Shown here: positions 1 through 64,000 of the stretch, piece by piece | Layout: every line of letters starts with the position of its first letter | Position numbering within the stretch: position 1 is the stretch's first letter | Assembly: GCA_023374045.1 (NCBI GenBank) | Contig: CM041778.1 | Coordinates: 365,712,831-365,776,830, forward strand | Reading direction: 5' to 3' | Source of the DNA: Limonium bicolor | Lineage: Eukaryota; Streptophyta; Magnoliopsida; Caryophyllales; Plumbaginaceae | Length of the DNA: 64,000 bases | Notes under the pieces: model-generated | What the model was told of the DNA's origin: nothing | The model's input: only the letters and a program-made list of their open reading frames with translations | The model's database searches: none | Program-made: the position numbers and the translations under genes

Positions 1-335
1 TGATCTCCTTGTCGAATAGCTCTGCGAGCTTCGCCACCTTCCAGGTGTCCTTCATCGGTATGAATCGGGCAACCTTGGTGAGGCGATCGACTACTACCCA
101 GATCATGTTGAGTCCTCCCCTAGCAGGTGGGAGTCCAACAACAAAATCCATGGAGATGTCGTGAATTTCCACTCCGGAATGGGCATGGATTGCACCATTC
201 CTCCCGGTCTTCGGTGCTCAAACTTCACCTTCTGGCATGTGAGACACCTCAGAACATACTCAGTCACGTCTGACTTCATCCTGACCACCAGAAGTACCTC
301 TTCATGTCTTTGTACATTTTAGAGGCTCCCGGATG
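1..335 (-). pseudogene. Integrase N-terminal part (zinc-binding and start of catalytic core)
   Basis: The HHCC zinc-binding region is visible: a His-containing stretch (HVHPGASKMYKDMKRYFWW) near 330-270, followed by [11 protein letters not shown] with the CxxC pair. The catalytic core begins with [10 protein letters not shown], holding the first acidic residue of the DDE triad, and continues with [16 protein letters not shown] and LAELFDKEI before the window ends. At least two frameshifts lie here: one close to the FWWSG stretch and one just after the SMDF motif. The rest of the integrase and any chromodomain lie beyond position 1. Confidence 0.85.
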
Positions 336-379
336 GACATGCAATGTCGAACAATGTGACTCTCGCAGAATGCGATCCC

Positions 380-1720
380 TTAGCTCAGCATTGCTTCGGG
401 GACGCATAATCTGCCATTCAAACGGATCAGACCATCTTCATGCAGTTTGAAGTCGTACTTTCGGCGCTCGAAGGTACCATCTGTAATTTTCTGTCTGATC
501 TCTGTGAAGTAAGGGTCGCTCAACTGAGCGTCTCGCACCTCGTCAACCAAGCTAGAAGAAGCGAGTAGCGAATGGAGCGAGTGTGCTCGACGACTCAGGG
601 CGTCGGCTACTACGTTTGCCTTCCCTTCTTTATACTGGAGGTTGATGTCGTAATCCGAGAGGAACTCCATCCACCTCCTCTGCCTTAGGTTCAATTCTTT
701 CTGGGTGAATACGTACTGTAAACTTTTGTGGTCGGAGTAGATGGTGATGCTTACCCCATAGAGATAGTGTCGCCATATCTTCAAGGCGAAGACAATGGCT
801 CCTAACTCTAGATCATGTGTCGGGTAATTCTCCTCATGCTTTTTCAGCTGGCGAGAAGCATAGGCTACTACCTTGCCATGCTGCATGAGTACGCATCCCA
901 TGCCCTTGCCCGATGCATCACAATACACCTCAAATCCCTCTGTGCCCTCTGGAAGTGTGAGAATTGGCGCTGAGGTCAATGAGTCTTTCAATTTCTGGAA
1001 GGATACTCGCACTCCTTTGTCCATACAAAGGGTGCATCTTTCTTCATCAATGACGTCATGGGCTTAGCGACTTTTGAGAAGTCCTTTACAAACCTCCGGT
1101 AATAACCGGCTAAACCAAGAAAGCTCCGGATGTCGGTAACAGTCTTAGGTCTAGGCCATGATCGCACTGCTTCAATTTTGGATGGATCTACTGATATACC
1201 CGCGCTCGAGATGACATGACCGAGGAATGATACCTGATCTAGCCAGAACTCGCATTTGGAGAACTTCGCATACAGCTGGTTCTCGCGCAGTGTCTCAAGT
1301 ACTTTTCTCAAATGGTTTTCATGCTCTTCTGGTGACTTCGAATACACAAGATGTCGTCAATGAATACTACTACTGAAGTGTCCAGCTGATCACTGAATAA
1401 CCGATTCATTAGGTCCATGAATTTGGCTGGTGCATTAGACAAACCGAATGGCATCACCGTGAATTCGTAGTGGCCATATCTTGTTCGGAATGCTGTTTTC
1501 TGAATGTCTTGCTCTTTGATAGCAATTTGGTGGTAACCGGATCGGAGATCAATCTTAGAAAAGACGGATGCTCCCTTCAACTGATCGAACAGGTCGTCGA
1601 TGCGTGGCAATGGGTACTTATTCTTTACAGTGACCGCATTCAATTCGCGGTAGTCGATGCAGAGGCGGAGACTACCGTCCTTCTTCTTCACGAAGAGGAC
1701 CGGTGCTCCCCAGGGTGATA
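380..1720 (-). pseudogene. Reverse transcriptase and RNase H of element A
   Basis: RT motifs run from [18 protein letters not shown] through [26 protein letters not shown] and [13 protein letters not shown] to VVFIDDIL, the YxDD-type catalytic box. A frameshift directly after that box (about 1310-1350) moves the frame to the connection region ([22 protein letters not shown]). RNase H follows after another frame change near 1020. It has its acidic residues in [34 protein letters not shown] and [11 protein letters not shown]. The frame changes again near 383 where the linker to integrase begins. The family assignment is certain; the copy is dead. Confidence 0.93.
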
Positions 1721-1752
1721 CGCTCGGGCGTATAAACCCTTTGTCGAGAAGA

Positions 1753-2480
1753 TCATGTAGCTGTTCTTGAGTTCTGCCATTTCTGCCGGTGCCATACGGT
1801 ATGGTGCCCTAGCATGGGACCAGTACCCGGTACAAGATCGATTTCAAATTCTACCGCCCTCTGTGGTGGCATACCAGGTAGCTCTTTCGGAAATACATCA
1901 GGGAATTCTGAGACTACTGCTACCTCGTCACTGAACTCTGGATCTCTCTCCAGGTCTTGCACGTGACATAAATACACTTCATGCCCTTTTTTGAGCTCCC
2001 GATACATTGCCATGGCGGAGATGACTGTAGTTGAAGGCTCTCTCGGTCTCTGGCGGTATGAAACAGTGACCCCAGATGGACTCTTGAGCAGCAATCGGTG
2101 CTCGGCGCATAGGATTCTCCCCTTGTGCCGCTCCAACCAGTTCATTCCAATAATTAAGTCGAATCCCAATCCGTTGAATTCAATGAAGGAAATGGGAAAC
2201 GCTTCACCTTTGATTTGAATGGTGGCTGATTTGTAATACTTGGTACATTGTACCCGCTCCTTCGATGGGAGAGTAACCAAGAAGTTCGGTAGCTCATCCG
2301 CATCTAGCCCCAACTTCTTCGCAAGAGATGGCGATATGAAGGTGTGAGAGGCGCCGGAGTCGAATAATACTGAGGCTTCGATGCCGTTTACTGGGAATGT
2401 TCCCGTTAGAATGGTGCCGCTCTTGCCGGCTTGTTCTTCGGTGAGGATGCTCAGGTTACCTTCGGTACCGAGTCCACAAC
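1753..2480 (-). pseudogene. Aspartic protease and linker to RT of element A
   Basis: The retropepsin active site is seen as VLFDSGASHTFIS at about 2350-2395, followed by LGLDADELP, the flap region and FDLIIGMNWLERH, the usual second conserved block of plant gypsy proteases. The frame runs into FPDVFPKELPGMPP, the conserved linker before RT, then shifts near 1800. The upstream end of this frame is not a start codon: it begins right at a CAATAG acceptor-like site at 2481. This fits translation as part of a spliced Gag-Pro-Pol reading frame. Confidence 0.88.
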
Positions 2481-2547
2481 CTATTGATTCATGAGATTAT
2501 AAGTAAAGATGGTGGAACGCAAGTGGAATTTAATAACCAACACTGCT

Positions 2548-2553
2548 TTTATT
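2548..2553 (-). promoter_or_regulatory. Possible poly(A) signal AATAAA after the AlkB frame
   Basis: AATAAA on the minus strand lies about 70 bases after the AlkB stop and before the protease-side acceptor at 2481. It could end an AlkB-containing transcript, but hexamers of this kind are common in AT-rich DNA. Confidence 0.3.
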
Positions 2554-2622
2554 GAATAACCAACCATCATACATACTGTGTCTCTAATACACGTTACTAC
2601 TGGATTACATGCTACTACAAGA

Positions 2623-3377
2623 TTAATACTTTCTAAAGGTAAGGTTCAGGCGTCCTGGTATCATGTGTGTGGCATTGATTATTGCCGGTGGTGCCGTATT
2701 CAACTTGATCTTCTGGATCCCGTGATACAGCAACCTTGATTTTCCACCCATGATTAGAACATCTCCTGATCTCAATACCAATTTTTCTGCGAGGTCCACA
2801 CGCTTCCGCTCGCTATACAAAATACGGCGTCATCACCAATGGACCAAGACACTACGGGCACTCCTAGTTCAAGAGATTCCGCTGTCTCGTCCTTGTCTTG
2901 GTGTAAGCCAAGTCGTCCTTCTTTCTCATAGAAGTTGACGATACAGATCTGCTTCAAGTGCAGGGATTGGTTCATCTTCACATTGTTGTGCAATTTCTAC
3001 AGCTTGTGTGACAAGCGTTTGGAATTCTGGGGGTATTGCTGGAGGTGTTGCTCCGTCTCCTGCTCGCGTTGTTTGGTATGTCTTGGTATAAGGGTTCCAG
3101 TCCTTTCCCAAGCACATCATTTTCAGCTTCATTGTAGCTCCACCGGGGAATTCGGGTGTATAAAATCCTCCTGGACCCGTTCCTAACTCGTTGCATCGTC
3201 GGATGATTGAAATTTGTGCTTCGGGTGTCAGGTATCCTTTTAATAAGATCATACCTGGGCGGATGACCTGACACTGTTCGTTGTTGAAGTGGTGATTGGC
3301 GATGTCGGTCTCTTCATGAGGTGAGTTTGAAGGTATTGGGTAACAGATATGGAATTTCCCTAAGGTGGTAAATTCAT
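2623..3377 (-). pseudogene. AlkB-type 2OG-Fe(II) dioxygenase frame inside element A
   Basis: About 250 codons match the AlkB family of Fe(II)/2-oxoglutarate dioxygenases, which remove alkyl groups from nucleic-acid bases. Visible blocks in order are GMILLKGYLTPEAQ and GPGGFYTPEF near the N-terminus, KMMCLGKDWNP, IVNFYEKEGRLGLHQDKDE with the HxD iron ligands, GVPVVSWSIGDDAVF, LRSGDVLIMGGKSRLLYHGI with the distal His, and GRLNLTFRKY with the RxNxTxR 2-oxoglutarate-binding pattern before a stop at 2623. Two single-base frame changes are seen, near 2945-2990 and near 2815-2825. The frame is open upstream of the GMILL block to about 3377, where a CTAG acceptor-like site precedes it. The blocks look closest to plant ALKBH1-type proteins, but the subfamily is not certain. 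It lies on the same strand as gag and pol, so it is probably part of the element and not a host gene. Confidence 0.85.
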
Positions 3378-3895
3378 CTAGAATGTTCTAGGCTTACTAA
3401 TTCATTTCATGCTCAATACATACTTCCATGTTACTTACTCATGCTCAATTTCATACTTCAAGTACTTACGCATTCATGCTTTCATTCATACAATTACTTT
3501 AATACTTAGTCATGCTCTTCAAGGATTAAAGGTTACAGTGGTTACCTGGGCCGGACTTAGTCCCGGTCCCATCACGGTCTATGATGTGTAAGGCCGGCTG
3601 CCTCTGCGGTGCGCCCTTCTGCGGACCTCGGGACCCCTGTCCCTGTGAGTGCTGGGCATGAGCATCGCCAGATGCAACCTCCTTGCCCTCACGCTGCTTG
3701 TAGCCCTGGTAGTTGCCCTTGGGCTTAGAATTCTCCGGGCATGCATTGGCACGGTGGCCCGGTTTTGGCAAGTGAAGCAGCGGATCTCCCTTCCTTGGCA
3801 ATCTGTGCCGGGATGATCCTTGTTGCAGTTACGGCAGATGTAGCTGCGGCCATCGATTGGTTCTTTCCTTGGCCAAATCCAGAACCTATAGCTTT

Positions 3896-3975
3896 CAAGT
3901 TAGCAAGGTTTGGTATACTTACAATACTCTATATACACAATTCACAAGTGTACTAATTCGGTTTCGGTTTCTTAC
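3896..3975 (-). other. Intron-like gap 2 in gag (80 bp)
   Basis: The minus strand reads CTACAGG-G then GTAAGAAACC at 3975 and ends GAAAGCTATAG at 3896. The frame before it ends at a TAA inside the donor sequence. After removal the frame enters the zinc-knuckle region correctly. It is AT-rich compared with the flanking gag. Confidence 0.55.
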
Positions 3976-4250
3976 CCCTGTAGGGCTGAGACCTCAGTGG
4001 CTTCGCTGCCACTGGTGCGGTGTAGGCAATCTGTAAGGCTCAGTTGCCTTGCCCTTCTCAGCATGGGCACCGCCGTCTCCGGATGTATTTTTCTGATGGG
4101 GGAGTGCTTCCCCTTCCTTTTCTTCCAGGGTTTGGATTGGTTTTGTTCATCGGAGGGGTTACCCTTGCCGCTCACCTTGCGCTTCAGCGCTTGTTCCTCA
4201 TCTCTCAGCTGGCAGGTGATCTCAACTCGAGATGCAGCGTGGTAACACTC

Positions 4251-4337
4251 CTGAATTACTTAGGCATTAGGTTACATTTACATACGGGAATACTAATTCA
4301 CATTACTCATGGCTTTTTAAGGGTTCAACTTGTTTAC
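4251..4337 (-). other. Intron-like gap 1 in gag (87 bp)
   Basis: The minus strand reads CCTTCAG then GTAAAC at 4337 and ends GTAATTCAG at 4251, followed by GAGTGTTACC. The gap carries an in-frame stop shortly after the donor, AT-rich content and a pyrimidine-poor end. Joining the flanks gives LQ-ECYHAA, continuous with the gag family pattern. It is phase 0. Confidence 0.6.
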
Positions 4338-5185
4338 CTGAAGGGAGGTAAACCGAGTGAAGCCCATGCCATACCGGAGTCGATGGCTCAATCCGCCGTA
4401 GAAGCGGTCGACCAAGACTTGGCCGGTATACCCAAGGTCGGGTAGAAGTCGGAGAAGAGAGGTGAAGGTGCGGTAATATTCATCAACCGTCATCTTCTCG
4501 GTCATTTTAGTGCATCGAGCTCAAGCCTTTTCTTGGTCTTGACATGCTCGGGGTAGTACTTAGATCGGAGAAGAGAGGTGAATGCTTCCCATCCGAAAGC
4601 AGGGTCAGCTATGTGCTCGGCCTTAACGAGCTTCCACCAGTCCATAGCCGCGTCTTTGAGGTAGTACGCAGCTATCCTCACTCGAACTCCAGCGGGAGTC
4701 TCAAGTGTCTCGAAGGCCGTCTCCATCTCGGAGAGGTAGGCCTCGAGCTTGGCGGGGTCGCTCTCGCCTCTAAAACAAGCAGGTCGAAGGTCGGCGACAG
4801 CTTTTACCCAGTTCGTTTCTCGGGGATGAGGTGGGTCGGGCTGCTGCTGCTGTGTTTGCTGTGTTTGCTGTACAGCCGTTATTACTTGCGGTAGCATCTG
4901 CGCTACCGTGGCGGCGACGATCTCAGCTATCGTCTGCGCGCCCGGTCCATCAGATGTCTCTCCTCTAGGTCGGCCTCGACCGTCCTGACATCTGAACAAG
5001 TGTGGATTACATTAGATGTTGTGATACTATGACCTCATGGTCTTCATTCAAACAATGGTATCGTCTTTGCAGACGTTAGTGGTATCCGTTATTGCTAACG
5101 GTAGTTCCTAGTTAGGTTTCTAAATATCCGTCTTAAGACGGTTGAAATCCTAACTCGGTAATCACTACTCTTAAGAGTCTAATCA

Positions 5186-5212
5186 TCAGAGCGATACTTC
5201 GCTCTGATACCA
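5186..5212 (-). promoter_or_regulatory. Primer-binding site of element A, within a hairpin
   Basis: On the minus strand TGGTATCAGAGCG begins five bases after the LTR end. This is the common plant primer site matching the 3' end of initiator tRNA-Met. TCAGAGCG is repeated inverted after a 6-base loop, so most of the primer site can fold into an 8-bp stem (5186-5207). The same stem is seen in element D. Confidence 0.85.
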
Positions 5213-5217
5213 CTTTT

Positions 5218-8200
5218 TGTAACACCCCAACCGCTAATCCTTCCATTATCCTCTAATCCTTCCCATAATTACCTTACTCGCAGCGGAATACTTACCTACT
5301 CCCGGCGGGTGATACAATGCCGTTAACCATCCAAGGTTAACAAGGCTACTACTACTTACCGTATCGGTCTGACGATTAGAATGAATACATACATACTACT
5401 TACTTTACAATACCAATACTTACTTACATTGATTACCGAGTATCTAAGTATACAATTACATTCCATGTCTACTTCCCAAAAATGAAGAGTTTATACTCTC
5501 CTTCTATCCAATCAAGATTCAATATCCAAAAAGGTGTACCACATGGTACACCGGCTACCAAAAGCTCTAGCCGTGTACAACTCGGTACACTATTCCAATT
5601 CCTACTAACTACTCCAAAAAGAACATGCTGCCCTTACTCTACCTTCACGCCTCGCGGGTACCTGTGGAGTAAAAACATTCCCCCTAGGGGGTCAGCTTAC
5701 GCTGCATATGATAACCGCATACCCCGCGTACTAGCGAGGGTACGCCAACTATTTGGTCGAGTACATGCGGTTCGTTTCATTCATACATACATACATGCTT
5801 TATACAATACAATACAATACATTCATTTTACCAAGCATACATACATACAATACATACAAGGAATACAATACAAGTCATTCATTCACACTTACCATACTCA
5901 CCGCATCACGGAGATACAATTCTCCAATACATACAAGGTCTTGTTAGCCTTATTACACACCGGGTTAATCGGGTGTTCAATACTTTTACTCCGGGTCAAT
6001 GACTTACAATAGTCAAGACCCATACAAATACAATACATTTCTTACATACTTTACTTCCAGTTAAGTCGGTATGACCTCCGGGCAGGGAATACTACTTCCC
6101 ACCACCGGGCTTTAGGGTGGCCCACTAATCCAGGATGCTACCCATACAAAGGGAATTGGTCCAAGGAAAAGATCATAGCCAGGATTCGGTTCCAACCTCT
6201 TGTGGTTCCTTATCCTCACGCGTGGCCGAAACTATATCGGGCTTCTACTCATTCCATTTTACTCATTACTCATGTTAGGAGTTAGGTTGTTAGGAATTAG
6301 TAGAAGTCCATACTTACTTCCATACATACATACATACACAAGTACTCATACTTACACATACACTTCATTTCCATTCATTCATTTCATGAATTATACAAAC
6401 TAAATGTTCAAGAGCATAAACAAGAACAATATAGTTCAAACACATATAAGTGCAATATAAATCCGATTCATGCATTTATCTTGTTGGTGATCACATAAGC
6501 ACACAAATCGGGGTAACCAAGTTAGGATACAGGGCATGAGGAAATCATACCGTTCACCGTCGAACACGTCTACCGGTTCCTTGGAGATCAACTATTTGAT
6601 TCCTATACATACATGAAGTAGTATGATCAATGATCTATTATTGATCTACTTACTCCTTCATTGATATTTCAATGTATACTTACTACTCTACTATTACTTT
6701 CTACTTGGTTATAAAACCATTCTTTCTTTTACTTCATAAACTTGTTTTCTTACAAAATTACTTACTTCCTTACCATTATTACTTCATCAATGGTGTATTA
6801 CTACATATATATGCATATAGGTATATAGGCATATATATATGTATATATGATTACTATAGTCATATAATTAAAACATTTTTTTTTGTAAGTGTTTGGGCCG
6901 TCCGACCCACCGTCCGACCCAACCCTGGGTCGGACCATTCCAGTAGGTTTTCGTCCTCTGAAATTACTCCCGTCCGACCCAGCACTATTCCGTCCGACCC
7001 ATACCCTCTGGGTCGGACCATTCCAGAAAGTTTCGATTTGTCATCCAAGTCATGTCCGACCCACGTCCGACCCAACCTCTGGGTCGGACGAAGTCAGAAA
7101 CTTCGATGGAGAAAATTTTCGCCCGTCCGACCCACGTCCGACTCACGGCCCTGGGTCGGACCATTCCAGAAAGATTTCTGTCGATTATCAAGGCCCGTCC
7201 GACCCACGTCCGACTCACGGCTCTGGGTCGGACGGTTCCAGAAAGACCGTGTTTTCTCAAGGCCCGTCCGACCCACGTCCGACTCACGGCTCTGGGTCGG
7301 ACGGTTCCAGAAAGTTTGATTCTCGTTATTTAAGCCATGTCCGACCCACGTCCGATCCAGACGCTGGGTCGGACGGTTCCAGAACATTGCTACAGATTTA
7401 TTTTTCTTTCCCCAATTTCACCCATTGCTTCCCTACTCTTCCTATCCTAACATGATTTAGCACTATTAACACTCTAAATCACCTTAATTCATCCACCAAA
7501 CTTACTACTCAATCCTTACATTTACTTACACATTTTCCTCATTACATTTTCAACACTTATACTAGTTTCCTCACACTTATGCTACAGATTTTGTTTCTTC
7601 TTTCTATGCTACAGATTTTTACCTTAACCTTACACTTCAATACTCCTTCAACTAATGCTACTCCTAGCATCCAAAATGCATTATCTTACACTCTAGTTTC
7701 CTTCCATTTACAAACTCATTTCCAATCTGTTACAACTACTAAAGCACTCCATTAAACTCTCTAACTACTTCCTCTTTTACACAAGCTAAGTCCTCTCATT
7801 TCTACACAAATTTGACATGGTTCCCCTATATTCTTACATTCTCCACACACTATTTCAGCTCACAATTCACATTCTCACAACCTGTTACACAATACATTAT
7901 ACTCACATTCAACACTACTACAACATATAAAATTCCTGCACACATACACACACTACCCAAGGTTTTCCCAAGTTTATAACTTCATTTAAAACTTCAAAAC
8001 TGTTTCATACCATTCCCATTATACTTCATACTACATTACTCATTATCATACACATTACTTTTTTATCCCAAAAACTGTTACAACACAATATACAAACTAA
8101 CTCAAGGTAAGGGTATTTACCTTGTCTTGTTAGTTTTTCTTTCTTTCCTTTCCTCTTCTTCTTTCTTCTCCTTTTCTCTTGTTCTCGGTTTCAATGGGTT

Positions 8201-9247
8201 TCACACACACACAATGCTACAGCCCATAATACACCAATACTTAGCATTCATTTTATACTAACCCTAGAATTTAGTTTTAGGGTTTAGAAAAAGTGTTACC
8301 TTCCAATGAGTAGATGAGTTCTTGACTAGTGAAAGAACAAGATTTCTAGCCCAACAAAAGAGCCAAAATCGGCTGGAACAAAGAAGGCCAAGAGTTCAAA
8401 AAGAAAATTCTTAAAATGCCAATGAGAGCTAGAAACAATGGATTTTCGAACTTCTTTTTACCTCAAGATGAAGAGGAGGTGAAGGTGCTTCTAATGGTGG
8501 ACTTGAATCTTCAAATGGTGAACACTCAAAAATCGAAAATGAGCTTTTGGATTTTTGAAAGGAGGAAAGTGTTCTCCTTTGCAAGGGGATTACAATGGTA
8601 CTAATTTTGTATTTTGGAGCAAGATTAGTGGGTTAACAAGATGAGAGAAGGAGGGAGTTGTGTGAGTTTTCCTTTCTCCATGGTGTCGCAGGTAGAAGAA
8701 AAAGAGAAAGAGAGAATAGAGAAGGAGGGGACGTGAGAGAGAAGGGGAGTAGGAGAGAGACTTTTTTCTTTTCTTTCTTGTCTTTATTACTTGGTTTGTC
8801 TTTAGCACATAAAGAAATAAAGAGAGGGGGAGACTAGCTGGCCGGCTCACATCACACACACACACATTTAATTTTTATTTGCAAAGTGGACACACTAACT
8901 TTGTTTATTTATCTCTTACCCCACAACTTACCGGTTGTTACAGTTTTCACTAACCGGTACCCGTTTCCGGAATTTTCTCGTTTAATTAATTTTATTGGTT
9001 CTAAAGCTTCACTAATATTTATTAGTGACTATTAGTTGACCAAAATTGTTACGAGTCTATTTGACCCGCTTAAAGTCGCGTTTTCCCGGTTTCCTCGAAA
9101 ACGCGCTTTAAGGTTCGTTTATGCTTTTAACCCATTTTAAAGGTCCGTTTCTTCGGGATTTGTTCCCTAGTATTTATTTTAGTGTAATTAAGCTTTAAAA
9201 ATATAATTAGCCTAATTAATCACTGTTTTTAATTACGGGGTATTTCA
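5218..9247 (-). repeat. 5' LTR of element A (4.03 kb)
   Basis: On the minus strand the LTR starts TGAAATACCCCG at 9247 and ends GGGGTGTTACA at 5218, next to the primer-binding site. These imperfect inverted ends resemble those of the LTR at 50435-56245. The body is AT-rich with microsatellite-like CATA and ATAC stretches (5780-5900, 6320-6360), a tandem array (6896-7386) and a CT-rich stretch near 8110-8200. Open frames in it are low-complexity and look non-coding. The matching 3' LTR lies left of the window, so no target-site duplication can be checked. Confidence 0.85.
6896..7386. repeat. Array of about seven GTCCGACCCA/TGGGTCGGAC hairpin units
   Basis: Seven units of about 65-85 bp each hold CGTCCGACCCA once or twice, then CTGGGTCGGAC, then a TTCCAGAAAG-like box and a variable spacer. 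The two copies of the CG-rich decamer are inverted, so each unit can form a stem. The units at 7195-7263 and 7264-7338 are nearly identical in their first 50 bases. The reading frames across the array are products of the repeat. Confidence 0.9.
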
Positions 9248-10121
9248 ACTAGCATCAATCAAACACGTTCAAAGCTAGATAATCTTTACTATGATGAATA
9301 TAATACATCAAACTCAAGAGCGTATAACAACACAAAAAATATTACATGATCAGACGATTAAACAAATATAACAAATACTAAATGACAAACCTGATACTGA
9401 CTTGATCTTTAATCTCTATAATCCTCTAACTTTTTAAACAGCTACAAGCACTCAATCAAATAAGTTCAAAGCTAGACTAGCATCAATTAAACACATCCTT
9501 AGCTAGATAATCATTAATATAATGAATTGAATACAAAAGACTCAAGAGCATATAACAGCACAAAAAATATTACTGCCAATTTCTTACACAGCAACAGCGC
9601 TGTATCGACTATCCACATCACACAATTTATTTTTACTTCTTCACATTTGTTGGCCATAGAAGAAAAATCAAATCAGTAAGAACCATCAAACAATAATATC
9701 AAATAACATGCCACACGAACCTTTTTCCACCATAATATTTACTTTGAATCTCAATCTCTGAGTTTAACACACTAAATAGACTTTGATGCTACCCATCTGA
9801 CTAGAAAGCAACATCGACATTCACCACCAATTCATATATATCCTGTAGTAAAAGGAAAAATTTAGTTTAGTGAAATAAGTGGCTTTGTATAGATAATACA
9901 CGTTGTTAATTAAGTACACCTTTACTAACAGTTTTTTTATTAGTTTAGGAGTCTGTTAGTAAATGATAATTTTTTTGTAGTCTCTGGATTAAAATTAATT
10001 TCATCTGATGTCTTGACAGCAGGAAGTCGCCTTATGGCTACGTTTTAATGTTAGCTGAAGGGGCTATTTCAGGGAAGATGGTCAAATAGTCTATCACAGC
10101 AATAACATCAACGACGGAAGT
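9248..10121. repeat. AT-rich non-coding stretch with a duplicated ~95 bp segment
   Basis: CTAGCATCAATCAAACAC and what follows (9249-9345) is repeated imperfectly at 9478-9573, both with AGCTAGATAATC and the tail AACACAAAAAATATTAC. I see no coding potential, tRNA or element ends in the rest. Confidence 0.6.
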
Positions 10122-10395
10122 CAGGGCCGTGTTGATGACTTTTTGGGCTCTGTATTAAAATTTAAAGTGAGACCCCTTATAGAATTAAATTATATAAATA
10201 TTAAAAAACTATTAAATTAACTTACGCATTCATAGGGGTCATGTTTACAATGTTTAAATGTACATTAAAAAATAAATTTGGACTCTAATATAATCTTCTC
10301 ATGACACATGTTAGGGAAAGAAATGAGAATTGGGCCCTAAAAAATAGGGGGCCCTGTTCCATCGACCCGATTGAACGGCCTCATAGCTGGCCCTG
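10122..10395. mobile_element. hAT-like MITE (274 bp)
   Basis: The left end CAGGGCCGTG and the right end CTGGCCCTG form short CAGGGCC inverted repeats, which is the hAT-type terminus. The interior is non-coding and AT-rich with a GGGCCC-containing subterminal part. No clean 8-bp target duplication remains, so the call rests on the ends and size. Confidence 0.5.
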
Positions 10396-10637
10396 CTAGA
10401 AGCTTAAATTCTAGCATGTTTGGAGCTACAGTTCATGCATTATAACTGTGGAATCCCCATTCTTGTGCGGGTTTACAAAAATGAGTTTATCTGATCAACT
10501 CACATTTTCTCTCTATATGTTACATAAATCAACTGTCATATTAATTTTTTACTTTTTTCTCTTACCTACTTTTTCTAACTTCAACTGACAACTGACATCA
10601 GCTAACAGTTTCAACTATACAAAAGAATGAGACCAAA
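10396..10637. other. Unassigned AT-rich stretch
   Basis: No coding or element signal recognised between the MITE and the LTR remnant. Confidence 0.4.
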
Positions 10638-10696
10638 TGTAACACCCCTATTAAAACAACTTAAATACAATGGTGTTACCACAATTACTCACCCAT
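10638..10696 (-). repeat. Terminal piece of a chromovirus-type LTR, split by the CACTA element
   Basis: TGTAACACCCCT at 10638 is the end signature of the long LTRs in this window, here without a primer-binding site next to it. The sequence resumes after the CACTA insertion at 20192. The copy is therefore a solo or truncated LTR. Confidence 0.6.
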
Positions 10697-11165
10697 CACT
10701 AGTAGAAAAATGACCTATTTCGGCGGTTCTAAGGGGCCTATTTTGGCGGTTTACAACCGCCGAAATGAGCACCGCCAAAATAGGTCTGAGCACCTATTCT
10801 GGCGGTTGTACAATCGCCAAAATAGGTGCACCTATCTCGGTGATTGTAACACCAAACCGCCAAAATAGGTGGTTACCGAAATCAACATCTAACCACATCT
10901 ATCTCGGCGGTTCTTAGCTTACAACCGCTGAGATAGACACAGGGTCGGTCCCTAGGGCGGTCAATACCAGAAGGCTTTCTTTGACAGACCGACCTTAAAC
11001 TAGGGTCGATCCGTTCCAAAATACATTCTGGTATTGACCGCCTAGGGACCGACCCTGGGACCGACCCTGTGTCTATCTCGGAGGTTGTAAGCTAAGAACC
11101 GCAGAGATAGGCCCTATTTTTGTATCTATTTCAGCGGTTCTTAGCTTAGAACCACCGAAATAGCC
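10697..11165. repeat. Left subterminal region of the CACTA element, with a ~210 bp inverted repeat
   Basis: CTATTTCGGCGGTT-like boxes alternate with their complement. Between about 10897 and 11105 a long imperfect palindrome is nested: ATCTCGGCGGTTCTTAGCTT pairs with AAGCTAAGAACCGCAGAGAT, and inside it GGGTCGGTCCCTAGGGCGG pairs with CCGCCTAGGGACCGACCC. Subterminal arrays are where the TNPA-type protein binds in En/Spm. Confidence 0.85.
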
Positions 11166-11468
11166 CCCCTTTTTTCCATCCCAGCATATAGATTCACCAC
11201 AACACACTAAATGATTCAATGAGACCTGTAATATAGCTGCATCCACACAGGGAGCTCCAGCACACATTCATAAAGTTCTAAAAGCGCCCAATTAATATCA
11301 ACGACTCGCCACAATTTGAGAGTAAACAAACCAATGCAATTACACTTAATTACACACTTTCATTACAAAGAAAAAACCACATCAAAATGCAAATCTACCA
11401 TTACACCATCCACAAGTGTACAGAATTACAATTGCATACTCGAAAAAGTTCACAAATCATCCTCATCA

Positions 11469-12806
11469 TCAACAATTCATTAAACTTGTGCAGATGAACT
11501 CCAACCATTCCTCAAGAATCTCAACAATTTGAGTATCTTCATATTGACCACCTTGGACCAATTTTTTGTAAGCCTTGAAAAAAATTGAACATTAATCTAA
11601 AACCTACAAGTCTAACAACATGTAAAGAGCATAACTGAAACTTTCAAAAATGTTACCTTGTCTAACGAGTGATCTGGTAAAAGGGACGACACTCCTACTA
11701 TGTCATTCATAAATCTCATGACATAGTATCCACATTCCGAACCCCTAGGCTGCACCGGACACTATACATACACACATATTGACAATTATAAACTAGTATT
11801 GACATTATCACACAAATTTAGCAAAAAAGAGTACCTTCATTAGGTTCCAAGGGATGTTATTCTTCAATGGTTTTTCCATTGTCATGAATGCAGCTCTCAT
11901 GGAACTATATACGTCAGCAATATAGTCTTAGGTATCAATAGGAAGTTTTGAAACAATTAATGTTAAGTAATAACAATTGTTGTTTAAGATAACAAACTTA
12001 CCTTAATATTGCGTTGGCGATCTTCAGTCTCTTGACACCCCTACCAAGTGAGTCAAATTGCAAGACTCGTGGGTGCTGCATCACCAGCACAAGCAATGAC
12101 CAATGTCGACTATTCACAAATTACACAATGTGTTGAAATCATTAAACAACTAATACAAACTATAAATAGATTATACTAAGAGAAATAGTCAAATATCATA
12201 CCCTTGATGATATGGCAGCATAATAAATGACTTGTCTGCACATTCAAATATGGCATTCGTCAGATATTGCATAAGGCCTTGCATGTCACTTGTCATCTGG
12301 GTTTCACAGCACATAGGAGGACACAAGAATCTGAATCTGTGATCTTGGTAGACATCGATCGCCTTATTATGCACATGCCTACACCATGAAGACAATATCA
12401 TTAGTTATTTACTTTTTATTCAAACATCTAATTCATCACCAATCAATGCATTCAAAATATAAAAGGTAGAAGTCACTCACATGACGGCTGACTTGATAAT
12501 CGACACATTCAACCAATCCCTCGTGAAACATTCCTTGAAGTCGGACATATATATCTCAAACCGATGTGTATATCCTGCTTCAACTTCATGGTGAAATATC
12601 CTCTCGTGATCTTCCACAGTGATGGAATCACAGTGAGGTGGTAGCAGCAACAACAATGAGTGTAGAATCTTCATATTAGTCGACAAGCCAGCCAATATTC
12701 TTTGCTCAACCAAATCAGCACTAATCATGTAATTGGTGGATGCCTTTGATTGAATAGGTGCAGAAATTCTTTTTCCTTTTTCCTTATCAGTCTTTGGTCG
12801 ACTCAT
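11469..12806 (-). CDS. Ulp1-like C48 cysteine protease of the CACTA element
   Basis: Several exons on the minus strand read as a Ulp1/C48 peptidase, the family that cleaves SUMO-like proteins and is often carried by plant CACTA and MULE elements. Seen in order: FEIYMSDFKECFTRDWLN (12550-12500), RFRFLCPPM and KSFIMLPYHQG (12340-12200), then after an intron HWSLLVLVMQHPRVLQFDSL (about 12110-12050) with catalytic His and Asp. RGSECGYYVMRFMNDIVG (about 11735-11680) has the catalytic Cys, and a last exon IVEILEEWLEFICTSL ends at a stop at 11469. All triad residues are present. Exon edges are approximate. It may be a separate gene or the 3' half of the TNPA gene, since a donor-like GTAACT ends the preceding frame at about 12889. 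Confidence 0.8.
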
Positions 12807-12892
12807 TTCCTATGATATTAACTAATTAAGTATATGGATGCAAGGTGGTATATCAATAGTTTTAGAGCAATGATTAAGAGTAGTTACCTGTC

Positions 12893-14773
12893 CAGAGAGT
12901 TTGACCAATTGTATTGGCCTCTGCACTGTCGCAGTTTGTGCAGCACGCAGTGTAGGTCTTTGTGGGATCGACACCGGTAAACAGACTTCACCATGTTCTG
13001 CAACAAAGTCCTCCAGCATGGTACGGTCGTAGTGGTTCACCATGCACAACATCACTTGCATTTGAAGGGAAAAGTTTACCCCATGCCACCATGACCTCTT
13101 CTTCTCCAGTTTGTAAAAACAACGTGCAGTCAGTGGGTGCCTGAATGTTATGTGGAACTTGTTTAGATGAAAATTATGAAATCCTAGTTCTATGATGATA
13201 TTAGTGATCAAGTGAAAAATCTTAATCGTCATGTACTCAATTTAAATGTTGGTCTAACCTTTAGAGATGCATGGGGAAACGGCTCAGCCGAGTGGACACT
13301 ACTTCCCAATACTGGTGCACTCTGCTGCTGAATGGGTAACTCAGCTTGTGGTCGAGAAACCTCTTGGCTGCTATGCATCTGTGATTGAAACCTTGACAGA
13401 GCCGAGCGATCCTCTCGTCGACGCTCTGATGAATCCTCTGCTCCAGCTCAGCGATCACTCTCAGGTGCTCCTCGTAGCTAATCGTCCTCCCCTGTGCACT
13501 TCTGGACCCGGGTACGCCAAATGTCTGGCGGATACCAACGTGCCCACCAAACCCAATAGCACGACCTGGATGATCCTTCTTACCAAGAGCGCGTGTAAGA
13601 GGATCATCATGTCTCTCTGTGGTCCAAGTGCCCTGGGTGAGCTGAGAGCTTAAGTCACCCTAATACAACACACAAATACAATTATTAGTTTAACATAAGT
13701 TCATATACAAATGAAATGAACACTTCGACTAAAAATGAAATGATATCACTTACCATTTGAGCAATAACTGCTCTCGTGGCTTCATGTATTGAGGATTTTC
13801 GGGAGTAGAGTTCCCGTGGCTTAACTCCCAGGCTTTCATTCTTCTGCCACTGATATCTAATGAGCCATCCGTGGGCAGATATCCCTTTTACTCCCATTCT
13901 GGTACCCTTTGAGCAATACTTTTTCCACCTAAGTGGCGAGGGTACAGATTCTTCTTAGCATTTCCTTGTTGTTTCTCACGGAGAGCCTGCATAAATTAAT
14001 ATGATCATGTTTAGTGAAATTAAACATAAAAAAGACATAAGAAAGTGTAACATGTGTATGTATGACAATAAAATGCACCTGGAACTCCGGTGTGTAACGT
14101 GACTCAACAAATTGTACCCATTGCTCTTCAGTGATGCCTTCGTAAATCTCCCATGGTGGCCTCTCACCGTCGAGATCATGATCTGAAGCATCTGAATCTT
14201 CTGAAGCAGGAATCTTGTAAATGAACTTGTCAGCTAACTTATTTCTGTGGTCCTGGAACTGTTTCGACATTGATGATAGCACATCCTTTTTAAGTGCGGG
14301 ATCCAAGGAGAAACGAGCCTACACGCATGATTAGTCAGTTAGTAGAATGAACATAAATATTCTATTATTTTACAACATCATACTAATAATGTAGAGATTT
14401 ACCTGAAGACGCTCAAACATGGTATCCTTCAACGCTTGAGGCACTTGCTTCCAGTTGTGGTTTATGTTACAATATGACTTCACCAAATGGCTACCGTAAG
14501 CGGTGAAGTCATTCTTCCAATTTCCATGAGGTTGGTTGTACTCATTGAACTGCACCGGTTTTGTAGGAGGACCCTTGTTAGCCTTCAGCCCACGCATGGG
14601 ACCTCTCTTCTTTTGCTTCTTGGCCTCTAGTGGGACACTGGTGGCTCTTCAGTTTGCTGTGAAGGGCCAGCCTCAGTCTCACGTGCAGCTAACTGGTCGC
14701 TCTTCTTTTTCTTTCCGCCTCTTGTGACCCGCTTACTTGGTCTATTCTGATGTGGCTCAACTTCTCCAGTCAT
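12893..14773 (-). CDS. TNPA-like protein (Transposase_24) of the CACTA element
   Basis: A start at 14773 opens a basic N-terminal segment (RPSKRVTRGGKKKK). After a frame change, HGNWKNDFTAYGSHLVKSY and WKQVPQALKDTMFERLQ follow, then an exon with FQDHRNKLADKFIYKIP, PPWEIYEGITEEQWVQFV (14160-14090), one with KPRELYSRKSSIHEATRAV, and one with DDPLTRALGKKDHPGRAIGF (13610-13550) and LRVIAELEQRIHQSVDERI. This series is characteristic of the plant En/Spm Transposase_24 family, the DNA-binding partner protein. At least one stop (in the second frame near 14640) implies decay or a missed splice. Exon borders are estimates. Confidence 0.75.
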
Positions 14774-14885
14774 GAGAAACTGTCCATAAATACTATGAAG
14801 CATAACAATAACAACAATAACAGTTAATAAACATTACAGTCTACATTGTACTAACAACATTGCCTGACAGGAAAACATAAATTAA

Positions 14886-17800
14886 TCATTTCATATTTTC
14901 AACCCAAACACCCTCATCGTGGTCTGATCGTGCGTAAAACAAATCATTTTCGGTAACATCAATCAAATCCGGTAATCCAGTAGGAAACAAGGGTGTTTCC
15001 TCAACCGTTTCATTGTCATTGTTATCCTCATTTTCATTTTCGATTACAACCAGCCTTCTTTCTGGAAGAATAACAGACCATCTGTAGTCTTTCGGATCCT
15101 CAACGTACCACACTTGTTCTCAATCTTGTCCCAGAACAAATTGATCATCCTTATAACCGACACGTAAAAGATCAACCAAGGTAAGCCCTCCATCATTTTG
15201 GTATCCACGTCGGTTGTCCACCCACTTGCATCGGAACAACGAAAGGAATCAATGTGTAGTCTAGTTCCCAAATGTCCTCAATGACACCATAATACCAACT
15301 AGAGTTCCTAACTGGTTGAGATCGGTTACTGCTGTGGTACTCAGTGGCTGCAGCTTAAATTTTTACTCCACTATTCTGGTTTATCGATTTGGCATGTTGG
15401 CGTGCAGTGTAGTATGTATACCCACTAATATCATACCCCTCAAATGATGTAATATTAGTTTCAGGTCCGGCTGCCAAAGGTCTCTTCACTTACAGCTTCA
15501 GGATCTGATGATGATAATGTCAACACATGATCTTTGACATTGGATAAAAACTCGGTTTTGTTCCTTTGTCTGCCAAATGCGGTCTTTCATAGGACTTTGA
15601 TGCCTTAACTCAACCATATGGGTTTCAAAATAAGGTTCAACAACCTCAAGGTGTTATAAGACAAACAATGTGCTTGATGAATAAGATGACGCAGAACTTG
15701 CACAATCATTCTGCCAATGACACCTTTACCCTTAAACCTACCGTAGTGTCATGGTTTTGTGATACCAATTGACTCTGCCTCACTCAAATAATCGGTCACA
15801 AATTCTGTGACTTCCTCAGTCACTGTTGCTTCAACAATACTCCCCTCTGGTCGATACCTATTCTTCATTCTACTTTTCAGAATACCCATGTACCGTTCAA
15901 AATGGTACACGTACCATAAGTATAACCGGACCACAGAATTGTATCTCTCGAACGATGTGCACAATTAGATGCACCATTATGTCAATGAAAGATGGTGGAA
16001 AATACATCTCAAGTTGACATAATGTGACAACAATTTCACGTTGTAGATCATCTAGAGAGGTTACGTCAATTGCCTTGGAGCAATCAACGTTGAAAAAGAA
16101 ACATAACCAAGTTAAAGCATTTCTGACATCATATGGCAGTATTCCTCGGATTGCAACTGGAAGAAATGTAACATTAGTATATGATAATCGTGAGATTTCA
16201 TGCCTAAAAGTTTCAAATCCTTCATCGATACAATGTTCTTCCAGTTTGAAGAGTACCCAGACGGTACTTTTACCGAGTGCAGACATTTGCAGAAACTAAT
16301 CTTTTCAGCCTTTGAGAGCGTGTAGCATGCAGGAGGTAGGTATATTCGTTTCCCATTCTCTTGTGGGTGTAACTCCTTTCGTATACCCATGGTTTGCATG
16401 TCCTTTCTAACTTTCAATTCGTCGTCTTTTGTTTTACCGGGTATATTGAGTAAAGTCCCACTCACTGCCTCACCAACGTTCTTCACAATGTGCATGATGT
16501 CTAAGCAGTGTCTCATAGGAAGATGACGCCAATAAGGTAGATCCCAAAAGATATAACACTTTTTTCAAATGTTCTTTGCCGGTTTGATGTGTTTCCAAAT
16601 ACATTTTCAATGTCCTTATCCTTTTCGTACACTTCCTTAGAGCTCAAAGGTAGACGGGCCACACGAGTTTCGGCCTGACCATTGAACAACTTTCTCTTTG
16701 TTACTCAATAAGGGTGATCTTTGGGCAGAAGACGTTGATGACACATATAAACATTCTTTCCACAATGTTTTGAACAGTTTGAACAAGTGTCTTCCTCGCA
16801 TATGGGACATGCAAATGTTCCTTTCACCGTGTAACCGAACAAGTTCCCATATGCAGGGAATTCAGTGACAGTACATAACAACAAAGCCTTGAGCGAAAAT
16901 TTTCTCTTGCATAAGCATCATATACCACGGTCCTCTCATTCCACAATAGCTTCAGATCATCAATCAAAGGGAAAGATACACATCAATGTTATTACCTGGC
17001 TGCTTGGGACCAGATATCAGGAGCGATAACATGATGTACTTTCGTTTCATACACAACCACGAGGGCAAATTGTAGATCACTAGCAGAACAGGCCATGTAC
17101 TGTGTTGACTACTAAACGTGCTGTATGGGTTCATTCCATCAGTACATAACCCTAAGCCTCATATTCCTATCTTCATGTCCGGAATGTTCTTTGTACCGTC
17201 TCTTGATGTTTCTCCACTAAGGCCCATCTGCTGGATGTCTTAGTTTCTCATCACTTTTTCTGCCCCTCTATGTGCCACTGTAAGTTCTTTGCATCTTTCG
17301 GATTGGCAAACAACCTTTTGAACCTAGGTATGATCGGTAAATACCACAAAAGTTTAGCCGGGGACTTTTTTTTAGGGGATGAGGAGTCACCATCCTTGAG
17401 CTTGTATTGAGACAATGAGCATTTCGGACCGTTGTCTAGGTGTTCGTAATCACCCCTACACAACACACAATTGTTGGGACATGCATGTATCTTCTTATAC
17501 TCAATCCCCATTGGACACATCCATTTCTTCGCCTCATAAGTGGTGGTAGGGAGACCGTTCCCATCTGGAAGCATATCATGAACCAACTCGAGAAATGCCG
17601 TGAAACTCTTGTCACTCCATCCATATCTCCCCTTCAAGTTGAACAAATTTAGAACAACCGTCAATTTTGTGTACTTAATGCACGTAGGGTATAAGGCTGT
17701 CTTGGACGCATCCAACAACCTTTGATACTCCTCTGGTCTATCGATGAAATTGTCCTCGACATTATCAAGCATATCATCCATTTGATCATCGTGGTAAGTC

Positions 17801-18177
17801 GTCTAACTGTCAACATTGACTCCTGAATTAGTCAGGAATTGATCCGACTCGTTGGTAGTATCGAATGTCTACTCGGTTCTTAAGTGACACCGATCATGAC
17901 TGTAGGATGTTAAAGCATTATCTTCAACAGATTCTCCATGGAAAGTCCATCTTCTGTAATGTGGCATGAAACCGCGGGTCTTCAGATGGAATTGTATGAC
18001 GTCGATGCTTGAATATTTTCTGACCACACCACAATCAACAAAGACATGGAATTCATGGAATTTTCACCGCCTTTGTCCTGTCCTTGTGTTTCACTGCAGC
18101 TTTGCAAAAGTGCAAAGCTCTTTCAGCATCTTGTCAAAGTGTTCCCCTCGATCACCATACATCCAGTCACGCTCCAT
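14886..18177 (-). pseudogene. TNPD/TNP2 transposase of the CACTA element
   Basis: The start at 18177 opens the Transpos_assoc domain (ERDWMYGDRGEHFDK, then RKYSSIDVIQFHLKTRGFMP near 18010-17960). TNP2 follows with RYGWSDKSFTAFLELVHDML and CPMGIEYKKIHACPNNCVLC (17640-17450) and LLWYLPIIPRFKRLFA (17355-17310). The middle (17250-16520) is broken by stops. RHCLDIMHIVKNVGEAVSGT, YLPPACYTLSKAEKISFC and MKDLKLLGMKSHDYHILM continue TNP2 (16516-16200). The DUF4218-type part has LPVAIRGILPYDVR, FHFER-like and ILKSRMKNRYRPEGSI (about 16160-15840). The C-terminus is DUF4216-like (YVEDPKDYRWSVILPE) and ends SDHDEGVWVENMK at 14886. The domain order is the usual one; multiple frame changes make it a pseudogene. 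Confidence 0.88.
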
Positions 18178-18199
18178 ACTATATGTGCAACAGATCACA

Positions 18200-20191
18200 G
18201 GTGTGAGTTATCCTACGTAAAACTAAAATGTTTATGTAATATGGTTTTGTATTTAGTTACACATGTTTATTTCCTAATGGAGCATGACTGGGATGATTAT
18301 CAGTAGTCTAGCCTAACTCTAAGGTTCTAAACACAAAATAAGCTAGCATTTTAATTTTTAAATCGTATCACTTTTAAAACACAACCGGTGTTAATGTTAA
18401 CACAAAATACAATATTACAAACACATTTCTAGAAAAAATTTGGCATAACCTTTTCATAATTATACACATCCCGTGCTTATTATTAAGCACTCACCAAAGT
18501 CATTGCAACCACAAACATTCCAACAATAGTAAAAATCAAACTAAATACAAATTGAATGATCAAACCACCATTTCAAAAAAATTTAATTCAATTTAGTGTA
18601 ACCGGCAAACACAAATCAGACCAACATTTTCAACCCACATTCTCACTACCTAATTGTCAACAATAATCAAACTATATTATCAGTTCTTCCCAAACCAGTT
18701 CATATATATAAACAAATCTAAAGTAAAAATACTTACTTGTTTTTTGGGGATTTATAGAGAGAGGGGAATATGTGTCCGAGAGGTAGGCTGGTGTGCAAGA
18801 GATGCAGCAGTACTACTTCTAATATATCTATACAAATGCGCAAAAAACAAAAAATTAGAAAGAAAACACAACAACATGTATGTTATTGTTCATAAATAGG
18901 CTTGCAAAATTATAGTGAATGAAGAGAATGAATATATAAGTTAAAGTATATTACCGGACAGAAAATGAATAGCTTTCACCCACCCCCGTTTGCAATCTAG
19001 ATAATAAGAGAGACGCTAATGCTCCTAAATTATCGCTGTAGAGAACACAAAAAATACATTCAACCCTAAATCAGAGCATTATAACAACAAATTAACAATT
19101 TGTATACTGAAATTCGAACTTACAAATATAGGGCGTTTTGTAAGTTTCAGCGGGTCACGTCTGGTGACGGCGGGTGACGGCCGGCGACGACAGGGCCGTG
19201 ACGACGGGCAGTGGCAGGCGAGGCGACGGCACAAACACAAGTAGAGAATGAAGAGAACTAACGTCGTTAGGAATACAATATAATAGTGAGCAACAATAAT
19301 GAAGAAATAATTAAGTTTAAAGTATATTACAGGTTCTCGAATGAACTATTTTCAGCCCGTACGTCTTCAATGTGGTGCAGTAGTTTGCTTGTTCTTTTGT
19401 CTATAGTGGCACAAACACACAAAATCAGCAAAAAACATTATATTACACACAAACATTTTATCGAGCATGTTGTGTGCACTAGTAAAAATAGTTTATCAAT
19501 ACACATTTTATATACACATTTTGCACACACATATAAGTTCAAATATCCACAACACATTAAACCCTAAATATATCATTATTACAAAAGAATGACAAAATTT
19601 GAATGGAAAAACGAAATTACCATTACAAAAAACTGAAACGGTGGGCTGGTGGTGGTGGTCGAAGTCACTGTTGAAGCGTCGTGTACGGAGGGCGGTGGTC
19701 GACGGCGACAGTAGGGAGGCGGGCGACGTCGGCGGCGACAGTGGAGAGCGGTGGTCAGAGGTCGAGCGATGGCTGGAGGTGCTGTCGATCGCCTGGTTTT
19801 CGCCGTGTACAGAGAGAAGAGAGGTGAGCCAAGAGCGTGAATTCTGGAAAAAGGAAACGGGGTTGATATTAAGCACTATATTTCGGCGGTTGTTAGTAGA
19901 AACCGCCGAAATAGAGTATTAAATTCACCTATTTCAGCGGTTCCAGTTACAATCGTCTAGATTTTATTTTTTAAAAAAAGAAATTCAACCGAAAAAGCCT
20001 ATTTCACCACGGTTGTAAGGAGGAACCGCCGAAATAGACTATGAAATGTATCTATTTCGGCAGTTTCGCCTTACAACCGCCGAAATAGACCGTTTATTTT
20101 TAAACTGCGGTCACCTCGACACCCTATCTTGGCGGTTTTTCCTCCAACCGCCAAAATAGGGGTGCCGAAATAGCCCTTTCTTATACTAGTG
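18200..20191. other. 5' flank of TNPD and right subterminal region of the CACTA element
   Basis: This holds AT-rich sequence upstream of the TNPD start and two similar GC-rich stretches (about 19145-19230 and 19640-19790) with repeated GGCGACGG-like motifs. The right subterminal array follows (19880-20180), where CTATTTCGGCGGTT and AACCGCCGAAATAG boxes are repeated at least eight times. Frames across the GC-rich parts are low-complexity. Promoter elements are not clear. Confidence 0.6.
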
Positions 20192-21780
20192 CATGTGAGT
20201 AACAAGGCATCCAAATACTTATACAACCAAACAATGTGATGATCGAGAGATAGCATAATCCAAAATATACAACGTTTAATCCAAAAACTCGTGAGCAGTC
20301 TAACTATACCCACATAATATACCAAAGTATAATCCAACATAATCCCAAAAGTATAATCCAACATAATCAAAAGTAGTATACTGCTAAATACCGAAGACCC
20401 GCACCAACGCCGGTCTTCTGCAGCTACGAACCTGTAATGTATTGGTTTATATGGAATCAGCTCTTGCTGAGTATGTTATTATGTAACCCTCATGCACTCT
20501 CAGGCTCCTTAAGTTATTATGCCGAGTTAACACGAGGTTCCATTTCATGCAGTTCTACATATAACAAAACTATAAAGCATAACTAAAACAATTCCAATGT
20601 CTTATCCAATCATACATAAGCACAATTCCACATATAACTCATTCATATAATCATCCAATAAACAAGTTCAGATAATAACGATCGAGGGTTGTTTTCTTTT
20701 GAACTATTCTCGTTGTCTGGCCTTCAAGGCCCTTTGTTCGTTATCTAAACATTACAAAAGTTACTTGAAGTTTCGTATTATTGTTTAGCTGATAGTCAGC
20801 TAATTCATTTATATAACTCTTAATTCTTAACAGTCCCATGTTAGAAGACGACATGTTTTTACTTATTAACTCCCTACCCCTATTAATGGTAGGCCACCAA
20901 CGACAGTAGCCATGCACCAATGGTGGAGCCTCTGATTCCTCCTTATTACCCTTATTAATGACGAGTCACCTACGGCCTAAGCCCTGCACCAACAGCGGTG
21001 CCTCCGACCAACCGATCAATTTGATCTATTGGATTTCCAATATTCGAGCTGACCTGTTTCCAGCCATCATCTCTTTGTGATCACAATGCGCCCAGACAAT
21101 TCTAGATCCTGGGTTTTCCTCCATAATTAATATCTCACCATGTGATTAAGTTTTCTTAATCTCCTTTCCTAATATCTACTCTTAGGTTTCAAAGTGAATA
21201 ATTTCTTAAATGTGTACATGCCTTTTAGGTCTTAGAGTATGCCTAGAATTTATCTAGGGGATTCTCATGTTCGAATATACTTGTACTTGAGAACGGTATT
21301 ACCGTTACTCTACCTAAGGTGTCTCTCAGGTTATCTTGGGATAATATAAATTATATCAGTATCCTACCATAGGTGATAATCTCCTTATCACATCTCATAA
21401 CTTAATTCAAGTTATATTCGGTATTTGCCTCGGTTCGAATAATAATCGTGCACAGTTAATCACGCAAGATATTCGAGCAAATAAATCACACAAGCATAAT
21501 AAACTAACGATCACACATATCATCTTATCAATTAATTCACATATATCCGAACACAAGAAAATCCTCAGGAACAATCAGATCACACAACAACATACCGTTC
21601 ACCGATGAGAGACGCTAGCGTGAGATCCCACGCCCGTCCTCTAATCTCTTAGCTCTGGAATATGACGCTAAGTATTAGTTCTTTATAATCATTAAACCAT
21701 CCCAGTTTCCCTTATAATTACTAATCCCTCGTTAACCCAATTATTAATTATTTGTTATTAATCAGGTTATTACTTAAAGC
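20192..21780 (-). repeat. Remainder of the split chromovirus-type LTR
   Basis: This continues the LTR begun at 10638. It shares short signatures with the other long LTRs, including CATACCGTTCACCG at about 21592 (also near 6549, and as its reverse complement near 54957). A ~75 bp imperfect tandem duplication with TTATTAA, CACCAA and GCCTCYGA occurs at 20870-21010. The right boundary is uncertain; no matching target duplication for CCAAA at 10633-10637 was found. Confidence 0.5.
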
Positions 21781-21994
21781 ATTAAAATACGGGATTAGTT
21801 AGTTAATCCTTTCACGTTGTTAGTAACTAACAATGTTGTATTATTTCTACAACCTTAGGATTAAACACTTATCAATTTGTCTCCTCTAATCATATGTGTA
21901 TATATATACGTACACACACTCATATAGATTTTATTTATTATATGATATTAATTTAGTTGACCTTTAGTATTAATGGTCTTAGGCCTTATATTCC

Positions 21995-22711
21995 CATATA
22001 GTTCAACATAATTTATACCAATTTTTCTATCATATTAAGCACCATAACTAGTACCAATTAATTACCATAATTTGTACCATCGATTTTTTAATTATCTTTT
22101 TTTATCAATGTAAATTATTTATTCAAAATAAATTATATTATGTCATAAAGTCGTCTACAAAATAGAATATAAATTTAAAAAATTCCAAATATTAATTAAA
22201 AAAATTAAAAAACATTATTTTGAATAAATAATTTAAATTGGTAGAAAAATATAATTTAAAATGTATGGTAATTAATTGGTATTAATTATGGTTATTAAAT
22301 GATATAAATTATGGTACTATATTGGTCTAAATTTGTAGAAATATTAGTATAAACTATGTGTTTAAAACTCTATATTCTTTTTTTATGATACTAACTAATT
22401 TTGAAAAAATCTAAAATATTTACTTTTTTCAATATTTTATGATATTTGAATATATGTTTTTGTTTTTTTATAATATTTTTATAGTATTTTGATTTTTTTG
22501 TGAATTTTAGTGAATTTTTTAACACTTAAGGGCATATTGTGAACTTTAAAAGTATTTTGGTAACTAGTAGGGGTATTTTTATCTTTTTTTCTTCTGGTCA
22601 ATGACATAGTGCATATTTCATGGACTTTTACAAAAATATAGTGGCATTTCGTAACATTTTTTTAGTGGTATTTCATGAATTAGCCTAAAATATAGTGGCA
22701 TTTCAAGCAAA
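21995..22711. mobile_element. Truncated copy of the AT-rich MULE-like element
   Basis: From about 21995 the sequence follows the right half of the element at 27641-29090. It includes ACATAATTTATACCAATTTT, TAACACTTA, AATGACATA and the terminal ATGAATTAGCC-AAATATAG box near 22675-22695. The left terminal half is missing. No coding potential is seen. Confidence 0.65.
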
Positions 22712-22847
22712 TGCACGCTGAAGATATGAGGTAACTAATAATCAACATCGGTTTATATAAATTTTTAGTCTCATGAAAGAATTTTTATTTCTTATGCTAC
22801 TTTTCAGTAGTTATTCTAAGAAACATAGTATAAGCAAAATTTTAGTT
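22712..22847. other. Short unassigned AT-rich gap
   Basis: Nothing recognised. Confidence 0.3.
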
Positions 22848-24002
22848 TTATGAGGCTAAAACTGTATATAACAGGTATTGATTATTACGTAGCTCATATT
22901 CTTCATCGTGCATTTGCTTGCTTTTATCTTCAATTTGTTGTTTCTTTTTAATCTCAGTCTTGAACAAACTCTTTGATATTCCTTGTCTAATCAGACCTCT
23001 GCACTTTGTCTCAGTCACACATTTGTCCATAGGTTGCATGTTGGCTATACAGTGCAGAGTTGTTCCTCTCCAGCAAAAGTGTCCATAAGATGAACCTGAA
23101 CTGTTTTTCAGTTATCAAAAATAGATACCACAGCAACATTTCAATCCTTATTATTCCTAAATAAATTGGGGTCAGCTAACATGAATCATAGTATCAAGAT
23201 CGGGCTTTTTCTAGCACAAACATAAATTGCATAAACATATAGATCTAAGAATAGAATTGCATAAACATATTACGAACTCACACACACCTGTAAAATATTG
23301 AGATATCCTTCAAAATATGCTTTGTAATTTTCCATAACTTTCACTGCCTCACTCCAGACAAAGTGACACCAATCATAATGTTGGACGATATTTATGTTCC
23401 TCCAAGGGTCAAGTTATCCTTAGATTTATCATTTCACTTGCCAATGGGTTGAGCAATGTGCCAACAACAAGCAGAATGAAGAGCTTCACCAAGATGTCTG
23501 CATCCTTGCAATGTTCGATTTTTCTTTCAGTTGGTGGATACAAACATAACTTCTTTTTTTATAAACCTAGTTGTCTTGCCAACGTGGCGGCCTTGTCCTT
23601 TACCTCTTTTTATTTTTTTCCATCGCTTGCTGGTCCGAATGAGCATCATCCTTAGAATTCCTATCATATAATCCTTTGTGATCTTTAGCAGTCTGTTATT
23701 GTCCAACTTGAAAGAAAATTGTTGTCAAAATTCTTATACACTTACCTGGTCAATGGTTTATTAAAGTGCGTCTTCATGGGTAGCGTAGCTAATGCTCCAA
23801 AACCTACATCTTGCAATTTAGCCATGAACTTGGGGTATAACTCGGGATTCTTTTCCTTCACTTTGTCAAGTGGAGTGGGCAGCTTTGATATAGTGCATCT
23901 CGTTTGTCTACCGTAGTGATTCTCTTTGCTTTCATTTTTTGATCGGTAGTGCTGTAAAGAAAGCCATAAGAAAGTAGCGCAAATGTCTACAGATTGGTCC
24001 AT
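22848..24002 (-). pseudogene. Decayed ORF resembling the N-terminal part of transposon Ulp1-type genes
   Basis: Minus-strand pieces separated by probable introns read NPELYPKFMAKLQDVGFGAL (about 23845-23785), KLDNNRLLKITKDYMIGIL (about 23715-23655) and HYDWCHFVWSEAVKVMENYK (about 23385-23320), followed by a donor-like GTGTGTG near 23289. A basic helical stretch (SKSLFKTEIKKKQQIEDKSK) lies at 23000-22900. The spacing and the VGFGAL and YDWCxFV patterns resemble the region preceding C48 protease domains in plant transposon ORFs, but the match is weak. No protease domain is seen. It could equally be a fragment of an unrecognised host gene. Confidence 0.35.
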
Positions 24003-24208
24003 AGCTTGAAGTTAGCAGGACGTATTCAAAACAATATATCAAAAATTAACAACCCAACTATAGCACATAAAAACTGGTTAACCAGAGCAGTAGCTCACAC
24101 TGCTACTGCTCAAAACATAGCTAGAGCATTATTATCTACACATTGTATAATATCAGAATTAAGTTGCATAAAAAACAATGTACCATAATCATCATGTTAT
24201 AAATCTTA

Positions 24209-24575
24209 GAGAAATTCATAATATACCCCTTTTTTCTTTTGTAATTCACAATATACCCCTGTTGGTTTTCGTAATTCAACTTTAAACATGTTTAAATGTT
24301 GTCCAAAATTGACCAAAGTTTACATGGACGATGCTAAAGTGTTATATTTTAGTCCAATATCAAATTGTGACATGTTCATTGGGTCCCACATGTCACATAT
24401 GAGCTTAAAAACTTCAAATTTGATACTGGACCAAAATATAACACTTTAGCATCGTCCATGTAAAGTTTCATCAATTTTGAACAACATTTAAGCATGTTTA
24501 AAGTTGAATTACGAAAACAACAGAAGTATATTGTGAATTACAAAAGAAAAAAGAGATATATTGTGAATTTTCCCT
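24209..24575. mobile_element. Fold-back MITE with ~160 bp inverted repeats
   Basis: The left arm starts GAGAAATTCATAATATACCC and the right arm ends ATATTGTGAATTTTCCCT. The arms are complementary over long stretches, for example GGACGATGCTAAAGTGTTAT at 24328 against ATAACACTTTAGCATCGTCC near 24440. AAATCTTA flanks both sides (24201-24208 and 24576-24583), a probable target duplication. Size and structure fit a MULE-type MITE. Confidence 0.75.
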
Positions 24576-25484
24576 AAATCTTATCAGTGGTGATTTCATT
24601 GTTATGAAGATACAATTGATGAAACTCAAGTCTCAAATAAACGTTGTAGTCCAAAACATTACAATATGCAAGAGAGAGGAAGAGAAGACATCTTTAGATG
24701 CATATCACTAGACCTAGTAATTTAAATCCTACAATCGGTCAATTGCCATTTATTGGAATTTGTTGCGGGATACATCCCCAATACGACTTATCACTACCTA
24801 TGCATAAGTATGTATACATCCTAAGTGATGTTAATTGATAATATATGATAATGAAATAAGGCAAACAAAAACACATTCAATGTATATAAATTAGCCATCA
24901 ATGTAAACAACCATACAGACAAAGTTAACAAACTGTCAAGTCAACTAATAAATAACATTTTTAAAAAGAGTGTTAAGCCATCCACAATAACCATCCACCA
25001 AATAGCTATCAAAAGAATCCTCATTATATAGACAATGTAAGCTTAGTATAGGAGTAAAGTTATTTGTAGTTTACTAATTGTTTTGACTATACATACAAAA
25101 TCAGTTTTCTACTTGAATATTGCCATACTGTCTACTATTAGTATCAGTAAAATCCTCAATTACAATATTCTCAGTTTCGTTGCACCTTATTTTATTTTCT
25201 TCTGAAAAAACTATGCAAATACTAGCTAGAGTTTGGAAATCTACGCACTTAATAAACATCACAATTAAACTGCGTCAAATCCATTGTTTCGTAATCATTA
25301 AATTAGAAATCATAAATGCTGCTGTCAGTGTGAATTCTCACTGATTCAACTCAAGTCCAACGTTTTAGTCCAGAAAGTAGTTACAACTTACTAAAGGGAG
25401 GAAAAAAAGCCATGCTAGAGCCAAATCTTGTTTCATCTTTAGATGCATATCATTAGACACACTAATATGAATCCTTCAATTGAC

Positions 25485-25578
25485 GCGAAGCCCTCGTAGT
25501 TGATCGGTAGAAGAGTAGTATCCTAGAACCAAAGGTTCTGGGTTCAAAATCTACCTATTACCGTAACTATAAAAAAAA
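25485..25578 (+). mobile_element. tRNA-derived SINE (~94 bp) with target duplication
   Basis: CGTAGTTGATCGGTAGAAGA resembles a pol III A box and GGTTCTGGGTTCAAAATC a B box with the normal spacing of a tRNA gene. The sequence ends in a run of A. ATGAATCCTTCAATTGAC before it (25467-25484) and ATGAATCCTTCAACCGAC after it (25579-25596) form the target duplication. It does not fold as an intact tRNA and lacks a longer SINE body. Confidence 0.75.
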
Positions 25579-26282
25579 ATGAATCCTTCAACCGACAAAT
25601 TGCCATTTACTAGAACTTTGTAGTGTTGCATGAAACATCTCTAATATGATTCGCTGAATTTGCATAACAACTGTCTAACAATTTATCAAAGATTGGTGTT
25701 TTACTTCAGTGTGCCTATGCTAGTTCTGCATATGCAATCAAAGTAGGAACATACCCATGTGATGTCTGTACATACAAAATCAGTTTTCTACATGAATATT
25801 ATCATACTGCCTAGTATTAGTATCAATCAAATCCTCAATCATACCTCTCAATTTCTTTATTATGCAGCTTGTTCGATTTCAATATTTTTGTCTAAAAACC
25901 TTTATAGATCCATTGTTTTGTAATCATTAAGTTAGAAATCATATCTGTTGTTTTCAGTGAGAATTTCATAATGGTACAACTGATTCAACTCAAATTCAAC
26001 ACTATAGTCCAGAAATTTACAATATACAAGAGGGAGAAGGAAAATTCAAGCAACAATCACATATTGTTATCATTAAGTGCATATCATCCGACCTAGTAAT
26101 AGCATATCATCCGACCTAGTAATATGAATCCTTCAACTGGTCAACTCTCATCTACTAGAACTTTGTAGTGTTGCAAAAATATCTCTAATATGACTAGCAG
26201 AATTTGCTTAACAACACAACAACATAACAATTTATCTAAGATCAATGTTTTATTTCACTGTGGCTATGCTAGTTCTTCATAT

Positions 26283-26333
26283 ATTTTTTTTGATTGGTAA
26301 CAACAGTGGGTGTGTTTCCAACCCATGACCTTT
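26283..26333 (-). mobile_element. Short SINE-like insertion (~51 bp)
   Basis: On the minus strand AAAGGTCATGGGTTGGAAAC looks like a B-box half, and the insert ends in AATCAAAAAAAA. AGTTCTTCATAT and AGTTCTGCATAT flank it. The sister copy at 25727-25745 has the uninterrupted AGTTCTGCATATGC, so this is an insertion. Confidence 0.55.
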
Positions 26334-26394
26334 AGTTCTGCATATGCAATAAAAAATGTGTATATATCCAAGCAATGCTAACAAATAACCATAT

Positions 26395-27176
26395 TAGAGC
26401 TGATCAAATGGGCGGCGGGCCGGATTCGGGTCGGGCCGACATTGAATTCTAGGCCTAAACGGGCCTATATTTTTGTCCAAGCCCATTTTTAATTTTTTAG
26501 GGCCGGGCCGGGTAGGCCCGGATTTATTTTAATCCTTGCCATTATCCGCCCGCCCGGCCCAGTTTTTATAATGTTTTTATAATATTGTTAACTTTTTTGA
26601 AAAAATATACAAACTATATAAATATTAAATATAATATGAATATATGTTGTATGTAATATTAATAGATATTATATATAATTTAAATAAATAATACAAGGTA
26701 TTATATAAAATTAATTTAAATATATACTGCCTCCCATTTTCAATATTTTATTTTCTAACTCTAGGCATAAAAATTAAAGAGGAAAAATTTAGACTATTTA
26801 CCCTTAATTTTTGCATTGAGAATTGAAATAATTTGAAAATTAAAGTTGTAAAATGAAAGATGGGAGGGTAGAATTGGAAAGCAGATCACAAAAAAGCTAG
26901 AACATCTCTATTTTAAAACTAGTGAAAGAATCAAACAGATTATATACTGAAAACAAGGGGATTATATTATATTATATAATATATATATATATATTATATA
27001 ATAAACCGGGTTGGGCCGGGCTTAGTTGCGGGCCTAAAATTTTGCCGAAGTCCGGCCCGGTTTTTCATTTGGGCTTGATTTGTTGTCCAAACCCGCCCGG
27101 AATTTTTTTTGGACGGGCTTTATTTCCAGGCCGGGCCGGGTTGGGCCACCAGACTGGGTTAGTGTTGATCAGCTCA
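26395..27176. mobile_element. hAT-type MITE with GGGCCGGG-rich ends (782 bp)
   Basis: The ends are TAGAGCTGATCAA and its imperfect inverted partner TTGATCAGCTCA. Both are flanked by the 8-bp duplication AACCATAT (26387-26394 and 27177-27184), the length made by hAT elements. Subterminal parts hold several GGGCCGGG and CCGGCCC boxes, while the core is very AT-rich with an (AT)n stretch near 26980. No transposase is seen. Confidence 0.85.
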
Positions 27177-27640
27177 AACCATATCTATTAGTGAAAATGT
27201 AAGGAAAATACCCATCATATATTAGCAAAAGTAAAGCATATATACAAACGTTGGTAACAAAAGAAAGCAAATTAATTAAGTAGGTAGACAGAGTTAATGA
27301 ATCTAAAAAGCAGTTGAAGTGAACTTATAGGCATGTAGCGTAGTAAACCAACGATCAAGGAAATCATATACGCAAATGAAATTATTGAATATCCACCATC
27401 TGTAGCAAAAGAAGGCAAACAAAATATACACACGTTAAACCAGTAATACCAAAATATATGCACATGAATCATAGCCAAATTTTCAGTTAGAATGAAATAG
27501 AAGCGACCACGTGAAGTGGACGAAAGGAAGATTTGATTAATGGTGTTATGATTTTGAGCAAAACACCAAAATAAGTTGGTGAATGTAAAAGATAGCTATG
27601 AAGATAAGAAAGAAACGTGAATGTGAGCCAATATTTTTAG
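27177..27640. other. Unassigned non-coding stretch
   Basis: Nothing recognised; the small frames have no family likeness. Confidence 0.3.
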
Positions 27641-29090
27641 GGAAATTTCATGAAAAATCACTATATATTTGGCTAATTCATGAAATGTCACTAAAAAAAT
27701 AAAGTCACGAAATGTCACTATATATTTGGCTAATTCATGAAATGCCACTAAAAAAAAGTAAAGTCACGAAATGTCACTATATTTTTATAAAAGTCCATGA
27801 AATGTCACTATGTCATTGATCAGAAGCAAAAAACACAAAAATACCCCTACTAGTTAGCAAAGTATTTTTAAAGTTCACAACATACCACTAAGTGTTAAAA
27901 AATTCACTAAAGTTCACAAAAATTATAGATAACTATAAAAAAATACTTAAAATTATAAAAAATATAAAATAAGAAATAAAAATATATGAAAATATCATAA
28001 AACATAGAAAAGAGGACATATTTCTTAGACTTTTTTTCAAAATTATTTAGTACCATAAAAAATAATATATTTTAAACACAAAATTTATACTAATTTTTTT
28101 ACAAAATTAGACCATATAGTGCCATAATTTATACCAATTAATTACCATAATTTTTACTATATATTTTAAAATTATTTTTCTACCAATTTAAATTTTCATT
28201 CAAACTAAATTTTAATTTTTTAATTATATTTTGAAAAATATTCAATTTATATCTATATTTGCAGATGACTTTATCACATAATATAATTTATTTTGAATAA
28301 ATATTTAAATTGATAAAAATAATAATTTATAAATGTATGGTGGTACAAATTATGGTAGTTAATTGGTACAAGTTATGGTGCTTAATAGGTAGAAAAATTG
28401 GTACCACTAGTCATAATTTTTAACATAATTTATACCAATTTTTCTACTAATTAAGCACCATAACTAGTACCACTTAATTACCATAAATTGTACCGTACAT
28501 TTTCAAATTATCTTTTCTCTTTATCGATTTAAATTATTAGATCTGCGAAAAGAATATAAATTAAAATAATAATTTTCTAAATATTAATTAAAAGTTAAAA
28601 TAATTTTATTGAATAAAAATTTAAATTGGTAAAAATAATTTAAAATTTTATGGTAAAAATTATAGTAATTAACTGGTGTAAATTTTGGTAATTAATTGGT
28701 ATAAATTATGGTACTCTATTGGTATAAATTTGTAGAAAAAATTAGTAAAATTATGTGGTTAAAACTCTACATTGTATTTTATGGTACTAAATAATTTCTT
28801 AATTCAATATTTTATGATATTTTAATATTTTTTTATTTATTTTTATAACTTTTAAAATATTTAAATTTTTATGGCTATCTATATTTTTATAATATTTTGA
28901 ATTTTAGTGAATTTTTAACACTTAGGCATATTGTGAACTTAAAAATAATTTGTTAATTAGTAGGGTATTTTTGTCTTTTTTACTTCTAATCAATGACATA
29001 ATGAGATTTCATGGACTTTTACAAAAATATAGTGGTATTTATTTTTTTTAGTGACATTTCATGAATTAGCCAAAAATATAGTAATTTCCC
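27641..29090. mobile_element. MULE-like non-autonomous element with long terminal inverted repeats
   Basis: It begins GGGAAATTTCATG and ends AATTTCCC, with terminal inverted repeats traceable over about 300 bp. A 9-bp duplication ATATTTTTA flanks it (27632-27640 and 29091-29099), the Mutator-type length. The left terminal box CACTATATATTTGGCTAATTC is locally duplicated. The interior is AT-rich with repeated inverted TTATACCAA/TTGGTATAA motifs. There is no coding potential. Confidence 0.88.
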
Positions 29091-29141
29091 ATATTTTTAT
29101 GTGGTTAGGTACTTCACGGGTGATTATGCTCATACATACTA

Positions 29142-29374
29142 CTACCTACGTCCCGTCATAAGTGTTTTATTTGTGTTTTGGCACGTTTTTCCACTTCAAT
29201 ATTAAACATATAAGATAAAATAATTTTTTAAAATTAAGTTGTATAATATATAATTTTTTAGGGTTCCATTGTAAAACATAGACTTATAAAAATATTTTAT
29301 TTTATAGGTTAAATATTAAAGTCAAACGACACATCCAAATAGTAAACTGGACACTTGAACTGGAACGGAGGGAG
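29142..29374. mobile_element. Stowaway MITE (Tc1/mariner type)
   Basis: The left end CTACCTACGTCCCG and the right end, read inward, CTCCCTCCGTTCCAG are Stowaway-type termini. Both are flanked by TA. Size 233 bp, AT-rich interior. Confidence 0.88.
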
Positions 29375-30710
29375 TATATATTAGGTTACAAATTCAAAAG
29401 AGATTGAAACTCAAATCACACAATGAATATAATACTCCAAAACCTCACAAATCACTTGTAAATATGACTACAAAGTTCTCTAATATTTTCCTCTTACACA
29501 AAGAATCACTTTAAACTTCATGAAGGGGTGAATAATGTTTAAAGCTTGGATGAACCAGACGTACTAAAACCAACCTCTATTCTATCTATAGTGTTCGGGA
29601 ATGTTGAGTCTTTTAAACAACCATAGCTTACGTTATAATAAACTGCATGAAACAGTCCAATTAATTTACACTTTAAATGTTTTATATAATGTCACTTAAT
29701 AAAATAAGATAATATCCATTTATGGAGCAAAACTTGCGCCACTCTAACTCCACTTAATTAATTGAGAATCCAAGGCTCCGTTGTAAATGGTCATTCAACA
29801 TATGATCAATAAACTTATTTATAAACCAAACCATAAAATTTGCTTTCTTCGTTTGATAGAAGTGATCCTTTCAATTATGTTACAACTAATTAAGAAAAGA
29901 TATTATCTTATTTTTGTGGGGAAGAAACAATCGTTGCCTGACCATACACGCTTCACGCTTGAGAGGAGATCGAAGCCATTGCGTTGAACAGTCATCATCA
30001 CCATATTTGTATCGCTCGCAATCTGTTCTACACGCATGATCAACGACGAAACGTGATAAGTTTATTATTATTTTCCTTCCTTCTACTATCGGTTCAGAAA
30101 ATTTTAAATAGGATGGAGTATATTTTTTCTTTTGTATATCGCATCGTTCATTATTGCTTTGTGTAGAAAAGTATTCTTCTAAGCAATTCGTTGTTCTAAT
30201 AATGCGAGTCTATCTTATCTTGTATTCTATCATATATATGGTCTTTTCGTCTCAAAGTTTTTTGACCAAGGTTTCTATAAAGGCACGGACTTTGCTTTTA
30301 TATAAAGGCTCAATTTTGATTGGACGATACTCTGATCGGATTATGATTTACGTAATTCAATTGCATATGTAATACATGAACTTATTATATTGTCATCATT
30401 ATAAACAAGCATATATAATACTATATTCCTCTAGCTATCCACTTGATATGATATTTTTTTTTTTATAATTTATAAAAAAAATTATTTAAAATTTGAAATT
30501 TATTAATTAAACCAGTTTGTGTTATATTATATTAAAAAACCCAGCATATAATGACTAGCATTTATACGTATATGTACGACAACAATCCCTTATTTATTAA
30601 TTTAAGTTTTAATATACAAAAAAATGTTAACCATAAACATTAATAGATATATGTCATCCATACAAAAACTATATGTCATAGGTATACATAATATTGACCA
30701 TGATTGTAAG
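29375..30710. other. Unassigned AT-rich stretch
   Basis: No element ends, RNA gene or family-like translation recognised. Short open frames (for example 29787-29987 and 30154-30372) have no conserved features. Confidence 0.3.
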
Positions 30711-31740
30711 GTCGTCACTGACTTGACAGATTTTTGGGTTTGTGATCAATGGTGGTTAGACCATAAACCCTCCACTACGAATCCTAAAAAGTCTGACGTT
30801 TTTTGCTTTCCTATGGTGGTTTTTAGTGTGTGGTGTAGGTAATCTTTTTTTAAGTCGTATTATACTGTATAATGCCACTGACTAGGTAGGGTTTTAGGGT
30901 TGTGGTTTAGGTTTGTTAGACCCTAAACCCTGCGCTACAAACCCTAAAAATACCTTCGACATTTTTAACTTTCCTAGGGTGGTTTTTAGGGTGTGTGGTG
31001 TGATGTATGGTAATTTTTTTTAAGCCATTTTATTCCTTTATAATGTCATCACTGACTCGGCAGGTTTTTAGGGTTTGTGGTTTAGGATCGTTAAACCATA
31101 AACCCTGCACTACATACCCTAAAAATGTCTTAGGTGTTTTTAGCTTTCCTAGGGTGGTTTATAGGGTGTATGGTGTAGGGTAATCTCTTTTGAAGTCGTT
31201 TTATACTTTATAATGTCGCCACTAACTCGGCATGTTTTTAGGGTTTGTGGTTTATGGTTTAGGTTTGTTAGACCCTAAACCCTACACTACAAACCCTAAA
31301 AATGCCTTCGGCGTTTTTAACTTTCCTAGGGTGGATTTTTTGGGTGTGTGGTGTAGGGTAATCTTTTTTAAGCCCTTTTATACTTTATAATGTCGTCAAT
31401 GACTTGGTAGGTTTTTAGGTTTTTAGGGTTTGGGGTTTGGGGTCGTTAGACCTTAAACCCTGCACTACATACCTTAAAGATGCCTTCGGTGTTTTTATCT
31501 ATCTTAGAATGAGTTTTAGGGTGTGTGTAAGGTAATCTTACTTTTGAATTCATTTTATACTTTATAATGTCACCACTAACTTGACAGATTTTTAGGTTTG
31601 TGGTTTAGGGTTTAGGTTCAATATACCCTTAAACCCTGTACTACAAACCCTAAAAATGTCTTCAACGTTTTAATATTTTTTAGGGTGGATTTTGGGGGGG
31701 TTGTGGTCTAGGGTAATATTTTTGGGCATATTTATGAGTT
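30711..31740. repeat. Minisatellite, six ~170 bp units with opposed telomere-like heptamers
   Basis: Units start near 30711, 30874, 31045, 31215, 31392 and 31569, each with GTCNNCACTRACTNGG and ending TTTATACTTTATAAT. Each unit carries TTTTTAGGGTTTGTGGTTTAGG followed by CCTAAACCCTGCACTACA and CCCTAAAAATG, then AACTTTCCTAGGGTGG. TTTAGGG and CCCTAAA are the plant telomere heptamer in both senses. Because the two senses face each other, each unit can form a hairpin. The first unit is the most diverged. Confidence 0.9.
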
Positions 31741-31880
31741 ACAATCTCTTTTTTTTTTTTTTTTCGGAATTATATGCCATTCATACTGAAATAATTATTC
31801 CATAAGTTTACATAATACTAGCCACGCTTTTATATCATTAATATGTAAAAAACTACTCAATTCATTTTTACTTTCCAAAT

Positions 31881-32325
31881 AATAAGCTAACCATTTACAA
31901 GCAACATGTTAATTATATTTATGATTGACATGTTAAACATTTATGATTGACAGGTTAACCATTTACGATTGAGAGATTAACCATTTACAGTTGATAGGTC
32001 AACCATTTACGATTGACAAGTTAATATTTTTCAAGTGAGAGGTTAACATTTTTCAAGTGACAGTTTAACCATGTATTATTGATAGGTTAACCATTTACGT
32101 TTGATAGGTTAACCATCTAAGCTTGACAAGTTAACCATTTAAGTTTGATAGGTTAACCATTTACGCTTGACAGGTTAACTATTTACCAATGGCAGGTTAA
32201 CCTTCCACCAGTGACAGGTTAAACAGTCTTCAAGCGATAGGTTAACAACTTATATGTTAAAAGTTTTCAAATAACAGGTAAACAATTTTCAAACCACAAC
32301 TTAATGATTTTCAAATTACAAGTTA
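31881..32325. repeat. Minisatellite with 22-bp unit, about 20 copies
   Basis: The repeat unit is close to TGACAGGTTAACCATTTACG plus two bases. The central copies (31960-32180) are well conserved and the edges degrade. GGTTAACC in the unit is palindromic. Confidence 0.9.
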
Positions 32326-33443
32326 GGGTAGGAGTGCAATGAGTGTTTTAATCACAACTGTTCTAATAAATTAAAGTAGATCCAATTACCAATATTTAAG
32401 TCTTTATATAAGGCATTTGTTTGACCTTTATAGTATCCGCCTCCAGTTTTTTGAGCTCTACCCAAACGCAAAATTAATTAACTTGCCCCTTGTATTTGGC
32501 GCTCTACCCAAACGCAAAATTAATGAACTTGTATTCATATAGCGATTTAATTCTGTGCGGAGAAGGTAGTTCCCACCCAAAGAGAACAGAAGTGAACATG
32601 AAATGTGGTGATACTGATACATGACATTTATTAAATGTAGTGTCCATTTTCGTCGATAAATTACAAAAAGCCCATAAGCTAAGAAGGCACGTTAAGTTAA
32701 TTAATTAATATTAAGCGTGTGACAGGACACCCGAACCGGTGGTTGATTGTAGATTATAAGCTATTTATAATTCTTAAGATGACAAACACTACCTGCCACC
32801 AAAAATGAATTAAATACACAATATAAAGACTACATTTCAATTTCAAAGTAAATATATATTATAAGATCGCATTATTCTCACCACCAAATTGGTATGACTT
32901 AATATCAAATGTTGGGAAAATACCCAAAAAAGACTGGCAGATTTCCATACGCTACTAGCTACTTTTGTTCTGTTGTCACCCAACCTCGTCATTGCCCAAT
33001 TTTGGACCACCCACCACACTATAGACACTGCGCATTATATCTCAGTTGTTGTGTCGCCTCGAATCCATTATCACACATCCCCGCTATTTGATTTCAAATG
33101 ATCGACTTTTAGGCTCTATTCTAATTTCAAGCCACGTTCATGCCTCATAAGTTATAAGTGTGCCTTTAGGCGTCAGCCTTTTTATCTGGTCCATCATATA
33201 TTATACGCGTGTTATTATTACTTTATAGCATGTTTAGACCGGGGTCAAAAGAATTTAATATCTTATTCATACTACTGTTTGGAAAAAAATGGTTAAACTA
33301 AGTTAACGTTCACCTTGTATTGTTTAAAGGAATATTGGATACAAGCAGCCTATGAAGAAAATCAAACTGGGTTTTGATAGTTTGTCTCGTGTTAGGAATA
33401 TCACGTGCAATGGAAAGGGCGTAGCAACAGCAAATAGGTAAGA
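32326..33443. other. Unassigned stretch with one short direct repeat
   Basis: GCTCTACCCAAACGCAAAAT occurs twice about 50 bases apart (near 32455 and 32502). Otherwise I see no gene or element. Confidence 0.35.
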
Positions 33444-34695
33444 TTGTCTTTACATGTATGTTTTTTTATAATTAGGGGCACAAGGCCAGTGCGCCACAAG
33501 GGCAGAATACCAAGAATTACAAAACATAAAAGGCTCCTGGAAGAAAAACTGAAAATCATAATTGGTGATGGTAAGACAATCCTTTTCTGGCATGATCAAT
33601 GGAGTCATGCAGGCACACTTCATCTCTCCTTCCCAAGATTATACCAGGTTAGTCTTCAACAGCAAAATACAGTAGCGCAAATGGGTAATTGGACAGAAAA
33701 CTCTTGGAACTGGACCTTTCTTTGGCGGAGACCTTTATTTGCATATGAGGAAGAAATGCTCTCCTCTCTAATTAGCAGCCTTGGCGTGACACCTACATCT
33801 CCTAGTCAACCAGATGATAGCACGTGGGCTTCTTCAGGTAAATACTCTATTTCAAAAGATGTCACCTCCTCGCTGGATGCTAGTAGCAGTAACCCAATTG
33901 GCGAATTAAATGCCAATGATCTGAATCGAATATGGCAAGGTTTATGCGCACCTAGAATTTCTATGACTCTGTGGTTCACTTTAGTCAAACGATTACTGAC
34001 GCGTGACATCCTCTTTGAGCGCGATATCATTCCTCTTGGTCAAAGCTACTGCCCATGGTGTAATCTTGCAATGGAAAGTGTTGATCATGTTATTTTTCTA
34101 TGTCATCGGATCAAGAAAGTTTGGTTGAATCTGTTCAAATGGTGGAATCTGCCCTTCTCCCTCAGTGACTCAGTCACGAACATTTATCAGGAATGGTTCG
34201 CCTACCCACTCCCGAAAAGGCCACAACGTATTTGGCGTTCCACATTCTGCTATGGCGTATACTTCATATGGATGCAACGTAATAACGTAATATTCAGAGC
34301 TGAAACCATGGACACAGATCGAATCTCTTTGCAAGTTAAGCTCGGGGTCTGGCAATGGACAAAGGTTTGGTGGAAGGGCTTCCCCCTTGATTGTAATCTT
34401 TTCATTAACGCTTCCTCCCTTAAATGCTTATTGACATAGCCTCTTGGCTAATCTCACTGCTGTACTCTCTTGTGATCGGAAGCTTGTACCTAAGTTAAAC
34501 TCTGCTGTACTTTGCAATTCTTTAGCAGAAGCTTAGGTTGTAATTTGAATGTGGAGGGTACTCTTTTTCCCCCTTAGTTTTATCCCACTGGGTTTTGCTT
34601 AGGGGGTTTTAATGAGGCCCATCTATCCCATTCACCTGGTTTACCAGGCTCTTTATTTAATAAAATGGCTCACGCCCAAATTATCTAAAAAAATA
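33444..34695 (+). mobile_element. 5'-truncated L1-type LINE, 3' end
   Basis: An open frame to the stop at 34437-34439 holds the C-terminal part of a plant LINE ORF2. IGDGKTILFWHDQWSHAG is the typical block after RT. The zf-RVT domain follows with CAPRISMTLWFTLVKRLLTR, CPWCNLAMESVDHVIFLC (Cys-Cys-His-Cys) and a Trp-rich tail (VWLNLFKWW, VYFIWMQRNNVIF). The 3' UTR contains TTTTAATGAGGCCC, common in plant LINEs, and ends in an A-rich tail near 34685-34697. The annotated start codon is not biological because the 5' part is missing. The true 5' junction is near 33460; no target duplication was identified. Confidence 0.88.
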
Positions 34696-34699
34696 AAAG

Positions 34700-35607
34700 G
34701 CTCGTACCCATCATACCTGTCAAACCTACTAATCATCTTAGCTAAGAGAGAGCCCTCAATTCTACTTAGCTTTCTTCTTTGCCTCTCATGTCTACCTTGC
34801 TAACACGGGAAATTCCTAAAGCCTAAGGACCTAGTCCGGGTGTCTTCCTCAACTTATCCTTAGATGAGTTCCTAGAACACCTATCGGAATCCTCTCTTGA
34901 CCCTTCACTTGCAACCTGACATCTATGTCGATAACCCGCTCTCTGTTCACGAATGATCCCTTCAAGATTGTCAAGGGTATGCTCCTCGTTAGGGACGGCA
35001 CACCCGAGCTGCTTCGCTAGGATAAGTGTTTGCCTCGCTTCCTCTTTAACAAATGCCTCATCAGGGTCGTCCTCCGGCTTAGATAGTTCCCCAACTGGCT
35101 CGAATCCAGGGGAAACTCCGGGTCCTTGAAAAAGCTCTTAAGTCCAACATCATCCAGATCTTCTTCCAGCATCTGAGCCTGGGGAACAACAGGCTCGGAA
35201 CCCGGTAGACTACAAGGATCAGCAGCAGAAACACCACTAGGGCCAAGGCCGACCCCCCCACATCTTCGACATTACCAAGCTTATCGAACCACTTGGCTCC
35301 TTCCTCCAACCCTCCCCTCTCATTATTAACCATGTCCTCCATAACTGGATCGACACCCGACTGTGGAGGGTGATTTTTCGGTATGAGGGGGTCTATTTAA
35401 ATAAGGTCTAGCTGAGAAGTCTAGATCCTAGAAAATGCCATTCTGTGGAGGGTGAGAACCCGTTATTCTGGCATCCCTCAAATACCTACTACATCGTCCG
35501 TCTTTCCCAAAAAGCATAAAGGGGAATGCAAGTGTGCACTACACCCGCTCTCGATGGGCCCCACGCGGACTTATGCCTCTATAAGGCGGAATCGACTAGA
35601 GTCGCCA
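34700..35607 (-). pseudogene. 5' internal region of an Ogre-like element
   Basis: Left of the primer-binding site, read on the minus strand, lies a leader. Weak coding frames follow (MEDMVNNERGGLEE near 35340, then in another frame EEDLDDVGLKSFFKDPEF and DPDEAFVKEEARQTL). They are acidic and frame-shifted and may be the start of ORF1 or gag. The region stops at the LINE A-tail near 34700, so pol is absent. Confidence 0.45.
35592..35607 (-). promoter_or_regulatory. Primer-binding site, tRNA-Arg type
   Basis: TGGCGACTCTAGTCGA on the minus strand starts seven bases after the LTR end. TGGCGACTC is the beginning of the primer site typical of Ogre-like elements. Confidence 0.65.
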
Positions 35608-36522
35608 CCTAGTTTGACCTATGATAACTAGGAAGGAAGATCGGGTTCTACGAACCGTTGATTGACTCTGATTTGTTGCTTACGGATAGGACTTATCTGG
35701 TCAGGTTAGAGATTCTATTGTAGGTTCGTACTGGGTTACACCCCTTGGAAGTGGCAATGACCACAACCTTGGATTGGTGCCCGAGGAAACCTCGGTCTCC
35801 AATTGTCGGGATTGCCTTCTTTCAAAACCTTATTAGAGAGATTCAGTTCAAAGCCAAGGATAGGATTAGGATGGGAAGAGAGAGTGTGGATGAGGCGAGC
35901 TTTTCTGCCAAGCCAACGCCTAGAAGAGGGAATTGGGGAATTCGGATGAGTATAAAATGAAGATTTGGGAAAAGTCTGGGGTTGAGTGAATAAACAAGAC
36001 TTGGAGTTTGATGGTTTGAAGTTTGTGAGAGCCGAAGAAGGTTTGAATGTTTTGAGAGATATGAGAACCACCTCAGAAGGGGAAAAGGGTTTTTGTTTGG
36101 AATGGGGTCGCACCCTGGATGGGCTGCCTACGTACTCAGCTCCCTGCTAAGATCAGACCTTACGTAGTTCACGATTTTTTTGGAGATTAGGAGTTTTGGG
36201 TTTTGAAGGAATTGGGGTTTTGACCTTTTGGGTCTTTGAAGGGTCAAAGAGGTTTTGTGGTCATTTTGTGAGGTTTGATAGATTTTCTTGTTCATTTTGG
36301 AGTTTGAGGTGTGAGAGTCTGTGAGATGCTCAACTCTGTGGGACATTTAGATTCTTGAAATGATGAAGTCTGTGAGACGCTCGGGTCTGTGAGATGTTTG
36401 AGGTTTGAAAGGGTTATCAAATTTCAAGAGGTTTGGCTTTTTGAGGAGCCAAGGATTTTTGAAGTGTTTGAATTTGACGAGTCTATTGAGATGTTCGAAT
36501 CTGTTGAACTGCGGAGGCATTC

Positions 36523-36626
36523 GAGTCTGTTGAGCTGTTGAGACGGTCGAGTCTGTTGAGCTGTTGAGACGGTCGAGTCTGTTGAGCTGCTGAGACGGTC
36601 GAGTCTGTTGAGCTACTGAGACGGTT
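36523..36626. repeat. 26-bp tandem repeat, four copies
   Basis: The unit is GAGTCTGTTGAGCTGYTGAG plus ACGGTC, with copies starting at 36523, 36549, 36575 and 36601. A degenerate copy precedes it. Confidence 0.9.
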
Positions 36627-38844
36627 AGAGATTCGAGATGCTTGACTTCAAGGAGATTGAAGTTTTCCGGAATTTGAGATTTATGATGTTTAGAATTATT
36701 TAGGATGGAAATGAAACTGAATTGGGAATGAAAAGAATTTTGAATTGAGATTGAGATTGAATCGAATTGGATGAAGAATTGAATTGAATTGAGATTGAAA
36801 TGATTTGGATTGAAATTGAGATGAAATGGATGAAATTGAAGTTAAATTGGAGTTTGAATGAATTCTGATTTGATTTGTATGAGAGAGATTGATTTTGGAG
36901 TGTGTTTCATGAGAGAGTATGAGAGAGATTGATTTGAAATTGAATTTTTGGGCAGAATTTAGAATTTAGAATTGAGTTTTGGGTTTTGAATTGGATTTTT
37001 ATTGGTTGAAACGAATCATTGATTGTGAGTTTTATTCTGACAATTATGGATTGTTTGGAAAATTTTATGAAGGAAGGGAGTTCCCACACCGACCAAACTC
37101 TACGGCCCGTTTGAGTGAGGAACATCCCCGAACCTATAAGCTTTTCTAAACCGGACTTGAGAGTCCGGAAATATTCGGGTCCTAAAAGGTTTTCTAGGGC
37201 CACCTGTTCTAACCCGATCGGACTAACCATGAGTTGGGTCTTAAATGAAGTTGAAATAAAATTTGGACTGAAAGTTATAACGGCCCAACAAACCCAACCC
37301 AACATATTACAAGTAAGCAAAATATGAGCATTGAAGAGCATATGTACATTAAATAAATGAAGAGAGCAAACGATTCACACATGTTAAAACAAATTAAAAC
37401 AGAGGTTGGAAATTTGAATAGGATCAACAAAAGTAATATTCCCATCTGGATTTATTAAGGCAAGCGGTATCTACATAACACAAAATCAAATTATTTTCTC
37501 ATGATACTTATCCTAGTTGAGTTAGCAGCATGAGTGATTAACGAAACCGTAACTAATAAAAAGGAACTCGCACAATTCCTTTCCTCCTGTTGTTGAGTGC
37601 TGAGCCTAAGTTGTTAATTAGTTCATCAACCTTCTCTTCGTTTCTTTTTCTTATTTTTTAATGACGGAAGTAAAGGTTAAGAAAGAAAAAAAAAATTAAA
37701 CCGACAGACTTGGAGTTAAGATCTCAAGCTACTAATTTCATTCCATTCATTTTCTTTGTTTTAATGATAGATTAAATACGAACTATGGCTAAGCCCCATA
37801 TACAACCAATTTACTCGGTCAAAACTTTCCTCAAACAGCCGTAATCCTAATTACAACACCAGAAACAACAAAAATAAACTTAACATCACTACTTAAGCCA
37901 TGATTCCCTTTCACAATTCACTCCCTAAACACAGGCGACGGGGAGTATACATGTCATGCCGATTTACCAGATTTTCAGAGCAGAGAAACATCGAGTATTC
38001 AAGCCAAATTATGCTACAAAGCAAGAAAAAAGAAAAAAAAGAAGAATAACATACACGTCAACGCTAGTAAACAGAAATATAGACAAACTCGAACTAGAAA
38101 GAAAATACCGAAAAGGGAAAGCTGTACCAACTCCACCACACCGGCACCGATTTTGATATATGCTTGGACATCAACCCAAGAATGGTAACACCGTCCGTCA
38201 TAAGCTCCAACGAAGGCCTCAGGGACGTGCCCGACAACACTGTGATTCCTCTTGATTTCTGAGGCTGAATCAATCAAAGGAACGAACGAGATCGATGAAG
38301 AACAAGGCACCGAACGGATTCTCAGGGGTGGGTTTTCATTTTCTGGGTTCTTTCTTTTTTTTTGAAGTTTTGAAGAAGAGAATCGATGATTCTAAACCAA
38401 AAAATATCACACATATTTCCAGGGTTTATGTTGGCTAATGTTAGATCGATCTTCTAGCTTTTTTTTTGGAAGAAGAAGGGTAGATGGGAAGTAGGATGTG
38501 TTTGATGGTTGTCGGCGGTGTTGTTGCGTTACCAGAAATCGAGAGTATGGAGAAGAAGATAGTAAGGGATTGAAGAGAAAGAACGAACGCTGGCTACGGG
38601 TTGAAGCTCAAAGAGTGCCGGCGATTGAAAGGGAGAGAGCAGCAGGGGTTTCCTTGCTCTTCAGTTTGGGTTCGCAAAATTGTCTAGAGTGAAGAGAAGA
38701 GGGAGCAGAGCTTTTGTTTGCCAGTCGGTTGAGGAGTATAAAGAGATGTGGTGGATGAAGGCTGGAGTAACATATACTCCCTGTTCGGCAGTAGTATGCA
38801 GACGAGATTGAGGAGAATACAACAGAGGGAGTATGTACGTTCCC

Positions 38845-38993
38845 GTGAGTGAAAGAATGAAGCCATTTGTATGCTCCTTGCTGTTGTATGTTACCGTGAG
38901 TGAAAGAATGAAGCCAAAGCTGTCTGCTCCTTGCGTGAGTGAAATAATGAAGCCAGAGCTGTTTCCTCCTAGCGTGAGTGAAAGAATGAAGAA
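38845..38993. repeat. Imperfect tandem repeat with GTGAGTGAAAGAATGAAGCC
   Basis: Boxes start at 38845, 38896, 38935 and 38974, with spacing of about 39-51 bp. Looser GAATGAAG matches continue to about 39620. Confidence 0.75.
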
Positions 38994-40386
38994 GTGTGAA
39001 GAACATGGTGAAGCGCAGCTGTGCAGGCATGTAAGTTGAGTTGCCAATCGGGTTGCAAATTACCATGAAGAAGGGAATGAAGTGCAGGCATGTAAAGAAG
39101 GGAATGAAGCGCAGGCATGTACAGTTAAGTTCGCCAGTAAAAATTTCTTGAAGAAGAGGGTAAGCATGGTGAGAGTTCTGATGGAAACAAGAAAGGAAGA
39201 AGAGCATCGCACTCGATAAAGTGTGAGGCGGCTGTTGCTGTTCTAATTTTTTGGGATCGATGACCAGATGGAGGCGGCTGATGTTCTTGTTCGTCAGCAG
39301 GGTGTGCAAAATTACTGGTGATGAAGAGGAATGAACGACTAGTTCGCCGGTGAGATCCATCTTGTTTGCGAGAATGAAAAGAGAAGGAACAGAGGTGCAT
39401 ATCTGTTCCCTGTTTGCTAGTTTGGTGTGAGCAAAATTACCGTCAGAGTGAAAGAGAGGAAACTACATGTATGTTCACTGTGCGAGAATGAAGGGATGGA
39501 GTCAGCCGCCTCATTGTGAGTGAAGAGAATATACCAGACAGGGCATGTATTTCATTGTTTGCTTGTTGGTTTTGCAAAATCACGAGAATGAAGAGAATGA
39601 ATCAAGGCGAAACTGCCGATGGGAAGAGAAATGAAGAACAGTGTGTATATTTCTTGGTGTGCTCACTGCTCAAGGAAGAAGAGAAAGACCAAATCATTGG
39701 AAAATGAAAGAATTGGCCGTTGTGGGAATTATGCGGCTGTTCCTTCCGGGATTTGTGTCTGTTGCTACTGTTGGTTTTTAAAGGGAATAATAGGGTTAAC
39801 GGTTGGCCTCAATTCTAGTGGATTAGGGTTGCGTTTTAGGAATAAGAAGGTGGGGGCGGGCTAGACAAGGCAGTCTCGGGTGCAACTATTGGTCGGGTTG
39901 GGCTTTGAGAGTGATTGGGCCGATTGGTCCAATGCTTGGGGTTGGAATGGGTTTAAGGGCCTGAGCAAGGCCAGAGTTCAACTAAGTGTGGATTGGATTT
40001 GTAAGATGAAAATAAAAGTGTCTAAATAGAAGTGAACTCAAATGATAATAAAAATACCAATGTTAATAGAAGAATAAAATAAAACATAAGAAAAGGTGTA
40101 GATGAATAAAAAATAAATAAATAAAAATAAATAAATAGAATATAAATAAAACAAAATAAGATAGTAAAATAAGTGAATAAATAAAAAGGGACGACCTTGA
40201 AACTGGACCGTCGATGGAAATTCATTTTCGAAGAATTGTGTTTTTTTTCTGAAACGCTTTGAAAAAGATTATAAAATAATGGTTTCGTCTTAGCACGCAC
40301 GCTAATATGTTTTGAAAAAGAAAGGCGACGACCCCTCTTATTATCTCGGAATTTGCTTTAAGGGGTGAGAATTTTTGGTGTCTACA

Positions 40387-41138
40387 CCGACTCCTTCCCA
40401 ATCAACGGCTTGCGAATGGACACTGGAGCCCGAGCACTACCCCCCACTGCTCCTTAATAGGGACCCCATTGACACCAGCAGGCGCACTCGAAGCAGGATG
40501 ATGATGCGTGGGTATCTCATTCCTAGTATGGCATCAAACCGTACCGGAATCATACGGCCAAGAACCTCACCCCCTGCGTTTGACCCAACCACCCATACTG
40601 ATCAAAGCCCTGCATCGGGTACATCGGCCAATAGTAAACAAACGGGTACACCCAACCGAGGAGGGACATGTTGCACCTCTCCAGAAAGCGTTTTGCATCC
40701 TACTCAGTGAAATTCCTCCACCATCATTTTCCTCCACGTTATTACCTTTGTCTGTGCTTGCCTCCTCATTCATGGAACACGAGGTCTTCGAATCAGTAGC
40801 AACTCCCCATGGCGTCTTTGGGTAAGCTTGAGGGTAGGCAAGTATGATTTTAAACTCAGCTTTTTTGTCTTCAGCACTATGGTGGTATCATTGGCCTTGT
40901 GCCTCTAATTATCAAAAAAAAAATTAGATAAGTTACAACTATCCACAAATTCCTTTGCCAAACAACAAAGACCCTAAACTGTAGGCACCAAAGTTTAGTA
41001 TAATAGTCTTCATTTCATTTCAAGAAAGAGATGTAGCGTAAGTCTAAAAGAAAGTTGACAATCGATAACTATCAACTTGGACCACTCACCTCTATGCAGC
41101 TGCATGTGTAGATAGAATTACCTTAGCTCCTTAGTCTA
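40387..41138 (+). other. Unrecognised stretch with overlapping 90-110 codon frames
   Basis: Two plus-strand frames overlap: one about 40375-40710 with PPLLLNRDPIDTSRRTRSR, one 40508-40825 with LSEIPPPSFSSTLLPLSVLA. Base composition is less AT-rich than the surroundings, and an A-run near 40913 could be the tail of a retroposed fragment. I recognise no family. Confidence 0.3.
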
Positions 41139-41149
41139 TATGTAACGTT

Positions 41150-42019
41150 GTAATTAGTGTTAGGTAGTTAGTTGTGCTCTCTGTTGTAGTATGTTAGTTG
41201 GTTTATTACCGTTAGAGCACTGAATGAACATACTGTAGTTTTATATATATGAGAAACAAAAGAACAAAGATAACATACTATAAGCCCTCTGATTAATAGG
41301 CTAATTACTATGCTAATAGAATGTTTTTCTCAGTGGTGTGAATCTTGAAGACTCCTGCACATATCTCCTTTGATTCTTTTCATGATATCAGAGTGGTAGA
41401 TCCACCCTTCCCTTTCTCTTCACGGTAATCTTCATCTTCCTTCTTGATTCAACAGTATCTTGAGAACTCGAGGAGCCAACATGATGAGGGACAAAGAACA
41501 CTCGAGGAAATATAAAGGAAAAAGGAAGTCATCAGAAACAGCGGAGAAGACTATGTTCAAAATTTGGGGACTTTGAATTCGAAGAATGATCCCTCTTGCC
41601 TAACTCTGACTACCCCGGGATGATTCTCACGGGACAAAATTTGATGGAGCTACTGGTTTTGCAGCCTTTAAGAGGAGCATGATGATAGCTTTGTCACCTA
41701 AAAATTAGTTGGGATTCGTGATGGAACAACAAAAAGGAGGATTATCCCGCGACTCAGGCTCAAGAGTGGAAGAGATGTGACAACATGGTCATATCCTGGT
41801 TACTCACAGCCTTAGAGCATGACATATCTAAAAGTGTAGCGTTCAATTAATTTGCAAAACTAGTTTTGGGGAAATGATTTCAAGATTTGAGTGAGAATAA
41901 CATCGCTCGCCTTTTTTGGAGCAGGAACCGGTGATGATTAAGCAAAGGGATGACTCCATACGAGCCTACTACATCAAAGTCAACAGCATTTGGGATGAAA
42001 TCAAATCGACGGAAACCTT
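41150..42019 (+). mobile_element. Ty1/copia fragment: LTR end, primer site and gag start
   Basis: TGATATCAGAGTGGTAGA at about 41388 looks like a decayed tRNA-iMet primer site after an LTR ending near TCTTTTCA. Downstream the plus strand reads as broken copia gag: a FDGATGFAAFKRSMMIAL-like start, then RDDSIRAYYIKVNSIWDEI shortly before 42019 with several stops between. The fragment is cut at 42019 by element B. The LTR start is uncertain. Confidence 0.6.
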
Positions 42020-43798
42020 TGATAAGCCTCCGACTTATCATATTTTAAAGGTTAGAATTAAAGGAATATTAATCAAAATAAGGATAAAATACTAGTTTTT
42101 TACATACAAAGTTCATTATTATAAGTTTAGACTTATGTTTGCTATGTTTTCATGTTAGGAATAAATCTCTAATCAAAGGATTAAGCTTTGCCCGACGCCG
42201 GATGTCCAATTCACGGCATCACTATGGAGCAACGGAAAAGATATGTCGGATGCTATGCCGGGTATCCCTAGCCGGCACAAGCGGGAAGTCGTCTAGGTTC
42301 ACCAGAAGTTAGTAGTTAATGACCGTTACAACCAAGCAATGTCGGGTACTCCTAATCCGGCATGATTCCTGGCATACATGAAAATTGAACATGAAGATAT
42401 GCCTTTTGGTGAAAAGGTGTCTTTTGGTGAAAATGTGTCTCATGGTGAAAAGGTGCCTTGTGGTGAAAAGGTGCCTCATGGTGAAGAGGTGTCTTTTAGT
42501 TGGAAAGATGTCTTTTGGATGGGAAGACACTATGGAAAGACATCATTTGGTGATGTGACTTTCCATACCAATACAACTAGGGTAAATGGTATCCCTTTGG
42601 TAAAGACATGTCTTGGAGGTGTGTCTTTATGGAAAGACATCATTTAAGATATATCTTTCCATAGAATCACTTCCAACACCTATAAATACCCTACCCATGT
42701 GATCATTCTAGAACACACAATTCAATTGATCTCTCTTGCCACAAGATCTCTCTTTTCACTACAAGATTTCTTTTGTCTATAAATAGGCCGAAGGTCTGCA
42801 GCATTTGGGATGTTCAACATTCATTTTCCACGACTCAATCCACAAAACACCGCATCACTTCTACCAAGGAAGTTCTGCACATCCATCCACGACGAGGAGA
42901 AGATTTCTATCGGGTTCGAGGGAATTCTCACTAAGTTTGATTATCTTCTTCTCTTTGTACTCTTCTTGTAATTGTATGGATGATTGAGTAGAGCTCTGAT
43001 TTTCCTTGGTTAGGGATGAATCTTCCTTGTAAACAATGTGATCATTCAATATATTTTCAAGTATTAACTAAGACTTTTGATCTTTAGGTAAAAGTTGAAT
43101 TGTTTGCCACTTTTCTTCTTCATTCAAAGTTCTGCATTTTGTTAATCAAACAAGGGTAGAATGGGTTGTAAAAGTCTTAGTGATCTTTGCCATTGTATAC
43201 TACAAATTAGGAGATGATACCTAAGATTAGGAATTAACCTTATAATCTCTACTGTCTTGTTCGTTTATTGGCATAACATTTGCTGGATTCGATAATGGAT
43301 TGTGAGTTTCCTATTTCGATTCCGAAACTGGAAAAAATATTGACATTTTGGTCTTACCGGGCCGGTATATGTCGGGTGTCTGATGTCAGGCGAATTCAAA
43401 GTCTTTGAGTGTGTCGTGCGTTTCGTGTCCGGCAGGACATCCGGCGCGTCCATATGTTTGGTTAATTCAAGCCTTGCTAATTAATTTGGTGATCATATTC
43501 TTAATAAGGTTGATTGTAATCCCGAACCTAGGACAATTCATTGTAAATAATCCATTTAGTTAGATTATTGGATAGTTTTCTAAATTGAAATTAATGTTTA
43601 TTTGCCCCCCTTTATTAGAATTAGACAATTACTAAGGATTATGATTAATTTTCTATTAAGTCCCTTGGGTTCGATACTCTTGGTCGTAATTTACTTACAC
43701 TTTACTCCGACCGGGACTTTTGCTATCCGTATTAGAGTTAGTAGGATTCTTTTGTTTATTTTTGTATATAATTTTCCCTACTAAAAATCTTGTTAGTA
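42020..43798 (+). repeat. 5' LTR of element B
   Basis: It runs from TGATAAGCCTCCGACTTATC to TTGTTAGTA. TATAAATA boxes lie at 42681 and 42778. U3 contains GCCGGGTA and CCGGCA motifs and a run of GGTGAAAAGGTG-like 15-base repeats (about 42405-42490). Confidence 0.8.
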
Positions 43799-43801
43799 AA
43801 A

Positions 43802-43819
43802 TGGCGTCGTTGCCGAGGA
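43802..43819 (+). promoter_or_regulatory. Primer-binding site of element B, decayed
   Basis: TGGCGTCGTTGCCGAGGA differs from the usual Tat/Athila TGGCGCCGTTGCCGGGGA by two transitions, C to T and G to A. Confidence 0.8.
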
Positions 43820-44138
43820 CTTGGAATTAGTCCAAGTCCTAAAATTGGTGATTCCCCTATTCTTTATTCGTTGATTTGTTTATTTTTTATTAGTTTGTAC
43901 ATGCCGTGCGTGATGCCGGGTATTATAATCTAGCATATTCGGAGGAAGTCCGACGCTGGGAATTATACTTCCGGCATGGCGTCCGGCACGTTCTCAATTT
44001 TATTTTTAGTTTTTGTAAAATTTTAAGATTTTTATACATTGTTTGGTCTCCTATTTTTATACCATTTTTTTTCTCTTATTTATTCCTTGTTAAAAATATT
44101 ATAATCTTGTTTTTTTCCTCCTAAAGTTATATAGGTAT

Positions 44139-45530
44139 TCACTCTTCTAAGGTGAATGCTTCTCCGATCACGTAGTCTTCCTGAAGATTTAGCCAATCAC
44201 AATCCTGAGATCGAGAGGACCTTTCTTTGTTCTTTAAGGCAACGAAGAAACCAACAAACACACCTCCTACACAAATAGAATCAAGTACCATTGGGGAGAT
44301 GGCAACTCCCACCGTCCGCAATATCAATCGGCCATCCAGTCAAGGCCAGAAACCCGCTATCAACCCTCACCTCTCACCCGAGTACGATGAGTGACAAAAA
44401 CTTAAGCCATATCATCATATTCGCTGTGTAAAAGAGTTGCATGTTCGATGGTTCAAGCCCAGACGAAGCCTTGCCGCACGTGACTAAGTTTCTGCAGCAT
44501 ATCAATAGCCTTACCGCAACAGATGTTGTCCTACAATATGCACGATTCTCCCTCTTTCCTCATAGCCTCACGGGGATTGCAAGCAAATGGTACCACAGTT
44601 TAACCCAAGTACCATTTCCACATGGGATGACATGGAAACCAAATTTTATGACAAATCCTTGCCACCAAGTCGAACTCTAGAGATGATCGCCGAGATTTAC
44701 AACTTCAAACAAACCAGGTTCGAAGAACATCTGAGACTTGGGACCGATTCAAAGGGTTGCTTTGGACATGTCCTCACCACGGCCTCACCAAGGAGCAACT
44801 TTCCCAGTTGTTCTACAAGGGATTGGTAAACCAATGCAAAACCATAAAGGGGCGGTACCCTAGGTTTATACCATGTAGGCGATAGTGACAATAAATTTGA
44901 TAAATTAATGAAAAGTCATGAGGAGTTGTTGGAGAGCAACGCCCAACAATCGATGAAGGTAAGTGCCCTGCAGAAAGTTGTAGAGCATTTGGCAATGAAT
45001 TCCCTTCCTTAGCAAGCAAATGTGGTTAATACAAGACCACATGCTCAGCAATGCCCTAAATTGTAAGAATTAAAGGCATCTGAGGAAGTGAATTATGTGA
45101 GCAACAATCAAGGGTTTAGGCAGCCTTGGCAGCATGGTGCCCAACCCACTCAGAATTTCCAGAACCATGCCTGATATCAAGGGGGTCAAAGGTAATTCTC
45201 ACAAACTCCATACGGTGGAGTCCCTTCAAACCAACCATCCCAACCCGCATCTAATTCAGAGGCCGAAATGGTAGAGTTGCACGACATGATGACGACACTA
45301 ATGAACAAATCCCAAGATGCTCAGGAAGAGATCTCAGCACTTCGTAAGGATCACAAGTTGTTGTAGTCTCAAATACAGCTATTTGTGCAACCAAGGCCGC
45401 TAGGTCAACTTCCGTCCTATTCTCAACTTAATCCAAGGGAGCATGTGAAGTCCGTCACTATTTTCTCTAAGAGTTCTGATCATCTCGCCACGTAGCCAGG
45501 CCAAGTGTAGGGCCCCTCCATCCAGTCCTC
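44139..45530 (+). pseudogene. Gag of element B
   Basis: Broken plus-strand frames read NHNPEIERTFLCSLRQ, MFDGSSPDEALPHVTKFLQ, ASKWYHSLTQV, a TWDRFKGL-like block with CPHHGL, then QPWQHGAQPTQNFQNHA and AQEEISALRKDHKLL with RPLGQLPS. These match the gag of element C block by block and the plant retrotransposon gag family. Stops and frame changes are frequent. No zinc knuckle is preserved. Confidence 0.8.
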
Positions 45531-46537
45531 TTCATACCAGGGGAGTCCCTTCTTTCTAAATACTTTTAATTTTCTTTAAATTCTTTATGAAATTATTCCT
45601 TTTTCTTTCCTTGAACACTGGGGACAGTGTTCCTGCCAAGTGTAGGGCAGGGAATCCTTATAATTAATTAAAAAATGGAAATAGTTAGTATATATAAAAT
45701 ATTTAATAAGTTGGATAAGTTTGAAGTTTATTGACGTTTTACTAATCTTTTTGCATGCTCCTTGATAAAGTAAGTTTGGGAAATGATAAGTGATTGTTCT
45801 CTCAAGACGTAAGCTTTCTAATGACTTTTAGATTTCTATTTTTACTTCATGACTCTCTTTATTAATCAGCGCATGAGTATATGACCTTACTCCTTTTTAA
45901 TCTCTGGTTTACTTCTGGGTAAATTTTGTCTTCTTTTCTCTTTTAAAGCAGTGAAAATTCTTTTGGGTGAAAATCTTAAATAGGGTTTGTAAAAAAAGAA
46001 AAAAAGAAAGAAAACAAAAAAAGAAACAAAAAAAGAAAGAAAGAAAAAAAAAAAAACATTGAAGCATTCTATTCCATGGGGTTGCAAAAATTTCCTTAGA
46101 ATAAAGAAACACTCGAGAGTTTTTCCTCTTATTTTATTCCTAAATTCCCTATTCTTAAATAAAATCATGGTCAGGTTCAGAAACCCTTAAAAAATAGGCC
46201 TGAATCATGGAAACCATTAATGAGGGTCTTGGCCATATTCAAGAACCCTTGAAAAAGGGATGAATTATGAAAACCGGAAAAATGAGAGATTACAAATCCC
46301 TTATGTAAATAGCCCAAAAGTTTTTGATCAGTTTTTGAATTGTATATTTTATTTATACCCATTAGTATGTCTTTGACGAAATAAGGGGGATTAAGTGATG
46401 CTTGTGAATTAGAGTTAGGTAGTTAGAAAAGACTTATCTAGTTGTCACTATTAAGGGTATCTGTTTTGTGCACAAGCAGTTATTCTTTTCTGATTAAAGT
46501 TTGCTCGAGGACGAGCAAAAAGTTAAGTGTAGGGCAT
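45531..46537 (+). other. 3' untranslated region and polypurine tract of element B
   Basis: It contains GAACACTGGGGACAGTGTTC, a purine-rich simple repeat (45989-46058), a repeated CAGAAACCCTTAAAAAATAGG-like block (46170-46260), and AAGTTAAGTGTAGGGCAT directly before the 3' LTR. That last motif is a weakened form of the usual AAGTGTGGGG tract. Confidence 0.7.
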
Positions 46538-48682
46538 TGATAAGCCTCAGACTTATCATATTTTAGAGGTTAGAATTATAGGAATATTAATCAAAATAAG
46601 AATAAAATACTATTTTTTTACATACAAAGTTCATTTTTATAAGTTCATACGGCATCACTATGGAGCAATGCAGAAGATATGCCAGATGCTGTACCGGGTA
46701 TCCCTAGCCGGCACAAGCCGGAAGTCGTCTCGGTTCACCAGAAGTTAGCATTTAATGACCGTTACAACCAAGCAATGCCGGGTACTCCTAATCCGGCACG
46801 ACTCCCCACACACATGAAAATTGAACATGAAGAGGTGCCTTTTGGTGAAAATGTGTCTTTTGGTTAAAATGTGTCTCATGGTGAAAAGGTGTCTTTGTGG
46901 TGAAAAGGTGCCTCATGGTGAAGAGGTGTCTTTTAGTTGGAAAGATGTCTTTTGGATGGGAAGACACTATGGAAAGAAATCATTTGGTGATGTGTCTTTT
47001 TATACCAATACAACTAGGGTAAAAGGTACCCTTTTGGTAAAGACATGTCTTGGAGGTGTGACTTTATGGAAAGACATCATTTAAGATATATCTTTCCATA
47101 GAATCACTTCCAACACCTATAAATACCCTACCCATGTGATCATTCTCGAACACATAATTCAATTGATCTCTCTTGCTACAAGATCTCTCTTTTCACTACA
47201 AGATCTATTTTGTCTATAAATAGGCCGAAGGTCTACAGCATTTGGGATGTTTAACATTCATTCAATATCCACAAAACCCCCCACTTCTACCAAGGAAGTT
47301 CTGCACATCATGTTGGTATGTTTTTCATGCAAGGAATAAATTTCTAATCAAAAGACCAAATGATGCCGGGCATGATGCCGGAAGTCCGATTCAAGGCACG
47401 AGTATGGAGCAACGCAGGGGTATTACCGGATGTACTATCGGGTGTGCTACCGGATGTGCTACCGGATGTGTTGCCGGATGTACTGCCGGGTGTCTGGTAC
47501 CTGGCACATATTGAAAAGTCACCCCGATCCACCAGAAGTTAGCAGTTAATTACCGTTAACATACCAACCGACCACGGGATGTCCGGCACAAGCACCTTTT
47601 CTTACGGATTTGGTGGTTTAATTGGCCATTAAAAAAACGTGTTGCACGTGGTGCCGGGTACTACTGACCCGACATGACTCTCAGCACATGAAGAATTTGA
47701 AGTCTATAAATAGGCTGAGAGTCTGCACACTTGAGATCATCTTCATTCCACATTCCACGCCTCATATCATCCAAAATCACCGCGCATTAATGCCAAGGAG
47801 ATCTACAAATCCAACCTACAAGGAGAAGACTTCTATTGGGTTCGAGGGAATTCTTACTAAGTTTTCTTTCCCTTTTTATATCTCTTCTTGTAATTGTATG
47901 ATTGGTTGAGTAGGATCCTTGGTTATTCTTAGTTAGGGATGATCTCCTTTGTAAAACAATTATGATCGTTAATAAAATTTGCAAGTTTCAAACTAAGATT
48001 TTGATCTTTGGGAAAGCGGAATGAGTTTGCTACTTGTTCTCCTTATCTCAAAATTCTATTCAAGTTCATAAAACAAGAGTAGAATAAGTTGTGGAATCTT
48101 AGTGATCTTTAACTTTGTTTCCTATAGATTATGCCTCAAGTCTTAAGATTTAGAATTAATCTGTTATCTCTCCACTATCTTGTTCGTTTATTGGCAACAT
48201 ATTTAATGGATTCGATGATGGATGGTGAGTTCCTGTTCATCAGACCTGAAACTGGAAATACCATTAACAAATTGATCCTGCCGGGTGTATTGCCGGATGG
48301 CTGGTATCCGGCATGACATCCGGCGCGTTCATAGGTTTGATTAATTTGAGACTTGCTAATTTGACTTTGTGATCATACTTGTTCTTAGGTTGATTATTTT
48401 CCCGAATCAAGGATAGTTCATTGTAGATACTCCATTTAGTTAGATTATTAGATAGTTATTTAATTTGAAATTAATGTTCATTCCCCCCTTTGTTAGAACT
48501 AGGCAATTACTAGGATTAGGACTAATTTTCTATTAAGTCCCTTGGGTTTGATATTCTTGGTTGTAATTTACTTACACTTTATTCCGACTGGGAATTTTTG
48601 CTACCCGTAGTAGAGTTATAGGATTATTTTATCCTTTTGTTCATTTTTGTATATAATCTTTCTTACAAATTCCTTGTTAGCA
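46538..48682 (+). repeat. 3' LTR of element B, chimeric with duplicated U3/R
   Basis: The first 770 bases follow the 5' LTR, with a deletion near 46647, through TATAAATA boxes at 47118 and 47215. At about 47310 a second U3-like block begins (GGAATAAATTTCTAATCAAA) and runs through a third TATAAATA at 47705 into a diverged R/U5 ending TTGTTAGCA. It is therefore 366 bp longer than its partner and joins two subfamilies. A 12-bp array lies at 47422-47493. Confidence 0.75.
47422..47493. repeat. 12-bp tandem repeat, six copies
   Basis: The unit is close to GCTACCGGATGT, repeated from 47422 to 47493, rich in CCGG. Frames reading VLPDVLPD over it are repeat artefacts. Confidence 0.9.
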
Positions 48683-48959
48683 TTGCTCTGGGGAGAAGAA
48701 CTTTGTTGGTAAGTTCGAAACTGTCTCATAGTCCATAGGTGGGCATGGAGGGAGGTTGAGTGAATTACTTATGTGTTAATTCTCAATCGAATTGGAAGAT
48801 TCTAGTTGACGTACTTGTGTCCTTTCTATTAAACTTAAGTTACTCACGTAACCTTAATCGGTCTAAGAGACACGTCCAACAACCTATCAGTGGCTTATCA
48901 AGGTGCGGTAGCTAGTTACAATTGGTATCAGAGCAGATCTCTTCTGAAGAGTTGTTGGA
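48683..48959 (+). other. Copia-like LTR end and primer site
   Basis: CAATTGGTATCAGAGCAGAT at about 48930 looks like a tRNA-iMet primer site of copia type. It is preceded by a non-coding stretch that could be the end of an LTR. No LTR start was found. Confidence 0.4.
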
Positions 48960-49314
48960 ACCTTAGGAATTCTCACTAAGTTTGATTATCTTCTTCTCTT
49001 TGTACTCTTCTTGTATTGTATGGATGGTTGAGTAGAGTTCTGATTTTCCTTGGTTAGGGATGAATCTTTCTTGTAAACAATGTGATCATTCAATATATTT
49101 ACAAGTGTTAACCAAGATTTTTGGTCTTTAGGCAAAAGTTGAATTGTTGGCCACTTTTTTCTTCATTCAAAGTTCTGCATTTTGTTAATCAAACAAGGGC
49201 AGAATGGGTTGTAAAAGTCTTAGTGATCTTTACCATTGTCTACTACAAATTAGGAGATGATACTTAAGTTTAGGAATTAACCCTTATAATCTCCACTGTC
49301 TTGTTCGTTTATTG
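48960..49314 (+). repeat. Partial LTR of the element B family
   Basis: AGGAATTCTCACTAAGTTTG onward follows 42923-43270 of the 5' LTR of element B until TTGTTCGTTTATTG, where a CACTA-type end begins. Confidence 0.75.
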
Positions 49315-50434
49315 CACTGCTGGAAAAGAAGAATAAACAACGCTTAAAATTTTCATTTAGAACGTTTATTTAGCGTAGTTTATTCGAGCGATGCAAATGG
49401 TAAAACATTTTAAATGGCGCTTTCAAATCGTTCCTTATACTATCTTTAAAGCTTATTTGCAAAGCGTTCTTTATAATGCGAGAACAATGGGAACATAAAA
49501 AAACGCTTTAGCCTAAAAAGCATTCTTTATGCTCAGTTAAAAACAACGCTTATCACATATAAGCGTTTCTTATGATGGTTGGCGGGAGAGTTTAAAAGAA
49601 CGCTTATATGGATAAGCTTTCTTTATATCTTCTTTATTTTTTCAGAAATCCCTGTTCCAGCAAATGCTACATATATCATCACATCACAGATCAATTAATG
49701 CATTGTTGCATTTTCAACACAACAGAAGCCATCACAACGTACAACTGTAACAAAGAAATTAAAATCTCTACGAATTAAATTTACAGCATTCCAGGCCAAT
49801 TGCAACAAATCAGCCAGTACTATTAACAGAGATTTGCCAGTATTAGTACCAAACATGCAGACAAAATTTAATTACAGTTAAAATCCAAACACAGATGGAA
49901 GCTACTAAGTACTTATGTTGTACTGCAACCTGTAGAACTTTGATAATGCAGGAAACTGCATGTTTCATCAACACAACGCGAGTGCATGTAATTGACATAT
50001 ATAATGCAACAAACTGCATTTTTATAGATGCAAATTGGTTGATCAGTACTTCAGACAACTTCAAAAAGCACGCAACTGATCATGACTCCTATTCATTTTC
50101 ATTCAGTATTGCTTTCGTCCAGTAAGCGCACATGTGCTCCTTGACAAGATCTAGATCACCAGCTGAATAAGTACTCCTTGTTTTTCAAAGAACTGAATAA
50201 GCTGCACGCAAGAATTATAAAGCAATTAAGTACACCATTTAAACTTATCCTACCATGCAGAAACAGTTAAATTACCAATTAAAACACAAAACTTATAACA
50301 CATACTCCAATGTCATTACTGATTTTGTTTGTCGATTTGGACACTATGTCGAACATGTATCGCGTCACAAAATATTCACAACTGCTGCTATCCGGTTGCC
50401 TGGGACACTATTTTCAATAAAATTATATTATCAT
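49315..50434 (+). mobile_element. Left end of a second CACTA-like element
   Basis: CACTGCTGGAAAAGAAGAAT at 49315 follows TTG and interrupts an LTR. Subterminal boxes AAGCGTTCTTTAT, AAAGAACGCTTA and AACGCTT occur in both orientations to about 49625. The remainder is AT-rich with no transposase, and the right end is not in the window. It is cut at 50435 by LTR D. Confidence 0.65.
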
Positions 50435-53400
50435 TGAAATACCCCTAACATTCAAATAATTAAATAATGATAAATAAGTATTATTTAGGGGATTATTAAA
50501 CCCTAAAAGAAGTATATAAACATTTAGGCGTTAAAACGCACCTAAACTCCTTAAGGTCAGAAACGTGCGTTAAAGCCCAACCTTAAGTTAAACAAGTTGT
50601 ACAAGCTATAAACTTCATGTAAAGTTAATCAAGGATCATTACATGACCCTTAGAACACAGGACCTCATCTAAGACTGAGCGAAAATACAAAATGCTCGGG
50701 AGTTCCCTTAAAGGCCCTTAAAGCCCGAAAGTCACAGAAATACATTATAGGATGAAGTAAGTCATTACTCTTCATTCCAAATACACCATAACTATTTATT
50801 AAGCATATAAGATGAAGTCCTCAAGCTAAATTCACAGTTAAAGACAAAGTGCTCGGGGGTTCCCGATGCGGGCCCCATAAACCCCCGGGGGTGCCCCGGA
50901 GTGGTACCGAAGTGGCACAAAGTCCTATATAAATTATTCTTAGAGTTCCTAACATCATTATTCAACATTCTAAAGAGAATTCTCTAGCCAATTCTTCACA
51001 AATAAACAAAGTGCTCGGACGAATTTCTTAACGCTCCTTTTTGCCCCGGTTAGCCCGGGAGTGGTGTTTGGAGTTGATATAACCCCATATAACTCAATGT
51101 AACACCTTAACAATATTATTGACTATAAAAATGTCAATAAACACTTGGAACTCATAGCGACTACTTAGTTTTCAGAAAATCCTTAAAGCACAAAAATGCA
51201 CCTTCGGGTGTCACAAAAATGCGTTCTACGCAATTACCTTGAAGTTGTTTGAGGAGCCACGAGTTGATAATCTTAAAAGGGGATAAATTGAGCTTCTAAA
51301 TCAATTAATGCCAGTACTAAATTCATAGTACAAGTGGGGGCGATTTTATCATCAAAAAGGTACCTAAAATCAGCATTTTTACCTTAAAACTTTCATCTTT
51401 TACCATAGAGTAAATGTACCAAATAAATGCTGGAACCTATTACACATATTAGTATGGTCTTAGTACAATTAGTGTAACAAAAATCAAAAAATTCATCTCG
51501 TTTGACCTCCAATGAAGGCGCCATTTATGGTGTTTAAAGCTTGAATTTTGACTAGAAAATTGTCTTATAGATGATGACTCACCTTATCACATGCCATGTT
51601 GTATTATGTCAAATTAAATCAGCAAAGAGGAGCCTCTTCACCGATTTTCCTGCACCAACAAGGAGAGATTAGCTTAAATTAAAACAATGAAATTTAAATA
51701 CACAAAAGTAACAACTTGCATCTACTTTATACAAGTTGCAAGTGTGCAAACAAAACAGCCGTGTTACTACCTCATGTGGCTTCCGAATTATGCAGGAATA
51801 AAGGGGAAGGATTGCTCATGAAATAGCCAAAATAATACCCTACCTAACTAGTATAAATCATAGTCAAATATAGACAAAATGAATTGTCTTGTAACAGCAC
51901 AATGTGTCCGAAAATGAGCTAGAAAAGAGGCTTAAATTGCCTTATAAAATTCAACTAAAATACCTAGCTAACCTAGCCATGTTCTAATGTTTTTAATCAT
52001 CAAAAATCAAAGGCTATATTACAGCCATGTTACCGAATTTCTATAGAGAAAGAAGACAATAAATGACATGTAACCTACTTAGAAAAATTCAAATGAAACA
52101 CCTTACATAACTAGTCCTTGTCTTCTTCTTGCAATTATCAAACAAAGCTTTTATCATGCCTTGCCCACCCAGCCGAAATATGCAGTCAAATGAGGGATTT
52201 ATTGAGCCAATAAACAAGGAAATAAACTAAGGAAAAGAAGACTTAATTTGACATTTAATTATCAAAAGAAAAATTCCTTCCATTCTCACCTATTTCCTTA
52301 CGTGAGCTTCATTCTCTTCCTTGCCATTCACCACCGGTTTGGTAAGCTCTCCTTTCTCATCTTCATCTTCTTCCTTTGAAGCTCCTAAGTCCATTATGGA
52401 GGTTTAACTTCTATCTTCATTTCTAAGGTAATATCCTAGCATTTCTCATCAAGTCTTGAAGCAAAAACCTTCCTAGGACAACTACAAGATTTCGGCTCCA
52501 ATCTATACACCAAGGGAGTGTCTTAAATCAACATAAATCCAAGGAGCATCCAAGACCATCTTAAGGTATTTTCATGCTTGAAAATCCTTAAGACACATTT
52601 TATGTGTATTCAAAAATTCTACATCTTCTAAAGCTATTTTGTTCATCAATTTCATGAAGGAAAATTAACGCTCCATCCCTCCTTGGTGTGCCGAAAATTC
52701 ATGAAGAAAAGCCTAAGGTAAAACCTTGGAAAACTACTTATAAATCTACTTAAGGTCTTTGTTAAGTTCTAACTCCTAAACCCCTCCTCTCTTGCATAAA
52801 AACCGAAGAGGAACATCATTTACCATTGGAGGAAGCTTGGGAATTCAAGAGAGTTCAAGTACTCAAGCATCCTTTATTAAGAGTAAGATTACTAACAAAT
52901 CTTTATTGTTTTAAGCTTGTTTAAGCTCTTAAAAATTGTACAAAAATTATGTACACCTTCTTAGGTGTTTAATACCGAAACTATATGGTAAATATACCAA
53001 AATATAATTTATCACATATATGGTAAGCTTATTACCTTAAGACACATTTTAGTGTTACAAAAGTTACCTAGGTTAAATATTTATTCATACCGAATTGCCT
53101 AGGACAAATATGCTCTATTTGAGATAAAAATATATCTAAGACATTACAATAATTTTTACATGAGTTATATGACTCATATGTATTTATGTATAATTATTAT
53201 AAGTTATAAAACAAGTTTCAGAAATTATATGGTGATTGCCGAATACAAATGGTGATAAATAGATTTTAATGAGCTAAATATGTATATGAATATATACTAT
53301 GAATTTTGGGTAAGTTAAAATAACCACTAGTGTTTAAATGACTAGTTTAATAAGTTATGTGGTAAAATTATAATTTTTATAAAGTTTGGTGAAGGGAATG

Positions 53401-56245
53401 TAATTACAGAGAGCAAAATGAGTCCTTGGCATAATTATAATACAATATAGTGTGAGAGTTAATATTATGAATTTGGTGGTTGAATAATAAGTGTTTAGAA
53501 GTCAAAATAACAATTTATAAGTTTTGGGGTATTTGGTAATTTTTCGAAAGATTGGTGTACAACCGAGAAATATATAAGTTTATGGGTATATTAATGTATT
53601 AAGTATGAATTTAGACTACGGTCAAAGTGTTGACCGAAAACTTGAGTGAGTTAATTGATGATTATGTGACATGAAATATTAAGTTTATAAAAGTTTTGGG
53701 GTGATTATGTAATTTATAAGAGTTTAAATATAAAACCAAATTTTATATGGGGCAAAATCATAATTTATGGAAATATAATGCCCACTTGTTATTAAGGAAA
53801 TTAAATATTAAAACTATAATTTATAAGTGAATATATAATTTATATAATGTTTTTGGGTTAAATGTAATTATAAAAAGTTGTTTGTCAAAACGAGAGGTTG
53901 AGGGCTGATTTGGTAATTTATAAAAGTTATAGTGTTCAAATAATAAATACCGAATTTATAAAGGTGGTTTAGTGAATTAATTAATTAAGAAATAAAACTA
54001 TGCATTATATGTATTTTGAGTATAATGTAAAGTTTAAGAAATAAATGTGGTTATAATATAATAACCGAAAAGTATGTTGTATTTATGGGATTAAAAATAT
54101 TTGTAGGTCCTACATGGATATTTAGGAAATATAGAAAATGAATTATGATTTAAGGATTTATGAAATTAAAACTATATGAATACAAGTACAAGTAATTCAC
54201 TTGTAAAAGAAATAACATTATTTGGAGTTAGTTTGTAATTAACAAAGGTATGAGAGAATTATGCCCATGCGTAACGTGTAATTATAATTGGGATTTATTA
54301 AGTTGTTATGTCATTTAGACAATTATATATAAGTGTCATAAATAATACATGTGTATGAAAAATATATATATTAGATTTTCAAGAAAATCAAAAGGAAATG
54401 AATATAAGGAATTATGGATTAAGACTATGGCCATATAGTTATAAGGAATTTAATTGTAACCAATATATTAATTATGGTTAAGTGGAGAATAACAAAGAAT
54501 TATAAGAATATTATGTCCATGTGTGACATATAAATATTGCGGAAATTATGAAGATGTCAATTAGACAATTGTAAAACATGATGTAACATAAATGGTACAT
54601 GAATATATAGTTATATACATTAAAGGATTTTAAAATAAATCAAAAGAAATAACAAATGAGTTATATATTAAGTCATAAGGTGATTAAAAGGAATTACCAC
54701 ACAATATAAGTTTATAAATTAGGATTACATGTTTTGGAAATATATAAATGCCTTAATCAAATAATAAGGCTAAGTGGTTAAAGAAACTACTTAAGTATAA
54801 AGAAATAAACCTCACATGAAATAACGAATACGAAATCGTTTCAAGAACCAATAAAATTATTATACGAGAGTTACATAAATTAACACTCTCAGTTAATCCT
54901 ATTCTAGGACTTTGTTTGACCAGACGTTGACCGGGAACTAAACAAGTACAGTCTACGGTGAACGGTATGGAATTCTTGCAGTCTGCTTTCTACCGGATTA
55001 CACCGGCTTGTGTGCTATCTGTTGTTTGAAATAACGACCAAGATAATTGTTGTAAAATGTTGTATTACCCGTGTGCACTGTTGTATTATTTTATGCGTGA
55101 ATGATGCTAACAACAACGTGTATGTCCCACGCATACAACACTACATTACCAGTGGATTAAATACCTGCGCTTTATTATACCGAGAACTTGAACTCAAGTC
55201 TCTCACTAACTTCACTTTATAACAAACGTCATTGTCCTAAACGTGACAACTGAAAATACACATTGTGTTCTTGTTAACATCCTGGAGTGACATCTAATAA
55301 TAAATTATACTACGAGAACGAGGAGCCCAGTTGGAGCTGGCCATGCATGCTACCGGAGCTGTACCTGTCACAGGTCGTCTCCTATACAATTTACGTCGCG
55401 ACGGGAGTTTTGGGTGCACTATGTCACTCACCGGCTGCGTACCGGAACAGTTCAAGTTGGGAGGAAGACTTTATTCCTCTCGAGGGTTCGATTCCCACCT
55501 CTTTTAAGTGCAGGAGTTAGCTACGTTATCTCTGAGGGACTAATTACCCACCTACTTGTACGAGAGTCCCATCTCGTCTAAGGGTTTATCATACCCGACC
55601 ATCTTACTCCACGAAGGAGTTTAACGAGGTCACTATACCTCCACTGCTGTGAGGTACTCTTATATACATGTTAGTCCCATTGTGAGGATCTGACTACTGG
55701 TGAATAATTACAGGACATCTAACTTGAACTTCTGTAGTCTTGTTCTGTGTGACATTGTTATCCTTGTATGGATGCTTGTTATGATTATGTTATGATGCTT
55801 ATTTACAGCTTTATAAAAATGACTTGCATGTATTCGACAAAATAGTTGGTGTGGCCCAGTAGCTTGTGGGCTGCACGTTTTTCATACCGGCTAATTATTT
55901 TGCTGAGCCATTTCATGGCTAAACAATTCCAGGTACCTGAAGAATGAAGAGATTACCCGACCGAGTGTAGGCGGGGTAGAATTAAGACAGGGGACTGTTA
56001 TCACCGGAATCATTTTACAAGTACTGTACCTTTATTATTGTCTTTTGTTGTTTTTAGAGGTTTGTATTCAGCGCTCAGACCGTAGCATTTGTAAGTTATT
56101 TTGGAGTTAGCCTTGTTAGTCACATGGGTGACTAGCGGCGCTGTAGCACCACCCGTTGTTATGTATATATTTTCCACTGCATTTCCCGTTATCTTTGGGA
56201 GCTATCATTGTACAGGTTATTGGATTTCGGGTTGGGGGTGTTACA
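50435..56245 (+). repeat. 5' LTR of chromovirus-like element D (5.8 kb)
   Basis: It starts TGAAATACCCCTAACATTC and ends GGGGGTGTTACA, followed by a primer site. These are the same end signatures as element A on the opposite strand. The interior is AT-rich and non-coding. CTACGGTGAACGGTATGG near 54955 is shared with the other long LTRs. No nested element was recognised inside, so the unusual length may be genuine. Confidence 0.8.
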
Positions 56246-56341
56246 AAAGTGGTATCAGAGCGTAGTTGCGCTCTGAGATCTGAATACAACCGAAATTAAC
56301 CTTGGGTTACAGGTGTGTGTGCTAGAACAGTGAGGAGTAGA
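56246..56341 (+). other. Primer-binding site and truncated leader of element D
   Basis: TGGTATCAGAGCG begins at 56250, four bases after the LTR. TCAGAGCG (56255-56262) pairs with CGCTCTGA (56269-56276) around a 6-base loop, as in element A. The leader is cut at 56341 by element C; the rest of D is not in the window. Confidence 0.85.
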
Positions 56342-58210
56342 TGCAGATGTGTAATATCGTGAGTGGTTAGAATTGGAGTTATTAAGATAAAAGAAAAGAA
56401 ATTAAAACTCAAAATAAACGTCGGGCTGCAAACAAATCCCGGTCGTAGTAGTATAGTAAAGTGTAAGCGACCGGATATCGAACCGTGGGACTAAGGTGAA
56501 TTATTAAGTACCTAAGCTTGTCACAAGAGGGGGGATTAATTGACTTGTTTTTTTGAAAAGTAAAATAGCAGATAAGAAAAACTGGGTGAAGATGAATTAA
56601 ATGGAACTCCGGGTTCAGGTTAATATGATCTGATTAGTTATGCTATCTCTACCGGTTTAATATAATAATTTGGCAAGATTCCTGTTATTATCTTAAGGTC
56701 CGATGAAAACTCATAAGAACTCGTTTACCTGAAAATGCAAGGTCCGATGAAAACTCAAGCAAAATACGTGTAAACGGCAGAGGAGTGTGAGGAATTTTAT
56801 TCTTGCAACTGAGTACTAACTTATCCGATGAAAATAAGTTTCCTACAGTTTTACGGCTTAATTAACCTATCTGTTTGTCACCGATCAGATTAGAAACAGA
56901 TTTAGTAAAGCTTTTTAATAAATCGATGAAATTTATTAAAAAGGGAGAGAGACAAAACTTTAATCGTAACAAACTGAATTTATTTTAACCGGTAGAAATA
57001 TAGATTACACAACTAAACAAACCATAACTAAACCTTCGCCCAGAGTAAATCCTCCTTAGCCTGACATATTAACTGGTAACAAGTCAGACAGAGGTTGAAC
57101 GTAATATTAATGCGGAGGTGTGGATGGTGAATGGAGAGAAATGAAGAGAACGAAGAGTGGAGCGTGTACGTAGGATATTGTATGTGGAATGAGTGATTTG
57201 GAGTGTTTGAGTTCTGGGGAATCGAATGTGTGTTGTGGTGTACGGGAGAGAATGAATGGAAGTGAATGGTAACTGTGGTGAGCGATGGTCAGATTTTCTT
57301 GGTTTTCTCCGCACGCCTGTTTAAGGTTGCAGGTGCTGGGTTTATATAGAGGAAGGGAAGAGGCAGATCTGGAGTGGAAGAATTGATTGCAGATTGATTG
57401 CTCATTGATTGCAGGGGACAGAGCTGGAGACACACGCGTGAGGGAATTAAGGTAGGCGCTGCTCAGAGTAGATGGATATGGCAGAAGCAAGTTGTAGACA
57501 GTGGGCGAAGAAGAAAACTGTCGCGTCTGAATTTAGTCACGTCCGCCCCTGTGTCCGCCTGTTATTATGCGGACGTCACTATGTCCGCCTGTGTGTCCGC
57601 CTTCTTATCCGCCCCTGATTAGGCGGACGTCTTTGTCCTCTGTCCAGCCCATGTCCGCCTTGTTCTATGCGGACACAAATGGAGTTCGTGTGTTGTCCTC
57701 GTTGGCGTCCGCATAGAGTTGGGCGGACGCGTTGTGTCCTCGTTGGCGTCCGCATACAGTTGGGCGGACAGGTTGTGTCCTCGTTGGCGTCCGCATAGAG
57801 TTGGGCGGACAGGCTGTGTCCTCGTGGCTGTCGCGTGGCTGTCCACGTAACATTAGGCGGACACGCCTCATGTCTCTAGTCTGCCCGCATGGTGTCCGCG
57901 TGGCTGTCCGCGTGGTTCTATGCGGACACAGGGGTGGACACAAGTTTTTGACTTATTTTCTTCTACGAACTTTGACTGGCTCTAGATTCTTCGTTTGGAC
58001 TCCATTTTTTGAGCCGTTTGCGCCTATACGTTCGTCTCCTTGTCTACTTTGCTCCCAGATTGGTTTTCCTCATGTTTAACCATAAATTTGTGAGATAATA
58101 ATAAAACATTAACTAGAGGAAAACTAACCGAAGTGGAGAAATGAGCAAGAAAAGTGCTAATATAATATATGAAATACACCTATAAAACATGCTCATTAGG
58201 ACACTTATCA
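56342..58210 (-). repeat. 3' LTR of element C
   Basis: The minus strand starts TGATAAGTGTCCTAATGAGC at 58210 and ends in TCTGCA at 56342. A TATATAAA box lies at 57341-57348. R/U5 is clearly homologous to the solo LTR at 60658-62313, for example AAATAAACGTCGGGCTGCAA. U3 holds a GTCCGC/GCGGAC array. Confidence 0.85.
57540..57930. repeat. GTCCGC/GCGGAC array with 41-bp tandem units
   Basis: Three near-identical 41-bp units begin at 57702, 57743 and 57784 (TTGGCGTCCGCATAGAGTTG with GGCGGAC). Looser GTCCGC and GCGGAC inverted pairs lie on both sides. Confidence 0.9.
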
Positions 58211-58223
58211 CACCCCCACACTT
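58211..58223 (-). promoter_or_regulatory. Polypurine tract of element C
   Basis: AAGTGTGGGGGTG on the minus strand lies directly before the 3' LTR. Confidence 0.8.
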
Positions 58224-59330
58224 ATCTTTTTGCTTGTCCTCAAGCAAAACCACGTACCCAAGTAAGTAGGGAATGCTCAATACTAACAAATATTATTATG
58301 AAGGGTAGGATAAAGAAGTGAACAGTTCATGATCTTTTTAACTTATTGAGGAGTGTGATCCATCAACTACTGGTGGCATAGGTGTGCTCAGGGTAAAAAT
58401 AAAATATAGAGTTTCGGGGTATGATCCAAGGTACTCCAATGTTTCTTTTGTTTAGGTGACTCTGAGAACTTTTACCATGGCCAACTTCTCTCAAGAATGG
58501 GCATTGAGGAGAAAACAAAAGAAGAAGAATAGATTTATGCATTTGTTTCACTTTTGCATAAGGGATGAAGAGATAAAATGTAGGCATCATGCCTTTGTAT
58601 TTAAGAACACTAAACTCTCTTTTGTTGGTTACCAATGGTGTCTCGCAAGTCCCTTATTTTTTGTATTCTTCTTTCTTTTTTTTTAACAGAGAAGCACCCC
58701 TTAGAAATCCCTAAGAGAGAAGACAGAAAGAAACCCTGAGCAATAAAATCCAACCATTTGCAGATTATTTGGTCACACCGCATAAGAGAAATGCTCCTCA
58801 AAAGTAATCAAATGAAATTTTTTTAAATTTGTGCCATTTATCCCATAATTCATAATAGTATTTGTTTTTAAGAGAACAACCTACATTAGCAGGGTACATA
58901 ATTTTTATTTTTGAACAAATGCAAGATAAGCAGAGAGATTTAAACAATTTAAGCACAAAATGCCCTGAAAAGGCTCTTCCCCCACACTTAAGCTCAAGCA
59001 ATGCCCTCATTGCGTAGATGGAAATAAATTAACAGGGCATGCAATTAATAAAGGAAAGAGTGTACTCCCCAGATTTCGTAGAGTAGAGTGTGTAGAGCTC
59101 CCCCACACTTGAGTGCAGCTGTGGAATGTCATGAAATGTACCTATAAGGAATATTCTACACAGCCAGAAGAACTCAAGTTAAACCTGCATTTTATTATAA
59201 CATATAAAAGGGAAATATAGTACAAAAAAGAAAACAACATTAAATTAAAGGAAATACAAAAGATAGATAGTGGGTTGCCTCCCACCAAGCTGCCCGGGTT
59301 TAACGTCTCTAGCTAGACGCATTCTCGTCA
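58224..59330 (-). other. 3' untranslated region of element C
   Basis: No family-like coding is seen. It contains GCTTGAGGACAAGCAAAAAG near 58230, CCCCCACACTTAAGCTCAAG and CCCCCACACTTGAGTGCAG-type boxes (58980, 59101), and TTGCCTCCCACCAAGCTGCC at about 59274, a motif typical of the 3' region of Tat-like elements. Confidence 0.6.
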
Positions 59331-60080
59331 TTATCCCGGATCATAAATGAAAGTTGACAATGGTAGTAACGGGAACAGGAAATTGGCAATATGTAGGACC
59401 GAACCACCTGGATCAAAACAAAGTATTACAGCAATAATTACAGTAGGAAAAGACAAACTCCACAAAACCTGGTTTTGAAGGAGGTGTTTGCTGCCATTGA
59501 TATTGTATTCAAAACCGGCTGATGGTTGTAGTGCTTCCTCAAATTGGAGAATGTAATCATTCTCCCTCTGTTGTTTAGCCGTATGGATGCAAGATGGTAG
59601 TGGTAGTGTTTGCTCAGAGTCGAGGATGTAAATTTCCTCTCCTGGAATGAAAATGAAGGTGGAAGTGGGCTTCAAAGGGTGGGTTGGGTGGGCATTATTT
59701 TTCTTTGGAGAAGGGCCCAGATTTTTCAATGGATGTCCCTTGGTGTGAGGATCAAAGTTGGATGGCTCCTCCTCCTCAAATTTGAGGATGTAAATATCCT
59801 CATCTTTTTGAAGAGGCTCATAGGAAGAATCCTGATTGATTTCAACTTCAGAGGGAGATGGCTCCTTGAAGGTGATATTGGTGTTTGTTTGGATGTTCTG
59901 GCGGGAGCGAGCATTTCCTCCTCTTCATTTTTGAGGATGTAACTATCCTCATTTTCTGGATATAGCACAGAGAAGGAGGGAAAATAACGGTAATTGACTT
60001 CAGAGGGAGGGGACTCCATGAAGTTGAGGTAGAAGTTGTCTTCTGATGGCTTGTCTTCAAGCTCAAGCAGAAGGTTTGAT
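59331..60080 (-). pseudogene. Glu-rich repeat extension after gag of element C
   Basis: Downstream of gag the minus strand encodes a repeated motif: ENEDSYILKNEEEE (about 59950), DEDIYILKFEEEE (about 59795), GEEIYILDSEQ (about 59635) and ENDYILQFEE (about 59560). Acidic and Pro/Ser-rich spacers separate them, including PSPSEVEINQDSSYEP. A frame change lies between the first and second repeats. At the DNA level each repeat core is a small palindrome such as GAGGATGTAAATATCCTC. I know no named domain of this kind; the function is unknown. Confidence 0.6.
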
Positions 60081-60089
60081 GCCGTTTGC

Positions 60090-60652
60090 TCAGGTTCGAA
60101 TGGGTGGTGATATAGAGTAACTCAAATTCTCAGGTAAGTCGTCCACTATATGAACCAGTTTGCTCTTCGGTTGCTGTGATGTAAGGTCTAGTGGACCTTC
60201 CATCATTTCGTTTATCGCAACTAATTTGGCATAGAGCTTCAGTTGGTTCATGTCGAGGTATTCTTCCTCAGCCTGCTGCTCCACTTCAGGGACCATTTCA
60301 CTCTCGGGGTTGTTGCTCCCTTTGAGCTAATGTGATGGGCTGGTCCACTACGTAAATTGCTTTTGCATACTCTTTTGGATTTGGATTGGTTTGTGAAGGG
60401 AGTTGACCAAGAGGTCTTTGTTGAGTTAGAAGCTGTTGTATTTGAGACTGCAAGGCTTTTTGGTCGTTGCGGAGAGCTGCGACCTCCTCTTGCGTGTCTT
60501 GAGACTTACCCATCATCGCTTTAAACATCTATTGCATGTGAGACATTTTAGACTCAGGATTCGAAGGAGGTTGAGTTGGTCGACTCGAAGAAGCTTCATT
60601 GCCATAAGGCTGTTGCTGATATTGCCTTTGGCCTCCTTAAAAATTGGACTGA
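60090..60652 (-). pseudogene. C-terminal part of gag, element C
   Basis: MGKSQDTQEEVAALRNDQKA, QQRPLGQLPSQTNPNPKEYA and a Glu-rich part with EEEYLDMNQLKLYAKLVAI follow the gag pattern of Tat-like elements. Two frames are needed. The upstream end is the solo-LTR insertion at 60653-60657. Confidence 0.75.
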
Positions 60653-60657
60653 GGTCT

Positions 60658-62313
60658 TGATAAGTGCAAAACATATAGACTTATTAGGGTTTAATCACCT
60701 TATAATTTGTAGCATTTTTAGTAATGTTTCTCACTTATCTAGGGTTTTTCCTATAATTATGTTGTTATATTAACTGATGTATTATATGTGTTAAAATGTA
60801 GGAAAAATACCAAGTACACACATATATTTATAGGGATTAAACAAGGTCACGCGTGAAGCACGCAAAAGAGGTGTGTCCGCCCCTGCAACCGCCTAGGGTT
60901 AGGCGGACAACACTAAGGGGCAACCGCCTCAATTTAGGCGGACGTGCATGCGGACGTACTTGCGGCTAAAAACCGCATGCAACCGCCCCGTATTAGGCGG
61001 ACAACACTTACAACCGCCCATGCAACCGCCCCGTATTAGGCGGACAACACTTACAACCGCCCTTGGAACCGCCTAGTTGCATGCGGACGTGCCCATGCAA
61101 CTCATGCAACCGCCTACGTAACCGCATGAAATAAAGCGGACATCTACGCGGACGCGTGTAAATGTCTAGATCTGGAAATAAACGCGACGAGTTATCTTCT
61201 TCGCCGACTCTCTGCAACTTGTTTCCGCCATATCCATTACCAGTCGGCGCCTACCTGAAATCACTCACGCGTTTGTTCTGTCCCCTGCAATCAATGAGAT
61301 GCAATCAATGATCAATCAATGAGCTGCACTCCCACTTCAGATCTGCCTCTTTTGCTTCCTCTATAAATACCACGCTCCATTCATCTTCTCCAGTGTCCTT
61401 CCAGAGGTTCCTTCCGTGGTTCCTCCAGGAGTTCCAATTCACACCATCAATCCATCTTCGTACCACTACACTTTCACTCACTCGTTCATTTCATTTCTAT
61501 TCTCCCGCTTCTTCATTTGTTTTCTTTACATTTCATTAGTCTCACCTCTATTCACACGTATTTATATAGCAGATCTCTATTTAATATGTTAGGCTAGTTT
61601 ACGTAAACTCTGGGAATAATTATTATGTATCTGTATTAATTATGCAATATGTTTTACTGGTTTTAATTTTAATGAAGTTTGTTTCGCTTAATGGTTATCA
61701 CGCATCTTTTTAATAAACCTCATGAATTTGTTAAAATGCTTTACCAGTCTATTTTGATCAGACCAGTGATAAATAGACAGGTTAATTAAGCCGTAAATCT
61801 GGAGAAAGCTTATTTTGATTTAATAAGTTAATATTTTCAGATGCAAAAATAATTCCTCATATCTAAACCGTCCGTTTACATATGATATGCTTGAACCTTG
61901 ATTAGAACCTCGCATTTTCTGGTAAACGAGTTCTTTTGAGTTTATGATTTAGACCTTAAGATAATAAGAGGAATTTTGCCAAACAATTATAATTAAACCA
62001 GTAGACCTAGCATGAAAGAGCAGATAATATATTAACGTGAACCAGAGTCCCATTTAGTTTATCTGTTAATTTAAGTTTATTTTATCTTCCCTTTATTTAT
62101 ATAAAAACAAGTCAATTAATCCCCCCTTTTTGTGACACGCTTAGGTACTATAATATGTACATTAGTCCCACGGTTCGATATCCGTTGCTTACATTTTTAC
62201 TATACTACCACGACCGGGATTTTGTTTGCAGCCCGACGTTTATTTTGAGTTTTAATTTCTTTTCTTTCATGTTAATTACACCCGATATAACCACTCACTT
62301 TACAACGTCTGCA
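60658..62313 (+). mobile_element. Solo LTR of the element C family inserted in gag of C
   Basis: It starts TGATAAGTGCAAAACATATA and ends ACAACGTCTGCA. GGTCT flanks both sides (60653-60657 and 62314-62318), a perfect 5-bp duplication, with gag continuing on either side. A TATAAATA box at 61362-61369 shows plus-strand orientation, opposite to C. R/U5 matches 56342-57100 inverted, while U3 is diverged. No internal sequence remains. Confidence 0.95.
60870..61150. repeat. CG-rich GCGGAC/AACCGCC array in the solo LTR
   Basis: GCGGACAACACTTACAACCG and neighbours recur, with ~43-bp spacing between copies at 60981 and 61024. AACCGCC and GGCGGAC pair as inverted motifs. Confidence 0.85.
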
Positions 62314-62318
62314 GGTCT

Positions 62319-63597
62319 GTAATTTTGAGATGGTTGTAGTGTATGTGGGTTTTGAATATTGTCGGTGTTTGAGTAGCGAAGGTTGGATTGCATGTTACGT
62401 TGCCAAGGTTGTCTGTATCCTGAATTGTTGGTGAGATAGTTTGCCTCCTCTGTTGCTTTTAATTCTTGTAGTGGGGGCATTGTTCATAGTCATGAGGCCC
62501 GCCACATTGCGTACAAGAAATAACAGGAGATGATTGGGACAGAGGTGCATAGCCTGGAGGGATTGTAGATGATCGGGAAATCATCGACTTAGCTTGCTCG
62601 GGGTAGGAATTCATAGCCATCTGCTCAACCACTTTCTGCAGAGTACTTACTTTTGTTGCCTGCTGAGCATTACTTTCCATGAGTTGCTCATGGCTTTTCA
62701 TCAGCTGGTCAAACTTGTTATCACTTTCCCCAACATGGTATAAACCTAGAGTACCGCTCCTTGATCCCCCGGAGGCCCAGTCTCTGATTTCTTCACAGAG
62801 AGACTCCATGCTATTCAGAAATTGTGCTCCCGGCTTTTTCAGAATATCGGCCCCTAAGGAGGACAGTACCATCGTTCTGCACGGACCGATCAAGCCTTTG
62901 TAGAACAATTGTGATACTTGTTCTTTCGTCAGACCATGGTGAGGACAAGTAAGTAGTAGTCCTTTGAAACGGTCCCAAGTTTCACAAATATTCTCCGACC
63001 CTGGTTGCTTGAAATTATAGATTTCAGCAATCATCTCCAACGTTCGGCTCGGGGGGTAGGGATTTGTCGTAGAACTTGGTGGCCATGTCATCCCAAGTAC
63101 CAATGGTACTTGGTGTCAGGCTATGATACCACTTGCTCGCACTTTCCGTCAGGCTGTGAGGGAATAGAGACAATCTTGCGTACTGGAGTACTGCATCGGT
63201 CGCAGTAAGAAGACTGTTGGCTTGTTGCAAGAACTTAGTAACATGTAACAGGGCTTCGTCTGGACTGGAACCATCAAACATGCCCAACTCCTTTACACAT
63301 CTGATTTGATGATATGGCTTCAGCTTCTGCCACTCATCATATTCGGATGGGCTAAGGTGAGGAAGGATGATGGCAGGCTGTTGTCCTTGGGTAGTACGGC
63401 CTGTTAATGTTTCGAACTGTCGCTGGTGAAATTGACATGTCAGCTTCCGGGTCAGATTCTATCACTATGGTGGTAATGTTTTGTTGAGTTCGGTTCTGCC
63501 TTAGGGAGCGCAGAAGGGTTCTCTCGATCTCTGGAATGTAACCAACCGTGTGATTATTAATATTTTCTGGGAGGCTGTTTGACCTGGTAAAAGGCAT
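62319..63597 (-). pseudogene. N-terminal and core gag of element C
   Basis: The start at 63597 opens MPFTRSNSLPENINNHTVG and IPEIERTLLRSLRQ. After a frame change GMFDGSSPDEALLHVTKFLQ, LQYARLSLFPHSL, ASKWYHSLTPSTIGTWDDMA and KFYDKSLPP follow, then TLEMIAEIYNFKQPGS, CETWDRFKGLLLTCPHHGL, QLFYKGLIGPCRTMV and MESLCEEIRDWASGG. A zinc knuckle CTQCGGPHDYEQC lies near 62515-62470. This is the plant retrotransposon gag family as in Athila/Tat. The frame is interrupted at 62318 by the solo LTR. Confidence 0.9.
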
Positions 63598-64000
63598 TCA
63601 CCACTCAAAACAGAGAAAAGAAACTCGTTATGTGAGAAAATAAAATGTTAGGAATTAGATGACAGAAATTTAATGTTAGTAGTTAGAGACAATGGAAAGA
63701 AATGACAGAAAATTGAAATGACAATGGAAATTTAAATGACAGAAATTTAAATGACAGAAAATTAAAGTTAGTAGTTAGTATACTGGAAATTTAAGGTTAG
63801 TAGTTAGTATACTGAAATTGAAATGACAATGGAAATTAAATGACAATAATATAAATGACAATAATATTAAGATGTCCAAAGTCAGATGTCCGAAGTTAGA
63901 TGTCCAAGTCAGATGTCCGAAATTAGATTAACAACAAATAATATCAACAGATTATTGTAATATAACAGGTGAATTAACCGGGGCTTAGGGACTAGAATAA
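63598..64000 (-). other. Leader of element C, short direct repeats
   Basis: AGTTAGTAGTTAGTATACTG, ATGACAGAAATTTAAATGAC and AGATGTCCRAAGTYAG recur several times. No primer-binding site is reached before the window ends. Confidence 0.5.

What the first reader, a model, noticed from the sequence alone, without database searches (positions are those of the whole stretch)
2623..3377. AlkB-type nucleic-acid demethylase frame carried inside an LTR retrotransposon
An AlkB reading frame with HxD (HQD), distal His (YHGI) and RLNLTFR sits between gag and protease of a chromovirus-like element, on the same strand. AlkB proteins reverse base methylation. In several plant RNA viruses an AlkB domain acts on viral RNA (established knowledge). 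A retroelement carrying one could be removing methyl marks from its genomic RNA or from reverse-transcription intermediates (inference). The copy is broken by two frameshifts, so related copies need checking.
Basis: partly seen in the sequence, partly recalled or inferred. Interest (0 to 1): 0.92.

Follow-up and report, generated by a model that had tools for sequence, protein, structure and literature searches.

The report
Retrotransposon splices AlkB onto Gag
A jumping gene found in many copies in this genome carries a demethylase-type gene (AlkB) between its shell-protein and protease genes, and leftover spliced copies show that its RNA was cut and joined in two ways, predicted to give either a shell-AlkB fusion or the replication proteins, so the element likely uses AlkB to clean methyl marks off its own genetic material.

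Summary
The AlkB frame is real and belongs to the element; it is not a local insertion. AlkB sits between gag and protease in 20 of 20 copies picked by AlkB score and just upstream of protease in 16 of 16 picked by protease score. Three subfamilies carry it; dN/dS between them is 0.11-0.19. It is plant ALKBH1-type.

The surprise is that AlkB is an alternative exon. One gag splice donor reads in frame into AlkB or past it into protease. Both predicted junctions occur in the genome as reverse-transcribed spliced copies: gag|protease at 14 places, gag|AlkB at 13, reversed-pattern controls 0. A first guess of the AlkB acceptor found none.

An AlkB-bearing retrotransposon is already published in orchids (PMC9289625): ALKBH5-like, separate ORF, Tat lineage. 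This one differs in AlkB class, position and expression. Activity, transcription today and packaging are untested. Some AlkB-less copies have multiplied. Both junctions are shown for the main subfamily, not yet for the window's own; the host's own ALKBH1 could not be examined.

The parts
5218..9247 (-). 5' LTR of the element
   Evidence: TG...CA ends; 3' LTR partner in L041 with CTAGT duplications on both sides
5199..5212 (-). primer-binding motif TGGTATCAGAGCGA next to the 5' LTR
   Evidence: sequence; same motif TGGTATCAGAGC next to the LTR in 18 of 20 sampled copies; tRNA-iMet label recalled
4338..5011 (-). gag exon 1 (capsid part), frame-broken in this copy
   Evidence: Pfam Retrotrans_gag in both frames
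4251..4337 (-). intron 1 (GT-AG)
   Evidence: alignment; exactly missing in copies L025, L028, L029, L032, L036, L038, L039
3976..4250 (-). gag exon 2
   Evidence: between introns 1 and 2
3886..3975 (-). intron 2 (GT-AG), ends in this copy predicted from alignment
   Evidence: missing in L029, L032, L036, L038
3546..3885 (-). gag exon 3 with CCHC zinc knuckles, ending at the shared splice donor
   Evidence: zinc-knuckle match weak in L011; donor GT kept in 21 of 21 aligned copies
3360..3545 (-). short form of intron 3 (gag to AlkB)
   Evidence: acceptor AG kept in 21 of 21; the joined form found at 13 places for subfamily B; predicted for this copy
2623..3359 (-). AlkB exon (ALKBH1-type 2OG-Fe(II) dioxygenase) with stop codon, two frame breaks in this copy
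   Evidence: intact relatives
2481..3545 (-). long form of intron 3 (gag to protease, whole AlkB removed)
   Evidence: acceptor AG kept in 21 of 21; the joined form found at 14 places for subfamily B and kin; predicted for this copy
1753..2480 (-). protease
   Evidence: Pfam RVP_2 E 6.4e-28
988..1808 (-). reverse transcriptase (two overlapping frames)
   Evidence: Pfam RVT_1 in both
380..1063 (-). RNase H
   Evidence: Pfam RT_RNaseH
1..322 (-). start of integrase, continuing outside the window (L041)
   Evidence: frames; integrase C-terminal SH3 domain in the L041 continuation

Best explanation
A multi-copy Ty3/gypsy retrotransposon, likely a chromovirus, carries an ALKBH1-type dioxygenase as an alternative exon between gag and protease; genomic copies of both splice products show that one gag donor was joined either to AlkB or past it to protease, predicted to make Gag-AlkB and Gag-Pol proteins, and Gag-AlkB would likely remove methyl groups from the element's own RNA or single-stranded cDNA inside its particles. 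Shown: position, conservation, purifying selection, catalytic motifs, and both splice junctions as reverse-transcribed copies. Inferred: translation of the fusion, packaging with Gag, enzyme activity, and the base and strand acted on. Single-stranded cDNA is favoured because plant ALKBH1 is reported to act on 6mA, particularly in single-stranded DNA (PMC12973404, passages).
For: AlkB between gag and protease in 20 of 20 and upstream of protease in 16 of 16 copies. dN/dS 0.11-0.19 between three subfamilies. HQD, YHG and RxxxxxR in 26 of 26 open copies. Shared donor GT and both acceptor AGs kept in 21 of 21 aligned copies. gag|protease join at 14 places and gag|AlkB join at 13, reversed controls 0; 12 of the 14 were fetched and all 12 lack AlkB at the exact join. 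L059 reads from the gag zinc knuckles into AlkB in one frame. A and B copies have no start codon ahead of the conserved IC[YF]P stretch. Best solved relative is a rice AlkB-family chain, 5xeg.
Against: No RNA, protein or activity data. AlkB-less copies arose at least 3-4 times and one AlkB-less group of six has multiplied; frame-broken AlkB also spreads: AlkB is not needed in every copy. My first acceptor guess gave 0 places. Only 1 of the 13 gag|AlkB places was read beyond the match. The stretch between acceptor and domain is less constrained (pN/pS 0.47-0.53 between subfamilies against 0.23-0.28 for the rest). Three window-subfamily copies have a Met near the exon start (L054, L056, L057), so a separate start is possible there. 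A protein search across the gag|AlkB join found nothing. The junctions were not tested in the window's own subfamily (request did not complete).
Confidence: 0.55

Rival explanations
1. AlkB works in the cell rather than in the particle: it erases m6A from the element's transcripts so that they escape m6A-guided silencing or stress-granule trapping, as proposed for the orchid element.
For: Orchid precedent with m6A activity in vitro (PMC9289625). Host ALKBH9B releases ONSEN RNA from stress granules (PMC12786077, passages). m6A on retrotransposon RNA is linked to heterochromatin formation in Arabidopsis (PMC12973404, passages).
Against: This AlkB is ALKBH1-type, not ALKBH5-type, and the spliced form fuses it to Gag, which points to the particle.
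Confidence: 0.25
2. The exon matters as a splice switch: the Gag-AlkB product serves mainly as a Gag that ends before Pol, setting the Gag to Gag-Pol ratio, and the enzyme activity is secondary.
For: AlkB ends in a stop before protease and shares its donor with the gag-pol join. EVADE makes a short Gag by alternative splicing (PMC12786077, passages).
Against: A mere stop would not need a 240-aa domain with intact catalytic motifs in 26 of 26 open copies under purifying selection. Gag already stops in unspliced intron 3.
Confidence: 0.12
3. AlkB-less copies are the older form, and AlkB with its flanks was inserted later; the exact joins are then original gag-protease sequence rather than splicing.
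For: Three AlkB-less copies (L030, L033, L039) branch between the subfamilies in the protease-region tree.
Against: AlkB is present on both sides of them (A, C and B); the tree needs at least 4 changes, 3 forced by supported branches. Introns 1 and 2 are also exactly missing in some copies. gag|AlkB joins exist too.
Confidence: 0.04
4. A one-off insertion or processed copy of a host ALKBH gene in a dead element.
For: The window copy is frame-broken, and its AlkB frames overlap with no room for an intron.
Against: AlkB in 20 of 20 and 16 of 16 sampled copies at the same place; subfamilies differ at dS above 1.
Confidence: 0.01

Closest known systems
Orchid Gypsy_Pa_2799 with paALKBH5-like (Alvarado-Marchena et al. 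2022, PMC9289625; parts 1-4 of 7 read)
   Same: A plant Ty3/gypsy element with a conserved AlkB-family domain in many copies; a role against base methylation is proposed.
   Different: There: ALKBH5-like, a separate ORF2, a 25-kb Tat/Ogre-like element, gag and pol in one ORF, tRNA-Arg-type PBS. Here: ALKBH1-type, between gag and protease, alternative exon fused to Gag, iMet-type PBS motif. The paper found no such domain in the LTR consensus sequences of any of its other genomes (121 screened).
Plant ALKBH1 proteins (ALKBH1C/D-like; rice chain 5xeg)
   Same: Closest ordinary relatives, about 50% identity, 236 bits to 5xeg, same catalytic motifs.
   Different: The element clade is separate from 58 plant proteins (SH-aLRT 100) and lacks their long N-terminal part.
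Ogre and EVADE retrotransposons (spliced gag-pol; passages of PMC6317226 and PMC12786077)
   Same: Splicing of part of the transcripts changes which proteins are made.
   Different: No enzyme exon is reported in those passages; here the alternative acceptor brings in AlkB, and two more introns lie in gag.
AlkB domains of plant RNA viruses (recalled; not compared here)
   Same: An RNA-based replicator carrying its own AlkB.
   Different: There AlkB is part of a replicase polyprotein (recalled); here the join is to Gag. No sequence comparison was run.

Membership tests
AlkB family, 2OG-Fe(II) dioxygenase (PF13532) | Domain match over its full length | tested here: met
   L009 and L011 match 1-194 of 194, E 9.8e-50 and 2.9e-49; window copy in three pieces
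AlkB family, 2OG-Fe(II) dioxygenase (PF13532) | HxD...H iron ligands and RxxxxxR | tested here: met
   26 of 26 open copies
AlkB family, 2OG-Fe(II) dioxygenase (PF13532) | Demethylase activity | not testable with these tools
   needs protein
Plant ALKBH1 class | Closer to ALKBH1 than to other AlkB classes | tested here: met
   best hits are plant ALKBH1-type; 5xeg best, human ALKBH1 listed, no ALKBH5 among 21 solved matches. No tree with all classes was built
Plant ALKBH1 class | Falls inside the set of host ALKBH1 genes | tested here: inconclusive
   separate clade, midpoint root only, host's own gene not reached
LTR retrotransposon, Ty3/gypsy | LTR pair, target duplication, PBS, gag, PR, RT, RH, IN in that order | tested here: met
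Chromovirus (Tekay/Del lineage) | Chromodomain after integrase | tested here: inconclusive
   Chromo E 3e-4, 21.1 bits, below its cut-off of 25.1, in L041; none reported for L042
Chromovirus (Tekay/Del lineage) | RT tree placement | not tested
   no reference RT set on hand
Orchid 2-ODD Tat element (Gypsy_Pa_2799 type) | ALKBH5-like domain in a separate ORF | tested here: not met
   ALKBH1-type, spliced in frame with gag

The most novel reading that the evidence does not exclude
Independently of orchids, a chromovirus captured a plant ALKBH1 and built it into its particle. The choice between two splice acceptors sets the dose of Gag-AlkB against Gag-Pol, and the packaged enzyme strips methyl groups from single-stranded cDNA and genomic RNA during reverse transcription, countering host adenine methylation or alkylation damage: a particle-borne nucleic-acid repair enzyme in an LTR element.
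Probability: 0.4. Interest if true: 0.93.

Novelty: new variant of a known kind. Interest (0 to 1): 0.82.

Why it matters
If true, this is a second capture of an AlkB by a plant LTR retrotransposon, from a different AlkB class, which suggests that base methylation is a recurrent pressure on these elements. The fusion route predicts where the enzyme sits, beside Gag's nucleic-acid-binding knuckles, and that can be tested directly. The genome preserves copies of both splice products, so regulation by splicing can be read even without RNA data. What plant ALKBH1-class enzymes do in the cell is not settled; a selfish element that has kept one offers an evolutionary handle.

Tried and rejected
Rejected: a one-off insertion; AlkB-less as the ancestral state.

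P0121 from Artemisia annua looked like a possible element protein but reads as a gene model with a duplicated AlkB half. The in-window self-comparison showed no second copy of the element. The window's LTR pair has many gaps (64 gap runs, 35 of one base), which might point to assembly errors; not pursued. No structure was predicted.

Never answered: the host's own ALKBH1 (search with P0028), the number of unspliced copies, and the gag|protease join for the window's own subfamily. So both joins are shown for subfamily B and its kin and only predicted for the window's subfamily C.

Sampling and dropped rows: the 20 copies come from the 150 best AlkB matches, so their openness is biased; the 16 were chosen by place in the protease list. 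One search used 7 of 20 element copies and 62 of the 120 listed proteins. One search dropped L013, L016, L024 and rows without that stretch. One search used 12 of the 14 gag|protease places. In one search my column for the intron 1 donor was off by one base, so its count there is not used. dN/dS within B was 0.19 and 0.21 (different alignments).

Full report
What is there. The window lies in a 2.92-Gb genome, evidently a plant (inferred from its closest ALKBH1 relatives), at G000:C3:365712831-365776830. On the minus strand, from 9247 down past position 1, lies one full-length Ty3/gypsy element: 5' LTR 9247-5218, primer-binding motif at 5212, gag from 5011, AlkB, protease, RT, RNase H and the start of integrase. 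The rest of integrase, a weak chromodomain match (21.1 bits, cut-off 25.1) and the 3' LTR are in the neighbouring stretch L041. Both ends carry CTAGT. LTR divergence is K2P 0.0278, about 1.1 million years at an assumed, recalled rate of 1.3e-8 per site and year; copy L011 gives 0.0095.

AlkB belongs to the element. A PF13532 search of the whole genome scored 150 places of 38,325 loose candidates; all 150 listed cover profile positions 1-194, and one is listed with a stop inside. Twenty of them, spread through the list and fetched at about 10 kb each, have an open AlkB frame of 211-263 aa (20 of 20) with protease-RT frames behind it on the same strand and the LTR-PBS end ahead of it; the exact PBS motif is in 18 of 20. 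Pfam was run on gag only for L011, L015 and the window. This sample is biased towards intact AlkB. As a check the window's protease was searched (150 scored of 63,009 candidates) and 16 matches, about every tenth, were examined just upstream: AlkB is there in 16 of 16, at E 2e-78 or better, and open over at least 245 aa in 6 of 16. One of those six, L050, is open only through the same shifted stretch as the window copy.

Selection. Three subfamilies were recognised: A (L009, L015), B (the other 18 of the 20) and C (the window's). Nei-Gojobori dN/dS between them is 0.12 (A-B, 36 pairs), 0.11 (A-C, 12) and 0.19 (B-C, 108); within B it is 0.21 (153 pairs) and within C 0.52 (15), as expected when recent copies drift. 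dS between subfamilies is above 1 and near saturation, so these ratios are approximate. Gag and protease-RT of the same copies against one reference mostly give 0.1-0.3 and 0.06-0.2; L016 gag (0.61) and L010 protease-RT (0.52, 22 stops) are outliers, and for L009, L015 and the window dS was too high to compute in both. HQD, YHG and RxxxxxR are in 26 of 26 open AlkB copies.

Class and origin. The best solved relative is rice chain 5xeg (236 bits; I recall it as OsALKBH1), then E. coli AlkB (86 bits) and human ALKBH1 (about 45 bits); no ALKBH5 is among the 21 matches. The nearest database proteins are P0001-P0004 (57-70% identity, sources without names), then plant proteins, many named ALKBH1C/D-like, at about 42-54%. 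In a tree of 7 element copies, P0001-P0004 and 58 other plant proteins, the first eleven form one clade (SH-aLRT 100) apart from the rest. Whether P0001-P0004 lie in elements is unknown. The host's own ALKBH1 was not reached.

The splicing. Aligned copies show three GT-AG introns on the coding strand. Introns 1 and 2 interrupt gag. Intron 3 starts at the donor that ends gag exon 3 and has two candidate ends, one before AlkB and one before protease; both joins keep the gag frame. The donor GT and both acceptor AGs are kept in 21 of 21 aligned copies: 2 of A, 18 of B and the window. Direct evidence comes from copies that were reverse transcribed after splicing. Two of the 20 AlkB copies, L025 and L028, lack exactly intron 1. 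The predicted gag|protease join was searched genome-wide and found at 14 places with up to 3 mismatches (5 exact; reversed pattern 0). Of the 12 fetched, 4 have also lost introns 1 and 2, 1 has lost intron 1, and 7 keep both. For gag|AlkB my first acceptor guess gave 0 places. The acceptor that aligns across all three subfamilies gave 13 places (3 exact; reversed pattern 0). One of the 13 was read: in L059 a single 163-aa frame runs from the gag zinc knuckles across the join into AlkB, while introns 1 and 2 remain. The other 12 are known only by the 32-base match. The probes were made from subfamily B; the join for the window's subfamily was asked for but did not complete.

How it would work. 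Removing introns 1 and 2 gives Gag with its knuckles. Joining the third donor to AlkB gives Gag-AlkB, ending at the AlkB stop; joining it to protease gives Gag-Pol; leaving it unspliced ends Gag a few codons into intron 3. Copies of A and B have no start codon ahead of the conserved IC[YF]P stretch, so the fusion is the natural way to translate the whole domain. In subfamily C three copies have a Met close to the exon start (L054, L056, L057), so a separate start is possible there. The stretch between acceptor and domain is less constrained than the rest (pN/pS 0.47-0.53 against 0.23-0.28 between subfamilies), as a linker would be. A Gag fusion would be expected to enter particles and sit beside RNA and cDNA. 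Plant ALKBH1 enzymes are reported to demethylate 6mA, particularly on single-stranded DNA (PMC12973404, passages), and minus-strand cDNA is single-stranded. Translation, packaging and activity in this paragraph are inference.

Against this reading. AlkB is dispensable in single copies: on the protease-region tree (12 AlkB-less and 21 AlkB rows) the label needs at least 4 changes, 3 forced by supported branches, and one AlkB-less group of six copies has multiplied. Frame-broken AlkB spreads too (the stretch shared by the window copy and L050). Both would fit supply in trans by other copies, which is not shown. There are no RNA, protein or activity data, and a protein search across the join found nothing.

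Known work. Alvarado-Marchena et al. 2022 (PMC9289625; parts 1-4 of 7 read) described an ALKBH5-like ORF2 in giant Tat/Ogre-like elements of Phalaenopsis with m6A demethylase activity in vitro; among 121 screened genomes the domain turned up only in two Phalaenopsis species. Splicing that changes gag-pol products is known in Ogre and EVADE (passages of PMC6317226 and PMC12786077). Additional ORFs of plant elements more often lie between pol and the 3' LTR (PMC7264820, abstract). PMC11963269 was seen in passages only. In six library searches I saw no report of an ALKBH1-type element gene or of a spliced Gag-AlkB; that library lacks most subscription journals. I therefore rate it a new variant of a known kind.

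Noticed in passing
window 6892-7403: Tandem array of about 72-bp units inside the 5' LTR, with inverted GTCCGACCCA/TGGGTCGGAC boxes; the 3' LTR in L041 holds a similar array.
   Followed up: no
G000:C1:497439466-497470353 and G000:C2:386603598/386613667: AlkB places at regular spacing of about 10.1 kb (four in a row on C1) and two gag|AlkB joins about 10.1 kb apart: the element appears to form tandem arrays.
   Followed up: no
window 2772-2938 and L050: The shifted AlkB stretch reading FCIASGSVWTSQ is shared by the window copy and L050, so a frame-broken AlkB copy seems to have been passed on by transposition.
   Followed up: partly
L034, L035, L036, L037, L038, L040: A supported group of AlkB-less copies, two of which have also lost introns 1 and 2 and four of which keep them: a lineage that multiplied without AlkB.
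   Followed up: partly
window 3407-3473: Short tandem repeat (about 32-bp unit, 2.1 copies) inside intron 3 ahead of the AlkB exon.
   Followed up: no
window 16115-16564 and 17254-17802: Minus-strand frames that look like a CACTA-type (En/Spm) transposase by eye; label recalled, not searched.
   Followed up: no
window 33438-34436: A 333-aa plus-strand open frame that resembles a LINE reverse-transcriptase end by eye; not searched.
   Followed up: no
window 56222-56276: Inverted match (86%) to the LTR/PBS edge of the element at 5186-5240: part of another LTR element in the opposite orientation.
   Followed up: no
protein P0121: Artemisia annua protein of 478 aa whose AlkB half is duplicated within one gene model.
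   Followed up: no
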